The notes under the pieces were generated by a model. It saw nothing but the letters and a program-made list of their open reading frames with translations, made no database searches and was not told the DNA's origin. From positions 1 to 64,000 of the forward strand of contig NZ_JAIKLE010000027.1 in NCBI RefSeq assembly GCF_022267315.1: 64,000 nucleotides of DNA, read 5' to 3'. Source of the stretch: Maribellus maritimus (GTDB lineage: Bacteria; Bacteroidota; Bacteroidia; Bacteroidales; Prolixibacteraceae). Each line of letters opens with the position of its first letter. Position 1 is the stretch's first letter. This document shows, piece by piece, positions 1-64,000 of the stretch. A program made the position numbers and the translations under genes.

Positions 1-2787
1 GATGAAATACGAAACGGTTTTACCGACTGGCTGAATGAACAAAGTCCGGAGTTCAAACAAAACCTGACGAGTTTGTACAATTCAACCTACAACTGCTATG
101 TACGCCCAAAATACGATGGTTCTCACCAGACATTTCCGGGCCTTGATTTAAAAGCTCTGGGAATACCCAACCTGTATTCCAGCCAGAAAGACGCTATCTG
201 GATGTTAAAACAAAACGGGGGAGGTATCTGTGACCATGAAGTTGGTTCCGGTAAAACATTGATTATGTGCTGTGGCGCTTATGAAATGAAACGTTTACAA
301 CTGGCAAATAAGCCCATGATAGTTGGATTAAAAGCCAATATCCATGAAATCTCCCAGACATTCAGAACAGCTTATCCACATGCCAAAATCCTTTATCCGG
401 GGAAACAGGATTTTAGCCCGGCAAAACGGGTAAAGATTTTCAATGAAATCAAAAACAATTCCTGGGATGCAATCATCCTGACTCACGAACAGTTTGGGAT
501 GATACCACAGTCACCCGAAGTACAAAAGCAGATTTTACAGGCAGAACTGGACAGCGTGGAAGAAAACCTGGATATTGTCAGAAAACAGGGAGGAGAAGTT
601 TCACGGGGAATGCTGAAAGGTCTGATAAAACGACAGCAAAATCTTGAGGTAAAACTGAAATCCATCACACACGATATTGAAAACAGGAAAGACAATGTTG
701 TGGATTTTAAAATGATGGGAATAGACCATCTTTTTGTGGATGAAAGCCATCGGTTTAAAAACCTGATGTTTAATACCCGTCATGACAGGGTTGCAGGAAT
801 GGGAAATCCGTTAGGCAGCCAGCGAGCGCTGAATATGCTGTTTGCCATTCGTACCATACAGGAACGGACAGACAAAGATTTGGGTGCGACTTTTTTATCA
901 GGTACCACCATTTCCAATTCTCTCACAGAGTTATTTCTATTGTTTAAATACCTCCGTCCAAAAGAATTGGAACGCCAACAGATAAAAACCTTTGATGCCT
1001 GGGCTGCCGTGTATGCAAAAAAGACCACTGACTATGAATTTTCAGTAACCAATGAAATTGTCCAGAAAGAACGGTTCAGGTATTTTATTAAAGTGCCGGA
1101 ACTGGCGGCTTTTTACAATGAAATTACGGATTATCGGACGGCAAAAGACATCGGCATTGACAGGCCAGAAAAAGCAGAAGTTCTGCATAATATTCCACCT
1201 ACACCGCAACAGGAAGAATTTATACAAAAACTGGTAGCTTTTGCCAAAAACGGAGATGCAACAATCCTGGGCAGACCACCACTCTCGGAACGGGAAGGAA
1301 AAGCAAAAATGCTGATTGCGACAGACTATGCCCGAAAAATGAGCCTGGACATGCGGATGATAAGCCCGCGCTATGATGACCACGTGGATAACAAAGCTTC
1401 TCATTGCGCTGCCCGGATTGCTTCCTATTACAATCAATACAACGATTACAGAGGAACCCAGTTTGTCTTTTCTGATTTGGGAACATACAAACCTAGTGAG
1501 TGGACACCTTACAGTGAAATAAAACGAAAACTTGTTGAAGACCACCGCATCCCAACCCATGAAATTCGGTTTATCCAGGAAGCTAAAACAGAAAAGGCCA
1601 GAAAAAACATTATTGAGGCGATGAACGAAGGTCGTATCCGTGTATTGTTTGGTTCTACAGATATGTTAGGGACAGGAGTAAATGCTCAAAAAAGAGCGGT
1701 TGCCATTCATCATTTAGATTCTCCCTGGCGGCCATCAGATTTGGAACAAAGGGAAGGCAGGGCCATTCGAAAAGGTAATGAGATTGCCAAGTTCTTTGCA
1801 GATAATAAAGTGGATGTAATCATTTATGCCGTTGAGAAAAGCCTGGATTCGTACAAGTTCAACCTTTTACAAAACAAGCAGCTATTTATTAGCCAGCTAA
1901 AGACAAATAGCCTTGGAAAAAGAACCATCGACGAAGGAAGTTTGGATGAAAAATCGGGCATGAACTTTTCGGAGTATGTTGCAATCCTTTCAGGGAATAC
2001 AGACTTACTAGACAAAGCTAAACTGGAGAAAAAAATCACTGCATTGGAAAGTGAACGGCAGGCTTTTAACCGGAGTAAATCATCTGCTCGTTTCCGGTTG
2101 GAGGACATTCAGCAAAGTATTGACTCAAATCAGGAAACAATTTCCCGAATGCAGGAGGATTTGGATTTACTTAATCACCGGATTCAGAAGGACGATTCAG
2201 GATATATTTTGAATCCGGTTCAACTGGAAGGAGTAAAAGGCTCTGACCCTAAAATAGTTGGTGCAAAACTGAACGAAATCAGTGAAAGCGCTCGAACTCA
2301 CGAGGAGTACAAAAAAATTGGAACTCTTTATGAATTTAATCTTCTCGTAAAAACCGAGTCAAGTATGAAAGATGGTTTTGATTTTAAAGAAAACCGTTTT
2401 TTAGTGGAAGGTGAAAGCGGAATAAAATACACCTATAACAACGGCCATATTGCCAGAGACCCGAAACTGGCAGCATCCAATTTTTTGAAAGCTTTGGAAC
2501 GAATTCCGATTTTAATAGACAATCATGAAAGACATATAGAGAAAGCTTCCAAAGATATTCCGGTTTTGGAAGAGGTTGTAAACAGCCATTGGAGAAAGGA
2601 AGATGAACTTAGAAAACTAAAAAGTGATTTGGCGGCACTGGACAGGAAAATTCAGGCAATATTAAGAGTAAACGATGGAGATCATCAGATACTAAAGGAG
2701 GAAAATACTTTTCGAGATATTCGAATTGACATTGAAAATAAAGGAATTAAGCTCGTTGCCCAGGAAAATCATTTTAAAATCAGTTAA
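1..2787 (+). CDS. SNF2/DEAD-type helicase of a conjugative element, 5' end outside window
   Basis: The reading frame is open from base 1 ([14 protein letters not shown]...), so the true start lies upstream and the TTG at 73 is not it. At least 928 residues are visible. It has a superfamily II helicase core: Walker [10 protein letters not shown], a DESH Walker B ([10 protein letters not shown]), motif III-like SGTTISNS, and a C-terminal helicase domain with [11 protein letters not shown] and the arginine-finger motif [12 protein letters not shown] coiled-coil-rich tail follows (about 660-900). Proteins of this kind in Bacteroidota usually carry an N-terminal N6-adenine methylase half and sit in integrative conjugative elements or phage-like plasmids; that half is not visible here. 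Known for the family: antirestriction or DNA processing on entry. The assignment to an ICE is inference. Confidence 0.8.
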
Positions 2788-2790
2788 CAT

Positions 2791-2837
2791 ATACCAGATA
2801 AAGATTAAAATAGCAAAACTGTATTTTGCTTTGGTAT
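2791..2837 (+). terminator. Hairpin after the helicase gene
   Basis: Nested inverted repeats: ATACCA (2791-2796) pairs with TGGTAT (2832-2837) around AGCAAAA (2812-2818) and TTTTGCT (2824-2830). It starts four bases after the helicase stop. There is no strong T-tract, so its role as terminator is inference. Confidence 0.4.
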
Positions 2838-2952
2838 GAATAAATTTTCAGTGAGCATTTGTCAATATTATACCACTTACTTCGAGCATAAATCTTAAAT
2901 AACTCTTGTCATTATTTTATTGTGTTAAAATAATAATCTAGTAAATTATACA

Positions 2953-2986
2953 TATTTTTGAACTAAAAAACAAAATTAGTCAAATG
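2953..2986 (+). promoter_or_regulatory. Promoter -7 box and TetR operator overlapping the start of the first tetR gene
   Basis: TATTTTTG (2953-2960) fits the Bacteroidota -7 consensus TAnnTTTG. Directly after it, TTTGAACTA (2957-2965) and TTAGTCAAAT (2976-2985) form an imperfect inverted repeat whose right arm matches the operators of the second TetR gene at 17053-17081 and 17676-17704. The right arm runs into the ATG at 2984. This suggests autorepression. The left arm has a one-base irregularity compared with the perfect copies. Confidence 0.5.
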
Positions 2987-3571
2987 TTTAAGGACGATGT
3001 CAGGGATACAAAAGAACTTATTTTAAAAATTGCAATGCAGGTATTTGCAAAGTATGGATTTCGGAAGACCTCAATTAATGATATTGCCCAAGCTGCATTC
3101 AAATCAAAAGGTTCAGTCCATTATTATTTTAAAAATAAAAATGAGTTGTTTCAGAAAGTTGTTGAAAAAGAGTTTCAACTATTGCGCACAGAATTAGAAT
3201 TAGTAGCGAAATCTGACCTAAATGGTAAAATGAAATTGACTAATTACATTATTACACGAATGAAAATTCTTGTGAAATTATCTTACATCTCAGATGCGAT
3301 AAAAAATGGCTATATGGATTATGAATATTTTGCAGGAAAAATCAGGAAGAAATTCGATGATGAAGAGATTTTATTAGTAAAAGGGATAATATCAAATGGT
3401 ATAATAAATGGTGAGTTTGAAGAAAGGGATGAAGAGCAAACTGCCTATGTTATTGTGTCAGCATTGAAAGGACTTGAGGAACCTTTAATGGTCAATATTA
3501 AATGTAGTGAGTGTGATATAAATCTCGATTACATGATTCAGGTTTTATTAAAAGGAATTGAGAAAAGATAG
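2984..3571 (+). CDS. TetR/AcrR family transcriptional regulator
   Basis: 195 residues. An N-terminal TetR helix-turn-helix covers about residues 10-55 (AMQVFAKYGFRKTSINDIA ... SKGSVHYYFKNKNELF), the classical YYxFxxKxxLF signature. The remaining helical domain is the ligand pocket and dimer interface and is not diagnostic. It is followed by an acyltransferase and a patatin gene on the same strand, so a role in controlling membrane-lipid genes is likely. It resembles the second TetR protein at 17085 in size and HTH, and both genes are preceded by TAGTCAAAT-type half-sites. The ATG at 2984 is chosen because it is the first Met in frame and lies just after the promoter-like box. Confidence 0.88.
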   Translation: MFKDDVRDTKELILKIAMQVFAKYGFRKTSINDIAQAAFKSKGSVHYYFKNKNELFQKVVEKEFQLLRTELELVAKSDLNGKMKLTNYIITRMKILVKLSYISDAIKNGYMDYEYFAGKIRKKFDDEEILLVKGIISNGIINGEFEERDEEQTAYVIVSALKGLEEPLMVNIKCSECDINLDYMIQVLLKGIEKR

Positions 3572-3713
3572 ATTTGTCCTAATATTGATATGAAATCAAA
3601 CACATGGCAATGTAAGTTCGTAAAAGTGCTTAAAAGTTATAATGAAACTCATATCAAGGCTTTAAATATAATAATCAGGAGTTGTTTTAGAAGCTTTTCA
3701 TAAAAATCAAAAA

Positions 3714-4523
3714 ATGAATTATATCAATATATCACATATTATAAAAAACAGTAATTCGAAATTTCTAAAAAGACTACCTGATTTCTCTATTAGAATAATT
3801 GCCTGGATTATTGGACAAGAGGAAATAAACCGGATTCTAAAAAAATATGAAGGATTTGAGGGTGTTGACTTTCTGCCAAAAATAATTGAAGAGTTGGAAA
3901 TTACAGTGGAATGTGAAGGACTGGAAAATTTACCGGAAAATGGAAAATGTTTTTTTGTTGCCAATCACCCTTTCGGCCTGCTTGACGGTTTAATCCTTAC
4001 AAATATTGTTGGTACAAAATATGGACATTTAAAAGCAATTGGAAACGATGCTTTTATGTTTGTTCCAAACTTAAGACCAATAGTCTCAAATGTCAATGTA
4101 TTTGGGAAAAATCCTAAAAAATACTTTGTTGAATTAAACAATGTTTTTGCTTCTGATTCACCAATAACACATTTCCCTTATGGGCTTGTATCTAGAATTT
4201 ATAAACTAAAGATACAAGATAAATTCTGGCATAAAAGTTTTATTACAAAAGCAATTCAACATAAAAGAAACATTATTCCGGTGCGATTTTATGGACGAAA
4301 TTCTTGTCTGTTTTATTCCATATTTTTACTCAGGCAAGTAGTAAAGATTAAAATCAATTTGGAACTGGTTTTGCTTCCACATGAACTATTTCGTAAAAGG
4401 GGAAAAACAATTAAAGTTACAATTGGTGAGATGATTCAATACAGTGATTTGCATGCATCTATGTCGCACTGGGACTGGGCACAAAAGATTCGTAATGAAG
4501 TTTATTCTTATAAAAATAATTAG
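3714..4523 (+). CDS. Lysophospholipid acyltransferase (PlsC-like)
   Basis: 269 residues. It contains the acyltransferase block VANHPFGLLDG (about residues 82-92) with the catalytic His and Asp, and a later substrate-binding block THFPYGLVSR. This NHPFG variant belongs to the LPLAT subgroup that includes hemolysin-like and ornithine-lipid acyltransferases, rather than to classical PlsC with HX4D. It probably acylates a lyso-lipid at the inner face of the cytoplasmic membrane. It lies 142 bases after the TetR gene and upstream of a patatin phospholipase, forming a lipid-turnover group. The acyl acceptor cannot be told from sequence. Confidence 0.8.
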   Translation: MNYINISHIIKNSNSKFLKRLPDFSIRIIAWIIGQEEINRILKKYEGFEGVDFLPKIIEELEITVECEGLENLPENGKCFFVANHPFGLLDGLILTNIVGTKYGHLKAIGNDAFMFVPNLRPIVSNVNVFGKNPKKYFVELNNVFASDSPITHFPYGLVSRIYKLKIQDKFWHKSFITKAIQHKRNIIPVRFYGRNSCLFYSIFLLRQVVKIKINLELVLLPHELFRKRGKTIKVTIGEMIQYSDLHASMSHWDWAQKIRNEVYSYKNN

Positions 4524-4605
4524 TGACAAACTGTTATGAAATTAATTCATAAATTGAAAAGACATTTATCATTCAAATATCAGGAATGCATAAAACATTA
4601 AAGTA

Positions 4606-5556
4606 ATGGATATGAAAAAAAATGTTGCATTGGTTTTGGGAAGTGGCGGAGCAAGAGGCTTGGCTCACATTGGTGTAATTAACGAACTCGAAGAGCAGGG
4701 ATTCAATATCACATCAGTTAGTGGCACTTCAATCGGTTCATTAATTGGTGGATTTTGTGCTATGGGGAAATTAAATGAATTGACAGAATGGCTTACTACA
4801 CTTCAAAAAAAGGATGTTTACAGTTTGATGGACCCCACCTTAAGCACGAATGGTCTGTTAAAGGCTGAAAAGGTTTTTAGAAAATTGAATACAATAATTC
4901 CGGATGTTCTTATTGAAGAGATGAATATTCCGTTTGCGGCAGTTGCAACCGATGTAATAAACAGAGAAGAAGTTATATTTACCATAGGTAGTTTTTATAA
5001 AGCTGCGAGAGCATCTATTGCAATCCCCACAATTATTACACCAGTTATATCAGAAAACAGTATTCTTGTTGATGGAGGATTGCTTAATCCAATCCCAGCC
5101 AATCGGGTAAAAAGAACAGAAGGCGATATTTTAGTTGTTGTTAATTTGTATGACAGCAATAACCCGGATATATTGTTGTATGAAGAAGACGTTAAGAAAC
5201 ATCTTGCTCCTCAAAAATCATCGATTAGTAATTTAATTATCCTGAACAATAGCATAAATAATATTATAAAGAGAATACAGGACTTTATTCCAACAGGTAA
5301 TAAAAACAGCCAGGGTTACTATTCGCTGATTCAGTTTACAACATCTGCAATGCTTGAACAGATATCAAAATTATCTCTTGAATTGAATAAACCTGATATA
5401 CTAATAAATATTCCTTTTGATGCAGCTAGAACGTTTGAATTTTACAAGGCAAAGGAGTTGATTGAAGCAGGAAGGAAGGCTGCACGTTTTAGTATCAACC
5501 AGTACAATATTCAAAGTGAGAAATATGCTGATAACCATGGGAATAAACAAGGATGA
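4606..5556 (+). CDS. Patatin-like phospholipase, cytoplasmic (RssA-type)
   Basis: 316 residues with the full patatin catalytic set: oxyanion loop GSGGARG (12-18), nucleophile elbow GTSIG (40-44, catalytic Ser42) and the DGG motif with catalytic Asp156 in LVDGGLLNPIP. There is no signal peptide, so it should act on the cytoplasmic leaflet. Known activity of the family: hydrolysis of acyl esters of phospholipids. The next gene overlaps it by four bases (ATGA), so the two are translationally coupled. Together with the upstream acyltransferase it could remodel acyl chains; that pairing is inference. Confidence 0.88.
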   Translation: MDMKKNVALVLGSGGARGLAHIGVINELEEQGFNITSVSGTSIGSLIGGFCAMGKLNELTEWLTTLQKKDVYSLMDPTLSTNGLLKAEKVFRKLNTIIPDVLIEEMNIPFAAVATDVINREEVIFTIGSFYKAARASIAIPTIITPVISENSILVDGGLLNPIPANRVKRTEGDILVVVNLYDSNNPDILLYEEDVKKHLAPQKSSISNLIILNNSINNIIKRIQDFIPTGNKNSQGYYSLIQFTTSAMLEQISKLSLELNKPDILINIPFDAARTFEFYKAKELIEAGRKAARFSINQYNIQSEKYADNHGNKQG

Positions 5557-6134
5557 AAAAATCATATGACAGAAAAATATTTACAATTAAAATGCTTGGA
5601 ATGGATTTAAAATTTCTTTTAAGTGCATGGTCTAAAATCATCGGCATTAATCGTAATAAGAAGATAAACAAAGCCTTTACGGAAAAAATAATGACAATTG
5701 TCACTGCTGTTAACGGATGCACTTATTGTACTTGGTTTCATGCAAAACAAGCAGTTTCAAGTGGGATAAGTGAGGAAGAAGTAAGAAGAATGCTTCAGCT
5801 CCAATTTCATGCAGATGCAACCGATTTTGAAATACCAGCTTTGCTTTATGCACAACATTATGCCGAAACAGACAGAAATCCTGATAAAGAAATGACTTTC
5901 AAACTATTTGAATATTACGGAGACACAACTGCCAACCATATAATTATAATTATCAGGATTATTTTTTTTGGCAACTTAACGGGAAACACTTTTGATGCTT
6001 TTATAAGCAGATTAAACGGGATTCCCGCCAAAAACAGCAATATAATCTTTGAGTTTATTTTCTTCATAGTAACTGCACCACTTTTATTACCACTTATACC
6101 ATTTACAAAAAAATACAGAAACCCGAATTTTTAA
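5553..6134 (+). CDS. AhpD-like carboxymuconolactone decarboxylase family protein
   Basis: 193 residues. It contains the AhpD-type active-site pattern CTYCTWFH (Cys56, Cys59, His63), which in the family supports peroxidase or disulfide chemistry. The C-terminal about 60 residues are hydrophobic (FFGNLTGNTFDAF ... FIFFIVTAPLLLPLIP) and may anchor it to the membrane. The start overlaps the patatin stop by four bases. The substrate is unknown. The context suggests protection or modification of membrane lipids, but this is not shown by sequence. Confidence 0.75.
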   Translation: MKKSYDRKIFTIKMLGMDLKFLLSAWSKIIGINRNKKINKAFTEKIMTIVTAVNGCTYCTWFHAKQAVSSGISEEEVRRMLQLQFHADATDFEIPALLYAQHYAETDRNPDKEMTFKLFEYYGDTTANHIIIIIRIIFFGNLTGNTFDAFISRLNGIPAKNSNIIFEFIFFIVTAPLLLPLIPFTKKYRNPNF

Positions 6135-6368
6135 AAGAATTTAATTAGTTTTTGAATGGATAAGATAACTACTATTATTAATGCTTACAATGAAAGATCA
6201 ACAGGGAAAATTGCAGTTTTTGAATATCCCTAGTTACTCATATTAAAAACTAAGTTTAGAAAATATGAATATCAACACAAATATAACAGATTAAATATTA
6301 GTAAGTCAACAGCAATTGGTTGTGCTTGTAACGAAGTGAAAACAATTGAAAAAAGTAGTTGCCACCGT
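6135..6368. other. Gene debris without an intact gene
   Basis: No convincing gene. A 25-codon open frame (6156-6233, MDKITTIINAYNERSTGK...) ends at a TAG and may be the stump of a gene cut by the insertion sequence that follows, but it is too short to identify. Confidence 0.35.
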
Positions 6369-6919
6369 CAGACTGTCGTAAAATCTAACCAGATTTTGTT
6401 AAAAATCCAGGCATCTATCAGCGCCAGTAAAATTAGCTTTTTAGTACTTCAGGTATGAAGTAAATCAAAGGACAAAACAAGGCACAAGTAAAGGTTTTCC
6501 CGGTTTCGCTCTATAATGTTATTAACACAGAAAATGAAGTCCGCATTATCGACCTGTTTTTTGACAACCTTATTTTACTGGAATTTGGTTTTAATGTTGA
6601 CCAGCCGGAAAATGGAAGACCGACCTATCATCCTTCTGACTTGCTAAAACTCTACATTAAAAGAGCCGAAGCTGACTTTGGTTTTATAATGGCGGCATAC
6701 AATTTGCGAAGGATTCTCAATATTGTTTGAGAAAGGAAATTAGAAAAATAAATGGCCGGTATTTTCTGTTTTATGTTCAAAATATGCTCATTTTAAACTA
6801 TTTTTAAACCAGATAATCAAACTGAATATGAAAAGTCCAATTTTTTTAATTTGCTTCTAAATAACTCGAATAATTTTCAAATAACGATTGCCCAAAGAGG
6901 TTTTTAGACAGACTACAGT
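6369..6919 (+). mobile_element. Degenerate IS1182-type insertion sequence remnant
   Basis: A CAGACTGTCGTAAAATC-type sequence at 6369-6385 recurs as a diverged reverse complement near 6899-6916 (GTTTTTAGACAGACTAC), as expected of terminal inverted repeats. Between them lies a collapsed transposase frame. The right end is about 35 bases upstream of the phosphatidylserine decarboxylase start, so the remnant may have altered that gene's promoter. Confidence 0.55.
6464..6730 (+). pseudogene. IS1182 family transposase with a large internal deletion
   Basis: The frame reads IKGQNKAQVKVFPVSLYNVI ... LLEFGFNV ... GRPTYHPSDLLKLYIK, the typical N-terminal DUF772 region of IS1182 transposases. It then jumps directly to the family's C-terminal motif DFGFIMAAYNLRRILNIV and stops. 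The whole DDE catalytic core is missing, and there is no start codon in the open stretch (stop at 6461-6463). Inactive. Confidence 0.7.
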
Positions 6920-6951
6920 TACAAAAGGACTGTACAATAAGGAGGTTTTAT

Positions 6952-7836
6952 ATGGTCATTAAATATATTGATAGAGAAAATAAGGGTATTTATATTGAAC
7001 ATCCTCCTGCAGAGGGGTTATTAAAATTTCTTTATAAAAATCCCATAGGAAGTAAAACAATCCTACCAATTGTTAAACGTAAATTAATCACCGAATGGTA
7101 TGGAAAAATGATGGACAAACCCTCATCTGCTAGAAAAATTAAATCATTCGTTGACGATTTTCATATTGATGTAAGTGAGTTAGAAAAAAGTATTGAAGAG
7201 TTTAAATCGTTCAATGATTTTTTTTGTCGAAAATTAAAGCCAAATGCACGAAAAATTGGGAATGGGTTGATATCACCAGGTGATGGAAGGATTCTGACTT
7301 TTGAAAATATTTCAGATGTAAATAATTTTTATATAAAAGGCAGAAAATTTACCTTGACAGAATTTTTATCAAATAAATTATTGGCAGAGAAGTATCAGAA
7401 TTGTTCAATGGTGATTCTTCGTATAGCACCTAATGACTACCACCGATATCATTTCCCTTATAGTGGAAAACCTTCAAAATCTATAAAAATTAAAGGAAAT
7501 TATTATTCGGTTTCACCCCATGCATTGTTTAAAAATTATGCAAAAGTATTTTGCGAAAACAAAAGAGAAATATGTAGTTTAAACATAAACAAAGAGAAAG
7601 AAATTTTAATTGTATCAGTTGGCTCAACAATGGTTGGTAGTATCAATTCTTCTTACAGAATAAATACGATTGTAAATAAAGGCGAAGAAATGGGATATTT
7701 TTCATTTGGTGGTTCTACTGTTGTACTAATATTTGATCCGGATATTTTTAAAATAAATCAAGATTTATTAGAAAACTCAAAAGCAAATTTAGAAACATTT
7801 GTAAAAATGGGTGAAGAAATTGCCATCGAAAACTAA
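6952..7836 (+). CDS. psd: Phosphatidylserine decarboxylase proenzyme (PSD-II type)
   Basis: 294 residues. Family blocks are SFNDFFCRKLKP (about 86-97), SPGDGR (Asp111), the His motif NDYHRYHFPYSG (161-172) and the self-cleavage motif FGGST (252-256). Cleavage between Gly254 and Ser255 would give the pyruvoyl alpha subunit. It converts phosphatidylserine to phosphatidylethanolamine in the inner membrane. An unusually strong ribosome binding site (AAGGAGG, about 6942-6948) precedes the ATG, which is rare in Bacteroidota. No PS synthase is adjacent; a CDP-alcohol phosphatidyltransferase lies at 31681. Position just behind an IS remnant suggests an acquired or rearranged second copy. Confidence 0.9.
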   Translation: MVIKYIDRENKGIYIEHPPAEGLLKFLYKNPIGSKTILPIVKRKLITEWYGKMMDKPSSARKIKSFVDDFHIDVSELEKSIEEFKSFNDFFCRKLKPNARKIGNGLISPGDGRILTFENISDVNNFYIKGRKFTLTEFLSNKLLAEKYQNCSMVILRIAPNDYHRYHFPYSGKPSKSIKIKGNYYSVSPHALFKNYAKVFCENKREICSLNINKEKEILIVSVGSTMVGSINSSYRINTIVNKGEEMGYFSFGGSTVVLIFDPDIFKINQDLLENSKANLETFVKMGEEIAIEN

Positions 7837-8051
7837 CACCGTTTGCTAATTTTGGCAACTGGTGCACAACCTCTAATTTCAGAAAAATCTTCTATATGTG
7901 AGGCAAAAATGGTTTCAGTTAAGTGCGTTTCCAAATTCTTAATTTTAATCAAAGAAGGATAAATTCCATGGAATAAACAGGCTTAAAAGGGCGAAATTCA
8001 CTTCTGGGATAACTGAAATGATATTTTACGGATATTTTAAATTACTATTTC

Positions 8052-8798
8052 TCAAGAGTAATTATCATTCATGCCTAATAATGTATTTAATCCATTTTTA
8101 AAACTCCTACCTAACGGTAACTGTTTCCCGTTCACTTCAACAGTGTTCCCAAAAACAGCTTCAATGTTTTTCACCGGAACAATAAAAGATTTATGAATTC
8201 GGATAAAACCTTTTCCTTTCAGCAAGTTTTCGAAGTTTTTCATACGGTCGAGCTTGGTATATTTTTTTTCTTTGGTGTGAATGACTACATATTCTTTCAT
8301 TCCTTCGACGTACAAAATATCCTCAATTTCTACTTTTACCGATTTATAACCCGATTTCACAAAAATAAAATCACGGGAAAAACACTGATTTTCATTTTCT
8401 TCGTATGATTTTGGCAATTTAGCTTCCTGCTCCGAATTTTGTTTTGAAACCACTTTATTTACAGCCCTGGCAAATCGTTCAAATGCCACAGGCTTTAAAA
8501 GATAATCAGTAACATCCAGTTCATAACCTTCCAAAGCATATTCGGAATAAGCAGTTGTAAGAATAATGTGTGGCTTTTTTTGCAGGGTGCGAAGAAATTC
8601 AATTCCGGTTATTCCGGGCATCTGAATGTCCAGAAAAACGATTTCTGCTTCACCGCTTTCAATAATTTCGTAAGCATCTGCGGCTTTTCCGCAGGTGGCA
8701 AGCAATTCCAACTGTGGCATTTTTGCGATGTAATCGCTCAGGTATTTTCTGGCAATGGGTTCATCGTCAACAACAATGCATTTTATCTTCGAAATCAT
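8052..8798 (-). CDS. LytTR family response regulator
   Basis: 248 residues. Receiver domain at 5-120 with acidic pocket DDE (11-13) and phospho-acceptor Asp57 in VFLDIQMPG. LytTR DNA-binding domain at about 145-245 (FIFVKSGYKSVKVEIEDILYVEGMKEYV ... FIRIHKSFIVPV). Its start overlaps the 3' end of the sensor kinase gene by four bases, so the two form one transcript. Known for the family: binds direct repeats upstream of targets. The divergent small exported proteins at 10093 and 10523 are plausible targets. Confidence 0.93.
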   Translation of the reverse strand: MISKIKCIVVDDEPIARKYLSDYIAKMPQLELLATCGKAADAYEIIESGEAEIVFLDIQMPGITGIEFLRTLQKKPHIILTTAYSEYALEGYELDVTDYLLKPVAFERFARAVNKVVSKQNSEQEAKLPKSYEENENQCFSRDFIFVKSGYKSVKVEIEDILYVEGMKEYVVIHTKEKKYTKLDRMKNFENLLKGKGFIRIHKSFIVPVKNIEAVFGNTVEVNGKQLPLGRSFKNGLNTLLGMNDNYS

Positions 8799-9886
8799 AA
8801 CATGTCTTTTCTTTCAAACACCGGAAATTGTACAGAAACCATAAATTCATCGTTCTGTTTAACAGTTTGAAGTTCAAAACGGTCACCATAAATTAGCTTT
8901 AGCCGTTTTTTTACGTTGCTCAGCCCTATTCCGGGCAGCTTTTCTATTTTATTTTCAGTAAAATTATTCTTGCAAACAAAAAGGAACTGACCCTTTTCAT
9001 CCCAGGTGTCAAGTTCTATCCAGCCATCTTCTTCTTTGCCAATTCTGCCATGTTTAAAGCAGTTTTCAATAAAAGGTAAAAGCAAAAGCGGAGGAATAAA
9101 AACAAACGGCCTGTTTACCTGAACAGAAACACGAATATTTTCAGGCGTTGAGATTCGCATTTTTTCCAAATCAATATAGTTTTGGATAAAATTAAGCTCC
9201 TTTTCTACCGGCACCAGCTTTTGCTCTGTTTCATAAATCAGGTAACGCATGGTATCCGATAATCCCAGCACCATTTGTGGCGCCAGTTCCGATTTGGAAT
9301 AAGTAAGTCCGTACAAATTATTTAATGTATTAAACAGAAAATGCGGGTTAACCTGCGATTTCAGATATAAAATCTGAGCTTCCTGGCTGCGTTGAAGTTC
9401 TTCCCGGCTTTCACGCTCTTTTCGGTCCTTGTTTTCGTACAAACGGAATAAAACACCAATAACCGACAAAACGGAATAGATTAAAAAACCGGTTAAATAA
9501 GGAATACGCCCCGCTCCCAAACGACTGTAACGTAGTATATTTTTCCTTAAAGTGATATTATCCGGATCAAAAAAGCGGTTGGAGCGAACCGGCCCCGAAA
9601 AAAAGGCTGCATCTCCGGCAAAGTAATCTAATAATTTCACTCTTAAAATGGAAAGTGAAAAAATCGAAATCAAACCCAAAGTAATGAAAAGGATGAGATT
9701 TCGCTTCTTTATCAGAAATTGATTGGTAAGTATCCACCCTGCAAAATAGAAAGAAGCAGCCATTAATGAGATGCTGCTTACTGAGCGGTAAATGGCAAAA
9801 TCGACAGGCAAAAAAATGGTAAGAGAAAAAAACAGCGAATAAGCCAAAACCAACCAAACCGCAATATGTATTATTATTTTTCTCAT
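8795..9886 (-). CDS. LytS/YehU-type sensor histidine kinase
   Basis: 363 residues. Four predicted membrane segments lie in the first about 150 residues (around 8-28, 36-60, 64-82, 128-150) with almost no periplasmic sensor domain. A short coiled coil leads into the His_kinase motif QVNPHFLFNTLNNLYGL with phospho-acceptor His182. The ATPase part has the N-box LLLLPFIENCFKHG and a G-box GIGLSNVKKRL. The ligand is likely sensed in the membrane, but this is inference. Transcribed first in a two-gene operon with the LytTR regulator. Confidence 0.92.
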   Translation of the reverse strand: MRKIIIHIAVWLVLAYSLFFSLTIFLPVDFAIYRSVSSISLMAASFYFAGWILTNQFLIKKRNLILFITLGLISIFSLSILRVKLLDYFAGDAAFFSGPVRSNRFFDPDNITLRKNILRYSRLGAGRIPYLTGFLIYSVLSVIGVLFRLYENKDRKERESREELQRSQEAQILYLKSQVNPHFLFNTLNNLYGLTYSKSELAPQMVLGLSDTMRYLIYETEQKLVPVEKELNFIQNYIDLEKMRISTPENIRVSVQVNRPFVFIPPLLLLPFIENCFKHGRIGKEEDGWIELDTWDEKGQFLFVCKNNFTENKIEKLPGIGLSNVKKRLKLIYGDRFELQTVKQNDEFMVSVQFPVFERKDML

Positions 9887-10092
9887 CCTGCAATGCTACC
9901 AAAATAAGTAATTCAAACGCAATAATCTAAACCAGTGCATAAAATTCTTCAATCAAAGTGCAGTATTAATCAATTAGCTGCAAATTAACTGTATTTGTAG
10001 TTGGTATCAGCAGATGTGCCGTTGGATGAAAATATTCCATGTACCGGAAACGGATGCTGTATGTTTGAATTGAAATTAAAAAATGAAAAAGG

Positions 10093-10461
10093 ATGAAAAA
10101 ATTAATTGTATTCAGTTTGATAGTATTTGCAATGACAGTAAAAAGCTTCGCACAGGATTTTGAAAATAAATACACCCCGCAGGAACGGGCTCAACTACAA
10201 ACCGGGTGGATGAAAGAAAGTCTTCAGTTAAATGAGCAGCAGTTGCCAAAAGTTGATTCGCTTAACCTGAAATATGCTTTGAAGATGGAAGAGGTGAAAA
10301 GCATTCAGGGACGGCTGAACCAGGTAAAAAAAGCCCGCTCAATTGCTGAAGAAAAAGATGGGCAACTCAAGCAAATTCTCGATAAAACCCAGTACGAAAC
10401 CTATTTGGAGAAGCGAAAGGAATTACGGCAAAAGATGAATGAAATAAGGAAAGAGAAGTAG
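10093..10461 (+). CDS. Small exported helical protein, Spy/CpxP-like
   Basis: 122 residues with a signal peptide (MKKLIVFSLIVFAMTVKSFAQ, cleavage after about residue 20). The mature part is charged and helical: LQLNEQQLPKVDSLNLKYA and LKQILDKTQYETYLEKRKEL. The L-x-L-x-x-x-Q pattern resembles the LTxxQ repeats of periplasmic chaperones such as Spy and CpxP, but similarity is weak. It is divergent from the two-component operon and co-directional with a similar gene at 10523, suggesting envelope-stress output genes. Confidence 0.6.
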   Translation: MKKLIVFSLIVFAMTVKSFAQDFENKYTPQERAQLQTGWMKESLQLNEQQLPKVDSLNLKYALKMEEVKSIQGRLNQVKKARSIAEEKDGQLKQILDKTQYETYLEKRKELRQKMNEIRKEK

Positions 10462-10522
10462 GGTACGGAATGATCTATTCGGAATATATATAATTAATGT
10501 AAAACAATTAAAAATCAGAAAG

Positions 10523-10942
10523 ATGAGAACTAGAAACACTTTATGGGGTATTCTGGCGCTGGTGGCAGTGCTGGGGCTTAGCAGTTTCCTGCCCGGGCCC
10601 AAGGAAGAAATTCAAAAGGCTTTTCGGCGCAGTCCTGAAACACGGGCAAATGCAATAACCAGCATTATGAAAAATCGCTTGGATTTAACCGAAACACAGG
10701 TTGAAAAGGCGTATCAGATTAACCTGAAATATGCACAAAAGCTACAACCTTTTGTAGGTGGCAGTGAACGCCCAGTTGCAATTTCGGATGAAGCAACAAA
10801 GATTAATGAAGAAAGGAAAAAAGAGTTGCTTGCGATTTTAACGCCAGTTCAACGTGAACAGGCCGACCAAATTCGCAAACAGTGGATTTCGCGCCTCGAA
10901 ACAATTTTGGAAAGATTAAAACAAAACGATTTTAAAAACTAA
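10523..10942 (+). CDS. Small exported helical protein, Spy/CpxP-like paralogue
   Basis: 139 residues. The N-terminal hydrophobic segment (NTLWGILALVAVLGLSSFL) is a signal peptide or anchor. The rest is helical with RLDLTETQVEKAYQINLKYAQKL, close in pattern to LQLNEQQ...LNLKYALKM in the previous protein, and LLAILTPVQREQADQIRKQW. The two LT/Q-type repeats are the usual layout of LTxxQ periplasmic proteins. It is 61 bases downstream of its paralogue and 20 bases before a lipoprotein gene. A role as an envelope-stress chaperone is inference. Confidence 0.6.
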   Translation: MRTRNTLWGILALVAVLGLSSFLPGPKEEIQKAFRRSPETRANAITSIMKNRLDLTETQVEKAYQINLKYAQKLQPFVGGSERPVAISDEATKINEERKKELLAILTPVQREQADQIRKQWISRLETILERLKQNDFKN

Positions 10943-10962
10943 TAATTTAAAATTTCTCAATT

Positions 10963-11760
10963 ATGAAAACAAAAAATTTCTTATTAGTGGGTATAATTAC
11001 CCTGGCAGGATTATTTTCTATAACCTCCTGCAACAATGACGATGATCCTGTAGCAGAAGAAGCAATTTCCGAAGAGGAAGTGGTTGAAATTCTATCCACT
11101 TCATTAGCAAGTGGTACCGACGGAGTAACTGCGGATATTGAAACCGCTGCCGGACTCTCCAGGCAGTCTGTTGATGACAGCAATAGTATAAAGTCTGCCA
11201 ACATCGGCAAAACCCTGAGTTGTGGCGAATCCAGTGATACAACTTTTACTATCCAGAGGGGAAGCAGTTTAATTACCTTCGAATCTTCGAAGACGTACAA
11301 CTACATGCTCGAATGCGACGAATCGGAAAACCCTCTCCTGCTGGATATAAACTTAATGTATGAAGGAAATCTTGATGCACCGCGGGTTGCTTCTCAACAT
11401 TCGGGAAGTGCTGATTTTACAGTTGCCAGCATTGAACATACGTCAGATATGTACTTGATAAATGGGACATGGAAACGAAGCGGGAGTTTTGAATCCAAAA
11501 TCCGCAACCAGGGCACACGGCAGGCTTCGCTTCGTTTCGAACTTATTGACGTAGCCGTTGAAAAAGAACCAAAAGAAATTGATAACGGAACGATTATTTT
11601 TTCAATAGAAGGTGAAAGCGCTTCCGGAAGCAGCAGCGCTGATTATAAATATGAAGGCACCATCACATATAACGGAAATGGTGAAGCGATTATCGAAATT
11701 AGCGGCTCCAGTTCAAGTTACATTACAAATTTAGAGACAGGAGAAGTAGAAGAATTATAG
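10963..11760 (+). CDS. Lipoprotein of unknown function
   Basis: 265 residues. Signal peptide II with lipobox SITSC (about residues 19-23) followed by NNDDD; an acidic +2 stretch is common in Bacteroidota surface lipoproteins. The mature part is acidic, Ser/Thr-rich and probably beta-structured, ending SGSSSSYITNLETGEVEEL. No domain recognised. Its last about 75 codons occur again, mutated, at 13600-13829, fused to the WecA-like gene. A clear terminator follows at 11772. It begins a group of related, partly broken lipoprotein genes running to 14830. Confidence 0.8.
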   Translation: MKTKNFLLVGIITLAGLFSITSCNNDDDPVAEEAISEEEVVEILSTSLASGTDGVTADIETAAGLSRQSVDDSNSIKSANIGKTLSCGESSDTTFTIQRGSSLITFESSKTYNYMLECDESENPLLLDINLMYEGNLDAPRVASQHSGSADFTVASIEHTSDMYLINGTWKRSGSFESKIRNQGTRQASLRFELIDVAVEKEPKEIDNGTIIFSIEGESASGSSSADYKYEGTITYNGNGEAIIEISGSSSSYITNLETGEVEEL

Positions 11761-11771
11761 GAATGAAATGG

Positions 11772-11806
11772 AAAATACGCCGGTAAAAATTTTACCGGCG
11801 TATTTT
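11772..11806 (+). terminator. Perfect 17-bp stem terminator
   Basis: AAAATACGCCGGTAAAA (11772-11788) is exactly complementary to TTTTACCGGCGTATTTT (11790-11806). The A/T flanks make it usable on both strands. It closes the lipoprotein gene that ends at 11760. Confidence 0.9.
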
Positions 11807-11841
11807 AAGCCCACCAATCAATAATTTAAAAGGATAATAAA

Positions 11842-12404
11842 ATGAAAACGAAACAATTAACTATAGTTTTAATAATGATTTTTTTAATTAGTTCCGGTTA
11901 CGGATCTTTTGCACAGCGAAGGGTAGTAAATACGCCCCGCCGGACAGTGGTGCAAGGCCCCGCGGAACAGTTGTTTACCGGAAAGCCCCGCCTGTAGTAA
12001 AACCTGTACGAAGGCTGCCTGCAAAAGCGGCTGTGGTTCGTTACCACAATCGACCCTATTATTACCATGGAGGGGTGTTTTATGTTGCCCGCAGTGGCTC
12101 TTATGTGAGGGTTGTCCCTCCGGTTGGGATAAGGGTTGCCGTTCTCCCGGCTGGTTATGCACGGTTAGTAGTCGGTCCTTCGGTTTTCTTTTATGCCGGC
12201 GGAATTTTTTATATTGAAGATGTATCCTCGTATGAATATGTTGTGGCAGATCCCCCTGTCGGTGCGATAGTCAGCCAATTACCTTTCGGTGCTGCCGAAG
12301 TAGAAATCGACGGGAAGCTTTATTATGAATACAACGGGATACTTTATAAACCGGTTCAACTGGAGAAAAAAGCGTACGAAGTAGCAGGTAAGCTGGAAGA
12401 TTGA
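11842..12404 (+). pseudogene. DUF6515 family exported protein, frameshifted
   Basis: A start at 11842 gives a signal peptide (KQLTIVLIMIFLISSGYGSFAQ) and RRVVNTPRRTVVQGP, then hits a TAG at 11995. The other frame continues the same pattern (RGTVVYRKAPPVVKPVRRLP ... YYYHGGVFYV ... PPVGIRVAVLPAGYARLVV ... YYEYNGILYKPV), which is the DUF6515 repeat signature. One missing base in the C-run at 11958-11961 restores a single frame of about 188 codons. Either a sequencing or assembly error in a homopolymer, or a young pseudogene. If only the downstream part is translated it would start at the GTG at 12033 and lack export. Function of the family is unknown. Confidence 0.75.
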
Positions 12405-12497
12405 TTTACCACATTAAAAAGTGTTTTTGTATTCTCAATATTTGAAACAAAAATTCAGGGCACGTTGCTTTAATACAATTACAATCCAAAAGTAAAT

Positions 12498-13715
12498 ATG
12501 GAAATATTGTTGAATATATTGGCATTGTCAATGGGATTTGCAATTGTGGTTATTTCCATTCCTCCGGTTATTAAAATAGCCCGGGCAAAAAAACTTTATG
12601 AGCCCTTAGACGAAAGAAAACATCACGCCAAGGATATACCCCCGTTTGGGGGTGTTGCCATTTTCATCGGATTTGTAATTAGCACAATTGTGGCTACTGA
12701 AAGTTATGTCTTTGAATCGCTAAAATATATTATTGCATCAATAATTCTGATATTTTTTATTGGGTTGAAAGATGATTTTTTGGTAATAACGGTAAAAAAT
12801 AAAATGATTGTACAAATATTTGCCGCTGTACTTCTTATCACCCTGGGCAATGTGCATTTTACAAATTTACACGGGATATTTGGCCTTTATGAAATCCATT
12901 ATTTTTCAACTGTGTTTGTTTCGCTGTTTGTAATGACAGGGATAATTAACGCATTTAACCTTATAGACGGTATTGACGGTTTGGCTTCAGGACTGGCAAT
13001 GCTTGCAGGCACATTTTTTGGCGTATGGTTTTACCTTGCGGGTCAGATACAGTTTTCAATAATGTCGTTTGCTTTGGTTGGAAGCCTGGCAGGTTTTTTC
13101 CTTTTTAATGTTTTTGGTAAACAGAATAAGCTTTTTATGGGAGATGCCGGTTCGCTGGTAATTGGATTGATTGTTTCCACCCTTGTCATAAAATTTAATG
13201 AATTTAATATTATCAAAACTGCACCTTATGCAATTAACGCTGCGCCAGCGGTGTCTTTTGCTGTGCTGACTGTCCCGGTTATAGATACTTTACGCGTTAT
13301 AACCATAAGGTTAATGCAAAAAAAATCGCCTTTTTCTCCCGACAGGAATCATATCCATCACAAACTGCTCATAATCGTACCAAACCATTTTAAAGTAACC
13401 CTGATCCTTATAAGTGTAAGTTCCTTTTTGATCGGATTTGCATTGTTTCTTAATAAAATTTCGATGAATATCAATATCCAAATCTTTCTGATATTCTCAA
13501 CAGGGAACCTTTTATCATTTATTCCTGCAATCCTTACCAAAAGAGACACTATTCATAAGAAGAAAACAACTAAACCGGCCCGTATCCGGCGGCATCCGGT
13601 TCGAATTATTGACGTAGCCGTTGAAAAAGAACCAAAAGAAATTGATAACGGAACGATTAGCTGTTCAATAGAAGGCGAAGGCATATCAGGTAGCAGCAGC
13701 GCCGGGTATAAATAG
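12498..13715 (+). CDS. WecA/TagO-like polyprenyl-phosphate sugar-1-phosphate transferase with an aberrant C-terminus
   Basis: 405 residues with many membrane helices. Family motifs: DERKHHAKDIPPFGG near the N-terminus, LKDDF (about 91-95), INAFNLIDGIDGLASGLA, LFMGDAGSLVIGL and SPDRNHIHHKLL. It transfers a HexNAc-1-phosphate from a UDP-sugar to undecaprenyl phosphate, the first step of O-antigen, capsule or teichoic-like glycans. The family usually ends near residue 365-375. Here the last about 37 residues (IDVAVEKEPKEIDNGTISC...) are copied from the lipoprotein gene at 10963, so the natural stop has been replaced. The enzymatic core appears complete. Confidence 0.88.
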   Translation: MEILLNILALSMGFAIVVISIPPVIKIARAKKLYEPLDERKHHAKDIPPFGGVAIFIGFVISTIVATESYVFESLKYIIASIILIFFIGLKDDFLVITVKNKMIVQIFAAVLLITLGNVHFTNLHGIFGLYEIHYFSTVFVSLFVMTGIINAFNLIDGIDGLASGLAMLAGTFFGVWFYLAGQIQFSIMSFALVGSLAGFFLFNVFGKQNKLFMGDAGSLVIGLIVSTLVIKFNEFNIIKTAPYAINAAPAVSFAVLTVPVIDTLRVITIRLMQKKSPFSPDRNHIHHKLLIIVPNHFKVTLILISVSSFLIGFALFLNKISMNINIQIFLIFSTGNLLSFIPAILTKRDTIHKKKTTKPARIRRHPVRIIDVAVEKEPKEIDNGTISCSIEGEGISGSSSAGYK

Positions 13716-13829
13716 GAAGGCACAATCACAAATAACGGAAATGGTGAAGCGATTATCGAAATTAGCGGCTCCAGTTCAAGTTACATTACAAATTTAGAGA
13801 CAGGAGATATAGAAGAAATAAAAGAATAA
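13600..13829 (+). repeat. Second copy of the lipoprotein gene tail, fused to the WecA-like gene
   Basis: About 210 bases match 11537-11747 closely, at an offset of 2063 bases (GACGTAGCCGTTG begins at 11548 and at 13611). Coding differences include a TAT to TAG change that stops the WecA fusion at 13713-13715. Beyond it the copied frame goes on as EGTITNNGNGEAIIEISGSS to a TAA at 13827-13829. It is the remnant of a tandem lipoprotein paralogue whose 5' part is gone. Confidence 0.85.
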
Positions 13830-13830
13830 A

Positions 13831-14543
13831 ATGAAAACAAGAAAAACTATTTTTTAGCATTAACCGTTGCCGCTGTAACATTCGTAGCATGTGAAAAAGA
13901 AGTTGATATAAATGAAAAACTCAACGGAGATACCCTCGCATTGGTAAAAGAAGCCGTAAATACCGAAGCATTTGAAAATGAAATTACATCGAGCATTGAT
14001 CAGGCAATTACATACGCTGAGAAATTAAATTCCGAAGAGAAATCGGCAACAATTTTAGATTGCACCAATATTACGGTAAGGCCAATTTTTGGTTTCCCGA
14101 AAACAATTACCGTTAATTTTGGCGACGGGTGCGAAGGGACAAACGGATTTGTGCGCTCGGGGTCCATGTCAGTTACTATCGGCGATACGTTACGAACCAC
14201 CGGGACAAGCTACGACGTTGCTTTTGATAATTTTGCCATTGATGGATACTCAATTACCGGGACAATTTCAGTAGAAAATACCAGCTCCGGTGATATTATT
14301 TCATTCTCAGAAAAGATGGATTTAACCATGACCAGTGATGGAGGTATTGCAATAACTAAAATAAAAACTACGGAAAGAGCTTGGATTGAAGGGACTGAAA
14401 CCAGCGATGTCAGTGATGATGTGTTTTCAGTTTCGGGCTCCGCAGATTTTTATTCATCATCGGGAAGAAGTTACTCTTATTCAATTCTTGAGCCACTTAT
14501 TATTACGAACTTGTCAAAAGTTAAACCGAAATTAGTGTTCTAA
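13831..14543 (+). pseudogene. Lipoprotein paralogue with 5' frameshift and interrupted 3' end
   Basis: The start at 13831 reads MKTRKTIF then TAG. Adding one base to the T-run at 13850-13855 joins it to ALTVAAVTFVACEKEVDINEKL, a perfect signal peptide with lipobox TFVAC. The body (about 13890-14515) is a beta-rich, Ser/Thr-rich extracellular protein (ITVRPIFGFPKTITVNFGDGCEG, DVAFDNFAIDGYSITG). The frame then ends abruptly at 14543. The expected C-terminal block reappears at 14678-14830. So it has one frameshift and one insertion. The unshifted frame without a signal peptide starts near 13941. Confidence 0.65.
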
Positions 14544-14660
14544 AGTGTTGGTAACCAAAAACTTTTGAATGATTAAAAACGAAACAAAAAAACACAAAAT
14601 TTCGCAATTCTTACTCTCTGGTTTACAGTTCATTATCGACTGTTTCTGCATTTTAACTTT
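14517..14660. mobile_element. Possible small (about 145-160 bp) non-coding insertion
   Basis: AAAGTTAAA (14517-14525) and TTTAACTTT (14652-14660) are exact inverted repeats. They bracket AT-rich, stop-laden DNA that separates the body of the lipoprotein pseudogene from its C-terminal block. ACTTGT occurs on both sides (14510-14514 region and 14679-14684), as a target duplication might. This is a tentative reading. Confidence 0.3.
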
Positions 14661-14662
14661 AA

Positions 14663-14830
14663 ACAACTTCTACACGTACTTGTGATATTTTTACCGAAGG
14701 TGTAATTAAAATTACAATGACAGGGAGTGAAGATCCAATAACAGTTGATTTTGGAAATAACGGATGCAATTGGAAAATATACGTGTCACAGGGAAATATC
14801 GTTAATGAAGAAATCAATTTAAATGATTGA
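14663..14830 (+). pseudogene. C-terminal fragment of the interrupted lipoprotein
   Basis: Open frame without a start: TSTRTCDIFTEGVIKITMTG ... PITVDFGNNGCNWKIYVSQG, ending at a TGA. The CxxFTEGxIKI ... TVDFGxxxCN pattern is the usual last domain of this lipoprotein class, and it follows on logically from PLIITNLS at 14500-14517. Most simply it is the displaced 3' end of the pseudogene at 13831. Confidence 0.5.
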
Positions 14831-14880
14831 TTGTTAGCCGGATTAAGTCTTGAATTTTCTATTTATTCATAATGTGGTTT

Positions 14881-14912
14881 ACTACCACGCTACTTTATAA
14901 CAGCGGGGTAGT
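14881..14912. terminator. Bidirectional hairpin terminator
   Basis: ACTACCACGCT (14881-14891) pairs with AGCGGGGTAGT (14902-14912) with one mismatch. It lies between convergent genes (lipoprotein remnant and hxlR-type gene) and is followed by a T-tract (14927-14934) on the plus strand. Confidence 0.7.
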
Positions 14913-15257
14913 TCATTTCCCTGTTATTTTTTTTCTGTGATTTATTCCCCAATCTCTTAAAGCCTTAATAACATCACCCAGTGTTTCAGCATAGGAGGAA
15001 GTATTATATTCTATCATTACAGGATAGCCGTCAATAATTTTTCTTTCTATCAGTTTATTTTGTTCAAGATCTTTTAATTCATTGGATAAAACTTTAGCCG
15101 TGATTTTAGGAATGCTTTTTTGTATTTCAGTAAATCGATGATTTCCTGATGAAATTGAAATCAGGATCAACAACTTCCATTTTCCGCTAATAACATCTAT
15201 TGCGTCTCGAACTGGCATGATAGCGGAAGAACAATCGGTGTGAATCGATTTTTTCAT
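14913..15257 (-). CDS. HxlR family transcriptional regulator
   Basis: 114 residues. Winged helix of the HxlR type: DAIDVISGKWKLLILISISSGNHRFTEIQKSIPKITAKVLSNELKDLEQNKLIER, with a conserved N-terminal Cys (Cys9) that in this family often senses electrophiles or quinones. It is divergent from an azoreductase operon, the usual genomic partner (compare YodB/AzoR1), so it most likely represses that operon and is released by quinone or diamide stress. That regulatory model is inference from family and position. Confidence 0.9.
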   Translation of the reverse strand: MKKSIHTDCSSAIMPVRDAIDVISGKWKLLILISISSGNHRFTEIQKSIPKITAKVLSNELKDLEQNKLIERKIIDGYPVMIEYNTSSYAETLGDVIKALRDWGINHRKKITGK

Positions 15258-15272
15258 AATTATTTATCGCTA

Positions 15273-15310
15273 ACCTTTAGGTAACTACTATAAATTAGAT
15301 AGCAAATGTA
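15273..15310 (-). promoter_or_regulatory. HxlR promoter with candidate operator
   Basis: On the minus strand TACATTTG (15303-15310) fits the -7 box TAnnTTTG. Downstream of it, between promoter and hxlR start, lies the palindrome ACCTTTAGGT (15273-15282) inside TAACCTTTAGGTAA. This is a plausible HxlR site controlling both divergent transcripts. Confidence 0.45.
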
Positions 15311-15356
15311 TTTAACTTTACCAAAGAAAAAATATAAATTTTTAAAATTATTGGAG

Positions 15357-15953
15357 ATGAAAAATATTCTGAAGATTACCTCAAGTTTCAGAGGAGAAGA
15401 TTCAATGTCAAGTAAATTGGCAAATGAAATTGTCAAAAAACTTACAGATGACAAACTGACAAGTATTGATACTATTGATTTATCCCAAGAACCCTTATCG
15501 CATTTGAGCAGATTTCATATAGAATCCTTTTTTACACCTGAAAGCGATAGGGTGGGTGAAATGAAAGAAATTGCCTGGCATTCAGATGCAGCCATAGATG
15601 CCTTATTGAAGGCAGATACAATTGTGATTGGAGTAGCCATGTACAACTTTGGAATTTCCTCAACCCTTAAGTCATGGATCGATTATATTGCTATTGCTGG
15701 AAAGACTTTTAAATATACAGAAAATGGAGCAGAGGGGTTGATTAAAAACAAAAAAGTTTATTTGGCAATAGCCACCGGAGGAGTATATTCCAATGATACT
15801 ATGAAAAGCTACGATTATACAGAACCATATTTAAGAACTATTCTGGGTTTTATGGGGATGACAGATATAACCGTATTTCGGGTTGAAGGTGTCAATATCC
15901 CCGGCATAAAAGAAACAGCATTGGAAAAAGCAATCAACAGTATTGTAATTTAA
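15357..15953 (+). CDS. azoR: FMN-dependent NADH:quinone reductase / azoreductase
   Basis: 198 residues from the ATG at 15357; the longer frame from 15306 adds a Lys-rich extension lacking in the family. Flavodoxin-like fold: N-terminal KITSSFRGEDSMSSKLANEI (FMN phosphate loop), MYNFGISSTLKSWIDYIAIAGKTFKYTENGAEGL (AzoR signature) and a later ATGGVYS. It reduces quinones and azo compounds in two-electron steps. First gene of an operon with a DoxX-like membrane protein and an NAD-binding protein, divergent from hxlR. Confidence 0.9.
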   Translation: MKNILKITSSFRGEDSMSSKLANEIVKKLTDDKLTSIDTIDLSQEPLSHLSRFHIESFFTPESDRVGEMKEIAWHSDAAIDALLKADTIVIGVAMYNFGISSTLKSWIDYIAIAGKTFKYTENGAEGLIKNKKVYLAIATGGVYSNDTMKSYDYTEPYLRTILGFMGMTDITVFRVEGVNIPGIKETALEKAINSIVI

Positions 15954-15970
15954 TAACAAAATTTACAACT

Positions 15971-16339
15971 ATGAAATCAAAAAAAGTAGTTTATTGGATA
16001 ACAACATCCGTTATTGGCTTGATGATGGTATTTAGCGCCTTCAATTACTTTACAAGTATAGAAGCAATAGAAGGTATGGCCCGGCTTGGATTTCAGCCCT
16101 TCTTCGTTAAAGAATTAGGATTCTTTAAAATCTTAGGTGTTTTGGCGCTTGTTATACCACAAGTTCCAATTAAAATAAAAGAATGGGCTTATGCCGGTTT
16201 TGGAATTGTTTTTATATCTGCATTCTGGGCACATGTAAATGCAGGTGACCCAGTTTCTATGTCTTCAATGCCTATCATTTTCCTGGTATTGCTTATAGTA
16301 TCTAACATCTATTTGAATAAAATAAAAGTTTCGAAATGA
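15971..16339 (+). CDS. DoxX-like family membrane protein
   Basis: 122 residues with four hydrophobic segments (about 8-27, 52-68, 73-91, 97-116). The pattern ITTSVIGLMMVFSAFNYFT ... LGFQPFFVKELGFFKILGVLALVIP ... KEWAYAGFGIVFISAFWAHVNAGDP is typical of DoxX-like proteins (DUF6790/DoxX_2). Such proteins often accompany quinone or thiol redox genes. The start of the following gene overlaps by four bases. Exact role unknown. Confidence 0.82.
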   Translation: MKSKKVVYWITTSVIGLMMVFSAFNYFTSIEAIEGMARLGFQPFFVKELGFFKILGVLALVIPQVPIKIKEWAYAGFGIVFISAFWAHVNAGDPVSMSSMPIIFLVLLIVSNIYLNKIKVSK

Positions 16340-16971
16340 ATTTAACAATCTTTGGTGGAACAGGCGAGACAGGAATACTTGTTATTAAAAAAGCCTTGGA
16401 AGCCGAATATCGAGTGACTGCTTTCGCACGCAACCCGGCAAAAATATCCTTTCAAGATAAAAATCTTAAAATCATAAAAGGGGAACTTACAGATATTAAT
16501 CAAATTGAAAAAGCAATGATTGGTGCTGATGTGGTTATCAGCGTTTTGGGGCCAACTGGAAAGACGAAAGGATTGAATATTTCTACAGGTATAAAAAATA
16601 TCATTTCGGCAATGGAAAGAAATGGTGTGAAACGTTTTATAGCAACAGCAACGCCAAGTTTTAAAGTCCCAAATGATAAATTTCAGTTTAGCTTTTCGCT
16701 TGCCATTTTTATGATAAAAACTTTAGCAAAAGATGCTTATTGTGATATAGTGGCAACCGGAGAAGCCGTTTCAAATAGTCAGTTAGATTGGACTTTAGTA
16801 CGCATACCAACGCTGAGCAGAAAACCAGGAACAGGAAAACTGAATATCGGTTATACAGGAACCGATAATGTTAAAGTATTTTCGCTTTCAAGGGAAGACT
16901 TGGCTGATTTTTTAATTAAACAAATTAACGATAAAAATTATTTGAAAAAGGCACCTGTTATAAGCAATTAA
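16336..16971 (+). CDS. NAD(P)-binding oxidoreductase, NmrA/SDR atypical
   Basis: 211 residues. The N-terminal Rossmann motif is LTIFGGTGETGILVIKKAL (GxxGxxG), then FARNPAKI and VVISVLGPTGKTKG. It lacks an obvious YxxxK pair, so it belongs to the atypical SDR a5/BLVRB-like group of flavin or quinone reductases and redox sensors. Translationally coupled to the DoxX-like gene (ATGA overlap). Together with azoR it forms a quinone or electrophile detoxification operon. Confidence 0.85.
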   Translation: MNLTIFGGTGETGILVIKKALEAEYRVTAFARNPAKISFQDKNLKIIKGELTDINQIEKAMIGADVVISVLGPTGKTKGLNISTGIKNIISAMERNGVKRFIATATPSFKVPNDKFQFSFSLAIFMIKTLAKDAYCDIVATGEAVSNSQLDWTLVRIPTLSRKPGTGKLNIGYTGTDNVKVFSLSREDLADFLIKQINDKNYLKKAPVISN

Positions 16972-17049
16972 TTATTAATCATTTTTACTTTGAGTGAGTT
17001 TGTCACTCTTGAATCGATTTTAAAGATTGGTTTGTATTGAGAAAAATTC

Positions 17050-17081
17050 TATATTTGACTAATTAAACAAAATAGTCAAAT
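17050..17081 (+). promoter_or_regulatory. tetR promoter overlapped by a perfect operator
   Basis: TATATTTG (17050-17057) is a consensus -7 box. ATTTGACTA (17053-17061) and TAGTCAAAT (17073-17081) form a perfect 9-bp inverted repeat with 11 bases between, overlapping the box. The tetR ATG follows at 17085. This is the layout of an autorepressed tetR gene. Confidence 0.75.
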
Positions 17082-17084
17082 AGA

Positions 17085-17660
17085 ATGGCAAAACCAGAAA
17101 TCAAATCGATAATAATAAGTGCTGCCACTCAGTATTTTTCAAAATTCGGGTTTTATAAAACAACGATGGATGAGATTGCCAAACACATCCATAAAGCAAA
17201 AGGAGTTTTATATTATCACTATAATAGCAAGGAAGAATTATTTAACGAAGTATTAAAGCAGGAGCTTAGTACCGTAAAAACTGAGTTACAGAAGGTTGTT
17301 AATTCTGATGAAGATGCTTTAACTGTTCTTAATAACTATTTTTTTAAAAGGCTTGAGTTATTGCATGAATCTGTAAATTACCATGAAACTTTGAAAGCCG
17401 ATTTTTTTGAAAAATATCATTTTGTGGAGGAAGTTAGGGAAGACTTTACCACGTTTGAGAGAAATAATTTTTATCAGATGCTAAAAAAAGGTGAGGATGA
17501 AGGGGTATTGCATTTTAATAATATTGACTCGACAGTAAATATCCTGTTAATGCTGGTCAACTCCATGGAAGTGCCGTTATTCCTTCAAAACAAATATTCC
17601 GAGTACATTCATACAATTAAAGAACTTGCAGAATTTCTTGTAAAGGGATTAAAATCTTAA
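17085..17660 (+). CDS. TetR/AcrR family regulator of the efflux operon
   Basis: 191 residues. The N-terminal helix-turn-helix is AATQYFSKFGFYKTTMDEIA ... AKGVLYYHYNSKEELF (about 10-55). The C-terminal domain is a generic helical ligand pocket. It sits directly upstream of a membrane fusion protein and RND gene, and identical inverted repeats lie at its own promoter and in the intergenic region before the efflux genes. It therefore very likely represses both. The inducing ligand is unknown; nearby lipid genes make a fatty acid or lipid-like ligand plausible. Confidence 0.92.
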   Translation: MAKPEIKSIIISAATQYFSKFGFYKTTMDEIAKHIHKAKGVLYYHYNSKEELFNEVLKQELSTVKTELQKVVNSDEDALTVLNNYFFKRLELLHESVNYHETLKADFFEKYHFVEEVREDFTTFERNNFYQMLKKGEDEGVLHFNNIDSTVNILLMLVNSMEVPLFLQNKYSEYIHTIKELAEFLVKGLKS

Positions 17661-17675
17661 CAATTTATTAACTCG

Positions 17676-17747
17676 ATTTGACTAAAAGTGTTTTATAGTC
17701 AAATATTATTATATATTTGCATTGACTTTAGAACATTAATAGTCAAT
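17676..17747 (+). promoter_or_regulatory. Efflux operon promoter flanked by two TetR operators
   Basis: Operator 1: ATTTGACTA (17676-17684) and TAGTCAAAT (17696-17704), identical arms and spacing to the site before tetR. A -7 box TATATTTG lies at 17712-17719. Operator 2: ATTGACT (17721-17727) and AGTCAAT (17741-17747). In both operators GACT to AGTC spans exactly 21 bases. The promoter is bracketed, so repression by occlusion is the natural model. Confidence 0.75.
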
Positions 17748-17803
17748 AATTGCAATAATGTGAAGCATAAGAAGAAAATTAGAATTAATAAAAAGTGAAT
17801 ACA

Positions 17804-18844
17804 ATGAAACAATTAAATTGGTTTTTTGCCGTAAGCGCATTAATCCTTGCCGGTTGCAGCACCGGAAATTCAAACATTGATAAAATTGTGGGGGGGAAAG
17901 GCATTCCTGTTAAAGTAAGTGAAATTGGTAAAAGTATTAATGCTACCGATCATATGTATATTGGAACCATTGAAGAATCCTTTTCTGTTCCTCTGAGTTT
18001 TTTGGTTACCGGAACTGCAGAAAAAGTCCTTGTGGATGAAGGACAAATGGTAAAAAAAGGCCAGTTACTGGCAGTCCTTAACAGTGAGAGTTATCAAAAT
18101 ATGTATCAGGTTGCATTATCAAAAGCTAAACAGGCTGAGGATGCATATAACCGGCTGGAACCTATGTATAAAAAAGGTAGCCTTCCTGAGATTAAATACG
18201 TGGAAATAAAAACCGGTTTAGAGCAAGCTCATTCATTGGCTTCAATTTCAGAAAAAAATCTTAATGACTGTAATCTTTATGCCCCTGCGGATGGGATCGT
18301 CGGCAGAAGGATGATAGAATCAGGAATGAGTATAATTCCCGGCAACCCGGTTTTTCAATTGGTAAAGATTGACAAAGTAAATGTAAAAATTCCTGTCCCG
18401 GAAAATGAAATTGCCGGGATACAAAAAGGACAGGAAGCATATGTAAAAGTAAGTGCTTTAGGTGACCGGAAGTTTGAAGGAGAGGTAACAGAAATTGGTG
18501 TATTGTCTAACCCTCTTTCTCATACCTATAATATTAAAGTTGCACTAAATAACCCGGACAAGATATTAAAACCCGGAATGGTTTGTAAAGTAAGCATCAA
18601 TAATCCTGTAATGGGGAACAGAATTGTTGTTCCACTTTCAGTTATACAGGTTGGAGGGGACAAGAGTAAATATGTATATGTAGCCAACTCAAGTAAAGAT
18701 AAAGTGGTTAAAAGAAATGTTGAGTTAGGCTCTTTAGCTAGCAACGGCGTGGTTATAACAAGCGGCTTATCTGCAGGTGATCTGCTTATTACCGAAGGGT
18801 ACCAGAAAATAAACGAGAGCACAACCATCCAAATCGTAAGATAA
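17804..18844 (+). CDS. RND efflux periplasmic adaptor (membrane fusion protein), lipoprotein
   Basis: 346 residues from the ATG at 17804; an in-frame GTG nine bases upstream is possible. Signal peptide II with lipobox LILAGC. AcrA/HlyD-like architecture: lipoyl half-motif VPLSFLVTGTAEKVLVDEGQ and KKGQLLAVL, a short alpha-helical hairpin (about 90-150), second lipoyl half LYAPADGIVGRR, then beta-barrel and membrane-proximal domains. It bridges the RND pump to the outer-membrane channel. The next gene starts one base after its stop. Confidence 0.93.
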   Translation: MKQLNWFFAVSALILAGCSTGNSNIDKIVGGKGIPVKVSEIGKSINATDHMYIGTIEESFSVPLSFLVTGTAEKVLVDEGQMVKKGQLLAVLNSESYQNMYQVALSKAKQAEDAYNRLEPMYKKGSLPEIKYVEIKTGLEQAHSLASISEKNLNDCNLYAPADGIVGRRMIESGMSIIPGNPVFQLVKIDKVNVKIPVPENEIAGIQKGQEAYVKVSALGDRKFEGEVTEIGVLSNPLSHTYNIKVALNNPDKILKPGMVCKVSINNPVMGNRIVVPLSVIQVGGDKSKYVYVANSSKDKVVKRNVELGSLASNGVVITSGLSAGDLLITEGYQKINESTTIQIVR

Positions 18845-18845
18845 T

Positions 18846-21800
18846 ATGAAAAGGTTCGAGATAGTTGAGTCTGCCATGCGACACAGGCAGATCGTATTTT
18901 TAATTAGCGCTTTGCTGCTTATACTTGGCGTTTATGCGCTTTTTGTAATGCCCCGGCAAGAATTCCCTCAGTTTACCATCCGGCAGGGATTGGTAATAGG
19001 TGTCTATCCCGGTGCCAGTTCCGAAGATGTAGAACAGCAACTGACAACAAAAGTCGAGAAATACTTATTTGGTTATGGAGAAATTAAAAAGGAGAAAACC
19101 TATTCAATCTCGAAAGATGGGATGATGATTGTTTTTGTCACTTTAAACGATGATATCAAAAATACCGATGAATTTTGGGCAAAGTTAAATCACGGACTGA
19201 ATACTTTTAAGGCTCAATTGCCTACCGGAGTTTTGGCTTTACTGTCAGATAATGATTTTGGTGACACTTCGGCTTTGTTGATTACCCTTGAATCAGACAG
19301 AAAGACTTACCGTGAACTGGAAAGTTATTTAGATGAACTGGAAAACCGGCTTCGAAGAATTAAATCAGTATCCAAACTTCGTCATTATGGTTTACAAAAG
19401 GAACAAATCAGTATATATATTGAAAAAGAAAAGCTTACCAATTACGGGATAAACACTGCAACCCTGGCAGGAAATCTTTTTACACAGGGTTTTACTACAA
19501 TGAGTGGCACTGTCGATAATGATCAGTTCATTGCGCCGATCCATATTTCGCAATCGTATAACAGCGAACAGGATATTGCCGAGCAAATCATTTATTCCGA
19601 TCCTACCGGAAACATAATCCGTTTGAAAGATGTGGCGCGAATCGTTCGTGAGTATCCCGATCCAGACAGTTACATTGCTAACAACGGGCACAAAAGTTTA
19701 TTGATTTCAATGGAAATGCAGCCTGGGAATAACATTGTTCAATATGGCAAAGAAGTTAATGAAGTATTGGAACAATTTCAATCTGAATTACCAGGTGATG
19801 TAAGCATCGAACGCATTGCCGACCAGCCAAAGGTCGTTAGTGATTCGATTAAGACATTTCTGATTGAAATGCTGTATGCCATTATTGCCGTTATTATGGT
19901 CACCATGGTTTTACTTCCATTGCGGGTGGCAACTGTTGCTGCAACTTCAATTCCTATCACAATTTTTGCCTCGCTTGGGATTATGTATTTAACGGGCATG
20001 GAATTAAATACAGTAACCCTTGCCGCATTGATTGTAACCCTGGGGATGATCGTAGATAATTCAATAGTAATTGTAGATAGTTACATGGAAAAACTTGATC
20101 AGGGAATGTCGCGATGGCGTGCAGCCATAAGTAGTGCTAAAAGCTTTTTTAAAGCAATTTTTTCGGCAACACTTGCTATTAGCATTACTTTCTTTCCTTT
20201 TCTATTTACCTCAACGGGAATGATAAAAGATTTTGTCAGACTATTCCCCTGGACTGTGACCATAACATTGGGAATTTCCCTGGCAGTTGCAATGTTGCTA
20301 ATTCCATTCATCCAGTATACATTTATCAAACAAGGATTCGAACAATCAAAACGCAAGAAAAAGGAAGGCAGACGTAATTTTCTGGATATTGTTCAGGAAA
20401 CCTATGAAAAGTGGCTCGTAAGAGCTTTTAAGCATCCGAAAATAACCATCGGAACAGGAATTTTGTCTGTATTGCTTGGCATTGTACTTTTCACCCAGAT
20501 ACCTCAGCAGTTAATGCCTATTGCCGAACGAAACCAGTTTGCAGTTGAAATTTATCTACCTAAAGGTAATTCACTGGAACAAACTGCCTTAGTTGCAGAC
20601 AGTTTGGAAATAATGATGAAAAAAGATGATCGGGTAAAATCTATTACCTCATTTATAGGTACCAGTTCACCACGTTTTCATACTACCTATGCACCTAAAA
20701 TGCCAGCCCGAAATTATGCGCAGTTTATTGTAAATACTCCTTCGAACCGGGCAACAGAAGAAATTCTTGATGAATATACAGACTTTTATGCAGAATATTT
20801 CCCCAATGCGCATGTTCGCTTTAAACAGCTCGATTACCAGGAAGCTGCCAACTCGATTGAGATACGTATTTCAGGAAATAATATTGCTGATTTAAAAACA
20901 GCCGCTGATTCACTAATTGTTAAAATGAGGACAGTGCCGGAATTAACCTGGGTGCATACCAATTTTGAAGAAATGTTGGCAGGCACACATGTCGATATTA
21001 ACGATATAGAGGCTAATCGGTTAGGAATTAACAAAACAATTGTAGCCACAAACCTGGCTATGCGTTTTGATGGAGTACCATTAACAACTTTATGGGAAAA
21101 CGATTATCCGGTTGCAGTAAAGCTAAAAGCGGAACGCGATCATGAAGTTTCGTACAGCGATATTGAGAATGAATACATTCATTCTCTGATCCCCGGAGTT
21201 TCTGTTCCGTTACGTCAAATCGCTGACGTTAAGCCCGATTGGACACAAGGTCAGATAATTCGTCGAAACGGAGTACCAACCATAAGCATTGTAAGCGATG
21301 TGAAACGCGGTGTGAATTTGAATCAGGTATTCCGATCTGTGAAAAAAATAGCCGATAGTCAACCCTTGCCCGAGGGGACCAGTTTGAGTTATGGTGGCGC
21401 GTATGAAACCGATTCGGAGATGCTGCCACAGGTTACCGGTGGCTTGTTCATGAGTATCTTTATTATTTTCCTGATCCTGGTGTTTCACTTTCGAAAAATC
21501 AACCTGGCCTTACTGGTTATGGGTTCGTCAACTTTAAGTATTATCGGAGCCGTGCTTGGTGTGTTGATCATGGGGCTCAACTTTGGAGTGACCTCCATAT
21601 TAGGGATTGTCAGCCTGATTGGTATACTTGTTCGAAACGGCATTATTATGCTCGATTATGCTGAGGAACTTCGACAACATGGAAAGAAAACCGCACTTGA
21701 AGCTGCATTTGAAGCAGGTAAACGGCGTATGCGACCTATCTTCCTTACATCGATGGCTGCATCAATGGGGGTAATTCCTATGATTATCAGTAAAAGTGCC

Positions 21801-23306
21801 CTTTGGGCACCTATGGGTGTCGTAATCTTCTTCGGGACAATTACGTCTATGATATTTTTAGTTCTTATTCTTCCGGTGGCCTACTGGTTAATTTTCAGAA
21901 AAGTAGATAAAAACAAGAAGAAAATCACAATAGCTGAGCTTTTAAATAATTCTAAAATAAAGCCAGCATTATTAACACTTGCCGTTTTACTTGGCTTGAC
22001 ACCGGTACTTTCTGCTCAAAATCAAAATAATTATACACTGGAACAATGCAAAACGCTGGCATTACAAAATAATGCCCAGATTAAAAACAAGGTGCTGGAT
22101 GTCGAATCATCCCAACAGGTAAAAAAAGCTGCTTATACCAGGTATTTTCCACAGGTGGACGCAACCGCATTCGCTTATAAATTTACCGATCCATTGATAA
22201 ATATGGAAATGCAGGGAGGGAACCTCCCTGTTTATGACGGAAATCCGGCCAATCTACCATTGGCAACGCAATTTGCTTATTTCCCGTCAGTATCAATTCC
22301 GTTAATTGAGGAAGGCGTTATTGGAATGGCAACCGCAACACAGCCTGTTTATGCCGGAAAGCAAATTTCAACGGGAAACAAACTTGCTGATTTGGGGATA
22401 GAGGTCAATCAACTTCAATTAAAATCAACCGAAAAGGAGATTGCTTTTGAAACCGAGAAAAGGTATTGGCAAATTGTTTCACTGGGCGAAAAAATGAAGA
22501 CCCTGGAAAATTACACCAGTTTGCTGGATACATTACATAAAGAAGTGACTGATGCTCTAAATGCCGGATTAATTACCCGGAACGACTTGTTAAAAGTTGA
22601 GTTAAAACAAAATGAACTGCAGATGAAACGGCTAAAACTTGAGAACGGGACAATCCTGGCTAAAATGGCTTTTTGTCAGTACATCGGTGTGCTTTATGAT
22701 AAAAACATCAGTTTCGTCGATAGTACAGGATTAACAGAGTCACCGGAACTTATTTACACCGATCATCAGGAAGCGCTGGTTAACCGTGAAGAATATCAAT
22801 TATTACAAAAAAGTACATCTGCCGAAAAGTATCTGACCAAAATGCAGAAAGGTGAATATATGCCCCAGGTTGCGGTTGGTGTCGGGGCCATGTATCTGGA
22901 TATTATGGATGATAAGGGAGCTGTTAATGGCTTAGCTTTTGGAACTGTAAAAATCCCTATTTCCGGGTGGTGGGAGGCAAAATACAAGATGAAGGAACGC
23001 CAGTTTAAAGAAGAGCAGAACCGCAACATGGTAACCGACAATACCGAAAAACTTTTGCTTCAGATGCAGCAGGGAAGAAATTCACTCGAAGAAGCATACC
23101 AACAGGTTCAACTGGCGAAAATTTCTATCGGTCAGGCTTCTGAAAACTTAAGGGTAACACAGGATAGCTATTCCGCAGGTATGGTTAATATCTCTGATTT
23201 ACTTGATGCACAGGCACAGTTGCAGCAATCAACCGATTTGTATGTAGACGCTTTAACTCAATTTAAACTAGCAAAAGTGAATTATCTGCAAATTACCGGG
23301 AGGTAA
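18846..23306 (+). CDS. RND efflux permease fused to a TolC-like outer-membrane factor
   Basis: 1486 residues in one uninterrupted frame. Residues 1 to about 1035 are a complete AcrB/MexB-type permease: N-terminal TM1, two porter domains, TM4 with GMIVDNSIVIVDSYMEK, and the C-terminal TM bundle ending LPVAYWLIFRKVD. A new hydrophobic segment (about 1039-1056) then ends LSAQ, like a signal peptide. Residues about 1058-1486 are a full OMF (TolC) domain: YTLEQCKTLALQNN, four-helix coiled coils, and AGMVNISDLLDAQAQLQQS near the end. Fusion of inner-membrane pump and outer-membrane channel implies either cleavage after LSA or a chain spanning both membranes. Operon with the adaptor and under TetR operators. 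Confidence 0.93.
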   Translation: MKRFEIVESAMRHRQIVFLISALLLILGVYALFVMPRQEFPQFTIRQGLVIGVYPGASSEDVEQQLTTKVEKYLFGYGEIKKEKTYSISKDGMMIVFVTLNDDIKNTDEFWAKLNHGLNTFKAQLPTGVLALLSDNDFGDTSALLITLESDRKTYRELESYLDELENRLRRIKSVSKLRHYGLQKEQISIYIEKEKLTNYGINTATLAGNLFTQGFTTMSGTVDNDQFIAPIHISQSYNSEQDIAEQIIYSDPTGNIIRLKDVARIVREYPDPDSYIANNGHKSLLISMEMQPGNNIVQYGKEVNEVLEQFQSELPGDVSIERIADQPKVVSDSIKTFLIEMLYAIIAVIMVTMVLLPLRVATVAATSIPITIFASLGIMYLTGMELNTVTLAALIVTLGMIVDNSIVIVDSYMEKLDQGMSRWRAAISSAKSFFKAIFSATLAISITFFPFLFTSTGMIKDFVRLFPWTVTITLGISLAVAMLLIPFIQYTFIKQGFEQSKRKKKEGRRNFLDIVQETYEKWLVRAFKHPKITIGTGILSVLLGIVLFTQIPQQLMPIAERNQFAVEIYLPKGNSLEQTALVADSLEIMMKKDDRVKSITSFIGTSSPRFHTTYAPKMPARNYAQFIVNTPSNRATEEILDEYTDFYAEYFPNAHVRFKQLDYQEAANSIEIRISGNNIADLKTAADSLIVKMRTVPELTWVHTNFEEMLAGTHVDINDIEANRLGINKTIVATNLAMRFDGVPLTTLWENDYPVAVKLKAERDHEVSYSDIENEYIHSLIPGVSVPLRQIADVKPDWTQGQIIRRNGVPTISIVSDVKRGVNLNQVFRSVKKIADSQPLPEGTSLSYGGAYETDSEMLPQVTGGLFMSIFIIFLILVFHFRKINLALLVMGSSTLSIIGAVLGVLIMGLNFGVTSILGIVSLIGILVRNGIIMLDYAEELRQHGKKTALEAAFEAGKRRMRPIFLTSMAASMGVIPMIISKSALWAPMGVVIFFGTITSMIFLVLILPVAYWLIFRKVDKNKKKITIAELLNNSKIKPALLTLAVLLGLTPVLSAQNQNNYTLEQCKTLALQNNAQIKNKVLDVESSQQVKKAAYTRYFPQVDATAFAYKFTDPLINMEMQGGNLPVYDGNPANLPLATQFAYFPSVSIPLIEEGVIGMATATQPVYAGKQISTGNKLADLGIEVNQLQLKSTEKEIAFETEKRYWQIVSLGEKMKTLENYTSLLDTLHKEVTDALNAGLITRNDLLKVELKQNELQMKRLKLENGTILAKMAFCQYIGVLYDKNISFVDSTGLTESPELIYTDHQEALVNREEYQLLQKSTSAEKYLTKMQKGEYMPQVAVGVGAMYLDIMDDKGAVNGLAFGTVKIPISGWWEAKYKMKERQFKEEQNRNMVTDNTEKLLLQMQQGRNSLEEAYQQVQLAKISIGQASENLRVTQDSYSAGMVNISDLLDAQAQLQQSTDLYVDALTQFKLAKVNYLQITGR

Positions 23307-23351
23307 TTTCTATTAGCGAATAGGTTAATATGTACAATACAGGATTAAAAT

Positions 23352-23386
23352 GCAGGATATGGTGGTAAATAATCATCGTATCCTGC
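23352..23386 (+). terminator. Hairpin after the RND-TolC gene
   Basis: GCAGGATA (23352-23359) pairs with TATCCTGC (23379-23386) around a 19-base loop; an AT-rich stretch follows. It may attenuate rather than end transcription, since the next gene is on the same strand. Confidence 0.45.
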
Positions 23387-23434
23387 TAAAATAAATTTAA
23401 CTCTACAGTGTTGCTGAGGGATTTACTATAAAAA

Positions 23435-25660
23435 TTGAGAAAAAATACAATTGTTTCCGTGCGAAAAGTTATCACATATATTGTACTAAGTTTGTGCTTA
23501 TTCTTCACCACTTTTGTTTCGGCACAAGAGGATCGCATTAATATACAGCGTCCAAAAGTGGCTGTAGTACTAAGTGGTGGAGGAGCAAAAGGTTTTGCCC
23601 ATATTGGCGTTTTAAAAGTTTTGGAACAGGAAGGGATTCCAATTGACATTATAATTGGTACCAGTATGGGAAGCCTGATTGGCGGATTTTATTCATTGGG
23701 GTATACTGCGGATGAAATTGAATATATTGTAAAGAGCCAGAATTGGGAGAAAGTCCTATCCGATAATGTGCCACGAAATGATCTCTCAAAAAATGATCAG
23801 CTTTTAAAACAAAGATATTTACTCTCTTCTACATTTTCCGATTTCAAAACCATTACTCTTCCCCAGGGGATAATAAAAGGCCAGAATATTTTAAATATTT
23901 TTTGCGGTTTAGCCGGGAATGTCCCAGTTGATGCTGATTTTAGTCAACTCCCGATTTCATTTGCCTGCATTGCGGCCAATTTGGAGACAGGGGAAGAAGT
24001 GATTATAAAAGACGGTTTTTTCCCTACTGCCTTATTTTCCAGCATGGCAATTCCCGGAGTTTTTCATCCAGTAAATAGAGAGAACCTGCTTCTTGTTGAT
24101 GGCGGATTGGTAAACAATTTCCCAACCGATGTCGCAAAAAAAATGGGAGCAGACATTATTATTGGCGTAGATATAAGGGGGGACCTATATCCCCGTGAAA
24201 AATTAAAGTCAATTGATGGTGTCTTCGGTCAGATGATAAATTTTCTGGGACAGGGAAAAGATTCATTAAACAACAGTTATTGCGACATTCTTATCCATCC
24301 TGATATTACCGGTTATTCGGTCGGAAGTTTTTCGAAAGAAGCAGCAGACACATTGGTTCTAAGGGGAGAAAAAGCTACCCTTTTATTAAGAGACACTATT
24401 CAAAAACTGAAAAAAGAGAACCATTTGGAACCGAGAATATATTCCCGCGAATATACTATAACAGAAAAATGGAAAATTACCGAGATAGGATTTACTGAAC
24501 GAAAAAACCTGGATAAAACCTTTTTAAAAAACAAACTCAATCTGCAATTACCTGGGTATTATTCAAATAAGGAGTTAAAAAGTGCAATTGACAGGCTATA
24601 CGGATATGGAGAGTTTGATCTCGTCTATTATTATCTCACAAATAATGAAACAGGTAAAACGCTCAATTTAAATATTGTCCCAAGAAAGATTTATTCCCAA
24701 AGTATAGGATTTAAAGTAAACACAAATGATGCAGCAGCTGTATTATTCAATATTAACAGAAAAGATTATGAAAAAACCATAGGTTTTCTATCTGCGAGTA
24801 CTGAGCTGTCGGCAAATCCAGGTGTTAATCTTGTAGCAGAAACTAATAAAAGGAATTTGCCAACTTTAGGTATTGAATTAAAAGGGAAATACCAGAAGTA
24901 TAAAATATATAACGAAGGGGATAAACTGTCAAGTGCAGATGTATTTTATTCAGCGCTAGATATTTATTTATATAAAACCTATTTCAACCGGCTAATTCTG
25001 GGTTTGGGCATACAAGAAGAATATTTTAACGGTGATGTTTTTACAAAAAACACTAATTCATTAGTCCTGGCCTCAAAAACCAACCAGTTTCTTTCCAATG
25101 CCTATACTTACATTATTTTCGATAATATGGACGATTTTTATTTTCCCCAAAAAGGCACTCGCCTGGAAGCGGAGTTTTCAGTATACTTTGATTTGTCAGG
25201 AAATAGCAGCTTAAGTTCTGCCCTGCTTTTTAAAATTAAAAATGCCATCCCACTATCTTTCAATACTACATTCTTGTTTGATGTTTACAGCCGCTCGATG
25301 TTCGACAATGCCTATCCACTAATAAAAACAACATTTGTTGGAGGTGAACCCTATTCGCAATACTTTAATTATCATTTACCTTTTGTTGGTCTTCCTCCGG
25401 TAACTCTTGCCGGCAGGTACACCAATATCGGGTTGGCAGGAATACGTTTTCATGTGGCTAAAAATCAATACGTTTCATTGGTATATAATTTAATGGCACA
25501 GGGCAATAATTATAATGAGCTAAATAATTTTCTTATCACTAATGGTGGCGGAGTAAGGTATTCAGTGGATTCCAGGTTAGGACCTATTGAAATAGGAATA
25601 GGTTATGCGGGAAGGTATGATAAACCCACATTCTCCGCCAATCTCGGACTTTGGTATTAA
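23435..25660 (+). CDS. Patatin-like phospholipase with C-terminal BamA-type barrel (PlpD/type Vd-like)
   Basis: 741 residues from a TTG; a GTG at 23459 (MRKVITYIVLSLCLFFTTFVSAQ) gives a more typical signal peptide and may be the real start. The patatin domain (about 40-235) has GGGAKG, nucleophile elbow GTSMG and DGG in LLVDGGLVNNFP. Then comes a POTRA-like domain (about 350-415) and an Omp85/surface-antigen beta-barrel to the end (LGLWY, terminal aromatic). Family knowledge: such proteins place or secrete a phospholipase at the outer membrane. It follows the efflux operon and precedes lipid genes, so a role in outer-membrane lipid turnover is likely. Confidence 0.9.
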   Translation: MRKNTIVSVRKVITYIVLSLCLFFTTFVSAQEDRINIQRPKVAVVLSGGGAKGFAHIGVLKVLEQEGIPIDIIIGTSMGSLIGGFYSLGYTADEIEYIVKSQNWEKVLSDNVPRNDLSKNDQLLKQRYLLSSTFSDFKTITLPQGIIKGQNILNIFCGLAGNVPVDADFSQLPISFACIAANLETGEEVIIKDGFFPTALFSSMAIPGVFHPVNRENLLLVDGGLVNNFPTDVAKKMGADIIIGVDIRGDLYPREKLKSIDGVFGQMINFLGQGKDSLNNSYCDILIHPDITGYSVGSFSKEAADTLVLRGEKATLLLRDTIQKLKKENHLEPRIYSREYTITEKWKITEIGFTERKNLDKTFLKNKLNLQLPGYYSNKELKSAIDRLYGYGEFDLVYYYLTNNETGKTLNLNIVPRKIYSQSIGFKVNTNDAAAVLFNINRKDYEKTIGFLSASTELSANPGVNLVAETNKRNLPTLGIELKGKYQKYKIYNEGDKLSSADVFYSALDIYLYKTYFNRLILGLGIQEEYFNGDVFTKNTNSLVLASKTNQFLSNAYTYIIFDNMDDFYFPQKGTRLEAEFSVYFDLSGNSSLSSALLFKIKNAIPLSFNTTFLFDVYSRSMFDNAYPLIKTTFVGGEPYSQYFNYHLPFVGLPPVTLAGRYTNIGLAGIRFHVAKNQYVSLVYNLMAQGNNYNELNNFLITNGGGVRYSVDSRLGPIEIGIGYAGRYDKPTFSANLGLWY

Positions 25661-25697
25661 GAATTAGTAACATAAAGCAACGATTGTTTCTTAAATT

Positions 25698-27206
25698 ATG
25701 AATAGAGAAAACAACTATTTGAAGATTCTTGTAACTGCAAACATCATTCTTTTGGTTGCACGGGTGATTTGGGTATTATATGGGAATATTCCTTTGCACA
25801 GTGAGGAGGCACAGTACTGGCTTTGGTCAAAGCATCTGGCACTGTCTTATTATTCAAAACCTCCTCTTATTGCCTATATCATTTTTCTATCTACCCAAAT
25901 ATTTGGTGATTCTGTTCTGGGAATCCGAATAATTGCCATAATAATTGGATTTATTGTTCCATTGGTCACTTACAGATTCGCTCTTGAACTATTTAAAAGT
26001 TCGAAAATAGCATTTTATTCAGTCTTAATCCTGTTTACACTTCCACACTACCATTATACGTCAATGATAATGTCTACAGATTCCCTTGTTATCGCGTTTT
26101 GGCTGTTAACCATGTTGTATTCATGGCGGGTTCTGCAGCAGGATCGTCTTAAAGACTGGGGATTGATGGGGATATTTCTTGGGTTAGGAATAATGAGTAA
26201 ATACACAATGCTATTATGGATTCCGTCTTTTTTTCTGGTTAGTCGATTATTTCATTTAAACCTTTTTAAACAAAAAGAATTCTACCTTTCATTAGGTCTT
26301 GCAGGAATTATTTGTACACCGATAATTGTATGGAACATAACAACAGGATTTGTTGGATTCAAACATATTTTTGGGTTAATGGGAGCATATAAACCATTTG
26401 CAGGAATTGGAATTTCATTAACCCAGGTTGTTGAATATACCGCAGGACAACTCGGCAGTCTAGTTCCTTTTTATCTTCCGGCAATATATTTATTGATTAA
26501 AAGGAGGAATGGGAAACAAATTTCAGAAGATAATTTACCTGTAAGTTATCTTCTTATCCCGATACTATTTGTTCTTTCTTTTTTCGCTTTTGTTGCAATC
26601 CGAAAAACAGAAATTAACTGGACTTATTTTGCATATGGAGCTTACCCAATACTGTTAGGCTATGCTTTTGTAAAATTTATCGATAAAAAGAAGTTGAGAC
26701 TAGCCATGGGTGCTACTGCTCTTTTAATCTTTATAATGTTCTCTCCTTCCGCATTTGGCAGATTAGGAACAAAGATTTATCCTCCTAAGATTGATCCTTT
26801 TCATAAGATGGCAGGATGGGACGATTTAGGAAAAACCGTTTCAGAATTTACAAAAGAAATGGAAGATGAAAAAATGTTTATTTTTTCAGATCGTTACCAG
26901 GTTGCCTCGGAACTGGCTTTTTATATGGAGGATAAGCCTCAAACCTATTGCATTAATAATGGCAGGAGGATGAACCAGTTTGATATTTGGCCCGGTATTA
27001 ATCAATTTGCGGGGAAAGGGTATAACGCTATTTATGTCAGTCCTGTACCCATTCCTGATTATCTGAGAGAATGTTTTAAAAAAGTCGAGTTTATTGCCGC
27101 ACAAAATTGTCTGTATCGCCAGACAGAAGTAGATACGCCTTTTCTAATATATAAGTTAACTGGATTTAAGGTATTTGTGCCTTCAATAAATCAGCAAGCA
27201 TATTAA
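25698..27206 (+). CDS. Glycosyltransferase family 39 (ArnT/PMT-like) membrane protein
   Basis: 502 residues with 10-12 membrane helices. The first periplasmic loop has HSEEAQYWLWSKHLALSYYSKPPL, with the acidic pair and YxxKPPL typical of GT39/ArnT enzymes using polyprenyl-phosphate sugars. The C-terminal soluble part (about 360-500) includes FSDRYQVASELAFYM. It would transfer a sugar from a lipid carrier to lipid A, a lipid or a protein on the periplasmic side. Located among phospholipid genes, so a glycolipid product is plausible. Donor and acceptor unknown. Confidence 0.85.
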   Translation: MNRENNYLKILVTANIILLVARVIWVLYGNIPLHSEEAQYWLWSKHLALSYYSKPPLIAYIIFLSTQIFGDSVLGIRIIAIIIGFIVPLVTYRFALELFKSSKIAFYSVLILFTLPHYHYTSMIMSTDSLVIAFWLLTMLYSWRVLQQDRLKDWGLMGIFLGLGIMSKYTMLLWIPSFFLVSRLFHLNLFKQKEFYLSLGLAGIICTPIIVWNITTGFVGFKHIFGLMGAYKPFAGIGISLTQVVEYTAGQLGSLVPFYLPAIYLLIKRRNGKQISEDNLPVSYLLIPILFVLSFFAFVAIRKTEINWTYFAYGAYPILLGYAFVKFIDKKKLRLAMGATALLIFIMFSPSAFGRLGTKIYPPKIDPFHKMAGWDDLGKTVSEFTKEMEDEKMFIFSDRYQVASELAFYMEDKPQTYCINNGRRMNQFDIWPGINQFAGKGYNAIYVSPVPIPDYLRECFKKVEFIAAQNCLYRQTEVDTPFLIYKLTGFKVFVPSINQQAY

Positions 27207-27327
27207 AATTGTGAAATGTAAAATAAGGCTTCTATATGGATAAAGATCTGATACAACACTAAAATCTAAGAATTTAGTATAGTGTAATATTCTATGTTTT
27301 AATTACTCATGTTTAATAAATGAAATA

Positions 27328-27546
27328 ATGATTAAACCAAAAATTGAAGAAAATGCCAGAAAGATTTGGCAATTCTTAAATGAAAACCAAATAAGCTCTG
27401 TCTTTGAAATTGAAAAAAATTTGTTGATGCAACGACGTGATATTTTGATGGCACTTGGTTGGTTAGCCAGAGATGGGAAAGTCTTTTTCTTGGATGATCG
27501 AAATGATAGTAAAATAATGTTTCTGGAAGACATAAATGAAGACTAA
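27328..27546 (+). CDS. Small winged-helix protein (DUF2582/PF10771-like)
   Basis: 72 residues. ENARKIWQFLNENQISSVFEIEKNLLMQRRDILMALGWLARDGKVFF is the pattern of the short winged HTH proteins common in Bacteroidota and archaea. It has no ligand domain. The following gene overlaps its 3' end by 11 bases. It may regulate this lipid locus, but there is no direct evidence for targets. Confidence 0.8.
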   Translation: MIKPKIEENARKIWQFLNENQISSVFEIEKNLLMQRRDILMALGWLARDGKVFFLDDRNDSKIMFLEDINED

Positions 27547-28258
27547 CTCAAATATTATAAGAAAATACCTATTGCCAAATACCGAATTATTTTGGTTTTG
27601 TTATCATCGGAAATTTGAGTTTAAAAAGCACTGTTACAGAAGTATAAATTTCTTTTTTAGTTTGATGCTTAGTATGCTTTCCTGTATTTCTGTTATAGCA
27701 AGTCCGAATGAGTTGTCTTCCAGGTATAGTTTACATCTGCTAGGCTCTAATATTGGCGAGTTTTCTGTTACCCAAACAGCCGAAAACGGGAATCTAATAA
27801 TTGAAGCAATAACGGATGTAAATATCAACTTTCTTTTCTCATATCGTGTAAAATATGTCCAGAAAACGATCTATAATCAGGGAACCCTGCAAAGTTCTCA
27901 AGTCGAAACCTATAAAAACGGGAAACTCAATTCTGACTTTTTGCTGAAACTTGAAGGGAATTCATACTTGCTCGTTTCCGATGGAGATACTACCATTATA
28001 AATGGATTAATTGCTTACAGCGGCAGCATGGTTTATTTTAATGAACCCAAAGGAATTACAAAAATATTTAAAGAAAGAAATGCCGAAACGATGTGGATCA
28101 GCCCGGCAAATGAACATGAATACATAGTCAAAGACATAAAAGGCAGGGAGATTAACAGGTATTATTATAAAAACGAAATATTAGAATATGCAGAAATGCG
28201 ACATGCCGTGGGAACCATTGAATTGAAACGAATAACAAAAGAGCGAAACAATGATTGA
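27536..28258 (+). CDS. DUF6134 family exported protein
   Basis: 240 residues. A hydrophobic stretch (about 38-56, FFFSLMLSMLSCISVIAS) is a signal peptide; the true start may be the internal ATG near 27664, which would give a standard-length signal. The mature part (RYSLHLLGSNIGEFSVTQTA ... VKYVQKTIYNQGTLQSSQVETYKNGK) is the DUF6134/DUF3108-like beta-barrel fold. It resembles lipid-binding periplasmic proteins, but no function is proven. It overlaps neighbours on both sides (11 and 8 bases), indicating an operon. Confidence 0.75.
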   Translation: MKTNSNIIRKYLLPNTELFWFCYHRKFEFKKHCYRSINFFFSLMLSMLSCISVIASPNELSSRYSLHLLGSNIGEFSVTQTAENGNLIIEAITDVNINFLFSYRVKYVQKTIYNQGTLQSSQVETYKNGKLNSDFLLKLEGNSYLLVSDGDTTIINGLIAYSGSMVYFNEPKGITKIFKERNAETMWISPANEHEYIVKDIKGREINRYYYKNEILEYAEMRHAVGTIELKRITKERNND

Positions 28259-29045
28259 ATTTTCAGAGATACAGAATATCTATTGGATATTACCGTTACT
28301 GGGATTTGTAATCGGGATGTTCGGGACAATGGTTGGCGGAGGTGGGGGATTTTTTTTCCTTCCTGTACTTACCCTCCTGCTGAAAGTCCCGGCTCAAACT
28401 GCTGTTCTTACTTCACTAGTGGCCACTTTACCAATTTGTGTAGCCGGTTCATGGGGACATTCACGCAAGGGGAATATCGATTTCAGGAATGCAGAAAATT
28501 TCATTGAAGGAGGGATGATAGGAGCATTATTGGGGGTCTTAATATCCTACCTGTTAAGCGGGGCACAATTGAAGGTAGCCTTTGGAATCTATTCCATATT
28601 GATTTCCATAAATATGGTATTGAGTAAAAGAGGGAAACAGATATTTAGGGACGAACAAGAGGAAGGTACAAAACTATTCAAAAAGAACAAAGTGTACCTA
28701 TTCAGCCTGTTTGCCGGAATGATTACAGGAACCTTTGGGACAAGTGGAACCGCACCTGTCATTGCAGGTTTGTTTTCGCTGAAAATGCCTTTGAAGATAG
28801 TGATCGGCACATCACTTTTTATTGTATTGTTCAACACCCTTTTTGCCGTATGCATACATTTTTTAATGGGAACTATTGACTTAACCATCTTATTCTTCCT
28901 GACAGTTGGTTCTGCTGTTGGGGCGATAGCGGGGCCAAAACTATTATCAAAAATGAAACTTGAAAAAGTGGATAAATCGGCAGGATACTGGTATGCGGCA
29001 GTAATGGTAATAATTGGTGTGCTAATGATTACCGGGAGAAATTAG
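28251..29045 (+). CDS. TauE/SafE family sulfite or anion exporter
   Basis: 264 residues, about seven or eight membrane helices. The two-fold repeat motif of the family is seen as GTMVGGGGGFFFLPVLTLLLKVPAQTAVLTSL and GTFGTSGTAPVIAGLFSLKMPLKIVIGTSLF. The family moves sulfite, sulfonates or related organic anions. Overlaps the DUF6134 gene by eight bases and precedes CDP-DAG synthase by 13, so it belongs to the lipid operon. Presence of a sulfonate-type transporter here fits, but does not prove, a sulfur-containing lipid. Confidence 0.85.
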   Translation: MIEFSEIQNIYWILPLLGFVIGMFGTMVGGGGGFFFLPVLTLLLKVPAQTAVLTSLVATLPICVAGSWGHSRKGNIDFRNAENFIEGGMIGALLGVLISYLLSGAQLKVAFGIYSILISINMVLSKRGKQIFRDEQEEGTKLFKKNKVYLFSLFAGMITGTFGTSGTAPVIAGLFSLKMPLKIVIGTSLFIVLFNTLFAVCIHFLMGTIDLTILFFLTVGSAVGAIAGPKLLSKMKLEKVDKSAGYWYAAVMVIIGVLMITGRN

Positions 29046-29058
29046 TTATGAAGACATT

Positions 29059-29787
29059 ATGAATTGGATTATATACATTATCATACTTATTTATTTTGTT
29101 TCAGGAGGAATCGGTTTTTACCTGATCAACAGAAAGAAAGCTCCTGAAGTTGCACAAAAAAGCTACACAAAGTTTGGTGTTTATTTTATCATCATAAATA
29201 TTCTATTTTTTAGTATTACTATCCAACCTGTAGTTTTTCGTTATCTGGCAGTTTTAATAGTTGTTTTAGGATATTTTGAATTGTGTCGGCTTTTTATTGA
29301 AGGAAAATTTCAGCATAGGTTGTTTTTTGTTTTATCACTGCTAATCTTTTCTATCCTGTCTGCCGGGTTCCTCGTTTTTAGCCAGGCTGCTGAAAATTTA
29401 ATCCTGCTGACATTTTTGATACTTTCTATTTTTGATAGTTTCAGCCAGATAACGGGCCAGCTTTTCGGTAGGAAAAAAATACTCCCTGACATTAGCCCCA
29501 ATAAAACATTGGGAGGACTGACGGGTGGAATTATTATTGCATTAATCAGCGCACTCTTATTAAAAAACCTTTTCACAGGCACTATTACCGGGTTATTAGT
29601 TTTTGCAATCGGTACAGTAGTTTTTGCATTCTCCGGGGATGTACTTGCATCGCTTTATAAAAGAAAATACAATGTAAAAGATTACAGTAAGCTTATTCCC
29701 GGGCATGGTGGTTTTCTCGACCGTTTTGACAGTCTTATTGCAGGAGGTGCCTGGACCGCATTGGCTGTTCATATTTTAGGAATTTAA
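29059..29787 (+). CDS. cdsA: Phosphatidate cytidylyltransferase (CDP-diacylglycerol synthase)
   Basis: 242 residues, about eight helices. Catalytic region: SPNKTLGGLTGG (about 151-162) and the CdsA signature SLYKRKYNVKDYSKLIPGHGGFLDRFD (about 200-226). Makes CDP-diacylglycerol from phosphatidic acid and CTP in the inner membrane. It lies in the same operon as a CDP-alcohol phosphatidyltransferase, which would use its product. Probably a second copy, since a housekeeping cdsA is normally elsewhere in the chromosome (inference). Confidence 0.92.
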   Translation: MNWIIYIIILIYFVSGGIGFYLINRKKAPEVAQKSYTKFGVYFIIINILFFSITIQPVVFRYLAVLIVVLGYFELCRLFIEGKFQHRLFFVLSLLIFSILSAGFLVFSQAAENLILLTFLILSIFDSFSQITGQLFGRKKILPDISPNKTLGGLTGGIIIALISALLLKNLFTGTITGLLVFAIGTVVFAFSGDVLASLYKRKYNVKDYSKLIPGHGGFLDRFDSLIAGGAWTALAVHILGI

Positions 29788-29801
29788 CAGGGAGATTAGT
29801 T

Positions 29802-30476
29802 ATGGGGAATATTATTGTATTATCATTTGTTTATTTGATTGGGATCGGATTGCTGTTGATATTTAACGAGTTGGTTTATCGCAGGCTTAATCCGACAGGA
29901 GAGATAACCCGAAAATTTGCGCATTTTACTTCTGTTCTGGCAACGGTGCCATTTCCATATATTTTCCCTTCACACTGGTACATTCTGGTACTTGCTCTTT
30001 TGTTTGCATTAATCTTATTTATTACCAGAAATGGGAAACAATTAAAATCAATTCACGGGGTGGAGCGGAAATCAATTGGAAGTTACCTGCTGCCATTGTC
30101 CATCTACATCACATTTATGATAGCAAATATTACAGATAATAAATTTATATACATTCTTCCCATGTTAATACTGGCAATCTCAGACCCGATGGCAGCCATT
30201 CTCGGAATCAATATAAAAACCTACAACGGAAGAATAAAACTGTTTGGGAAAAAAATAAATAAAACCTGGCTGGGGTCAGGAGCATTTCTGGTTTCAAGTT
30301 TTGTAATCAGCATTATAGCGCTTTTTTTTCACCGCGGGGTATTCGATTTAGAAACATTCTGGCTGGCGATGCTGATTGCCGTGGTAACCACTTTCGCTGA
30401 ATTGATAAGCTGGCGCGGATCAGATAATCTCAGTATTCCCTTAAGTGCGGTAGCAGTTTTGGTATTATTCCTCTAA
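29802..30476 (+). CDS. Dolichol/diacylglycerol kinase-like (SEC59/DGK1 family) membrane protein
   Basis: 224 residues, six or seven helices. RKFAHFTSVLATVPFP near the N-terminus and AISDPMAAILGIN (with Asp) plus GRIKLFGKKINKTWLGSGAFL match the CTP-dependent polyprenol/diacylglycerol kinase family (SEC59, DGK1, VTE5), which is distantly related to CdsA. It would phosphorylate a lipid alcohol such as diacylglycerol, feeding phosphatidate to the adjacent CdsA. Substrate not determined. Fifteen bases separate it from cdsA. Confidence 0.75.
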   Translation: MGNIIVLSFVYLIGIGLLLIFNELVYRRLNPTGEITRKFAHFTSVLATVPFPYIFPSHWYILVLALLFALILFITRNGKQLKSIHGVERKSIGSYLLPLSIYITFMIANITDNKFIYILPMLILAISDPMAAILGINIKTYNGRIKLFGKKINKTWLGSGAFLVSSFVISIIALFFHRGVFDLETFWLAMLIAVVTTFAELISWRGSDNLSIPLSAVAVLVLFL

Positions 30477-30521
30477 ACACAACTGGAAAAAACTCGAAAA
30501 ACAAAATATAAAAATTGAAAT

Positions 30522-31628
30522 ATGAGAACAGTAATTATTAACGGGGCAAACGGATATGTTGCTTCAAATTTCATAAACTATTTATTAAATCAACATTATA
30601 TGGTTATTGCCCTGGTTCGTGGAAATGGCCAGGACCCGGAAGAAAGAATAAGCAAAGTACTTGCACACATTAATGATGGAAAGGAAATAAACACTCCTAA
30701 CCTCGAAGTTTACAATTATTCTTTGCTCGACAAGCATTTTGCCATGAATGAGAATATCCTAAAAAGTATTTTTAGTAATAAAGTTGATTATTTTCATTTT
30801 GCAGCCAGTTTAAAATACGATGAAAAATCGGTTGACGAAATTTTCTCGACCAATATTGAAGGAGTTGAAAACTCAATCAAAGTCTTTTCAAGATATGCTA
30901 CAAAAAGCTCTCGTTTTTTTTATATCGGAACAGCATATTCCTGCGGTAAGTCAGAACGTATTTTTAAAGAGAAATTTTATGGGAATGATGACATTTCGGC
31001 TTTCCGCAACTATTACGAACAGTCGAAACGATTTGCTGAAAATGTTGTCAGGACAAATATTCGAGAAAATAGTCTGAATGGCCATATAATCAGGTTGTCA
31101 CAGGTAGTAGGAAACCAGAAAACCGGTGTAACCAAAACCGATTACGGGATTTTTGATTTTTCAAAAAGAATTTTGAGTCTGGGTAACAGGTATCCCAATG
31201 AAATAGTACGGGTACATGTCGATCCGGATGCTACCCAAAATTTAATCCCTATCGATACAGTAACAGAACATTTAACCAAGATACTGGAAGGGAAAGAGAT
31301 TCCTGAGATAATGAATTTTGTGTCAAAAAACCCGGTTCCCAATAGTTTCATTATTGATACCCTGAACCAGTTGGTACCAATTAAAATTATCCCTGTAAAA
31401 AACCTGGAACGAAGCGAAATGAACCCTATTGAAAGAATGATTTCTGCAGGAATGTCGTTTACCGAAAGTTATGCTTCAACCGATGTGTTATTTGATACGC
31501 GGCAAAGAGACAAGTTCCTGAAAAATACGGAAACAGGTCCCGATTATAAATCTGTCGCTAAAATGATGGAGTATTTTATCGAGACTGTTTCCGAAAAGAA
31601 AAAGAAACGGGAACATGAAGCAGCCTGA
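30522..31628 (+). CDS. Extended SDR / NAD-binding_4 type reductase or epimerase
   Basis: 368 residues. Rossmann motif INGANGYVASNFINYLL (GxxGxxx), Asp/Thr loop HFAASLKYDEKSVDEIF, and catalytic YYEQSK (YxxxK, about 167-172) after GTAYSCG. The pattern LDxxxxxxNxEGVENSI fits the thioester-reductase or fatty-acyl reductase branch of extended SDRs more than sugar epimerases. In this operon it could reduce an acyl thioester or modify a lipid headgroup. Both remain inference. Confidence 0.78.
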   Translation: MRTVIINGANGYVASNFINYLLNQHYMVIALVRGNGQDPEERISKVLAHINDGKEINTPNLEVYNYSLLDKHFAMNENILKSIFSNKVDYFHFAASLKYDEKSVDEIFSTNIEGVENSIKVFSRYATKSSRFFYIGTAYSCGKSERIFKEKFYGNDDISAFRNYYEQSKRFAENVVRTNIRENSLNGHIIRLSQVVGNQKTGVTKTDYGIFDFSKRILSLGNRYPNEIVRVHVDPDATQNLIPIDTVTEHLTKILEGKEIPEIMNFVSKNPVPNSFIIDTLNQLVPIKIIPVKNLERSEMNPIERMISAGMSFTESYASTDVLFDTRQRDKFLKNTETGPDYKSVAKMMEYFIETVSEKKKKREHEAA

Positions 31629-31680
31629 AAGATTTGCGCTAGTAATAAGTTATAAATTTTAAGATATTAAACATAAAACA

Positions 31681-32262
31681 ATGAAACAGATAACAGTAAA
31701 AGGAGAAAACATCATAAATGTCCCGAATTTTATCAGCTTGTACCGGCTTCTGGTATTCCCGGTAATTCTTTTTATGGCGCTTACCGGGCGCGAGAGCGGA
31801 TTCGTAATCCTGTTATGTATTAGCCTGGTAAGCGATGTGCTGGACGGAAACATTGCGCGGCTGTTTAAGCTGCAAACCAACTTTGGCGCCGCGCTCGATA
31901 ACCTGGCCGATATTTGCACTTATGCAATGGCCATACTTGGTTTGTTTGTTTTTAAGTGGACTGAAATTGAACCTCATTCCTGGATTTTATTCCTCTTTCT
32001 CGGAATATTTATTCTTAGCTATATTGTTTCTTTTGCCCGTTTCGGAAAAATTCCTGGATTACATTTATATTCTGCCGTTTCTGCCGGGTACGCTCAAAGC
32101 ATATTCTTTTTTGTATTGTTCGTTTTTGGTTTTTATCCCTGGATGTTATATGTGGTTGCCACGTGGGGAATAATAGCATACATCGAAAAGATAATCATCC
32201 TTTTTAAATTGGACGACATACGAATTGGGGTAAAGGGACTTTATTGGCTGCTAAAAAAGTAG
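31681..32262 (+). CDS. CDP-alcohol phosphatidyltransferase
   Basis: 193 residues with six helices. It has an exact CDP-alcohol phosphotransferase motif DG-x2-AR-x8-G-x3-D-x3-D (DGNIARLFKLQTNF ... GAALDNLAD, about 58-80). It exchanges CMP of CDP-diacylglycerol for an alcohol. Candidates are serine (PS synthase), glycerol phosphate or inositol phosphate. Because a PSD gene is in the same window, PS is attractive, but sequence does not decide. Downstream of cdsA in the operon. Confidence 0.9.
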   Translation: MKQITVKGENIINVPNFISLYRLLVFPVILFMALTGRESGFVILLCISLVSDVLDGNIARLFKLQTNFGAALDNLADICTYAMAILGLFVFKWTEIEPHSWILFLFLGIFILSYIVSFARFGKIPGLHLYSAVSAGYAQSIFFFVLFVFGFYPWMLYVVATWGIIAYIEKIIILFKLDDIRIGVKGLYWLLKK

Positions 32263-32281
32263 GAAACGGGAAAATTAAGCC

Positions 32282-34732
32282 ATGTTATACAAAACAGTTC
32301 TTACCATCATTATTGCTTTACTTGGTGTAGAGGCTATGGGTCAGGCATTAACGGGCACCATAAAAGATAAAAAATCACAGGAAGCAATTCCTTATGCAAA
32401 TATCTGGATTAAGGGGACAACCACGGGAACAATGTCAGATATGAACGGAATGTTTCTGTTGAAGTTGTCACCGAAAGATACGCTGTGTGTTTCTTCAGTT
32501 GGTTACGAACGAATAGAAATTCCGGCAAAAAATATTACTGAAAATCCACTTATTGTATTCTTGTCGGAAGAAACCCTGCAATTGGGCGAGGTAACAGTCA
32601 GGCCTGAAATTTCAAGGGCAAAAGTTTTATTTCAGAAAATACAGGAACGTAAAAAAGAGAACCGGCAAAACATTGAAAATGTAGATGCTTACAAAACCTA
32701 CAAGCGAACCGCTGTATATCTGGCAATTGATTCAACCTCGCGAATCAACAGGTTTATCCCGAACATGGAAGAAGTAACGGTTCAGGTTGATAGTATGAAT
32801 ATTCGTTTTAGCCCGATATATCTTGCAGAAGAGGGAAGCAATTGCCAAAACAAAGACGACAGCATAGTTTACAGGCGGGTTGACGGAATATTTCCAAAAC
32901 TGAACCAGACTATTGAGAGTATGATCCTTTTACATGCAGTTGTTGACCTGAATTTTTACAAGGATCAGATCAATATTCTTTACAGGGGAATAGTTTCGCC
33001 GTTAAGTAATAATGCAATGGCGCAATACAATTTTTACCTGAATGACAGTACTAACATAAACGGGAAGAAATATTACAGTTTTTCGTTTTCACCTAAAAAT
33101 AAGTACAATCCTTTGTTTACAGGAAGGTTTACTATACAGGATAGTACTTTTGCATTAACTGATATTTATGCATATTTACAAAAAGAAGCAAACATAAATT
33201 TTGTAAATGGGTTCAGGGCAAAAGTCAGTTATTTAAGTAACGATAAAGACGAGTGGTTTTATGATGAACAGGAGATAAGCATGAATCTCTCCTTATCCCT
33301 GAATAAAGATACCATTTCACGCTACGGTTCGCAGAGAATAAACGAGGTTTCAAAAGGGAACTGGTTGGTGACAAAGAACACTAAATTTTCTACTTCTACA
33401 GAGTTGGACGAAGTAAAGCCCCGCACCTGGAAGAACCGTACTGAATTTACTTCAAAAAGCAGTTTTGACGAAGGTACCTATTTGCGTGTAAGTAAATTAA
33501 AGGAAAACTCATTTATAAGAAGCGTCGATGGTATTGGTGGAATGGTACTGACCAGTTATGTTGATTTGGGGAAGATTCAGATTGGGCCTGTTTTCGATAT
33601 TTACACAACCAATGCCATTGAAGGTCAGCGATTTTCCATTCCACTCCGGACCGGCGAGAAAATGTTTGAGCGTTTTACCGTTGGAGGTATTATTGGCTAT
33701 GGAACCCGAAGCGGGGAGTTTAAATATGGAGCAAACTTTGCGTGGCAACCAGGTGAAACCGATAAATTTATTTTAAGAGGATCTTATTCTGATGATTATA
33801 CATTGGTGTCGCAGGATAAGTATCTGCGTTTTATTAAAAAGAATCCAAATGAAAGAGGCAATTCCAATTTCATTTCCATATTTACAGCCAGGGAGGAAAA
33901 TCCATATTTGAAAGGGGAAAAGAGCATAAAATTAAACCTGGAGTTTAATACTAAAAACGATGTTTGTATAGAAATAGAACCATACTGGCTATACAGTACC
34001 CAAACTCCTGATGTTCATTTTCTTCGCAATAACACAGGATATGAGAATTACTCGAATTATGGAATTCTCTTCAATACAAGGTTTGCATTTGGGCAACATT
34101 ACGATAAATACTACTTCGCCCGTGTTTATTATCTGACCCAGTTACCTGTAATTAATTTTAGTCTTGATATTGGCAAGACAAGTCTGCCAGGCAGTCTACA
34201 TGATAATTTGGGGATATATGCACAGATTCATGCATCTGCATCGGGTATGTTGAATATGGGAATGATAAATATGCGTTACATGGTAAATGGCGGATACCTG
34301 TTGGGAGATGCGCCCTATGATTTACTTGACCTTTCTACAGGTTCCATGTCGCTTGGATACTCAAAGTATGGTTATAATCTTCTGCACTTTGCCACTTTTG
34401 CCCACAACCTGTACACAAATTTACACCTTGACTGGACTGGCGGAGGAATTGTTTTGAACCATTTGCCCGTAATACGGAAATTCAAACTACGGGAAATGGT
34501 ATCTTTTAAATGCCATTATGGTATGTTAAACGATTCATATCATCCTGTTTTCGACCTGCCGGGATATTATACTGCTGAAATGAGCAAACCTTATGCTGAA
34601 ATAGGATTTGGTCTGACCAATATTTTTAAGATTTTACGTGTTGAATATGTCCGTCAGTTGGGAGGAACCTACATAAACAGTGGTTTTGCCGATAAGAACG
34701 GAATCTTTTTCAGGGCAGAGATGAGTTTTTAG
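32282..34732 (+). CDS. DUF5686 outer-membrane protein with carboxypeptidase-like regulatory domain
   Basis: 816 residues. Signal peptide ending about MGQA, then a CarboxypepD_reg-like domain (about 21-105, GTIKDKKSQEAIPYANIWIKGT ... MSDMNGMFLLKL), a DUF5686 region, and a long C-terminal beta-barrel ending in FFRAEMSF (terminal Phe). Such proteins resemble TonB-dependent transporters without a plug and are often found with envelope lipid genes. It lies 19 bases after the CDP-alcohol transferase and is the last gene of the locus. May move or present the lipid product at the outer membrane (inference). Confidence 0.85.
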   Translation: MLYKTVLTIIIALLGVEAMGQALTGTIKDKKSQEAIPYANIWIKGTTTGTMSDMNGMFLLKLSPKDTLCVSSVGYERIEIPAKNITENPLIVFLSEETLQLGEVTVRPEISRAKVLFQKIQERKKENRQNIENVDAYKTYKRTAVYLAIDSTSRINRFIPNMEEVTVQVDSMNIRFSPIYLAEEGSNCQNKDDSIVYRRVDGIFPKLNQTIESMILLHAVVDLNFYKDQINILYRGIVSPLSNNAMAQYNFYLNDSTNINGKKYYSFSFSPKNKYNPLFTGRFTIQDSTFALTDIYAYLQKEANINFVNGFRAKVSYLSNDKDEWFYDEQEISMNLSLSLNKDTISRYGSQRINEVSKGNWLVTKNTKFSTSTELDEVKPRTWKNRTEFTSKSSFDEGTYLRVSKLKENSFIRSVDGIGGMVLTSYVDLGKIQIGPVFDIYTTNAIEGQRFSIPLRTGEKMFERFTVGGIIGYGTRSGEFKYGANFAWQPGETDKFILRGSYSDDYTLVSQDKYLRFIKKNPNERGNSNFISIFTAREENPYLKGEKSIKLNLEFNTKNDVCIEIEPYWLYSTQTPDVHFLRNNTGYENYSNYGILFNTRFAFGQHYDKYYFARVYYLTQLPVINFSLDIGKTSLPGSLHDNLGIYAQIHASASGMLNMGMINMRYMVNGGYLLGDAPYDLLDLSTGSMSLGYSKYGYNLLHFATFAHNLYTNLHLDWTGGGIVLNHLPVIRKFKLREMVSFKCHYGMLNDSYHPVFDLPGYYTAEMSKPYAEIGFGLTNIFKILRVEYVRQLGGTYINSGFADKNGIFFRAEMSF

Positions 34733-34768
34733 AATATTTTTAATATGAATTAACTTAATTATGTTTTT

Positions 34769-35626
34769 ATGAGTGCCAACTACCCAAATGAAATTTTTGA
34801 AAAGCTTGAAAAAGAGATAGAATTTATAAAGAATCAATCATTTGAGAAGAAAGAGATAGCTGAAAAATCAGTTGGATTGTGTCAACTGGCATTCCTGGAA
34901 TTGAGAAATTATGTACTTCAGAATGATTTTAAAAATGTGGAAGAAGAGATATATTTTTTTAAAGTAATTAAACCAAAAATTTTAAGCAAATTGATTTTCT
35001 ACAATGAATTACTTAGAATGGAAAATTATAAACTGCTGGTTAACCGAAAGCTCATGCTGAAAATGTTAAATGATGAAACTCAGAAAATTCATGAATTCAT
35101 CAAAAGCAATAAGGAATTTTACCATTATTATACAACCAATGAGACCTGTCTGGATGAAAATTATTTTGTAAGAAGTGATAAGTACATTTTTATTGGCTCT
35201 AAAAGCATACAACATTTAGTTGACCCTCAATTTGCGACATTAAAGGATGAGGTCGTAGCCTATATCCTTGCTTATGAGCAGCTCGGAGAATATCTTGACA
35301 ATGAAATAAGTTTATTAAAAAACAAAAGGGGTTCATGGCAAACATTCCAACCTGCAAAGTTCAGTTTGAAAATGAGTTGGACCGCCTCAAAAGTTGCACT
35401 GGTTGAATTGATCTATGCTTTACATTGTTGTAATTGCATTAACAATGGCAATGTCCATGTAAACGAACTTATTGAGTATTTCGAATATATGTTTGACGTT
35501 AAGTTGTATAAAGCATACAGAGTTTTTACAGATATTAAGGACAGAAAAAGAGAAAGGGCAAAATTTTTGGTTGAATTAAAAACTGCCTTATTAAATAGGT
35601 TAGATGACTTAGATGCTTTGAATTAA
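34769..35626 (+). CDS. rteC: RteC-like regulator of conjugative element excision/transfer
   Basis: 285 residues. Helical RteC-type protein: FEKLEKEIEFIKNQSFEKKEIAEKSVGLCQLAFLELRNYV and, in the C-terminal half, MSWTASKVALVELIYALHCCNCINNGNVHVNELIEYFEYMFDVKLYKAYRVFTDIK. The latter is the conserved RteC winged-helix region. In CTnDOT, RteC activates excision genes. Here it starts 36 bases after the DUF5686 gene and is followed by a structured RNA candidate and excisionase-type HTH genes. No rteA/rteB pair is in the window, so its input signal is unclear. Confidence 0.88.
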   Translation: MSANYPNEIFEKLEKEIEFIKNQSFEKKEIAEKSVGLCQLAFLELRNYVLQNDFKNVEEEIYFFKVIKPKILSKLIFYNELLRMENYKLLVNRKLMLKMLNDETQKIHEFIKSNKEFYHYYTTNETCLDENYFVRSDKYIFIGSKSIQHLVDPQFATLKDEVVAYILAYEQLGEYLDNEISLLKNKRGSWQTFQPAKFSLKMSWTASKVALVELIYALHCCNCINNGNVHVNELIEYFEYMFDVKLYKAYRVFTDIKDRKRERAKFLVELKTALLNRLDDLDALN

Positions 35627-35744
35627 TTATTAATATTAACATGTTAAATACATTTTTATTTTTGAATTATTTTTGTGATAGGAGGGGAAATGATTCCTCA
35701 TAGGAACTAAAATATAGAGATATTAAGCGTAAGCTTTTATTTTT

Positions 35745-35880
35745 GCACTAAAAATCGCCAATTTTTAATACCACAGAAATAATAAGTGAGCGTCCGCGTC
35801 ATTGCGTGGGGCACACTGATTTGTGGTATGGGCGTTTGGCGATGCCTTAGTGCGATTAGCGTTGTTCCACGCTTTCTTTT
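35745..35880 (+). ncRNA. Structured RNA candidate downstream of rteC (RteR-like)
   Basis: Nested long-range pairing. The outer stem is GCACTAAAAATCGCCAA (35745-35761) with TTGGCGATGCCTTAGTGC (35836-35853). The middle stem is ATACCACA (35768-35775) with TGTGGTAT (35822-35829). A GC-rich core lies between them (CGTCCGCGTCATTGCGTGG). A small AGCG/CGCT hairpin with a T-rich tail (35857-35880) could terminate it. The core is far more GC-rich than the flanks. In CTnDOT a small RNA, RteR, is encoded next to rteC and down-regulates transfer genes; the analogy is inference from position and structure. The strand is assumed from the terminator. Confidence 0.55.
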
Positions 35881-35914
35881 AATAGAATCCAACAAATTAT
35901 AAAAATTTCATTAG

Positions 35915-36202
35915 ATGTATCTTACGGAGAAAAAGATTAAATATGCTGATTTGGTTGTCCCCTTTATGAAATGCCCATTCAAAAAAGCAGAACACGATTG
36001 CCCATTTATAGAATATTGGAAATTAGCATCTGTTGAAAAGCAAATTCAGATAATTGAAAATCTACCAGAAGGAGAACTCGATTTGTTAAGGGAACAACAT
36101 AGACTTTGCCAGGCAAGAAAAATTAAAAATGCTCAAAGTCAATATAAACTAAAAAGCATTGTGGAAATTTTTCATAAGGACTTGATGTTTGAGAATCTTT
36201 AA
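35915..36202 (+). CDS. Small conserved cysteine-containing protein of mobile elements
   Basis: 95 residues, not recognised as a named family. Paired motifs MKCPFKKAEHDCPFIEYWK (Cys19, Cys27) resemble a metal- or redox-binding knuckle. LPEGELDLLREQHRLCQARK in the middle adds another Cys. Small proteins of this kind are often found between rteC and the HTH genes in Bacteroidota elements. Function unknown. Preceded by the structured RNA candidate and its hairpin. Confidence 0.65.
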   Translation: MYLTEKKIKYADLVVPFMKCPFKKAEHDCPFIEYWKLASVEKQIQIIENLPEGELDLLREQHRLCQARKIKNAQSQYKLKSIVEIFHKDLMFENL

Positions 36203-36225
36203 AAAAGATACTTTCCGAAAGTTAA

Positions 36226-36516
36226 TTAGTCCACAAAAGATTTGAATCCACTTTGAAGGAATTTATGTACGTCTGATTCCAAATAGTAAGTTTTCTTTCC
36301 GATTCTTTTATATGGAAGTTTTCCCGAACTGCGAAATCGTTGAAGGGTTCGTTTGCTGACTTTCAGCAGAAGACATAAATCCTGATTATCCAACAATATT
36401 TCATCATTGATTACATTGTCTTTATTTCCCAGTCGATCAACTTTTTTTTGCAAAAGCTCAACCTGGCTAAGGAGACGCTGCATCCAGGAATCAAAATATT
36501 TTTGGTCAATATACAT
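36226..36516 (-). CDS. Helix-turn-helix (excisionase-type) DNA-binding protein
   Basis: 96 residues. An N-terminal coiled-coil-like region (WMQRLLSQVELLQKKVDRL) is followed by a MerR-like/excisionase HTH: LCLLLKVSKRTLQRFRSSGKLPYKRIGKKTYYLESDVHKFL. Paralogous to the next upstream gene on the same strand, six bases away. In ICEs of this phylum such pairs act as excisionase or accessory factors for the integrase. No integrase is adjacent here. Confidence 0.85.
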   Translation of the reverse strand: MYIDQKYFDSWMQRLLSQVELLQKKVDRLGNKDNVINDEILLDNQDLCLLLKVSKRTLQRFRSSGKLPYKRIGKKTYYLESDVHKFLQSGFKSFVD

Positions 36517-36522
36517 CTCCCT

Positions 36523-36870
36523 CTATTTGTCCTGATAATTGAATATGCTACCCACTACATGCTGTTTCCTTAGTTTATCAAGTGTTCTTTGATCAGTGGG
36601 AATTATTCTTTCCTGAAGTGATTTTTCAATGTCGGAGAGTTTATAGAGGCATCTACCCCGTAACATGGTATAACTAATCATGTTGTCATTCCTTAACCGC
36701 TGGAGTGTCCTGATGCTGATTTTTAGTAGATCAGCCACTTCATTGCTGTTAAGCCAAACTTCAGTTTTTGGCGTAGCATCCAACTTGTTTTTAGTTACAT
36801 AGTCTGCAATGTTTTCTATTTTCTGAACAAGGTCTTGATAAGCTTTACTTTCAAACGTAATTACTTCCAT
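36523..36870 (-). CDS. Helix-turn-helix (excisionase-type) DNA-binding protein, paralogue
   Basis: 115 residues. HTH segment: EVADLLKISIRTLQRLRNDNMISYTMLRGRCLYKLSDIEKSL, clearly related to the downstream neighbour (LLKVSKRTLQRF...). A short N-terminal helical region precedes it. First gene of a two-gene minus-strand operon, divergent from the defence array. It may be regulatory for that array as well as for excision; this is inference from orientation. Confidence 0.85.
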   Translation of the reverse strand: MEVITFESKAYQDLVQKIENIADYVTKNKLDATPKTEVWLNSNEVADLLKISIRTLQRLRNDNMISYTMLRGRCLYKLSDIEKSLQERIIPTDQRTLDKLRKQHVVGSIFNYQDK

Positions 36871-37296
36871 GATTCAAGTGTTTGAAACAAAGATTACACC
36901 TTTCAAAAACATTGTTTCCCAACCTTTTCCCAAGTTGGTAAAAATAATTTGTTATCGCTTCATAAATACAACGCTACGACTTTAACTTTTAAATTATTAA
37001 TTGAGTCATACAGGATTAAACCACAGGAATTGCCAGCTTCTGAAACCCTCTTATATTAGAGATATAATCTTATTGTTCTTTACTTTAATATCCTTTAACA
37101 TAAAGACTGTATTTGGTGATAGTTTCTTGTTACATGATTTACTCTTGCCAATTAACTAGTATTTCTTTAGTCAAAGAATGAGCAAAAAAACTATTGTTCA
37201 TTTTTTAATGATCCTTTATTCAACTAACTGTCACCATATATTTTTATCCTATCTTTATTCTCAATAGATGTTGCAGGGACTGATCCCTAGTCAATT
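36871..37296. other. 426-base divergent intergenic region
   Basis: No gene. AT-rich DNA between the HTH pair (minus) and the Wadjet-like operon (plus), expected to carry both promoters. I see no strong palindrome and no unambiguous TAnnTTTG box at the right distance for either gene. Confidence 0.4.
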
Positions 37297-38634
37297 GTGA
37301 ATTATATGACTAAAGCTAATTTTGATTTTATAACTCAGATAAAGGCTGGAAACCTTTATGAATTATTGATTCCAGACAAAGAAAAAGGAATACTCATTTT
37401 TAAAATATATGAGCACACACAAGATGGAGGGAACAATTTTTTTTCTGAAGAGGATTTGATAAAAATCATTAGCAATCATAAGAATTATCCAATAAAAGAG
37501 CAACATGAAGATATAAAGGATATAATAAGAGACCTAAATGAATTTTTTCTAAAAGAAACAAGGAGAGGATACAGACTTTCAGAATACGGAAAAAGTTTTT
37601 GTCAAGGTATAAAAGAGAAATTAGAGGAAGACATTAAAACATCGGAAATCGTCAAAAGACTAACAGGATTAAAAAGCTCTTTGAGAGATAACGAGTTTAA
37701 CGATTGGTTCGAAATCTTCTTTAACGAGCAGAAAGTTCATATTGAGAGACAATTAGAAAGCTTAGAACGTCAGGTAATCAATACGATAAAGCAGTTTAGG
37801 AAGGATATTATAGAAGAAAATATTGATGTAATAAAGTTTGTGAAAAAAGTATTAGGCAATTTAGAAGAGATCAACACACAAACACAAAAATTAAAAGACG
37901 CCCTCAGATATGCAGATGATATTAACCGGGAGGTTGATAATATTGATTTAAATAGTACTTCTCAACAAGAAAAAGCATTGGTAAACCAACAATCCGTTAA
38001 AATTTTTTTTGAAACTATTTTCTTCGATTTAGAAAGGATTAGCAGGAGGATTGAGAAAATTCAACCAAAGCTAAGACAATTCTATGGAGATATGAATAGG
38101 ATTGATTTCGAGCGTAATTCAAAAAAACTTTTGGAGTATCTTCTTGAAAACACCCAGATAGTCGGATACAAACCAAATTGGAAGCTCAAATTTCCAAACA
38201 CTTCAAATAACATTCTTGCATTAGATGGTAAAAACCCTGTCCTTAACAGTAAATTCCAGTACGTTGATAATCTGGTTGACTTATATAAAACGAAAAGAAT
38301 AAAATTTAAGAAACCGGAAATCAATAGGTCAGAATTAGAAAAAATAAAAATTGAAAAGCAATATAAAATAAAAGCGAGAGAAGACATTAATAGTTTTATT
38401 GATTTGATAAAAAATGATTTAGAAGAAAAAAAGATTATTAGTCTCAAAGATTACTTTTTTGAAATATTATTAAAATCGCAAAACATGAATGTTCCTGTCA
38501 AAATTGCTTATTTATTAGTTAAAGAATATAAAGAAAAAGAAGGATATGAAATTGATATTCAAAATCAGTACACAAGAAACCCGAAATTTAATAATGTATT
38601 ATTATGGAACTTGGAAATAAAGAAGAAAATATAA
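37297..38634 (+). CDS. jetA: Wadjet JetA-like kleisin subunit
   Basis: 445 residues. N-terminal winged-helix-like part (about 20-110, FKIYEHTQDGG ... YRLSEYGKSFCQGIK), a long helical middle (SLERQVINTIKQFRKDIIEENIDVIKFVKKVLGNLEE), and a C-terminal winged-helix-like part (about 375-435). Size, position and architecture fit the MukF-like JetA of Wadjet/MksBEFG systems, which links the two SMC heads. Sequence alone does not let me assign the Wadjet subtype. Its 3' end overlaps jetB by 31 bases. Confidence 0.75.
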   Translation: MNYMTKANFDFITQIKAGNLYELLIPDKEKGILIFKIYEHTQDGGNNFFSEEDLIKIISNHKNYPIKEQHEDIKDIIRDLNEFFLKETRRGYRLSEYGKSFCQGIKEKLEEDIKTSEIVKRLTGLKSSLRDNEFNDWFEIFFNEQKVHIERQLESLERQVINTIKQFRKDIIEENIDVIKFVKKVLGNLEEINTQTQKLKDALRYADDINREVDNIDLNSTSQQEKALVNQQSVKIFFETIFFDLERISRRIEKIQPKLRQFYGDMNRIDFERNSKKLLEYLLENTQIVGYKPNWKLKFPNTSNNILALDGKNPVLNSKFQYVDNLVDLYKTKRIKFKKPEINRSELEKIKIEKQYKIKAREDINSFIDLIKNDLEEKKIISLKDYFFEILLKSQNMNVPVKIAYLLVKEYKEKEGYEIDIQNQYTRNPKFNNVLLWNLEIKKKI

Positions 38635-39302
38635 ATACAGAATTAAACAGATACAAATTCTTAACGCATCCATTGTCAAGAGAAGTATTTGCAGAAACGG
38701 ATTATTTGTTAAAATCAGGTTGCCATATCCAAAAACAACATCCGAAACAAAAACGCATATTTGAATTTATCACTGAATCCGATTCATATCTGGATAATTT
38801 TTATAGGGATTTTTATGATGTTAGTTTAGAATACAGAAATGAAGATTTAGACCAACGCTATTATTTCATAAGCTTTTTTAAAGATGATAATGAAAGATAC
38901 AATAGGGGAAATATAAGACTTAGTAGGAGTGAATATCTTGAACCACAACATGTAATTGTTGGATTGTTTTTATGGTACATAAATAATGCTGACTATGTTG
39001 ATTCTATAACAGAAGTTCAAAAAATGCTTGATAATGATTATGATGAATTAAAAGATGGTTTCTATAAACTGTTTGCCAAAGTTTCAGATAAAAAATATTT
39101 GAATGCTGATAGAAAATTAGTGAATAAAACCATTGAGAATGCTCTTCTGAAATTTGGAGAAATAGGCTGGCTTTACTTCCCCCTTGATGACAATAACAAG
39201 TTTGAGATTATGCCCTCATTTGACAGATTAACTCATGTGTTCTATGCCGATGCAATAGAAAATTTTGAAAAATTATTCAAATCTAAAAGCAAAGATGAAT
39301 AA
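38604..39302 (+). CDS. jetB: Wadjet JetB-like (DUF4194/MukE-like) subunit
   Basis: 232 residues. Mixed helical and winged-helix pattern: NRYKFLTHPLSREVFAETDYLLKSGCHIQ ... IVGLFLWYINNADYV ... ENALLKFGEIGWLYFPLDDNNKFEIMPSFDRLTHVF. This corresponds to MukE-like KITE proteins, which bind the kleisin JetA. The very acidic middle is typical. It overlaps jetA (31 bases) and jetC (8 bases), consistent with fixed stoichiometry. Confidence 0.72.
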   Translation: MELGNKEENINTELNRYKFLTHPLSREVFAETDYLLKSGCHIQKQHPKQKRIFEFITESDSYLDNFYRDFYDVSLEYRNEDLDQRYYFISFFKDDNERYNRGNIRLSRSEYLEPQHVIVGLFLWYINNADYVDSITEVQKMLDNDYDELKDGFYKLFAKVSDKKYLNADRKLVNKTIENALLKFGEIGWLYFPLDDNNKFEIMPSFDRLTHVFYADAIENFEKLFKSKSKDE

Positions 39303-42300
39303 TATCGGAAAACAATATCCCCGGATTTTTAGCTTTTCAACAATCGGGCTGATTCAACATTTTAATGTTGATTATCTGTTTCATCCCTTCCGTACTGATT
39401 TTTCAGGTGAGTCGGGTGTTGGAAAAACATCAATAGCGAACCTGCTACAATTAATTTTTATTGGAAATAAGCATTTTAAACCAGCATCAAATTCAACCTA
39501 TAATCCATCAGGATATGTCTTGAATTCAAGAAATGGGAAACAACAAAGTTTTGGGTATGCGTTCATTAATATTGAGATGGAAAAAGGAAGATACTTAGTT
39601 GCTGGAATTTTTATTAAATCCACAACTAATTATGTTGACCATTTTATTATTCAAGGGGGTGCTGACTGGGATAGCCCGACGTATCTGGATCGTCCGCTTT
39701 TACATACAGACTTGTTAGACAACGAAGAAATAATTTCACTGGAGGAACTGCTGGACTTTATAAAACACAAATTTTACTGCGAAAAATTTGAAATCAGAAG
39801 ATTTCAAGAGAAACTGTTAAACTATTCGATACTTCCATTCAACCTGCATGAAGATGAAAACAATACCTTAAAATATGCTAAAATTTTAAAATCATTTTCA
39901 GCCGGGAAAGAATTTCAGTGGAAAGAATCAGAAAGTCTGAAAAAATTTCTGTTTGGAGAGAGTACTTATAAAAAAATAAGAGAGGAATACGAAGAAGGGA
40001 TCATACAAATTGAGAAAAAATACAACAATTCAGACAGAAACGATAAGGATATAGAAATTGCAGTTACTAAGGGAAAACAAGTATTAGAGTTAGCTAGATT
40101 GAAAAATGAAGAAAATAAAGCAAGAATTGAAAATTCGATTGCAAATAATGTGTATTGGTATTTTCGTAAAAAAGAACTGGAGAAAAATTTGAAAGTTCTT
40201 AATGAAAAGAAACTTAAAACGAACATAGAGATAACATTGCTGGATTTTGAGCAAAAAGATGCTCAATTAAAATCTTTAGAAGAAGAATTAAACACTATTT
40301 TAAAAAAGCTGGAAGAGTTAAATAAAACAAGTGAGGAAATAAATACCCTTTCAAAAATTGATTTTGCTAACACAAAGCGACTAGCCGAAGAAAAATGGAA
40401 TAAGACGCTGGCTCCTTTTCTTAATGTACAACAAATAGAAAAATGCTTGAAGGAGCTGAACACGATTGAAACATTAAAAGCGGAGTATGAAAACCACTTA
40501 AAATTAATCGGGATTAAAAAATTACTCACGTTTCTTAATGATAAAAACACTCCTGAAATTAGTTGGACAGATGAATTTGAAGAGTCAGCGTGGAGCAGAA
40601 ATTTTAATAATGCAGAAGCAAATTATCCAGATGAAATCAAAGCGTTGGATGAAAGGATTAAACATTTTGATGACTTGATGGCATTTTCGAATTATTCAAA
40701 TGAGAATTCAATCATAAAATGGGCCGTAGATAACAAAGACATTAAATACAAATTCGATGAAATTCAAGAAAGCGTAATTGCTCATTATTACGATAAACTT
40801 TTAATTAAGCCAGATGAACAACCGGGAGAAAAATACATTCCTTCTCCCGACGAACTCATTGAGCAGACAAAAAAGGTCCAGATTGACAATCAAAATAAGA
40901 AAGGGTTTTGGCTCAATTTGGGAGGTATTCATGAATACATAAAGTTTAGAGATACATACTTCCTAAATATAGAAAAATCAACACTTGTTAATGAAATAAA
41001 TACTTTCTCTGAAAAAATTGAAACTGAAAAGAAAAAGATAGTTACTCAAAAAGAAAAGCTAATCCAGCTTAGAAAGATTTTAAATGAATTCACAAAAAGA
41101 GAAGTCTTTTCATATTACTGGGATAGAGAAGAAATAATGAAAAAAGGGAATTATGAATGTTTAAATGAAATTACTTCCCCTACTGATTTGAACCAAAAAT
41201 TAAAAGATTATTCAGAGAAAGACCAAATTATAAGGGACTATAAAAAAGCAGAAAAGGGAAAAACTGAAATTTATGAACAAGAAAAAAAACTAAACAACTT
41301 AAAGACTAAAAAAGAGGAACTAGTAGAATATTTAAAGAAGCATAAAGAGGACGATAAAAAGGATCTAATAAAATCGACAAAAGAAAAAGCAAACAAGCTC
41401 AATGCCGAATTAGTAAAATACCAGGACATAGAGAATTTCCATAAAATAAAACTTGATTTAGACAAGGAGGTAAATGATAAAGCAAAACAATTTATTGATA
41501 CTCTGGAAATATGGAAAGGGAAAAATACAGAAAAACAAAACACAGAAACCTTAATTCAGAATACACAGAAGGAGTTAGAAAATGCTAAAGAAAAATTAGA
41601 GAAAGCCGAAACCGAATGCATACTTAACGATGTCAAAATTGGCCTGAACGATTTACGTGACACCTATACGAAACTACCAGAGAATATACAGGGAAAAGAA
41701 TTAAGTGACAAAGAGGGGAAATTCAAAGAACATTATAATTTTCTTGTGAAAACCTATTTCGGAGATGATAACATTTTAAAAGAGATACTCAACTATGGAA
41801 TATTGGTTCAAAAACTACTACCTCAGATTTTTAAGAATTTAAAATTTGAGGAATCAAAAGTCATAGATGAGGTTGAGAAATATTTAAAAAAAATAAGCTC
41901 TCTGAGTAAGGAAATAAATAGTGTATTTGTACAACTTTTGAGTGAAAGATTTCAAGAAGTAATATCTGCCTACAACGAATATGACAGAAAACACAAACGT
42001 TTAAAACAGTTCTTTTCAAAAGAAGGCACAAGGATTACGGGAGGCTATAACGTAAAACTAACATTTGAAAAAAGTGAAAAATTTCCGATAGCTTTTTTAA
42101 ACGATGTCAAAAGTGAATTAAATAACGAAATGAGTTATACAAAAGGAATGTTTCTTGAGCATTTACCCAAACGAAAAGATATAGAAACCAAAATCCTGGA
42201 AATTTATAAAAGACATGCAAAAGTTTATACTCCACCAGTAATAGAACTCTTGAATCCATTAAACTATTTCGGAATGGAATTTAGTATGGAATCGGCTCGT

Positions 42301-42693
42301 GGAAAACGGAACAAAGGAAGTACAGGTCAGAATTATGCCGCTATTGCGTTACTCTGTATTGCTCAGATGTCAGAAATATATAAAGATACGAGAAATAAAA
42401 CTCCAGATGGTATTAGAATTATGCCATTAGATGATGCTCAGGATTTAGGGAGCAATTATGAAATGCTCTACAATATTGCTAAAGAGGAAGATTATCAGAT
42501 AATTACAATGTCAATCTCTCCTTTGGACAATCTGGAGTTAAAGAACCAGAATTGGTACATGTTAAATGATAATCCTGAAGAACCAGAAATAAATTACCCT
42601 CCCTTTGCTGTACTTTCCGGAGAAGAAGAGACAATCTATGACTGGGAAAAATACTTAAATAGAATTGCTGATGAAAAACCTGACATGGATTGA
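39295..42693 (+). CDS. jetC: Wadjet JetC-like SMC/MukB-type ATPase
   Basis: 1132 residues from the ATG at 39295. The N-terminal head has Walker A GESGVGKTS (38-46) in FRTDFSGESGVGKTSIANLL. Two long coiled-coil stretches (about 220-350 and 560-810) flank a hinge-like region. The C-terminal head has signature motif GSTGQ (RNKGSTGQNYAAIALL) and Walker B IRIMPLDDAQDLG. This is the standard layout of the MukB-like Wadjet ATPase, which extrudes DNA loops and identifies small circular plasmids. The Walker B ends in DDA rather than the usual acidic DE. Overlaps jetB and jetD. Confidence 0.85.
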   Translation: MNNIGKQYPRIFSFSTIGLIQHFNVDYLFHPFRTDFSGESGVGKTSIANLLQLIFIGNKHFKPASNSTYNPSGYVLNSRNGKQQSFGYAFINIEMEKGRYLVAGIFIKSTTNYVDHFIIQGGADWDSPTYLDRPLLHTDLLDNEEIISLEELLDFIKHKFYCEKFEIRRFQEKLLNYSILPFNLHEDENNTLKYAKILKSFSAGKEFQWKESESLKKFLFGESTYKKIREEYEEGIIQIEKKYNNSDRNDKDIEIAVTKGKQVLELARLKNEENKARIENSIANNVYWYFRKKELEKNLKVLNEKKLKTNIEITLLDFEQKDAQLKSLEEELNTILKKLEELNKTSEEINTLSKIDFANTKRLAEEKWNKTLAPFLNVQQIEKCLKELNTIETLKAEYENHLKLIGIKKLLTFLNDKNTPEISWTDEFEESAWSRNFNNAEANYPDEIKALDERIKHFDDLMAFSNYSNENSIIKWAVDNKDIKYKFDEIQESVIAHYYDKLLIKPDEQPGEKYIPSPDELIEQTKKVQIDNQNKKGFWLNLGGIHEYIKFRDTYFLNIEKSTLVNEINTFSEKIETEKKKIVTQKEKLIQLRKILNEFTKREVFSYYWDREEIMKKGNYECLNEITSPTDLNQKLKDYSEKDQIIRDYKKAEKGKTEIYEQEKKLNNLKTKKEELVEYLKKHKEDDKKDLIKSTKEKANKLNAELVKYQDIENFHKIKLDLDKEVNDKAKQFIDTLEIWKGKNTEKQNTETLIQNTQKELENAKEKLEKAETECILNDVKIGLNDLRDTYTKLPENIQGKELSDKEGKFKEHYNFLVKTYFGDDNILKEILNYGILVQKLLPQIFKNLKFEESKVIDEVEKYLKKISSLSKEINSVFVQLLSERFQEVISAYNEYDRKHKRLKQFFSKEGTRITGGYNVKLTFEKSEKFPIAFLNDVKSELNNEMSYTKGMFLEHLPKRKDIETKILEIYKRHAKVYTPPVIELLNPLNYFGMEFSMESARGKRNKGSTGQNYAAIALLCIAQMSEIYKDTRNKTPDGIRIMPLDDAQDLGSNYEMLYNIAKEEDYQIITMSISPLDNLELKNQNWYMLNDNPEEPEINYPPFAVLSGEEETIYDWEKYLNRIADEKPDMD

Positions 42694-43684
42694 ACTTAGA
42701 GGACTTTACAAACTATATAACGGGATTCCGGTAAATAAAGGAAGTGCCGAAAATAAAAGCAGTTTTAGAAATCACCCCTATATCAAACTACTATATAACC
42801 GCGGATTTATTAAAGACAAACTGGGTAATGACAACCTGTTTGTAAAAGAAGAACATAACTCCAAATACGATAATTTTTACAGACAAGAATTTATAAATAG
42901 AAATAATGAAATAATTTTTGAAGTCTATTTTACTTTTCTCGAAGAAATAGGAATAAATACAAATACAACCAGAATCAGGGAAATTGACATTCACCGTTTG
43001 ATGGATATAAAAAAGATATTTACATCACAGGAATTGGTTGAGCTAAAGAAACAAATAAAAGAAGGGAGGGAGAATCGCCAGGGAATTTCCAAAATGTTTT
43101 TTAAAGCAAACAAATACATTAAAAAAGGGTCGAGCCTTGAAACTGCCACATTAAAATTATTAGAAATTGATAGAGATGAATTTTATGAAAGAGAAGAAAA
43201 GGATAAACAATATTTGTATAAACTCTACCCTAAAGACCAAAAGAGCAAAATGATTGTACTCTGTGAAAATCTATACTTTCTAAAGTTTCCTCATATAGTT
43301 GATGAAATGGGTATTGAACTTTGGTATACCGGAGGAAATAACATTACAAAATTGGAAAGGGTTCCTAAAATTGACAAACCAATTTTTTATAGTTGTGATT
43401 GGGATTATCATGGGTTGGTAATTTATGAGCGGGCAAAAAAAATAATCGAAAGTAATAGTGATTTTAAATTAGTACTTCTAACACCAGATGGCAAACCGGA
43501 AAAATTGTCAGAAACAGAAGAAAACCATAGTAGCCAATGGGAGCAGAAACAAAAACCGATTTGTGGTTTAACTTTAGATTATTATTCCGAATATCAACAG
43601 GGATTGATAGAACAACTCAAAATAGAAGATGAATGGATCGAAGAAGAGGGCTGTAATCTCATAAACATGTTACAAGCAATGTAA
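42671..43684 (+). CDS. jetD: Wadjet JetD-like Toprim nuclease
   Basis: 337 residues from the ATG at 42671, overlapping jetC by 23 bases. The N-terminal part (about 1-180) is helical (DUF3322-like arm). The C-terminal Toprim domain (DUF2220-like) has Glu199 in VLCENLYFL and the DxD pair Asp243/Asp245 in FYSCDWDYHGLVIY. That is the metal-binding set of topoisomerase VI-like nucleases. In Wadjet this subunit cuts plasmid DNA after the SMC motor stalls. Identification of this gene, with its ATPase neighbour, is what makes the Wadjet call firm. Confidence 0.85.
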   Translation: MKNLTWIELRGLYKLYNGIPVNKGSAENKSSFRNHPYIKLLYNRGFIKDKLGNDNLFVKEEHNSKYDNFYRQEFINRNNEIIFEVYFTFLEEIGINTNTTRIREIDIHRLMDIKKIFTSQELVELKKQIKEGRENRQGISKMFFKANKYIKKGSSLETATLKLLEIDRDEFYEREEKDKQYLYKLYPKDQKSKMIVLCENLYFLKFPHIVDEMGIELWYTGGNNITKLERVPKIDKPIFYSCDWDYHGLVIYERAKKIIESNSDFKLVLLTPDGKPEKLSETEENHSSQWEQKQKPICGLTLDYYSEYQQGLIEQLKIEDEWIEEEGCNLINMLQAM

Positions 43685-43695
43685 ATTTTTAAGAA

Positions 43696-45678
43696 ATGCC
43701 AAAACCAATCCGACATAACAATCACGTCCTTGAAACTGAATCCAACAAGTTTTTTAGTAATCAGGTTCCAAATGAATGGATTATTGACAAACCGGAACAC
43801 GACTATGGTATTGATTACAACGTAAATATAGCCATAGATAATGAGGTAACAGGATTAAGTTTTTCTGTCCAGTTGAAAAGCAAAATACAGGATAAACATC
43901 CTGATTTTGCAACGATAACACTGAAACACTCTACTTTATCATTATACAATACCATGCTTGCCCCTGTTCTGTTAGTTGCATATATTCAGGAAGAAAAAGA
44001 AGCCTACTGGTATTGGTATAATGATTTGAATATCGACTTGGCCACTCAACAGAAAACGTTCAAAATAAAAATTCCCAAAACAAATAAGTTAAGTCAAATA
44101 AGTTGGAGTACCGTAGTTAAGTATGTGCAGGATATTTTTAGCATCAAAACCCTTGTCGATGGAATTAGATTTTTGGAATACAACGAAATCTCAAATTCCG
44201 AGTTGTTAGCCTGGCGATATTATTACTCCGGAGATTATGAAAACGCAATTCTTTATTTTAAAAATCTGCTTCGTGAAAATCCCCAGAATATTGCCATTTT
44301 GGAAGGCTTGTCTCAAAGTCAATATCAAGCTTTCAATTACAAAGAAGCGCTTTTCAATATCAATAAAGCAATAGAACTTTCCGGCAAGCACAATTTAAAC
44401 CTTACCAAAGCCTGTATCCTTGCCGAGGATGGAATCCAAAACGGAATAAAGGGAAAAATTATTGAAGCTCGAGACATCTTTAAGCAATTCATTGATAGTG
44501 GACAAAGTCAGGCGGGGTATCATTATAACTATGCAAATACATTGAGTAAGTTGGGGCATTACGAGGAAGCAATCAACCACTATCAGAAATGTCTGAAAAT
44601 AGACCCCAATTTTGCAACTGCATGGAAGAATTTAGGACAGGTATATTGGGATATTCAGGAACATGAAAAAGAATTGGAATGCTACAATAAAGCATTGGTG
44701 ATAAATCCTAAATTACCGCAAGCCCTCTTTAGTAAAGGTGTTACCCTGTCGCGCATTTACAATCAACATGAAGAAGCACTAACTCTAATGCTTGAGGCTT
44801 TAAAATACGAAGAAGAAATGCTTCATAGTTACCCTTATGGATATTTTGGAATTGCTTATGCGTATGAAAAACTTAATAAACTAAGAGACTCTTTGATTTG
44901 GATAAATAAGGGCTTAGACCTTTATCCCGAAGATATTTATTACCTTAATTTCAAATCAAATCTGCTTATCGAACATTGGAAAGAAAATGAATGGTTAAAA
45001 GAAGAAGCCATTCGCTTTTTTAAATTCCGTCTTGAATTGGAAAATGATTTTAAAAGTCTTTATGCTTTAATGATAATAAGAGATTTAGATGATGAGCAAG
45101 AAATTTTAAGTCTGCTAAAGAAACATACAACATTGTTAAAAGAAACAAGCTTAGATACGCTCAAAAAATGTGGAATAAAACTGAAAGAACACATTATTTT
45201 CTTACTCCATTGCAATAAATATCAGGATTTTAGAAAAGATTATTCCATTCACAGGTATCTCGACCATTTGATTTCTGAACTGTTTGTTATTTCTGCAGAA
45301 TTCTGGGAAATACTCGACTTAATATTTGCGACGAGTTTTAGTAGTGCTGTTTTTGAATATTACAAGAATAAAAATTCAAATATAATAGCACAGAAAATCT
45401 TAGAAGGATTAATGTTGTCACCAAACGCAATTACTGAACTAATACCGGATGCAGATTATAGGCAAGAGGAAGCAATCTCTCTCATGTCTCATATTTATTT
45501 AGGATTTCCCACCATTATTGTTCGTGAATTTGGAGCTCAATTCGGCATAATAACGGGTGCATTAGGGTTGGAAAAACCAAGTGAAGCTGATAGTCTGCCT
45601 CAGCCTTGGTATGATGACCTTTGCGAAAAAATACTATTGACAACAAATAATAAACTTAAATTACTAAGAGAAGACTAA
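43696..45678 (+). CDS. DUF4365 nuclease-like domain with TPR repeats
   Basis: 660 residues. The N-terminal DUF4365 domain (about 10-160), a PD-(D/E)xK nuclease fold, has EHDYGIDY (Asp40) and the catalytic-type QLKSK (Gln59, Lys61). From about 170 on there are tetratricopeptide repeats: AWRYYYSGDYENAILYFKNL, EALFNINKAIEL, YNYANTLSKLGHYEEAINHY and TAWKNLGQVYWDIQEHEKEL. The last about 200 residues are unassigned. Starts 11 bases after jetD. A nuclease tethered to a protein-protein repeat domain is common in phage defence. No known Wadjet subunit has this architecture, to my knowledge. Confidence 0.8.
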   Translation: MPKPIRHNNHVLETESNKFFSNQVPNEWIIDKPEHDYGIDYNVNIAIDNEVTGLSFSVQLKSKIQDKHPDFATITLKHSTLSLYNTMLAPVLLVAYIQEEKEAYWYWYNDLNIDLATQQKTFKIKIPKTNKLSQISWSTVVKYVQDIFSIKTLVDGIRFLEYNEISNSELLAWRYYYSGDYENAILYFKNLLRENPQNIAILEGLSQSQYQAFNYKEALFNINKAIELSGKHNLNLTKACILAEDGIQNGIKGKIIEARDIFKQFIDSGQSQAGYHYNYANTLSKLGHYEEAINHYQKCLKIDPNFATAWKNLGQVYWDIQEHEKELECYNKALVINPKLPQALFSKGVTLSRIYNQHEEALTLMLEALKYEEEMLHSYPYGYFGIAYAYEKLNKLRDSLIWINKGLDLYPEDIYYLNFKSNLLIEHWKENEWLKEEAIRFFKFRLELENDFKSLYALMIIRDLDDEQEILSLLKKHTTLLKETSLDTLKKCGIKLKEHIIFLLHCNKYQDFRKDYSIHRYLDHLISELFVISAEFWEILDLIFATSFSSAVFEYYKNKNSNIIAQKILEGLMLSPNAITELIPDADYRQEEAISLMSHIYLGFPTIIVREFGAQFGIITGALGLEKPSEADSLPQPWYDDLCEKILLTTNNKLKLLRED

Positions 45679-45709
45679 ACAATAGCTCTCCAAACAATTA
45701 TATTATAAT

Positions 45710-48700
45710 ATGGAAGGTATATTTTCAAAATATGAAAGAGATGAACTGAATAAGATTACAGCTAAATCAATCTTAGAAAAGTTGATGAATATTCGGCAAA
45801 AAATCGATGCCGGATTCATTGCAAGAAGGTTGGCCTGGGAACTCATTCAAAATGCAAAAGACAATGTAAGTCTTTGTAATGAACAAGGAGAACCGGTTGA
45901 TATAAAAATAGAAATAACAGAAGATGAATTTATTTTTTCTCATAATAAGGGATATTTCACAAACGAACATATACGAGGACTTATAAGGAAGTATTCTTCC
46001 AGTGATAAGAATAGAGATGCTGATAATCTCGGGAAGTCATACAAAACAACTGGTCGTTTTGGGACTGGATTCATGACGACACATCTACTTTCTGAGAAAG
46101 TTAAAGTAATTAGTAATTACAAAAATGAAATTCAAACTTTCAATCCATTTTCTTTTTGGTTAAATAGGAGTGGGAAAGGTGAAAAAGAAATTATTCAAGG
46201 TATAAATGAAGCTTTTGAGGAAGCAGAAGCAAGTATACTGAGTAGTTCTAGTGTTCATTTGGACAAAAAGGTTCTTCAAACGTCTTTTATCTATCCTTTA
46301 TCCGAGAAGAATAAATCATTAGCAGAAATTGCTTTTGATGAGGTTCGAAAAGGTATTGCTTATACTCTAATAAATGTCCCGGAAATAAACTCCGTTACTC
46401 TCTTCGAGGATTTGGTTGGCAACGAGACTTATAGTATTGAAAAAAAAGAGATTAATTCATATCAAGGGAATGAAATATTATTATACAATCTATTAATAAA
46501 CGGTAAAGCAACAGAGAGCTACTATATAACAATTGAGAATATGAATGTTCGAATAATGCTTCCTATTTTCTTCTCGAATAGCGGCAACTATTCAGTTTTG
46601 CATCTGGCCGATTCTATTCCAAAGCTTCATTTAGATTTTCCGATGATAGGAACCGAAGATTTGAATTTACCTTTCATAATAAATAGTTCTCTGTTTGAGC
46701 CAACAGAAAAAAGGGATGGAATAAGTCTTATTGATGATGACGATAATGAATTTTCAAGATTGAATTGTGAATTAGTGCTCCAAGCTGTAGAGCTCTATAA
46801 AATACTTTTGTCATATATAGAGCAAAAAGCAAATTGGAATGATTTGTATAATTTGGCGCGAATAAAAAATCCCAAAAGGCACTCTTGGATCGATTTTGAT
46901 TGGTTTAAAAAGAATGTAGTTGAAAATTTAAGAGAGGAACTCCTTTACGTTAAACTTGTAGACATTAATAAGGATGAAAGAGTTTCCATATGGAATAACA
47001 ATGGTGAAAATCAGGTGTACTTCCCCCATGCAGATAATAATACCATTAGAGAGAAAGTTTGGAAGTTATCAAAAACATTATTTCCTCAGTCAGTTCCGAT
47101 GAATCATATTGAGGAATGGGATAGAGTTATATGGAGTGATTGTTACAGTTTCTCAACTTCAAACTTGTCCCAAGAAATACATAAAAAGGGTAGCTTACAT
47201 GACCTTTCTGAATTACTTAAAAAAGATGAAGAGAGTACAGTAGTCTTCCTTAATGATTATTACAATTTATTAAATGAAGAAGCAATTCATATTAAGGAAA
47301 TAGTTACAGATGAATTTTCAGTAATACCCAATCAATTAGGAATCTTTAAAAAGAAGAGTGAACTGTATATTGATGAAGACATCGACAAAGAAGTAAAAAA
47401 AGCTTGTTCATTAATTAGCGCAGATCCTAAAGAATACCTAATACATAAAAAAGTACATACAGGTGCTGGTATTTTATATTCTGTAAAAAAACAAGACGAT
47501 ATTATAACGGAGATAAATAACATTATTCAAGAAAGTAAGAATGAAAATATCCCTAAAGTTTGTGATTATTTAGCTTCCCTGTTCCCTGATAAAAAAATTC
47601 CGGAAAAGCGAACACATATTTTCGAGTTTTCAAAAAGAGTTTATCCTGATGATTTTTCAAAAAAAAGAGAAGTTATTTATTGTGGGGATAAACTATGGGA
47701 AGAATCTGATAAAAAATCACTTTTTTATATCGTTTCAAAAATTGCTGAATATAAAAATGTTGAAGATGCAGCAAAAGCGTTGGGTTTTGAAGATGAAGAC
47801 GATTTTTTAGAATGGCTAAATTCGTTAATCGCATTTTTAGTTAAAGAGAAATTTGAAAATAATATTAACAGAGAAAAACATCCCATTTTACCAAATCAAA
47901 GAGGAGATTTTTGTTCAAAAGAACATTTGTTTCTGGATGATGGAAGTATTGATGAAATACTAAAAGATATTTCAGAAGAACTGGGATATGACTTTAGGGA
48001 AGAATTATTGGATAAGTCAATATTTCTAGAGTTACCTGAAAACAGAACATTTACCATTGAAAATGTAGCTGAAAAAATATCCACATTTATAAAACCTATT
48101 TTAAGGGATGTCGATAAAAGAAAGGTGTATAAAGAAACTTTAAAAAAGTTTTATATATGGATGAATGAATATAGGAAAAAAGCTGATACGTATTTCTCAG
48201 ATTTATTTGAAAAGAGATTTTTATTTCTGGAAGACGATGATATTTCTCAAAATATAAAAAAGGCAACAGAATTTGATCAATTGATGGAAGAACACGGAAT
48301 TAAAAGCATAGAAGATTTGCGTAATCAGTTATCGAAACTTAACATTGATTCTCAAGAAAAAGAAGACGAGAAGATTGACATTACTCGTGAAATTCTGGTT
48401 AGCTTAGGAATCTCTTCTTCAGAAGAATTAGAAGAAGCCTTTAAAGACCCATCTATTTCTTCAAGATTTTATCATACTTCTACTCCAACAATTGAAATGT
48501 TCATTTATGCACAAAAACTTATTAAGAGAGCTAAACAAAATATAATTCAGTTTTTGGAGAATCATCCCGATTATGATTGTACGGATATGGAGGAAACTGC
48601 TCCTACAATTTTAGCAGGAATTATAAAAAATGGGGTATCAATCCAGATTGTTACCAGGCCTTCGGATAATGGCGAAGTTATTATTTACTATTCTTCAGAA

Positions 48701-48829
48701 AAAGATACTTTAGATAGTGACAATTCGGAACTTTGGGTTGACAATGGAGTTAATGACCCTCATATACTTACATTGGGAAGAATTCTTAAAAGTACAGGTA
48801 TTAATAGAATACCAATAAATATGAATTAA
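45710..48829 (+). CDS. Sacsin-like GHKL ATPase protein
   Basis: 1039 residues. The N-terminal GHKL/HSP90-type ATP-binding domain has the N-box LAWELIQNAKDNV (Glu44, Asn48, Asp51) and GRFGTGF (115-121) as lid loop. The adjoining region RLNCELVLQ ... LPFIINSSLFEPTEKRDGI is typical of sacsin N-terminal ATPases. The middle about 600 residues are unassigned. A compact C-terminal domain (about 925-1039, FYHTSTPTIEMFIYAQKLIKRAKQ ... ILTLGRILKSTGINRIPI) may be an effector, but I do not recognise it. Begins 31 bases after the DUF4365 gene and ends three bases before the next. Confidence 0.8.
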   Translation: MEGIFSKYERDELNKITAKSILEKLMNIRQKIDAGFIARRLAWELIQNAKDNVSLCNEQGEPVDIKIEITEDEFIFSHNKGYFTNEHIRGLIRKYSSSDKNRDADNLGKSYKTTGRFGTGFMTTHLLSEKVKVISNYKNEIQTFNPFSFWLNRSGKGEKEIIQGINEAFEEAEASILSSSSVHLDKKVLQTSFIYPLSEKNKSLAEIAFDEVRKGIAYTLINVPEINSVTLFEDLVGNETYSIEKKEINSYQGNEILLYNLLINGKATESYYITIENMNVRIMLPIFFSNSGNYSVLHLADSIPKLHLDFPMIGTEDLNLPFIINSSLFEPTEKRDGISLIDDDDNEFSRLNCELVLQAVELYKILLSYIEQKANWNDLYNLARIKNPKRHSWIDFDWFKKNVVENLREELLYVKLVDINKDERVSIWNNNGENQVYFPHADNNTIREKVWKLSKTLFPQSVPMNHIEEWDRVIWSDCYSFSTSNLSQEIHKKGSLHDLSELLKKDEESTVVFLNDYYNLLNEEAIHIKEIVTDEFSVIPNQLGIFKKKSELYIDEDIDKEVKKACSLISADPKEYLIHKKVHTGAGILYSVKKQDDIITEINNIIQESKNENIPKVCDYLASLFPDKKIPEKRTHIFEFSKRVYPDDFSKKREVIYCGDKLWEESDKKSLFYIVSKIAEYKNVEDAAKALGFEDEDDFLEWLNSLIAFLVKEKFENNINREKHPILPNQRGDFCSKEHLFLDDGSIDEILKDISEELGYDFREELLDKSIFLELPENRTFTIENVAEKISTFIKPILRDVDKRKVYKETLKKFYIWMNEYRKKADTYFSDLFEKRFLFLEDDDISQNIKKATEFDQLMEEHGIKSIEDLRNQLSKLNIDSQEKEDEKIDITREILVSLGISSSEELEEAFKDPSISSRFYHTSTPTIEMFIYAQKLIKRAKQNIIQFLENHPDYDCTDMEETAPTILAGIIKNGVSIQIVTRPSDNGEVIIYYSSEKDTLDSDNSELWVDNGVNDPHILTLGRILKSTGINRIPINMN

Positions 48830-48832
48830 AGC

Positions 48833-49906
48833 ATGGAACTACAAAAACAAGTATCTTCAATTATATTACAACCCGAAAGTGAAGTATTAGAATATAAAGC
48901 AGTATTGCCTCCGTCTAAATCCATCGCACAAATAATTTGTTCTTTTGCAAATACAAATGGAGGGTTACTTATTTTAGGAGTTTCTGAAATTGGAGGGCTG
49001 AAAGTTTCAGGGTTAAGTGAGGATTTCCGTGCAACTTCTATAACTCATAAGGCAATAGATTTATTATCACCTAAACCAGTTGTTGATTATGGATACGTGG
49101 AGTATAATGATAAAAAGCTGTTTGCGATAAAGGTCGAAAAATCTAATGTTGTAGTTTCTCTTGAAGGAAAAATATTTATTAGACAGGGGGAAAAGATAAT
49201 TCAAACAAATCCGACTACAAATATATTCCAAGCCGGAGGATATAATCAGATTTCAATAATTAATGCCCTTTTGGAGTCATTTAAAAGCAATACGACAGAT
49301 TCAAAGTTCAAATTTCTAGAGCATTATCAGAGTGTTTTGAAAATGATCGACAACCTTAAGCCTTTATTATATCCTGAAGGTCCAGCCAAATTTACATCAA
49401 TAAAAGAAGGAAAAGTTTTAAATAGAATCTTATTCTCTTCTGTAGTTGATAGCTTTGAAGCTTATTTGTCCGATATTCTTTTTGAGATTTATCTGGCTAA
49501 GCCCGATACATTAAAGTCTGAACAGATGGTAAAAGTCGAAGATGTATTAAATTGTTCGGACATACAGGATTTTATAACATTTTGGGCTAAACAGAAAATA
49601 GGTAAGTTACAGAAAGGAAGCGTAAGGGGATTTATTGCTGAAAATAAGCAGATTAAAGACCTGAATGTGATTGGCAAATCTGTCCAAGATGATATAGAAA
49701 GAATCTTGCAAATCAGACATTTATATTCTCACAGGAATGGGATTGTAGATGATAAATTCCTTAAATATTTTCCGGTTGGATACTCTAATGGAACGGAACA
49801 TCAAATGTCAATTGATGAAGTTTTGGATAAAATAGAATATTTGGCAGGCATAGTTGACAAGATTGATAATGCAGCAATATTAAAATACAATTTGTCTACA
49901 CTTTAA
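48833..49906 (+). CDS. AlbA_2 (Schlafen-type) domain fused to a HEPN-like domain
   Basis: 357 residues. The AlbA_2/Schlafen-type domain (about 12-125) shows ESEVLEYKAVLPP, IAQIICSFANTNGGLLILGV and FIRQGEK. The C-terminal helical domain (about 190-340) carries R-x4-H at Arg295/His300 in QIRHLYSHRNGIVDDKF, the catalytic signature of HEPN ribonucleases (MAE_28990/RiboL-PSP type). A nucleic-acid-binding AlbA domain joined to a HEPN RNase suggests abortive tRNA or mRNA cleavage. Starts three bases after the GHKL gene, so it is co-translated with it. The pairing with a GHKL ATPase and DUF4365 nuclease is unusual. Confidence 0.8.
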   Translation: MELQKQVSSIILQPESEVLEYKAVLPPSKSIAQIICSFANTNGGLLILGVSEIGGLKVSGLSEDFRATSITHKAIDLLSPKPVVDYGYVEYNDKKLFAIKVEKSNVVVSLEGKIFIRQGEKIIQTNPTTNIFQAGGYNQISIINALLESFKSNTTDSKFKFLEHYQSVLKMIDNLKPLLYPEGPAKFTSIKEGKVLNRILFSSVVDSFEAYLSDILFEIYLAKPDTLKSEQMVKVEDVLNCSDIQDFITFWAKQKIGKLQKGSVRGFIAENKQIKDLNVIGKSVQDDIERILQIRHLYSHRNGIVDDKFLKYFPVGYSNGTEHQMSIDEVLDKIEYLAGIVDKIDNAAILKYNLSTL

Positions 49907-50154
49907 AAGATTCCCTACAACGCAAGAATTAAGAATTATTCAAACTCTATATCGAATATTTTTTGATTTAGTTCTGGTTTATTCTTAAATTTGGGAAAGC
50001 TATTTGGCAGTTCTGTGATGTGATGAATCCGATGCTTTGGGGAGTGGGTTCTGACACATGGGGACAATCAAATGACAGTGTCACGGTTACAATCTGGTTA
50101 TAGGCCAATTTTTCAAAACCGTATATTGCTGGAAATAAATGAATTAAAGACATA

Positions 50155-50178
50155 GTTCGTCCCCTACCTGGGGAGCCA
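50155..50178 (+). other. tRNA-3'-end-like sequence, possible att core
   Basis: GTTCGTCCCCTACCTGGGGA followed by GCCA resembles a T-loop start, acceptor strand and CCA, the usual integration target. No tRNA body lies upstream, and TCCCC/GGGGA here also forms a simple 5-bp hairpin. Hence tentative. Confidence 0.3.
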
Positions 50179-50211
50179 GTACAAAAAGACAAAAACTGTC
50201 AAATGATAAAA

Positions 50212-50246
50212 AACCGTGTAAGTCAGATACTTGCACGGTTTTTTAT
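50212..50246 (+). terminator. Strong rho-independent terminator
   Basis: AACCGTGTAAGT (50212-50223) pairs with ACTTGCACGGTT (50229-50240) with one G-T wobble and a five-base loop, followed by a T-tract. Such hairpins often stand behind tRNA genes in this phylum, which supports the tRNA-remnant reading. Confidence 0.85.
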
Positions 50247-50365
50247 TTTTTGGTGAATGCCATTAAAAGACCCAAAAATGCCACTTTTAGGCCTGTTTTG
50301 GTTACAATTTGGTTACAGAAGAAATCTTAAAGTCTCCTGTAACCATTTTTTAAAAGTCTTCATAA

Positions 50366-50488
50366 GTCTCTGTATTGTCGCTTTTTGACCATTTCCAAGA
50401 GAAGATTGAATACAACTATCAACGAATAAAGGACGAAGTGGCTCAGATTATTGTGGATAAACTGGCTAGAATTAAGAGTGAAACCTAA
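50366..50488 (+). pseudogene. C-terminal stump of an unidentified gene
   Basis: Open frame without start: SLLSLFDHFQEKIEYNYQRI followed by KDEVAQIIVDKLARIKSET and stop. Helical and plausible as a protein end, but not identifiable. Its 5' part was presumably lost when the element boundary was rearranged. Confidence 0.35.
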
Positions 50489-50511
50489 ACTGAAAGCATC
50501 ACGATTCAATG

Positions 50512-51519
50512 TCATTCTTTACTCAGGTAATTCCTTTTTGTCTGATAAAGCAATAAATAGGCACGTTTTGTCTTATCATTTAGAAAAGAACGACGAGTTA
50601 ATTCTTCAACCATCGGTTGTCTTTGCAGGTAAAGAGCAAGGATTTTATCCCTTCGTTTTTCATTTATTCCGAATCTTCCCGCCAACTCCTGAAAGTCGTG
50701 CAATCCGGGGTGATTGCTTTTTTTCATTTCCTCCGATTTGAAACCATCACTGAATAATCCGCCATCCAATGCAAAATCCGAATCATCTGTGTGGATTCTT
50801 GTATTAAGCAAGTCATAGGCCGGACTTAACACATAATCTCCACTGGGTGTTTCAATGAGTGAAAAGTTTTTCAGATGTGCATCTCCGTTTGAAAACAAGA
50901 AGTTAAAAACAATCAACGAATACAACTTTTCGATTTCCACCCGCCGGGCAGGAACATATTTCTTCAGTAACTCACCCACAGCCTCATAGCTGTAATCGTA
51001 CTTGAAATTATGCCCCGTGTTTCCTTCTATTTTCCCTGCCAGTGTTGCAAAATCTTCCTGTCCCCATTTCGAACCATCCTCCTTTACATCGAACCGTTTG
51101 GTGATATAAGCAGGTTCTCCATTATCGAAAAAAATCAGTACATTTTCAGCAATTTGCAAACCATATACCTGCCGGGCAATCTGCATGGTCAGATGTTCGT
51201 TTGCCGGAACCTGGTCAACACTTTTTACATCCCTGGGGATAGGCTTTAATATGTAAGTTCCCTGTTCACCTTCTTCGGTCAGGCGTAATTTATTTTTGTC
51301 AAGCAGAAGCGATAGTTTTTCCTGTACGCCGGAAATTGAAATCCGTTTCCGGTTTTCTATAAATTTCTCAGCATCTTCTTCATTGCTTTGCGGAGGTGCA
51401 TACGGCAATATGTGGCTCACTTTTCGTCCATCAAAAACCCGTCTTAAACAAGCTGTACTGTAAGTAGCAAACCCTTCTGCTAGTGTCCCCGGACAATATT
51501 TTATTTCTGGCAAACTCAT
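50512..51519 (-). CDS. hipT: HipT-like Ser/Thr kinase toxin (short HipA)
   Basis: 335 residues, lacking the HipA N-subdomain. A Gly-rich loop with the SIS autophosphorylation motif (RKRISISGVQEKLSLLLD, Ser61 and Ser63), as described for HipT. ATP-binding Lys lies in TYILKPIPRD. The catalytic loop is NGDAHLKNFSLIE (Asp213) and the metal motif is SPAYDLLNT. HipT of E. coli O127 phosphorylates tryptophanyl-tRNA synthetase; the target here is unknown. Overlaps the hipS-like gene by four bases. Third gene of a hipB-hipS-hipT operon. Confidence 0.88.
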   Translation of the reverse strand: MSLPEIKYCPGTLAEGFATYSTACLRRVFDGRKVSHILPYAPPQSNEEDAEKFIENRKRISISGVQEKLSLLLDKNKLRLTEEGEQGTYILKPIPRDVKSVDQVPANEHLTMQIARQVYGLQIAENVLIFFDNGEPAYITKRFDVKEDGSKWGQEDFATLAGKIEGNTGHNFKYDYSYEAVGELLKKYVPARRVEIEKLYSLIVFNFLFSNGDAHLKNFSLIETPSGDYVLSPAYDLLNTRIHTDDSDFALDGGLFSDGFKSEEMKKSNHPGLHDFQELAGRFGINEKRRDKILALYLQRQPMVEELTRRSFLNDKTKRAYLLLYQTKRNYLSKE

Positions 51520-51842
51520 TCTTTTATCTCTGAAATGGTTATTGCTCCAATGGTATCGGTTTTTGCGGTTGCCAGTAACAAACCAAAATAGTCTTTTTCG
51601 TCTATCTTTAAATGACGACTTTGCAACTGCCTGTTCACACCTTCCGACAACATATTAAAGAAAAACGGGAATAAATATTCCGATTTATAAACTTGTTGAC
51701 TTTTCGGCATAGTAAGACTAATTGGAGGAAGATCTCCGTTGGCAAACCAACTATCATCATATCTGAACTCGTAATCGTTTGTTGAAAATTGGGAGAGTAC
51801 CCCAACTTGTTCTCCATTTCTATAAACATTCGCTTTTCGCAT
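51516..51842 (-). CDS. hipS: HipS-like separate HipA N-subdomain (antitoxin)
   Basis: 108 residues corresponding to the Couple_hipA domain: MRKANVYRNGEQVGVLSQ ... YEFRYDDSWFANGDLPPISLTMP ... YLFPFFFNMLSEGVNRQLQ. In classical HipA this is the first about 110 residues of the kinase; here it is its own gene. In HipBST systems the separate HipS neutralises HipT. Lies between hipB (3 bases) and hipT (overlap 4). Confidence 0.88.
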   Translation of the reverse strand: MRKANVYRNGEQVGVLSQFSTNDYEFRYDDSWFANGDLPPISLTMPKSQQVYKSEYLFPFFFNMLSEGVNRQLQSRHLKIDEKDYFGLLLATAKTDTIGAITISEIKE

Positions 51843-51845
51843 CGC

Positions 51846-52058
51846 TTACAGCTTTGGTTGTTTTACTTCAAGCTTTAATTCCATCCCCAAGATATCCGTA
51901 ATTTTATTAAGTACTTGAATAGTTGGATTCGCCTGTCCGCGTTCAATTTTGTATAGTGTATTTATGCTGATAGCCGCCATCTCAGCCAAGTCAGGCTGGG
52001 TAATCCGAAGCACTTTTCTTCTTTCCTTTATTTGCACCCCTATTTCTGAAACTGTCAT
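51846..52058 (-). CDS. hipB: HipB-like XRE family DNA-binding protein
   Basis: 70 residues, an almost pure XRE helix-turn-helix: IGVQIKERRKVLRITQPDLAEMAAISINTLYKIERGQANPTIQVLNKITDILG. It has no C-terminal tail that would plug the kinase, consistent with HipS being the antitoxin. First gene of the operon and the likely autorepressor through the AATCACA/TGTGATT sites upstream. Confidence 0.9.
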   Translation of the reverse strand: MTVSEIGVQIKERRKVLRITQPDLAEMAAISINTLYKIERGQANPTIQVLNKITDILGMELKLEVKQPKL

Positions 52059-52111
52059 TATAATATGATTTTGAGGTAAAATTAATTGTTTTAATAGATA
52101 AAAACAATAAA

Positions 52112-52192
52112 AATCATATTATACTGTGATTTTTGGTGAAAAATCAAAATTGCTGTTGATTTGGCGTTTCTAAATCACATTGTATTGTGATT
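52112..52192 (-). promoter_or_regulatory. Two HipB-type operators
   Basis: Site 1: AATCATA (52112-52118) and TGTGATT (52125-52131). Site 2: AATCACA (52173-52179) and TGTGATT (52186-52192), a perfect 7-bp palindrome. Both have six-base spacers and start 61 bases apart, about six helical turns, suited to looping or cooperative binding. A TATGATT half-site lies at 52064-52070 by the hipB start. Confidence 0.7.
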
Positions 52193-52286
52193 TTTTTTGT
52201 ATCAAGTTATTTTTAACATTGTATATAAGATTTTTCGACGCAACCAAATACCGGGAAATAACGTCATATTTTTTAAATCAATTACT

Positions 52287-52829
52287 GTGAAAACTATCAG
52301 GATTTTATTTGTATTTATGCTGTCACTTGTCTTATTTTCATGCGAAAAAGATGAGTTGGATATTGAAAATCCAGATGTAAGGTTGTTTGTTGAACAACTA
52401 AAGAATGGCTCTTATAATCAATTTGAACGTAACGAAAATGGTGAAAAAGTAGGTGCAATAATGCCTGCTTTTAACTTAAAACATGTATCCCAACTAATCG
52501 GTTATGCTGCTGATACTTCTTTCATCCCCAATTTAAGCTGTGTCCCAATCAATCCAATATCTTCTCGCTTGATGTGGCCAGTAAACAGGCCGGGGAAGGT
52601 ATTTTTAGGAGAATATCTATTATGGTGTGCCCAATATGCAATGGATGGTCATTTCCCTTCTTTGGATCCATATTTGGTTAATATTAATGAAGAAAAAACA
52701 GGAAAAGGAATAACAGCTAAAGAAGTATTACTTGTCAGAGATTATTATGAAAAATGGTGGAATCTTCATAATAAAAATGTTTTAGAAGCTCCTCACCCAT
52801 TAGCAGGGATAGCTTATTCTTGGTTTTAA
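52287..52829 (+). CDS. DUF4943-like lipoprotein
   Basis: 180 residues from the GTG at 52287, which gives a proper signal peptide II (MKTIRILFVFMLSLVLFSC, lipobox VLFSC); the frame opens upstream without a signal. The mature part reads FVEQLKNGSY ... MPAFNLKHVSQLIGYAADTSFI ... PINPISS ... FLGEYLLWCAQYA, the DUF4943 pattern. Function unknown. Divergent from hipBST; HipB site 2 is 95 bases upstream, so it could share regulation by accident or design. Confidence 0.75.
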   Translation: MKTIRILFVFMLSLVLFSCEKDELDIENPDVRLFVEQLKNGSYNQFERNENGEKVGAIMPAFNLKHVSQLIGYAADTSFIPNLSCVPINPISSRLMWPVNRPGKVFLGEYLLWCAQYAMDGHFPSLDPYLVNINEEKTGKGITAKEVLLVRDYYEKWWNLHNKNVLEAPHPLAGIAYSWF

Positions 52830-53170
52830 ATACGACTATAATGTCGTATCAATCCCCTCCAATGCCAACCCGGAAATCCCAACTCGAATGAACTGCCCCG
52901 CTGCGAGCAGACGGAGTATCACAAAGGAATGAGTTCGTCAATTCGCTGCAAGCAGGGGGGAACTAACCCCAGATTAGACTGACAGTTAACCAAACTACAC
53001 CTCATAGAGTTGATTGCAACATTGAACTTTAAATGGAGCGGACAGAACAAGAGGCCTTCTCAACCACTTTCTTTTCCCAATTTTTTGAATACCTGCCGGT
53101 ATTGGGAAATACCAGTTTCAGCTTTGCAAATTTACAGGCTGTAATTTTTCTTTCTACAGTTGTCCGAATT
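52830..53170. other. Intergenic region with repeat-like sequence
   Basis: No clear gene. GC-richer repeat-like DNA at about 52890-52970 (GCTGCGAGCAG and GCTGCAAGCAG motifs, 50 bases apart). A diverged repeat at 53123-53156 has a partner at 62311-62343. A 49-codon frame at 53033 is probably not a gene. Confidence 0.4.
53123..53156 (+). repeat. Left copy of a diverged direct repeat flanking the pectin locus
   Basis: TTTGCAAATTTACAGGCTGT and the following 14 bases match 62311-62343 with seven transitions and one single-base gap in 33 positions. Same orientation; the two copies enclose the pectin genes. Confidence 0.45.
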
Positions 53171-54982
53171 TTACTTTTCTCCTAAATAGTAAGAAGTTAC
53201 CGGCGACTGAAAATACCCCATTGAACGATGAACCACATCAGAACGATATAAGGGATCTTGCATCAAACAATTTCTTTTGTCTTTTGCCGGAATAGTTGTA
53301 GTGTAAATCAATAACTTTCCCGGAACTGCTGTAATCAGTTCCTCACGCCAGTCACCATATATATCGGCCATCATCATTACTGTTCCCTGAATACTATCAA
53401 TATGTGTTTTCCCGTGGTACTTGACAATCGATTTGAAACGCGAAAAACGACGGTTTGAGTTTTCGGGATTTGGTGTACTGACAATATTTTCGCGAAGCAA
53501 ATCTTCATCCCAAAATATCCAGTCGCGCGGAGAAGGAACATCTTCATTCATGGCAATTATATTTCCTTTTGCGTCGAGTAAATATTTATCTGTTCTACCT
53601 GCTTTTGAATCTTCGGTTGCCATACATTCCAGTCCCGGCAATTCTGGAAAAATATCGGCCACCATGCCATCGCCAATGTGTTGGGTAAACTTATTAATTG
53701 CCCAGATTCTTTCTCCTGTTTTTGCATCAACTATACACACTCCCAAACTGTCGTGCCAAACTTCTACAGCATAAAATCCTTCCAGACCGGGTCTGTCAGG
53801 AATTATATCTGTAAAAAAACTTTTGTCCGGATGTCCCAGACCTGTTGAATACAATAAAGTCCCGTTGTCGTCTAAAACAGCCGATCCGAGCGCAATTTCA
53901 TCTCGTCCATCACCATCAACATCTACTGTTTGCATGCCGTGTGCTCCCTGCGAACGAATCACAGGATTTTCTTCATCGCCATCCCAGCGCCAGACTTTTT
54001 CCAGTTTTTTGTTTTTGTATTGGTAAGCATCTACAATCATCAAACGATACGTACCTCGAGCCACGAGCAAAAAAGGCGTTTTCCCGTCGAGATAAGCCAT
54101 GCCCATTTGGTTGCGGTTGTTCCGGTTATATTTTCCAAATCGTGGATTTCTGGCTGGCCAGTCAACTTTACAAACTTCATTTCCGGTCATTCCATCTAAA
54201 ATTGAACAATATTCGGGACCATCAAAAACACGTCCTTCGGCATCACGGAAATCCTCATCGATTGGCGCAGTTTTAAGGGCTACTTCAGCTTTGCCATCAC
54301 CGTCAAAATCATAAACTACCATTGGAGAATACCAGATTCCCAACTCAATGTTCCATCCCAAATCTTTACGCCACAAAAAAGTTCCGTCGCTTAAATAAGC
54401 TTCTATTTTAAAAGTGGTATCGCTTTTCCGCCAAACGCCGGGGTCAACCCGACCTCCCGGTTGTTTTATTACAAAATCATACTCACCATCGCCATTTAAA
54501 TCTCCAACAGCAACGCGATCGGGCCAATAGTCTCCATCAAATTTAATGGTTTTGAACACGTTATTTTCAATTGCTTTTAGCTCAGTTTCCGCCAAAACGT
54601 CGCCTTCCGAATCTTCGAGCGAATACAAAATGATTTTTCCCGAGCCTACACTTTCATCCACAAAATCGGTAGTTGATTTTATCGGGTCCTTACTCAGTTT
54701 TGTCTTTTTCCCATCAACCGTCTTGTACAAATCAAAAGTAACGGTTTCAGCATCTTTTTTAAGGATTCGCCAACCTATATACGCTTCATTTTTTTCGATT
54801 CTAACTGCTATTAATCCCCGGTTCAGCTTTTCATCGAAACGGGTTTTCGCCCAACCTTTCACCTTTGGTTTTTCAACGTGATCCGGATTAATAACTTCGT
54901 AATTGTATAATCGTTCACGCGGGTCCTGGGCAAAAACGAACTGCACTGCAACAAAAAAAAGGATAAAAAATGATAATTTCAT
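53171..54982 (-). CDS. Rhamnogalacturonan lyase, polysaccharide lyase family 11
   Basis: 603 residues with a Sec signal peptide (MKLSFFILFFVAVQFVFAQ). An N-terminal beta domain (about 35-130) leads into an eight-bladed propeller rich in Ca-binding loops: VGDLNGDGEYDF, VYDFDGDGKAEVALKTAP, VDVDGDGRDEIALGSAVLDD. Also YRLMIVDAYQY and the metal-rich region HIGDGMVADIFPELPGLECMATED. This is the PL11 (YesW-like) pattern; it cleaves the rhamnose-galacturonate backbone of RG-I. Periplasmic or extracellular. Divergent from the GH28 gene; together they open an RG-I degradation locus. Confidence 0.92.
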   Translation of the reverse strand: MKLSFFILFFVAVQFVFAQDPRERLYNYEVINPDHVEKPKVKGWAKTRFDEKLNRGLIAVRIEKNEAYIGWRILKKDAETVTFDLYKTVDGKKTKLSKDPIKSTTDFVDESVGSGKIILYSLEDSEGDVLAETELKAIENNVFKTIKFDGDYWPDRVAVGDLNGDGEYDFVIKQPGGRVDPGVWRKSDTTFKIEAYLSDGTFLWRKDLGWNIELGIWYSPMVVYDFDGDGKAEVALKTAPIDEDFRDAEGRVFDGPEYCSILDGMTGNEVCKVDWPARNPRFGKYNRNNRNQMGMAYLDGKTPFLLVARGTYRLMIVDAYQYKNKKLEKVWRWDGDEENPVIRSQGAHGMQTVDVDGDGRDEIALGSAVLDDNGTLLYSTGLGHPDKSFFTDIIPDRPGLEGFYAVEVWHDSLGVCIVDAKTGERIWAINKFTQHIGDGMVADIFPELPGLECMATEDSKAGRTDKYLLDAKGNIIAMNEDVPSPRDWIFWDEDLLRENIVSTPNPENSNRRFSRFKSIVKYHGKTHIDSIQGTVMMMADIYGDWREELITAVPGKLLIYTTTIPAKDKRNCLMQDPLYRSDVVHRSMGYFQSPVTSYYLGEK

Positions 54983-55168
54983 AGTCTGACTTTTTTGAAG
55001 TTCTTGGATTTAGATTAGTTATTCGTTTAATTTACTATTCAAAAATACCATATTCAAATTAAAGAAAATCAGTACTTATTGATTAAAGTTCGTAATAATT
55101 TCAAATTAGGATTGCCTCAAAAGCAAGTTCTGAAGATTTCACGGATTTAAAAAAAAATAGTTTTTACC

Positions 55169-56860
55169 ATGAGAAAATCAGCGTTCATAGCATTAATCGC
55201 TATTTCTATTTTATCAACCAATTGCCAGGTGAGTCAACCTGAAGAACCAGTCTCCGGCACAATACAATTTACCGGAATTGAATTTGAAATGCCTGAAATA
55301 AACAAGCCTGTTATTCCCGATAATGAAGTAAATATTGTTGATTTTGGCGCCAAAAGCGGCGGACAGTTTTTAAATTCAGAAGCGTTTGAAAAAGCGATAG
55401 CTGCCGTAAGCGAAAAAGGCGGCGGGAAAGTTATCATTCCTGCGGGTATTTGGCTCACTGGTCCGATTATTTTGAAAAGCAATCTTGAACTTCATGCCGA
55501 GGCGGGCGCTTTAATCATCTTTTCAACCAATAAAGATTTGTACCCGGTAATTGAAACCAATTTTGAAGGACTGAATACATTTCGTTGCATGTCGCCAATT
55601 TATGGAAAGAATCTGGAGAATATAGCCTTTACAGGCTCAGGCGTTTGGGATGGTTCGGGGGATGCCTGGCGCTACGTTAAAAAAAGTAAGCTAACTGAAA
55701 GTCAATGGGAAAAACTGGTTGCTTCCGGCGGAATTGTAAACGAAAGAGAAGACGGCTGGTATCCTTCGGAACAATTCAGAAAAGGAATGCTGGGAAGCGG
55801 AGACCAGAATGTCCGCGATGATTTGAAAACCAAAGAAGATTTTGAGCAAATACGCGATTATTTGCGCCCGGTAATGGTTAGCATTCAAAACAGTAAACGG
55901 GTAATGCTGGATGGGCCGGTTTTTCAGAACTCGCCGGCATGGTGCTTACATCCTTTATTGGTTGAAGGCTTAATCGTAAAAAATGTAACTGTGCGGAATC
56001 CGTGGTACTCGCAAAATGGCGATGGAATTGACATTGAATCGTGCAAAAATGTGTTGGTTGAAAATTGCAATTTTGATGTAGGCGACGACGCCATTTGTAT
56101 AAAATCGGGCAAAAACAAAGAAGGCAGAGACCGCGGCATTCCTTGTGAAAATCTGGTGATAAGAGATAATGTTGTTTACCACGGGCATGGCGGGGTTACA
56201 GTAGGCAGTGAAATGTCGGGCGGAGTAAAAAACATGCATGTTTCAAACTGTACTTTTATGGGAACCGATGTGGGATTGCGTTTTAAAAGTACCCGCGGAA
56301 GAGGAGGTGTTGTTGAAAATATTTTTATTTCGGATGTGCGAATGACCAACATTCCAACTTTTGCCATTTCTTTTAATTTGTATTACGGAGGGAAATCGGT
56401 TTCTGAAATGATGGAAGCTGGTGGACTGGAGAGTTCGGAGGAAATGATGCCGGTTACAGAAGAAACGCCGCAATTCAAAAACATCTCGATTTCAGACATC
56501 ACTTTAAAAGGTGCAATGCAGGCGGTGTTATTGCAGGGGCTACCCGAAATGAATATTGAAAATGTAGAATTAAAAAATTTGTTACTGGAAGCCGATAAAG
56601 GTTTTTTGGTGGTTGACGCTGATAACGTTACCATCGAAAACATCGAACTCATAACAGAGGCGAACCAGGCTTTTCAGATTTTCAATAGTAAAAATATTAG
56701 TTTGAATGAAATCAATTTTCATTTCAAGGCTGAAAACAACATTGTTGTGAATGGTGAAAAATCGGATAACATTGAACTTGTCTCAAAACCAGGCCAAAAC
56801 CTTGAAGACTTTACCCAAACCGGAAATGAAATAAAAGAAAATGCGGTAATCTTCAAATAG
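55169..56860 (+). CDS. Glycoside hydrolase family 28 (polygalacturonase/RG hydrolase) lipoprotein
   Basis: 563 residues. Signal peptide II with lipobox LSTNC. Right-handed parallel beta-helix; catalytic blocks NGDGIDIESC (Asp), VGDDAICIKSG (Asp-Asp), GHGGVTVGSE (His) and FKSTRGRGG. An extra loop (about 180-235, GGIVNEREDGWYPSEQFRKG) near the active site is typical of exo-acting or RG-type bacterial GH28. It removes galacturonic acid from pectin oligosaccharides at the cell surface or periplasm. First of a plus-strand operon with esterase, propeller glycosidase and GH105. Confidence 0.92.
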   Translation: MRKSAFIALIAISILSTNCQVSQPEEPVSGTIQFTGIEFEMPEINKPVIPDNEVNIVDFGAKSGGQFLNSEAFEKAIAAVSEKGGGKVIIPAGIWLTGPIILKSNLELHAEAGALIIFSTNKDLYPVIETNFEGLNTFRCMSPIYGKNLENIAFTGSGVWDGSGDAWRYVKKSKLTESQWEKLVASGGIVNEREDGWYPSEQFRKGMLGSGDQNVRDDLKTKEDFEQIRDYLRPVMVSIQNSKRVMLDGPVFQNSPAWCLHPLLVEGLIVKNVTVRNPWYSQNGDGIDIESCKNVLVENCNFDVGDDAICIKSGKNKEGRDRGIPCENLVIRDNVVYHGHGGVTVGSEMSGGVKNMHVSNCTFMGTDVGLRFKSTRGRGGVVENIFISDVRMTNIPTFAISFNLYYGGKSVSEMMEAGGLESSEEMMPVTEETPQFKNISISDITLKGAMQAVLLQGLPEMNIENVELKNLLLEADKGFLVVDADNVTIENIELITEANQAFQIFNSKNISLNEINFHFKAENNIVVNGEKSDNIELVSKPGQNLEDFTQTGNEIKENAVIFK

Positions 56861-56868
56861 CGTTGAAT

Positions 56869-57636
56869 ATGAAAAAATTAGTGATAACCGGCATATTATT
56901 CATTCTTTTAATTAATGCATGCAAAACTGAAAAAGCAGATATTTCAGTTTATTCAATTGGCGATTCAACCATGGCCAATAAAAAAGCTGAAGTGTATCCG
57001 GAAACAGGATGGTGCCAGGTAGTCGGACAGTTTTTTGATGAAACAGTTACAGTGCATAACCACGCTGTTAACGGACGAAGTTCAAAAAGTTTTATCGATG
57101 AAGGAAGATGGCAGGCAGTGCTCGACAGTCTGCAAAAAGGCGATGTGGTTTTTATACAATTCGGACACAACGACCAAAAGGATTACGATTCCACACGTTA
57201 TACAACCCCGTTTGAAACTTATTCTGAAAACCTTACAAAATTTGTAGAAGAATCACGCGAAAAAGGTGCTACACCAGTACTCTTTACTTCCATCATCCGG
57301 CGAAAGTTTGGTGAGCATGGAAAACTAGCCGATACACACGGAGATTATCCGGTGGCCACAAGAAAAGTGGCCGATAATTTGGATGTTCTTTTAATTGATC
57401 TTCAGAAAATAACTGAAACGTGGGTGAATGAGCTTGGCGACGAAGATTCAAAAAAAATGTTTCTTTGGACCGAGCCCAACGAACGATTTAAGGAAGGTAG
57501 GAAAGATGACACCCATTTATCGGTTAAGGGCGCTACAAAGGTTGCACAACTTGCCATTCAGGAATTGAAAAAAGCAAACCTTAAAATCTCCGAAAGAATA
57601 AATTTTGAAGAAGAAATAAGAAAAGAAGATGATTAG
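56869..57636 (+). CDS. SGNH-type rhamnogalacturonan acetylesterase (CE12)
   Basis: 255 residues from the ATG at 56869, eight bases after the GH28 stop. Lipobox LLINAC. SGNH blocks: SIGDSTMA (nucleophile Ser), HAVNGRSSKSF (Gly/Asn block), FIQFGHNDQKD and the C-terminal DDTHLS (Asp-His). Removes acetyl groups from galacturonate in RG-I, opening the chain for the lyase and hydrolase. Co-transcribed with GH28. Confidence 0.92.
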   Translation: MKKLVITGILFILLINACKTEKADISVYSIGDSTMANKKAEVYPETGWCQVVGQFFDETVTVHNHAVNGRSSKSFIDEGRWQAVLDSLQKGDVVFIQFGHNDQKDYDSTRYTTPFETYSENLTKFVEESREKGATPVLFTSIIRRKFGEHGKLADTHGDYPVATRKVADNLDVLLIDLQKITETWVNELGDEDSKKMFLWTEPNERFKEGRKDDTHLSVKGATKVAQLAIQELKKANLKISERINFEEEIRKEDD

Positions 57637-57840
57637 TTGGAAGATAATGTCGAATTTAAGCAAATACAAAAAGTGTACTGGACGAAAATTTGGCGCGGGC
57701 CGGCGCGGAAATGCGGGGGAGAAGCATAAATTTTCTTGATTCTTTTTATTTCGTTTTTCTCATCAAGGAGAAAAATAAAAACCCGTCCGGCAGGACAAAA
57801 GGCAACTTCGTAAAAAATTAATTTTTAATGATAAGAAAAT

Positions 57841-58923
57841 ATGTACATGAAACGTCGCCATTTTATAAAAACAGCTACTACAGGTTTATTGTCGGCACCA
57901 TTAATTACAAACGGAATTATCACAAATTTTCACAACGGTCCTCAAAAAGAATCTGAATTTGTAAAGAAAATAAAACCCATCGGAAGAATTTTGGAAGAAG
58001 AAGGATACTACGTTTGGTGTAATACTCCCATTTATGGCAAAGACGGTAAAGTTCATGTTTTTTATTCACGCTGGCAGGATGAATACGGAATGAGTGGCTG
58101 GATTAGCAAATGTGAAATTGCGCACGCTGTTGCAGATTCTCCGGAATCCGGGTTTAGGCATATTGAAACCACTATAAAACCCAGGCCCGGACTTTTTGAT
58201 GCAACTACCTGCCACAATCCGCATATTCAATTTCACGATGGAAAATACTATTTGTTTTACATGGGTAATTCAAACGGCCGGACCAATACAAAAAGAATTG
58301 GATTAGCAATTGCAGACGATGTAAACGGGCCGTGGGAAAGAAAAGATACACCGCTGCTTGAAACAGGTGAACCCGGTGCGTGGGACGACCATTGCACAAC
58401 GAATCCGGCATTATTAAAACATCCCAACGGACAGTTTTGGTTATACTACAAATCGTGGAACAACAAAAAATACGAAGAAGCCACGGGCGGAATCCGCGGA
58501 AATCGAAAGTATGGCCTTGCCATTGCCGATAAAATTGAAGGGCCGTATAAAAAATATAACGGAAACCCGGTGATTGATTTTTCATATTTGGGCGATAATC
58601 AGCAACTCGAAGATGCTTATGTTTGGTTTGAAAACGGGCTGTTTAAATTGATTGCCCGCGACATGGGATTTTACAATCATGAATATGGTTTGCTTTTTAA
58701 GTCGAAAGACGGGTTAAACTGGAATAAACCCGAAATTGCCTACTACGAAACCGATCATTATTTCAAACAACCTCCAAAACCAAAACATTTAAACAGATAC
58801 GGAAGGTTGGAAAGACCGCAGTTATTAATGAAAAACGGAAAACCCGAATACCTTTTTACAACCTCGCAGGGAGGAAAATACAACACTGCAAGCGGGTATG
58901 TTTTTAAAATTGAACAGGAATAA
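57841..58923 (+). CDS. Five-bladed beta-propeller glycosidase (GH43/GH117-like)
   Basis: 360 residues. The N-terminal KRRHFIKTATTG is a twin-arginine-like leader. Propeller blades are seen as VWCNTPIYGKDGKVHVFYSRW, CHNPHIQFHDGKYYLFYMGN, CTTNPALLKHPNGQFWLYYKSW and LEDAYVWFENGLFKLIARD. Asp and Glu residues in blade starts are compatible with clan GH-F type catalysis, but I cannot assign the exact family. Located between CE12 and GH105, so it probably removes a side-chain sugar from RG-I. Separated from CE12 by a 204-base gap that may hold its own promoter. Confidence 0.72.
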   Translation: MYMKRRHFIKTATTGLLSAPLITNGIITNFHNGPQKESEFVKKIKPIGRILEEEGYYVWCNTPIYGKDGKVHVFYSRWQDEYGMSGWISKCEIAHAVADSPESGFRHIETTIKPRPGLFDATTCHNPHIQFHDGKYYLFYMGNSNGRTNTKRIGLAIADDVNGPWERKDTPLLETGEPGAWDDHCTTNPALLKHPNGQFWLYYKSWNNKKYEEATGGIRGNRKYGLAIADKIEGPYKKYNGNPVIDFSYLGDNQQLEDAYVWFENGLFKLIARDMGFYNHEYGLLFKSKDGLNWNKPEIAYYETDHYFKQPPKPKHLNRYGRLERPQLLMKNGKPEYLFTTSQGGKYNTASGYVFKIEQE

Positions 58924-58934
58924 AACTGAATTTT

Positions 58935-60107
58935 ATGAAAGCTTTAATTATTTCTCTGGCCTTTCTTTTAATTGTTTCGGCACAATCGGCCAGCGGACAA
59001 AATGAGAAAAACGCTCCGCAAACTGCTATTAAACTTGCAAATGCAGTTATGGCGCGGTATGATAGTTTAATCCATTACAACAATAATAAACCCTCGTACG
59101 GTTATGATTATGCTTTTTTAGGTTGGGCCATTGATAAACTGGGAAAATATGATCAAAAATATTCGGATTACATGCAGGCTTATATCGATTATTTTGTTGA
59201 CGAAAATGGCGAAATAAAGGGTTACCGCATGTCGGATTATAACATTGATCAAATTCGCCCTGGATTAAACATGCTGGAACTAACTGAAAGAACAGATGAC
59301 AAGAAATACAAGATTGCGATTTTAACTTTGGTGGAGCAAATAAAAAATCAGCCACGAACAAATTCCGGTGGATTTTGGCATAAGAAGCGCTATCCATATC
59401 AAATGTGGCTCGATGGACTTTATATGGCGTCGCCGTTTGTAGCAAGGTATGCGCGGGATTATGGGCAGCCTGATTTTTTTGATGAAGTGACATTTCAGAT
59501 TCAGGAAGTGTACCAACGAACACTGGACAAAGAAACAGGCCTGGTTTATCATGCGTGGGACGAGAGCCGTGAACAAAAATGGAGTAACCCGAAAACGGGA
59601 CAATCAAAACATTTTTGGAGCCGGGCAACCGGTTGGTACATGATGGCCATGGTTGACGTGCTCGATTATCTCCCTGAAAATCATCCGCAAAAAGATGGGG
59701 TTATCTCAATTTTGCAGAAATTAAGCGGCGCCCTTTTAAAAGTTCAGGATGAAAAAACAGATCTTTGGTACCAGGTATTGGATCAGGGAGGAAGAGAAGG
59801 AAATTACCTGGAAACATCGGGAAGTGCCATGATAATTTACGCTTTTGCCAAAGGGGCAAAAAAAGGTTACCTCGACAAGTCTTACCTCAAAATTGCTGAT
59901 TCCGCATTTGACAGTTTGATGAAAAACCTGGTTGTTACCGAAGACGACGGATTACCCGTTTTGACCAATGTTTGCGGAGCGTGTGGTTTAGGCGGAAATC
60001 CATACCGGGCAGGCGATTACAACTATTATATTTCTGAAAAAAGGATTGATAATGACCAAAAAGGAATGGCACCGCTAATTTTAGCTGCCATTGTATTAAA
60101 TAAATAA
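58935..60107 (+). CDS. Unsaturated rhamnogalacturonyl hydrolase, GH105
   Basis: 390 residues with signal peptide (MKALIISLAFLLIVSAQSASG). Alpha/alpha-barrel motifs of YteR/YesR: FLGWAIDKLG, DQIRPGLNMLELTE, YPYQMWLDGLYMASPF (catalytic Asp in WLDG), YHAWDES and HFWSRATGWYMMAMVDVL. It removes the unsaturated galacturonyl residue left by RG lyase, the direct next step after PL11. Eleven bases after the propeller glycosidase. Confidence 0.93.
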   Translation: MKALIISLAFLLIVSAQSASGQNEKNAPQTAIKLANAVMARYDSLIHYNNNKPSYGYDYAFLGWAIDKLGKYDQKYSDYMQAYIDYFVDENGEIKGYRMSDYNIDQIRPGLNMLELTERTDDKKYKIAILTLVEQIKNQPRTNSGGFWHKKRYPYQMWLDGLYMASPFVARYARDYGQPDFFDEVTFQIQEVYQRTLDKETGLVYHAWDESREQKWSNPKTGQSKHFWSRATGWYMMAMVDVLDYLPENHPQKDGVISILQKLSGALLKVQDEKTDLWYQVLDQGGREGNYLETSGSAMIIYAFAKGAKKGYLDKSYLKIADSAFDSLMKNLVVTEDDGLPVLTNVCGACGLGGNPYRAGDYNYYISEKRIDNDQKGMAPLILAAIVLNK

Positions 60108-60121
60108 GATTACGGAATAAT

Positions 60122-62110
60122 CTAATCTAAAAATCGTATCCGGTTCTTTCCGGATATTTCAATCAAATCCTTTAAATCGTAATACTGTAAAACACCATAA
60201 AGAACATTGGAATATACATTTCTCTGCATCGGATTTTTCAGAAATTCGGTATAACTTTTTATCGAACCTGTAATTTCTGTTTTTGATATTCTTTCGTCAA
60301 GAAAAGTGGCGTGAACCGCAACAGGGCCGTACGTTCCATTGGCCTTAATCTTAACTATTCTTCCTTTCAAAATCGATTCAGTGTCAGCAAAGTCTAAAAT
60401 AGTTTTTACATCAATTACTCTTTGCCCCACAATTGGTTTTCCAATGTGCATACTAGTCATAGCATTTCTATACTCACGGTTCCAGTATTTTGTGTCGTTT
60501 AAACTCAAAGGATCTGCAGTTTCGCCGTATCCTCTTAAATCAGCAACAATCAATATTTCACCCTGATTTGCATAAGACTCCATTGTTCTAGCATCACTCA
60601 AAATTTCATCTTTACCACCTTCATTTAAAAAGACAGTAATCTGACTTTCAGGAGTAATATTTCCCGGAAGTACAAGTACACAAGGCAAAGGCATCTGTTT
60701 TGGTCTGATAATCTGATATTTTTGTATATCGTAAGTTCTCATTTTAATTTCCCCTGTTTGTTCGGGAGATATTTCTTCCAATTCATTTCCAATACACAGA
60801 ATTTCATTAACCTTTCCGGTTATCGTATTTAAATCGTTTTTAAGGAACTGAATTCTTTGCTCCTCTGTAGTTTTGGCTTCATTTAAAAAATAATCAGGGA
60901 CTGAAATATTATCTGCAATAGCTGAATTTACTTGTCCGGTGCTGGTGCATCGAAGGTCTTCTTCGGGAATATGAAATAACTCTGTTTCAACAACAGGCGT
61001 GTCATCATTCAACATCCATTTTTTAAACCATGTAACCAAAGCTTCCCGTTTGGGTTTGGGCATTCCATGTCCGTTTTGCACTGAAAACATACTTACTTTT
61101 TCCGGGCTACCTAACGCGGTATACCCTTTTTTTAACTCTTTAAAAGCTTGCGTTGCTCCCCAATAATCGACAAAATCGTATTTCCCGGACAGAATTAAAA
61201 CCGGTTTGGGTGCTATCATCAAAACAAAGTCCGCTATTTCTAAATGTTCCCTCCCTTCGTAAGGAATATGTTGACAACCATCGGATGGACCATAAATTTC
61301 CAAAACTTTTTCTCTTTGAGTAAAATAACTGCAAACCGAGGCTACTTTAATTCGTTCATCGAGACCAATTAAATAGGATGTTTGTGTCCCTCCTCCCGAA
61401 CTTCCGTATGCGCCGATATTGTTTTTGTCAATATCCTCCCGGCTTACCAGGTAATCAATTGCTCGGTGGTTATCCCAAAATTCCAGAGCTGCCAGGCTTG
61501 TTCCCAATAAATTTGCACCCGCATTTAACAGAGTATGTTCGGTTGTTGCTCCCCGGGTTAGTGTATTGCTATCGTCATCAATAAACTGAATACGTTCACC
61601 CTGCCCGATTGGGTCTACTACCAAAACAGCAATTCCGTTTTGTGCAAAAAGTAAAGCCGAATTTGATGCCGGAATTTTTCCACCCAACCCGTGCCCACAA
61701 AGTTGTACTGCCGCCGGAAATGGTCCCTCCCCATCTGGAATATACAGGTTGGCTGTAACATAACGATGGGGCAAACTTTCAAATATAATTTTTTCAATAC
61801 GAAAACCTTCATACGCAGAACTCCCTGTAAAACGGGCATTTAGATTGCCTTTTTCAGGAAGACCTCCCATTATCTTTTTATATCGCTGAATACAGTCATC
61901 CCGATACGCAATCATTTTTTCTTTTGAGACAAATGCTTTTTCAATTTCTATTTTTCTGTCAGCGTACTGTTGATGAACATCGCGCAGCAAATAATTATTG
62001 TATGCAGTACTCATTCGCCAGGGAAGTGTATTATAACTAATTTGCGCATTCAATCCAAAATGAAATACAAAGAGGATACAAAGAATAGTTATCGGTTTAG
62101 TTTTTTTCAC
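60122..62110 (-). CDS. Acetylxylan/pectin esterase-like protein with tandem alpha/beta-hydrolase domains
   Basis: 662 residues with a signal peptide (ITILCILFVFHFGLNAQ). The first alpha/beta-hydrolase domain (about 100-385) has CGHGLGG (oxyanion), nucleophile elbow GSSGGG (Ser238), Asp312 in SGKYDFVDYW and His348 in NGHGM, a complete triad. The second half (about 470-640) repeats the fold (VLPGN, VADLRGYGETADPL), but where the nucleophile elbow is expected it reads NGTYGP, so it looks inactive. Probably removes acetyl or methyl esters from pectin. Convergent with GH105. Confidence 0.8.
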   Translation of the reverse strand: MKKTKPITILCILFVFHFGLNAQISYNTLPWRMSTAYNNYLLRDVHQQYADRKIEIEKAFVSKEKMIAYRDDCIQRYKKIMGGLPEKGNLNARFTGSSAYEGFRIEKIIFESLPHRYVTANLYIPDGEGPFPAAVQLCGHGLGGKIPASNSALLFAQNGIAVLVVDPIGQGERIQFIDDDSNTLTRGATTEHTLLNAGANLLGTSLAALEFWDNHRAIDYLVSREDIDKNNIGAYGSSGGGTQTSYLIGLDERIKVASVCSYFTQREKVLEIYGPSDGCQHIPYEGREHLEIADFVLMIAPKPVLILSGKYDFVDYWGATQAFKELKKGYTALGSPEKVSMFSVQNGHGMPKPKREALVTWFKKWMLNDDTPVVETELFHIPEEDLRCTSTGQVNSAIADNISVPDYFLNEAKTTEEQRIQFLKNDLNTITGKVNEILCIGNELEEISPEQTGEIKMRTYDIQKYQIIRPKQMPLPCVLVLPGNITPESQITVFLNEGGKDEILSDARTMESYANQGEILIVADLRGYGETADPLSLNDTKYWNREYRNAMTSMHIGKPIVGQRVIDVKTILDFADTESILKGRIVKIKANGTYGPVAVHATFLDERISKTEITGSIKSYTEFLKNPMQRNVYSNVLYGVLQYYDLKDLIEISGKNRIRFLD

Positions 62111-62589
62111 TTTTTTTGCGTATTGAAATTCTTAATAAAAATTTTACCGATTAAATTAATCAAATATTTCCATTAGGGGCTTAATTCACACCAAACTTTC
62201 TCAAATCAGGTTCCAACTAACAGGGGAATTGAACAGGACAAAAATGCAATTTTCGATTTTTTTTATGGAAATTTTTAAAATCCTTGGTATCGAGGAGTGT
62301 TCGTATAAGTTTTGTGAATTCGCAGGTTGTAACTTTCCTTCTATTTTCAACAACATCGAAATTTTCCCAACTATTCACAAAAGAATGAACAACTTAAAAA
62401 GATTACAATGCATTTTAGGATTGTACAATTTTTACTAATGGATATTTGATGAAGAGTGTGGCCGCAAATACCACCTAAACTGAGTTTCATAAACATAACA
62501 AATTCATACTCTCAACTAGTTACTATGAATCTGTTGTACATCTATTTACAAATTGGGTTGTGACTTCTTAGTGCTAAATGGGGAAGTTG
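62111..62589. other. Intergenic region, no intact gene
   Basis: AT-rich. Contains the right copy of a diverged direct repeat (62311-62343) inside a 70-codon frame (62229-62438) with unusual Cys/Phe content and no recognisable domain. Probably degenerate DNA rather than a gene. Confidence 0.4.
62311..62343 (+). repeat. Right copy of the diverged direct repeat flanking the pectin locus
   Basis: TTTGTGAATTCGCAGGTTGT and the next 13 bases correspond to 53123-53156; all seven substitutions are transitions. Same strand as the left copy. Confidence 0.45.
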
Positions 62590-62619
62590 AAAAGCCGAGT
62601 CATTTCTGAATCGGCTTTT
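62590..62619 (-). terminator. Bidirectional terminator at the end of the Ser/Arg-rich gene
   Basis: AAAAGCCGA (62590-62598) pairs with TCGGCTTTT (62611-62619), with A- and T-tracts on both sides. It lies 13 bases beyond the stop of the minus-strand gene at 62633. Confidence 0.85.
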
Positions 62620-62632
62620 TATGTCTTTATTA

Positions 62633-64000
62633 TTACCTGCGTCCTGATCTTCCGCCGGAAGACGACCGCGACTGACTGCTTTTGCTTTTGGCAGAAACGC
62701 CTGAACTTCTGCTTCCGGAGTTACGACTGCTTCTGTTTGAAACGCTTGAATTTCTGCTTCCGGACGACACTTTTGACCGGGATACGCTTTTGGAGGCTGA
62801 AGACCTTGACGACACTTTGGGCTGTCTGTAAGAACTTCCGGAATTTGAAGACCTTGATGATACCTTTGGCTTAGTCGCCGACTTGTTTGAATAGCCAGAT
62901 GAACGATTGGGTTGTCTGTAACTCTGACGGGCAGATGCTGATCCCGACGTTCTGTTATTTCGTATTGTTGATGACTTTTGTTGTACTCCAGTTTTTTTAT
63001 TTGCCGAAGTACGTGTACCGATCCTGTCTACCGAAGTGCTCCTAGTGCCTGACCTTTGAGTTACTGCACTTTTATTTCCCCGGGCAGTGTTTGTTGAAGA
63101 ACTCCCGGAGCGTATTGTTGATGACTTTCGTGTATTTTCTACTCCCCTGCTGGCTTGGGATCTTGTCCGTGTCTGCGATGATACGCCTGAAACAGTTCTT
63201 CTTCCGGAATTTGAATTGTAGTTTGAAGTGTTTCTGGCAGACTTCAGATTGTTCGTTCTTCCGGAATTTGACTTGTTAACTCCCGTACTTCTTCTGGCTG
63301 CTGTCCTGTAAAGGTCGTCTCCTCTTTTCCTCAAATCAGGGCGGGAGTAAGTTGCTCTGTAGTTTCCTTGTTTGATTCTGACATTCACTTTAGGAGAATA
63401 TGAGCGCACCCGGCTGTAATAGAAATCGTGATAACGATGGTAACGATGATGATTCCAATAGCGATAGTGCGAGTGATAATAGTGGTTAAAATGGCTGTGA
63501 TAGCCATAGTACGTATGCCAGTAATAAGGGCGCCACGGATTCCAGTAGGAAGGATAATATCCCCACCTCCAAGCTGAATGCCAGCAAACGTAACCGGGAC
63601 GAAAGATAAACCGGATAATTGGCCAGGTTGCAACCTGGTAGGTAGTAACTGTAACCGGTGTTGGAGTTGTTACTACTACTGTACCTCCCATGTAACCCGG
63701 ATTGGGCGTTTCCTGGCTATCGGCATAAATGGGTTCAACAATATAGTTAGGCCCATATAGTGCTTCGTCGCCAATAAGTTGGATCCTGGCTGTCCCATCT
63801 TCAAAACGTTGAACTGTAAAAACAGCAATGTCTTGTGTTTCATTCCTGTTTAGTTGCGTTCTTAAAACGATGGTATGAAAATCTCCGTCAACATAATCCA
63901 TCACAGAGATATAATCAACAAAATTATCTCCATTCAAATCGAGATTATTAATATGCGAATTTTGATCGTTCAGGCTTCTTTCAAAACCTTCAAGCGTTTC
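62633..64000 (-). CDS. Exported Ser/Arg-rich low-complexity protein, 5' end outside window
   Basis: The frame is open to base 64000 (ETLEGFERSLNDQNSHINNLDLNGDNFVDYI), so the start lies beyond the window; the TTG at 63937 is internal. Visible order: a Ca-binding, dockerin/EF-like loop DLNGDNFVD, a soluble domain (to about 90), a His/Tyr/Trp-rich hydrophobic middle (WRWGYYPSYWNPWRPYYWHTY, about 125-185 from 63937), and about 250 residues of Ser/Arg/Asn-rich repeats (YRQPKVSSRSS and variants) ending SGGRSGRR. The repeats suggest a flexible, highly cationic surface or DNA/polysaccharide-binding tail. No family identified. Confidence 0.75.
   Translation of the reverse strand, partial: ETLEGFERSLNDQNSHINNLDLNGDNFVDYISVMDYVDGDFHTIVLRTQLNRNETQDIAVFTVQRFEDGTARIQLIGDEALYGPNYIVEPIYADSQETPNPGYMGGTVVVTTPTPVTVTTYQVATWPIIRFIFRPGYVCWHSAWRWGYYPSYWNPWRPYYWHTYYGYHSHFNHYYHSHYRYWNHHRYHRYHDFYYSRVRSYSPKVNVRIKQGNYRATYSRPDLRKRGDDLYRTAARRSTGVNKSNSGRTNNLKSARNTSNYNSNSGRRTVSGVSSQTRTRSQASRGVENTRKSSTIRSGSSSTNTARGNKSAVTQRSGTRSTSVDRIGTRTSANKKTGVQQKSSTIRNNRTSGSASARQSYRQPNRSSGYSNKSATKPKVSSRSSNSGSSYRQPKVSSRSSASKSVSRSKVSSGSRNSSVSNRSSRNSGSRSSGVSAKSKSSQSRSSSGGRSGRR

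Follow-up and report, generated by a model that had tools for sequence, protein, structure and literature searches.

An RND permease and a TolC-type outer-membrane factor (OMF) are encoded by one gene in the 64,000-nucleotide stretch of DNA that was analysed (the window). Direct reading of the forward strand from 18846 to 23306 gives a single open frame of 1486 codons, which starts with ATG and contains zero internal stops; this reading and the Pfam domains both confirm the order given in the initial annotation, a pump followed by a second signal-like segment and then a channel. The features of the locus are collected in Table 1. The junction between permease and OMF is 40 residues long, and 1 base separates the stop of the adaptor gene from the ATG of the permease.

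Table 1. Features of the locus, with positions in the window
Feature	Position	Strand	Evidence
TetR-type regulator, upstream of the fused gene	17085..17660	+	PF00440, E 1e-14
Periplasmic adaptor (membrane fusion protein) with a gene of its own and a lipobox-like ...LILAGC	17795..18844	+	TIGR01730, 202 bits vs cut-off 94.9; HlyD_D23
RND permease module, residues 1-1017	18846..21896	+	PF00873 at residues 7-1016, E 3.7e-160; PDB MexK, 1.3e-114
Basic linker, residues 1018-1040, expected to be cytoplasmic	21897..21965	+	Direct reading; without in-frame ATG/GTG/TTG
Predicted internal signal peptide (A1041-A1057 as hydrophobic core and c-region, LSA at its end)	21966..22016	+	Site-anchored columns; resembles free signal peptides of split relatives
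Q1058, at +1 of the predicted signal peptidase I cut; expected to form pyroglutamate	22017..22019	+	Q in 30/30 distinct fused chains; Q-rule (accessible text of PMC5837995)
TolC-type OMF, predicted mature residues 1058-1486	22017..23303	+	PF02321 in two stretches, E 5.2e-43; profile match to TolC, OprM

It is clear that the first module is an RND permease: ACR_tran scores 535 bits against a cut-off of 28 and is matched over positions 2-1020 of its 1021. The description of the pump as AcrB-like is only loosely right: among the best sequence matches in the PDB both MexK and 6vej (a 'Probable RND efflux transporter') precede AcrB. Permease homology to MexK and similar RND permeases extends over the full length, MexK being the closest in the PDB by sequence; these permeases, however, have a separate OMF and chains of about 1025-1031 residues, and the match ends at residue 1020 of the window protein. 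None of the 25 NCBIfam matches listed (of 29) reaches its own cut-off with this protein: the CusA/CzcA heavy-metal model TIGR00914 gives 313 bits against 701, and the multidrug models NF033617, NF000282 and TIGR00915 give 458, 391 and 342 bits against 1250, 1250 and 940.

The C-terminal side holds a complete TolC-like factor, as had been claimed. Taken alone, it matches OEP in two stretches with 147.5 bits (cut-off 22), which places it among the OMFs, and in the whole chain two stretches are again found, the best at 1065-1281 (E 1.9e-39). Used as a single-sequence query against the PDB the OMF part gave no match at E ≤ 0.01, but a profile built from 17 such C-terminal parts matched TolC (E 4e-14) and OprM chains.

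With an adaptor encoded beside permease and OMF, the locus has the gene content of a tripartite RND efflux system, and from the presence of the three parts export by such a pump would be expected. An adaptor homologue also lies upstream in all loci with at least 600 nt of upstream sequence (31/31 fused, 40/40 split). The host genome belongs to the Bacteroidota, and the C-terminal query gave 97 % identity to a record from a Prolixibacteraceae MAG; in the host genome itself ACR_tran exceeds its cut-off in 17 distinct frames, 2 of which also carry an OEP match (manual count).

Fused and split relatives

Stop-free frames over both parts were found in relatives at 98, 98, 83 (frame cut by a contig end), 82, 77, 74, 74, 73, 72 and 64 % identity, and lower. 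At family level 26 of 140 genomes were matched at E ≤ 1e-200, with stop-free fusions spanning 98 % down to 46 % identity and one more at 34 %; at order level the count was 73 of 393 (1e-220) and at phylum level 16 of 395 (1e-200), the own genome being counted in all three and split genes included in the last two. The locus set comprised 75 permease loci, namely 32 fused records (30 distinct junctions, that of the window included) and 43 split loci, 40 with a downstream OMF gene within the locus and 3 without one there; it consists of best matches and favours close relatives, and its ratio of fused to split is no frequency. A contig end truncates four of the 30 distinct fused chains (L016, L025, L035, L067); L036, missed by the single-sequence OMF search, was classed as fused by hand, which Pfam OEP confirms. 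Nine pairs of fused genes all showed less nonsynonymous than synonymous change (pN < pS), in permease, linker and OMF alike; the dN/dS of the linker was 0.04-0.31 in the five pairs where it was computable, the other four of the nine being saturated. The linker evolves fast.

The fusion is real and conserved, and is no sequencing error. That two separate genes had been joined by an error of sequencing or assembly might be suspected from the split relatives, which are common (43 of 74 rows in the tree described below) and some of which have a single in-frame stop between both genes. The homologue survey that the initial annotation had proposed, however, returned an open junction in 30 distinct fused chains, that of the window among them, and these cluster on the tree; one fused gene (from genome G036) sits in a single 7.8-Mb contig, and a related fusion is present in a complete named plasmid record. 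A missed stop or frameshift near 21900-22000, which was to have turned the frame into two genes, is contradicted by these junctions; among the relatives such an error is practically refuted, and for the window we give it only the slightest probability.

Permease domains from 31 fused and 43 split loci, 74 in all, were placed in a quick ML tree with SH-aLRT support only; L014 was left out as a copy, its junction being identical to those of L013 and L041. The tree needs five changes between the fused and split states, all five of them forced by the starred branches, against about 24 when labels were shuffled. The five fused positions are two clades of 14 rows, one of which holds the window, and the single rows L024, L036 and L070. 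A single fusion at the common ancestor would cost 15 losses, and the best tree that keeps all fused rows together, a group defined by the trait and not by the tree, was rejected (p-AU 5e-30). With split outgroups, this is most simply read as five fusions in this RND clade, each probably having arisen when the stop separating two adjacent genes was lost. Agreement of reading frame was considered as a factor favouring fusion and was rejected: the downstream OMF lies in the permease frame in 15 of 40 split loci (manual count), which is about one third.

Anatomy and fate of the junction

In every one of the 30 distinct fused chains the last permease helix is followed by a basic stretch, a hydrophobic core with no K or R at -17 to -6, and then A/G|Q, and a similar anatomy is seen in the 37 signal peptides of split relatives, free at the N-terminus, with which they were compared. 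It is the anatomy looked for in a polyprotein cut under the Q-rule. In the window protein LSAQ forms residues 1055-1058 and the predicted cut falls at A1057|Q1058 (22016|22017), one residue off the position of about 1056 given initially. The +1 residue is Q in all 30 chains (CAA in 20, CAG in 10), and the -1 residue is A in 28 (GCA 10, GCT 8, GCG 6, GCC 4) and G in the other two.

Since the site picker used first was biased to A and Q, a motif scan and a shuffle test were meant to offset this bias. In the motif scan, which covered whole chains (43,172 positions), [AVLSTIGC]x[AG]|Q preceded by a hydrophobic core was found at the junction in 30/30 and had two other matches, one of which (L025, 1049) is also at the junction. 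An A/G-Q dipeptide within the 22 residues before the OMF was observed in 30/30, against 7.8 expected after shuffling those residues. When sites were chosen blind to Q, a mean of 0.38 of the candidate sites were then followed by Q, and each of the 30 chains holds one such candidate. The 37 split signal peptides also served to train a weight matrix. In a scan of the 32 fused records it gave the junction the top rank in 15, one of the top four ranks in 26, and ranks of 5 to 34 in the other six; the best place outside the junction was often the first membrane segment of the permease itself. As the matrix by itself did not decide the matter, the motif scan, the codon variation and the shuffle test were relied on in its place.

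For Bacteroidetes a signal-peptidase rule of Q at +1 is set out in the accessible text of PMC5837995. The window junction is like the signal peptidase I substrates in that text in having a hydrophobic core and then A|Q, and differs from them in that its signal lies about 1040 residues into a multispanning protein. That deeply diverged chains keep Q at precisely +1 is most readily explained if this residue is an N-terminus exposed by cleavage, and cleavage by signal peptidase at A1057|Q1058 is predicted from the sequence. Pyroglutamate formation was, in the same accessible text, not tested for inner-membrane proteins. In the own genome PF04389 matched five M28-type places, no glutaminyl cyclase being singled out among them.

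Start codons behave differently. Within the 13-33 residues before the site an in-frame ATG is present in 36 of the 37 split OMFs and in only 9 of the 30 fused chains (L035, with MKKALATLLILPL, is an example), and chains lacking ATG, GTG and TTG altogether over this range number 0/37 among the split and 11/30 among the fused. Where the ATG is kept the channel could have a start of its own. Translation from there might then also, or even mainly, supply the channel, with the fused frame read through incidentally; we regard this mixed output as improbable, for the window gene is itself one of the 11. Between the end of its permease part and the site, the one codon of these three kinds is a TTG, which lies within the hydrophobic core. 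As far as these sequences tell, what separate translation needs decays after fusion and what separate processing needs stays.

The C-termini of RND permeases are cytoplasmic, and the basic linker and signal would therefore be correctly oriented. The initial annotation had offered, beside cleavage, one chain that spans the envelope. Such an uncut chain, in which the hydrophobic segment of the junction would be kept as a 13th membrane helix, tethering the channel to the pump, would fit the continuous frame and would likewise fix a 1:1 stoichiometry. From the cut site to the first OMF-homologous residue, however, there are only 2-16 residues, or at most about 6 nm when stretched. The accessible text of PMC4754349 gives 33 nm for the assembled pump, 10 nm for the periplasmic part of the OMF and 6 nm for the adaptor density, and from its figures we estimate about 15-20 nm between the inner membrane and the equatorial belt of the OMF; in OprM, H1 is located in the equatorial domain (PMC8277102, accessible text). 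Since about 15-20 nm would be needed and at most 6 nm is available, an uncut chain should not reach the assembled channel. Furthermore, A/G at -1 and Q at +1 are fixed across synonymous change, and the conserved Q fits cleavage. The uncut chain is accordingly not supported on either count, and we consider it very improbable. Cut or uncut, it follows that the synthesis of pump and channel is coupled.

Proposed processing and comparison with other fusions

Cleavage of a polyprotein, the other reading offered initially, is supported by a signal peptide with A/G|Q in 30/30 distinct fused chains at five separate tree positions. Very probably, then, the gene product is a polyprotein belonging to a tripartite RND efflux pump and cut at an internal signal peptide. 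A single ribosome would make permease, linker and channel, there being one open frame and no ATG/GTG/TTG ahead of the hydrophobic core. The permease would insert with its C-terminus in the cytoplasm and the basic linker would stay inside; the hydrophobic segment, judged by its conserved signal anatomy, would act as a Sec signal and send the channel domain to the periplasm. Signal peptidase I would then cut at A1057|Q1058, as site conservation and the Bacteroidetes Q-rule suggest, and the new N-terminal Q would probably be cyclised. Unless trimmed off, the spent signal would remain at the C-terminus of the permease, adding a 13th helix to it. The channel would proceed to the outer membrane and assemble with the adaptor, which has its own gene.

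Two subunits of one complex reportedly also share a chain in FbcH, the cytochrome b/c1 precursor of Bradyrhizobium, where they are said to be separated at an internal signal peptide; the proteins are others than those of the window and only one membrane is concerned. Closer to the present case are the CusA/CzcA-OMF fusions of Bacteroidota, which have the same order of permease, signal and OMF, show A/S-Q at the junction as far as their loci were examined, and belong to another RND subfamily (23 % identity to the window protein). In 296 genomes of the phylum, own genome included, 128 of the 150 CusA/CzcA-type rows listed, the top of a longer list, span both parts without a stop (manual count); of the others one has one TAA and 21 are permease only, and the fused query favours fused matches at the top. 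The own genome has one such fusion, of 1448 residues with the junction LSNVAKAQDG. Among 30 CusA/CzcA-OMF junctions, several of them near copies, A/S-Q follows a hydrophobic stretch in 30 by eye and in 21 by the strict motif.

A search of plasmids also gave split relatives (Parabacteroides distasonis), and among 3,564 plasmid records that match the CusA-type chain only 39 have one place covering at least 80 % of it. Full-length matches are listed on plasmid records of Runella slithyformis DSM 19594 and Haliscomenobacter hydrossis DSM 1100, the name of such fusions being 'CusA/CzcA family heavy metal efflux RND transporter'. The architecture is therefore already in databases. Searches of open-licence papers gave no description of an RND-OMF fusion: the outer-membrane protein fusions in the accessible text of PMC4827864 include none with RND, and in that of PMC6532875, on a Chryseobacterium CzcA, the terms 'fused' and 'outer membrane' are absent.

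Well-studied tripartite pumps are assembled from separately made parts, and how cells match the numbers of pump and channel is a fair question. A stoichiometry of 3:6:3 has been proposed for known pumps (PMC4754349, accessible text); the fusion would couple the two subunits needed in equal number and leave out the adaptor, needed in double dose. Tentatively, and with somewhat more doubt than confidence, this may be a recurrent polyprotein strategy of Bacteroidota, in which the three-copy subunits of a 3:6:3 pump have been fused repeatedly (five times here and separately in CusA/CzcA), can be cut under the Q-rule, in part lack a separate start, and are delivered one to one at a single location, with the spent signal forming a 13th helix. 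The repeated tie and the kept cutting site make 1:1 supply and co-localised assembly testable. Where a fused record is labelled only as a permease the channel part will be missed, as with WP_338399011.1 of Persicobacter psychrovividus, a 1467-residue relative with the junction ...QLSWG|QVQ that is annotated only as a permease.

Relatives

Two fused paralogues (permease and TolC-type outer-membrane factor in one frame; loci L013 and L038) are encoded in the single-contig genome G036, with 98 % and 77 % identity to the window protein. At locus L083, the outer-membrane factor is separate from a two-frame permease.

Coordinates of the features
Feature	Location	Strand	Basis
RND permease + ABC ATPase chain, 1574 residues	L085:1300-6024 (contig C77, own genome)	-	ACR_tran, ABC_tran matches
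Patatin-like phospholipase, Omp85-type part at C-terminus	window 23435-25660	+	PF01734, PF19143
Permease of a relative, in two overlapping frames	L083:565-3528		frames of 341 and 700 residues

Other chains and signals

The L085 chain begins with the RND permease (ACR_tran, residues 2-1028). After it come what look like additional membrane segments, and an ABC ATPase domain (ABC_tran, residues 1303-1447; both Pfam domain matches). It is odd that a single frame should join an ATPase with a proton-driven type of pump.

The N-terminus of the patatin-like product contains ...TTFVSAQED, which, from its sequence, resembles a signal obeying the Bacteroidetes rule of Q at +1 after the cut.
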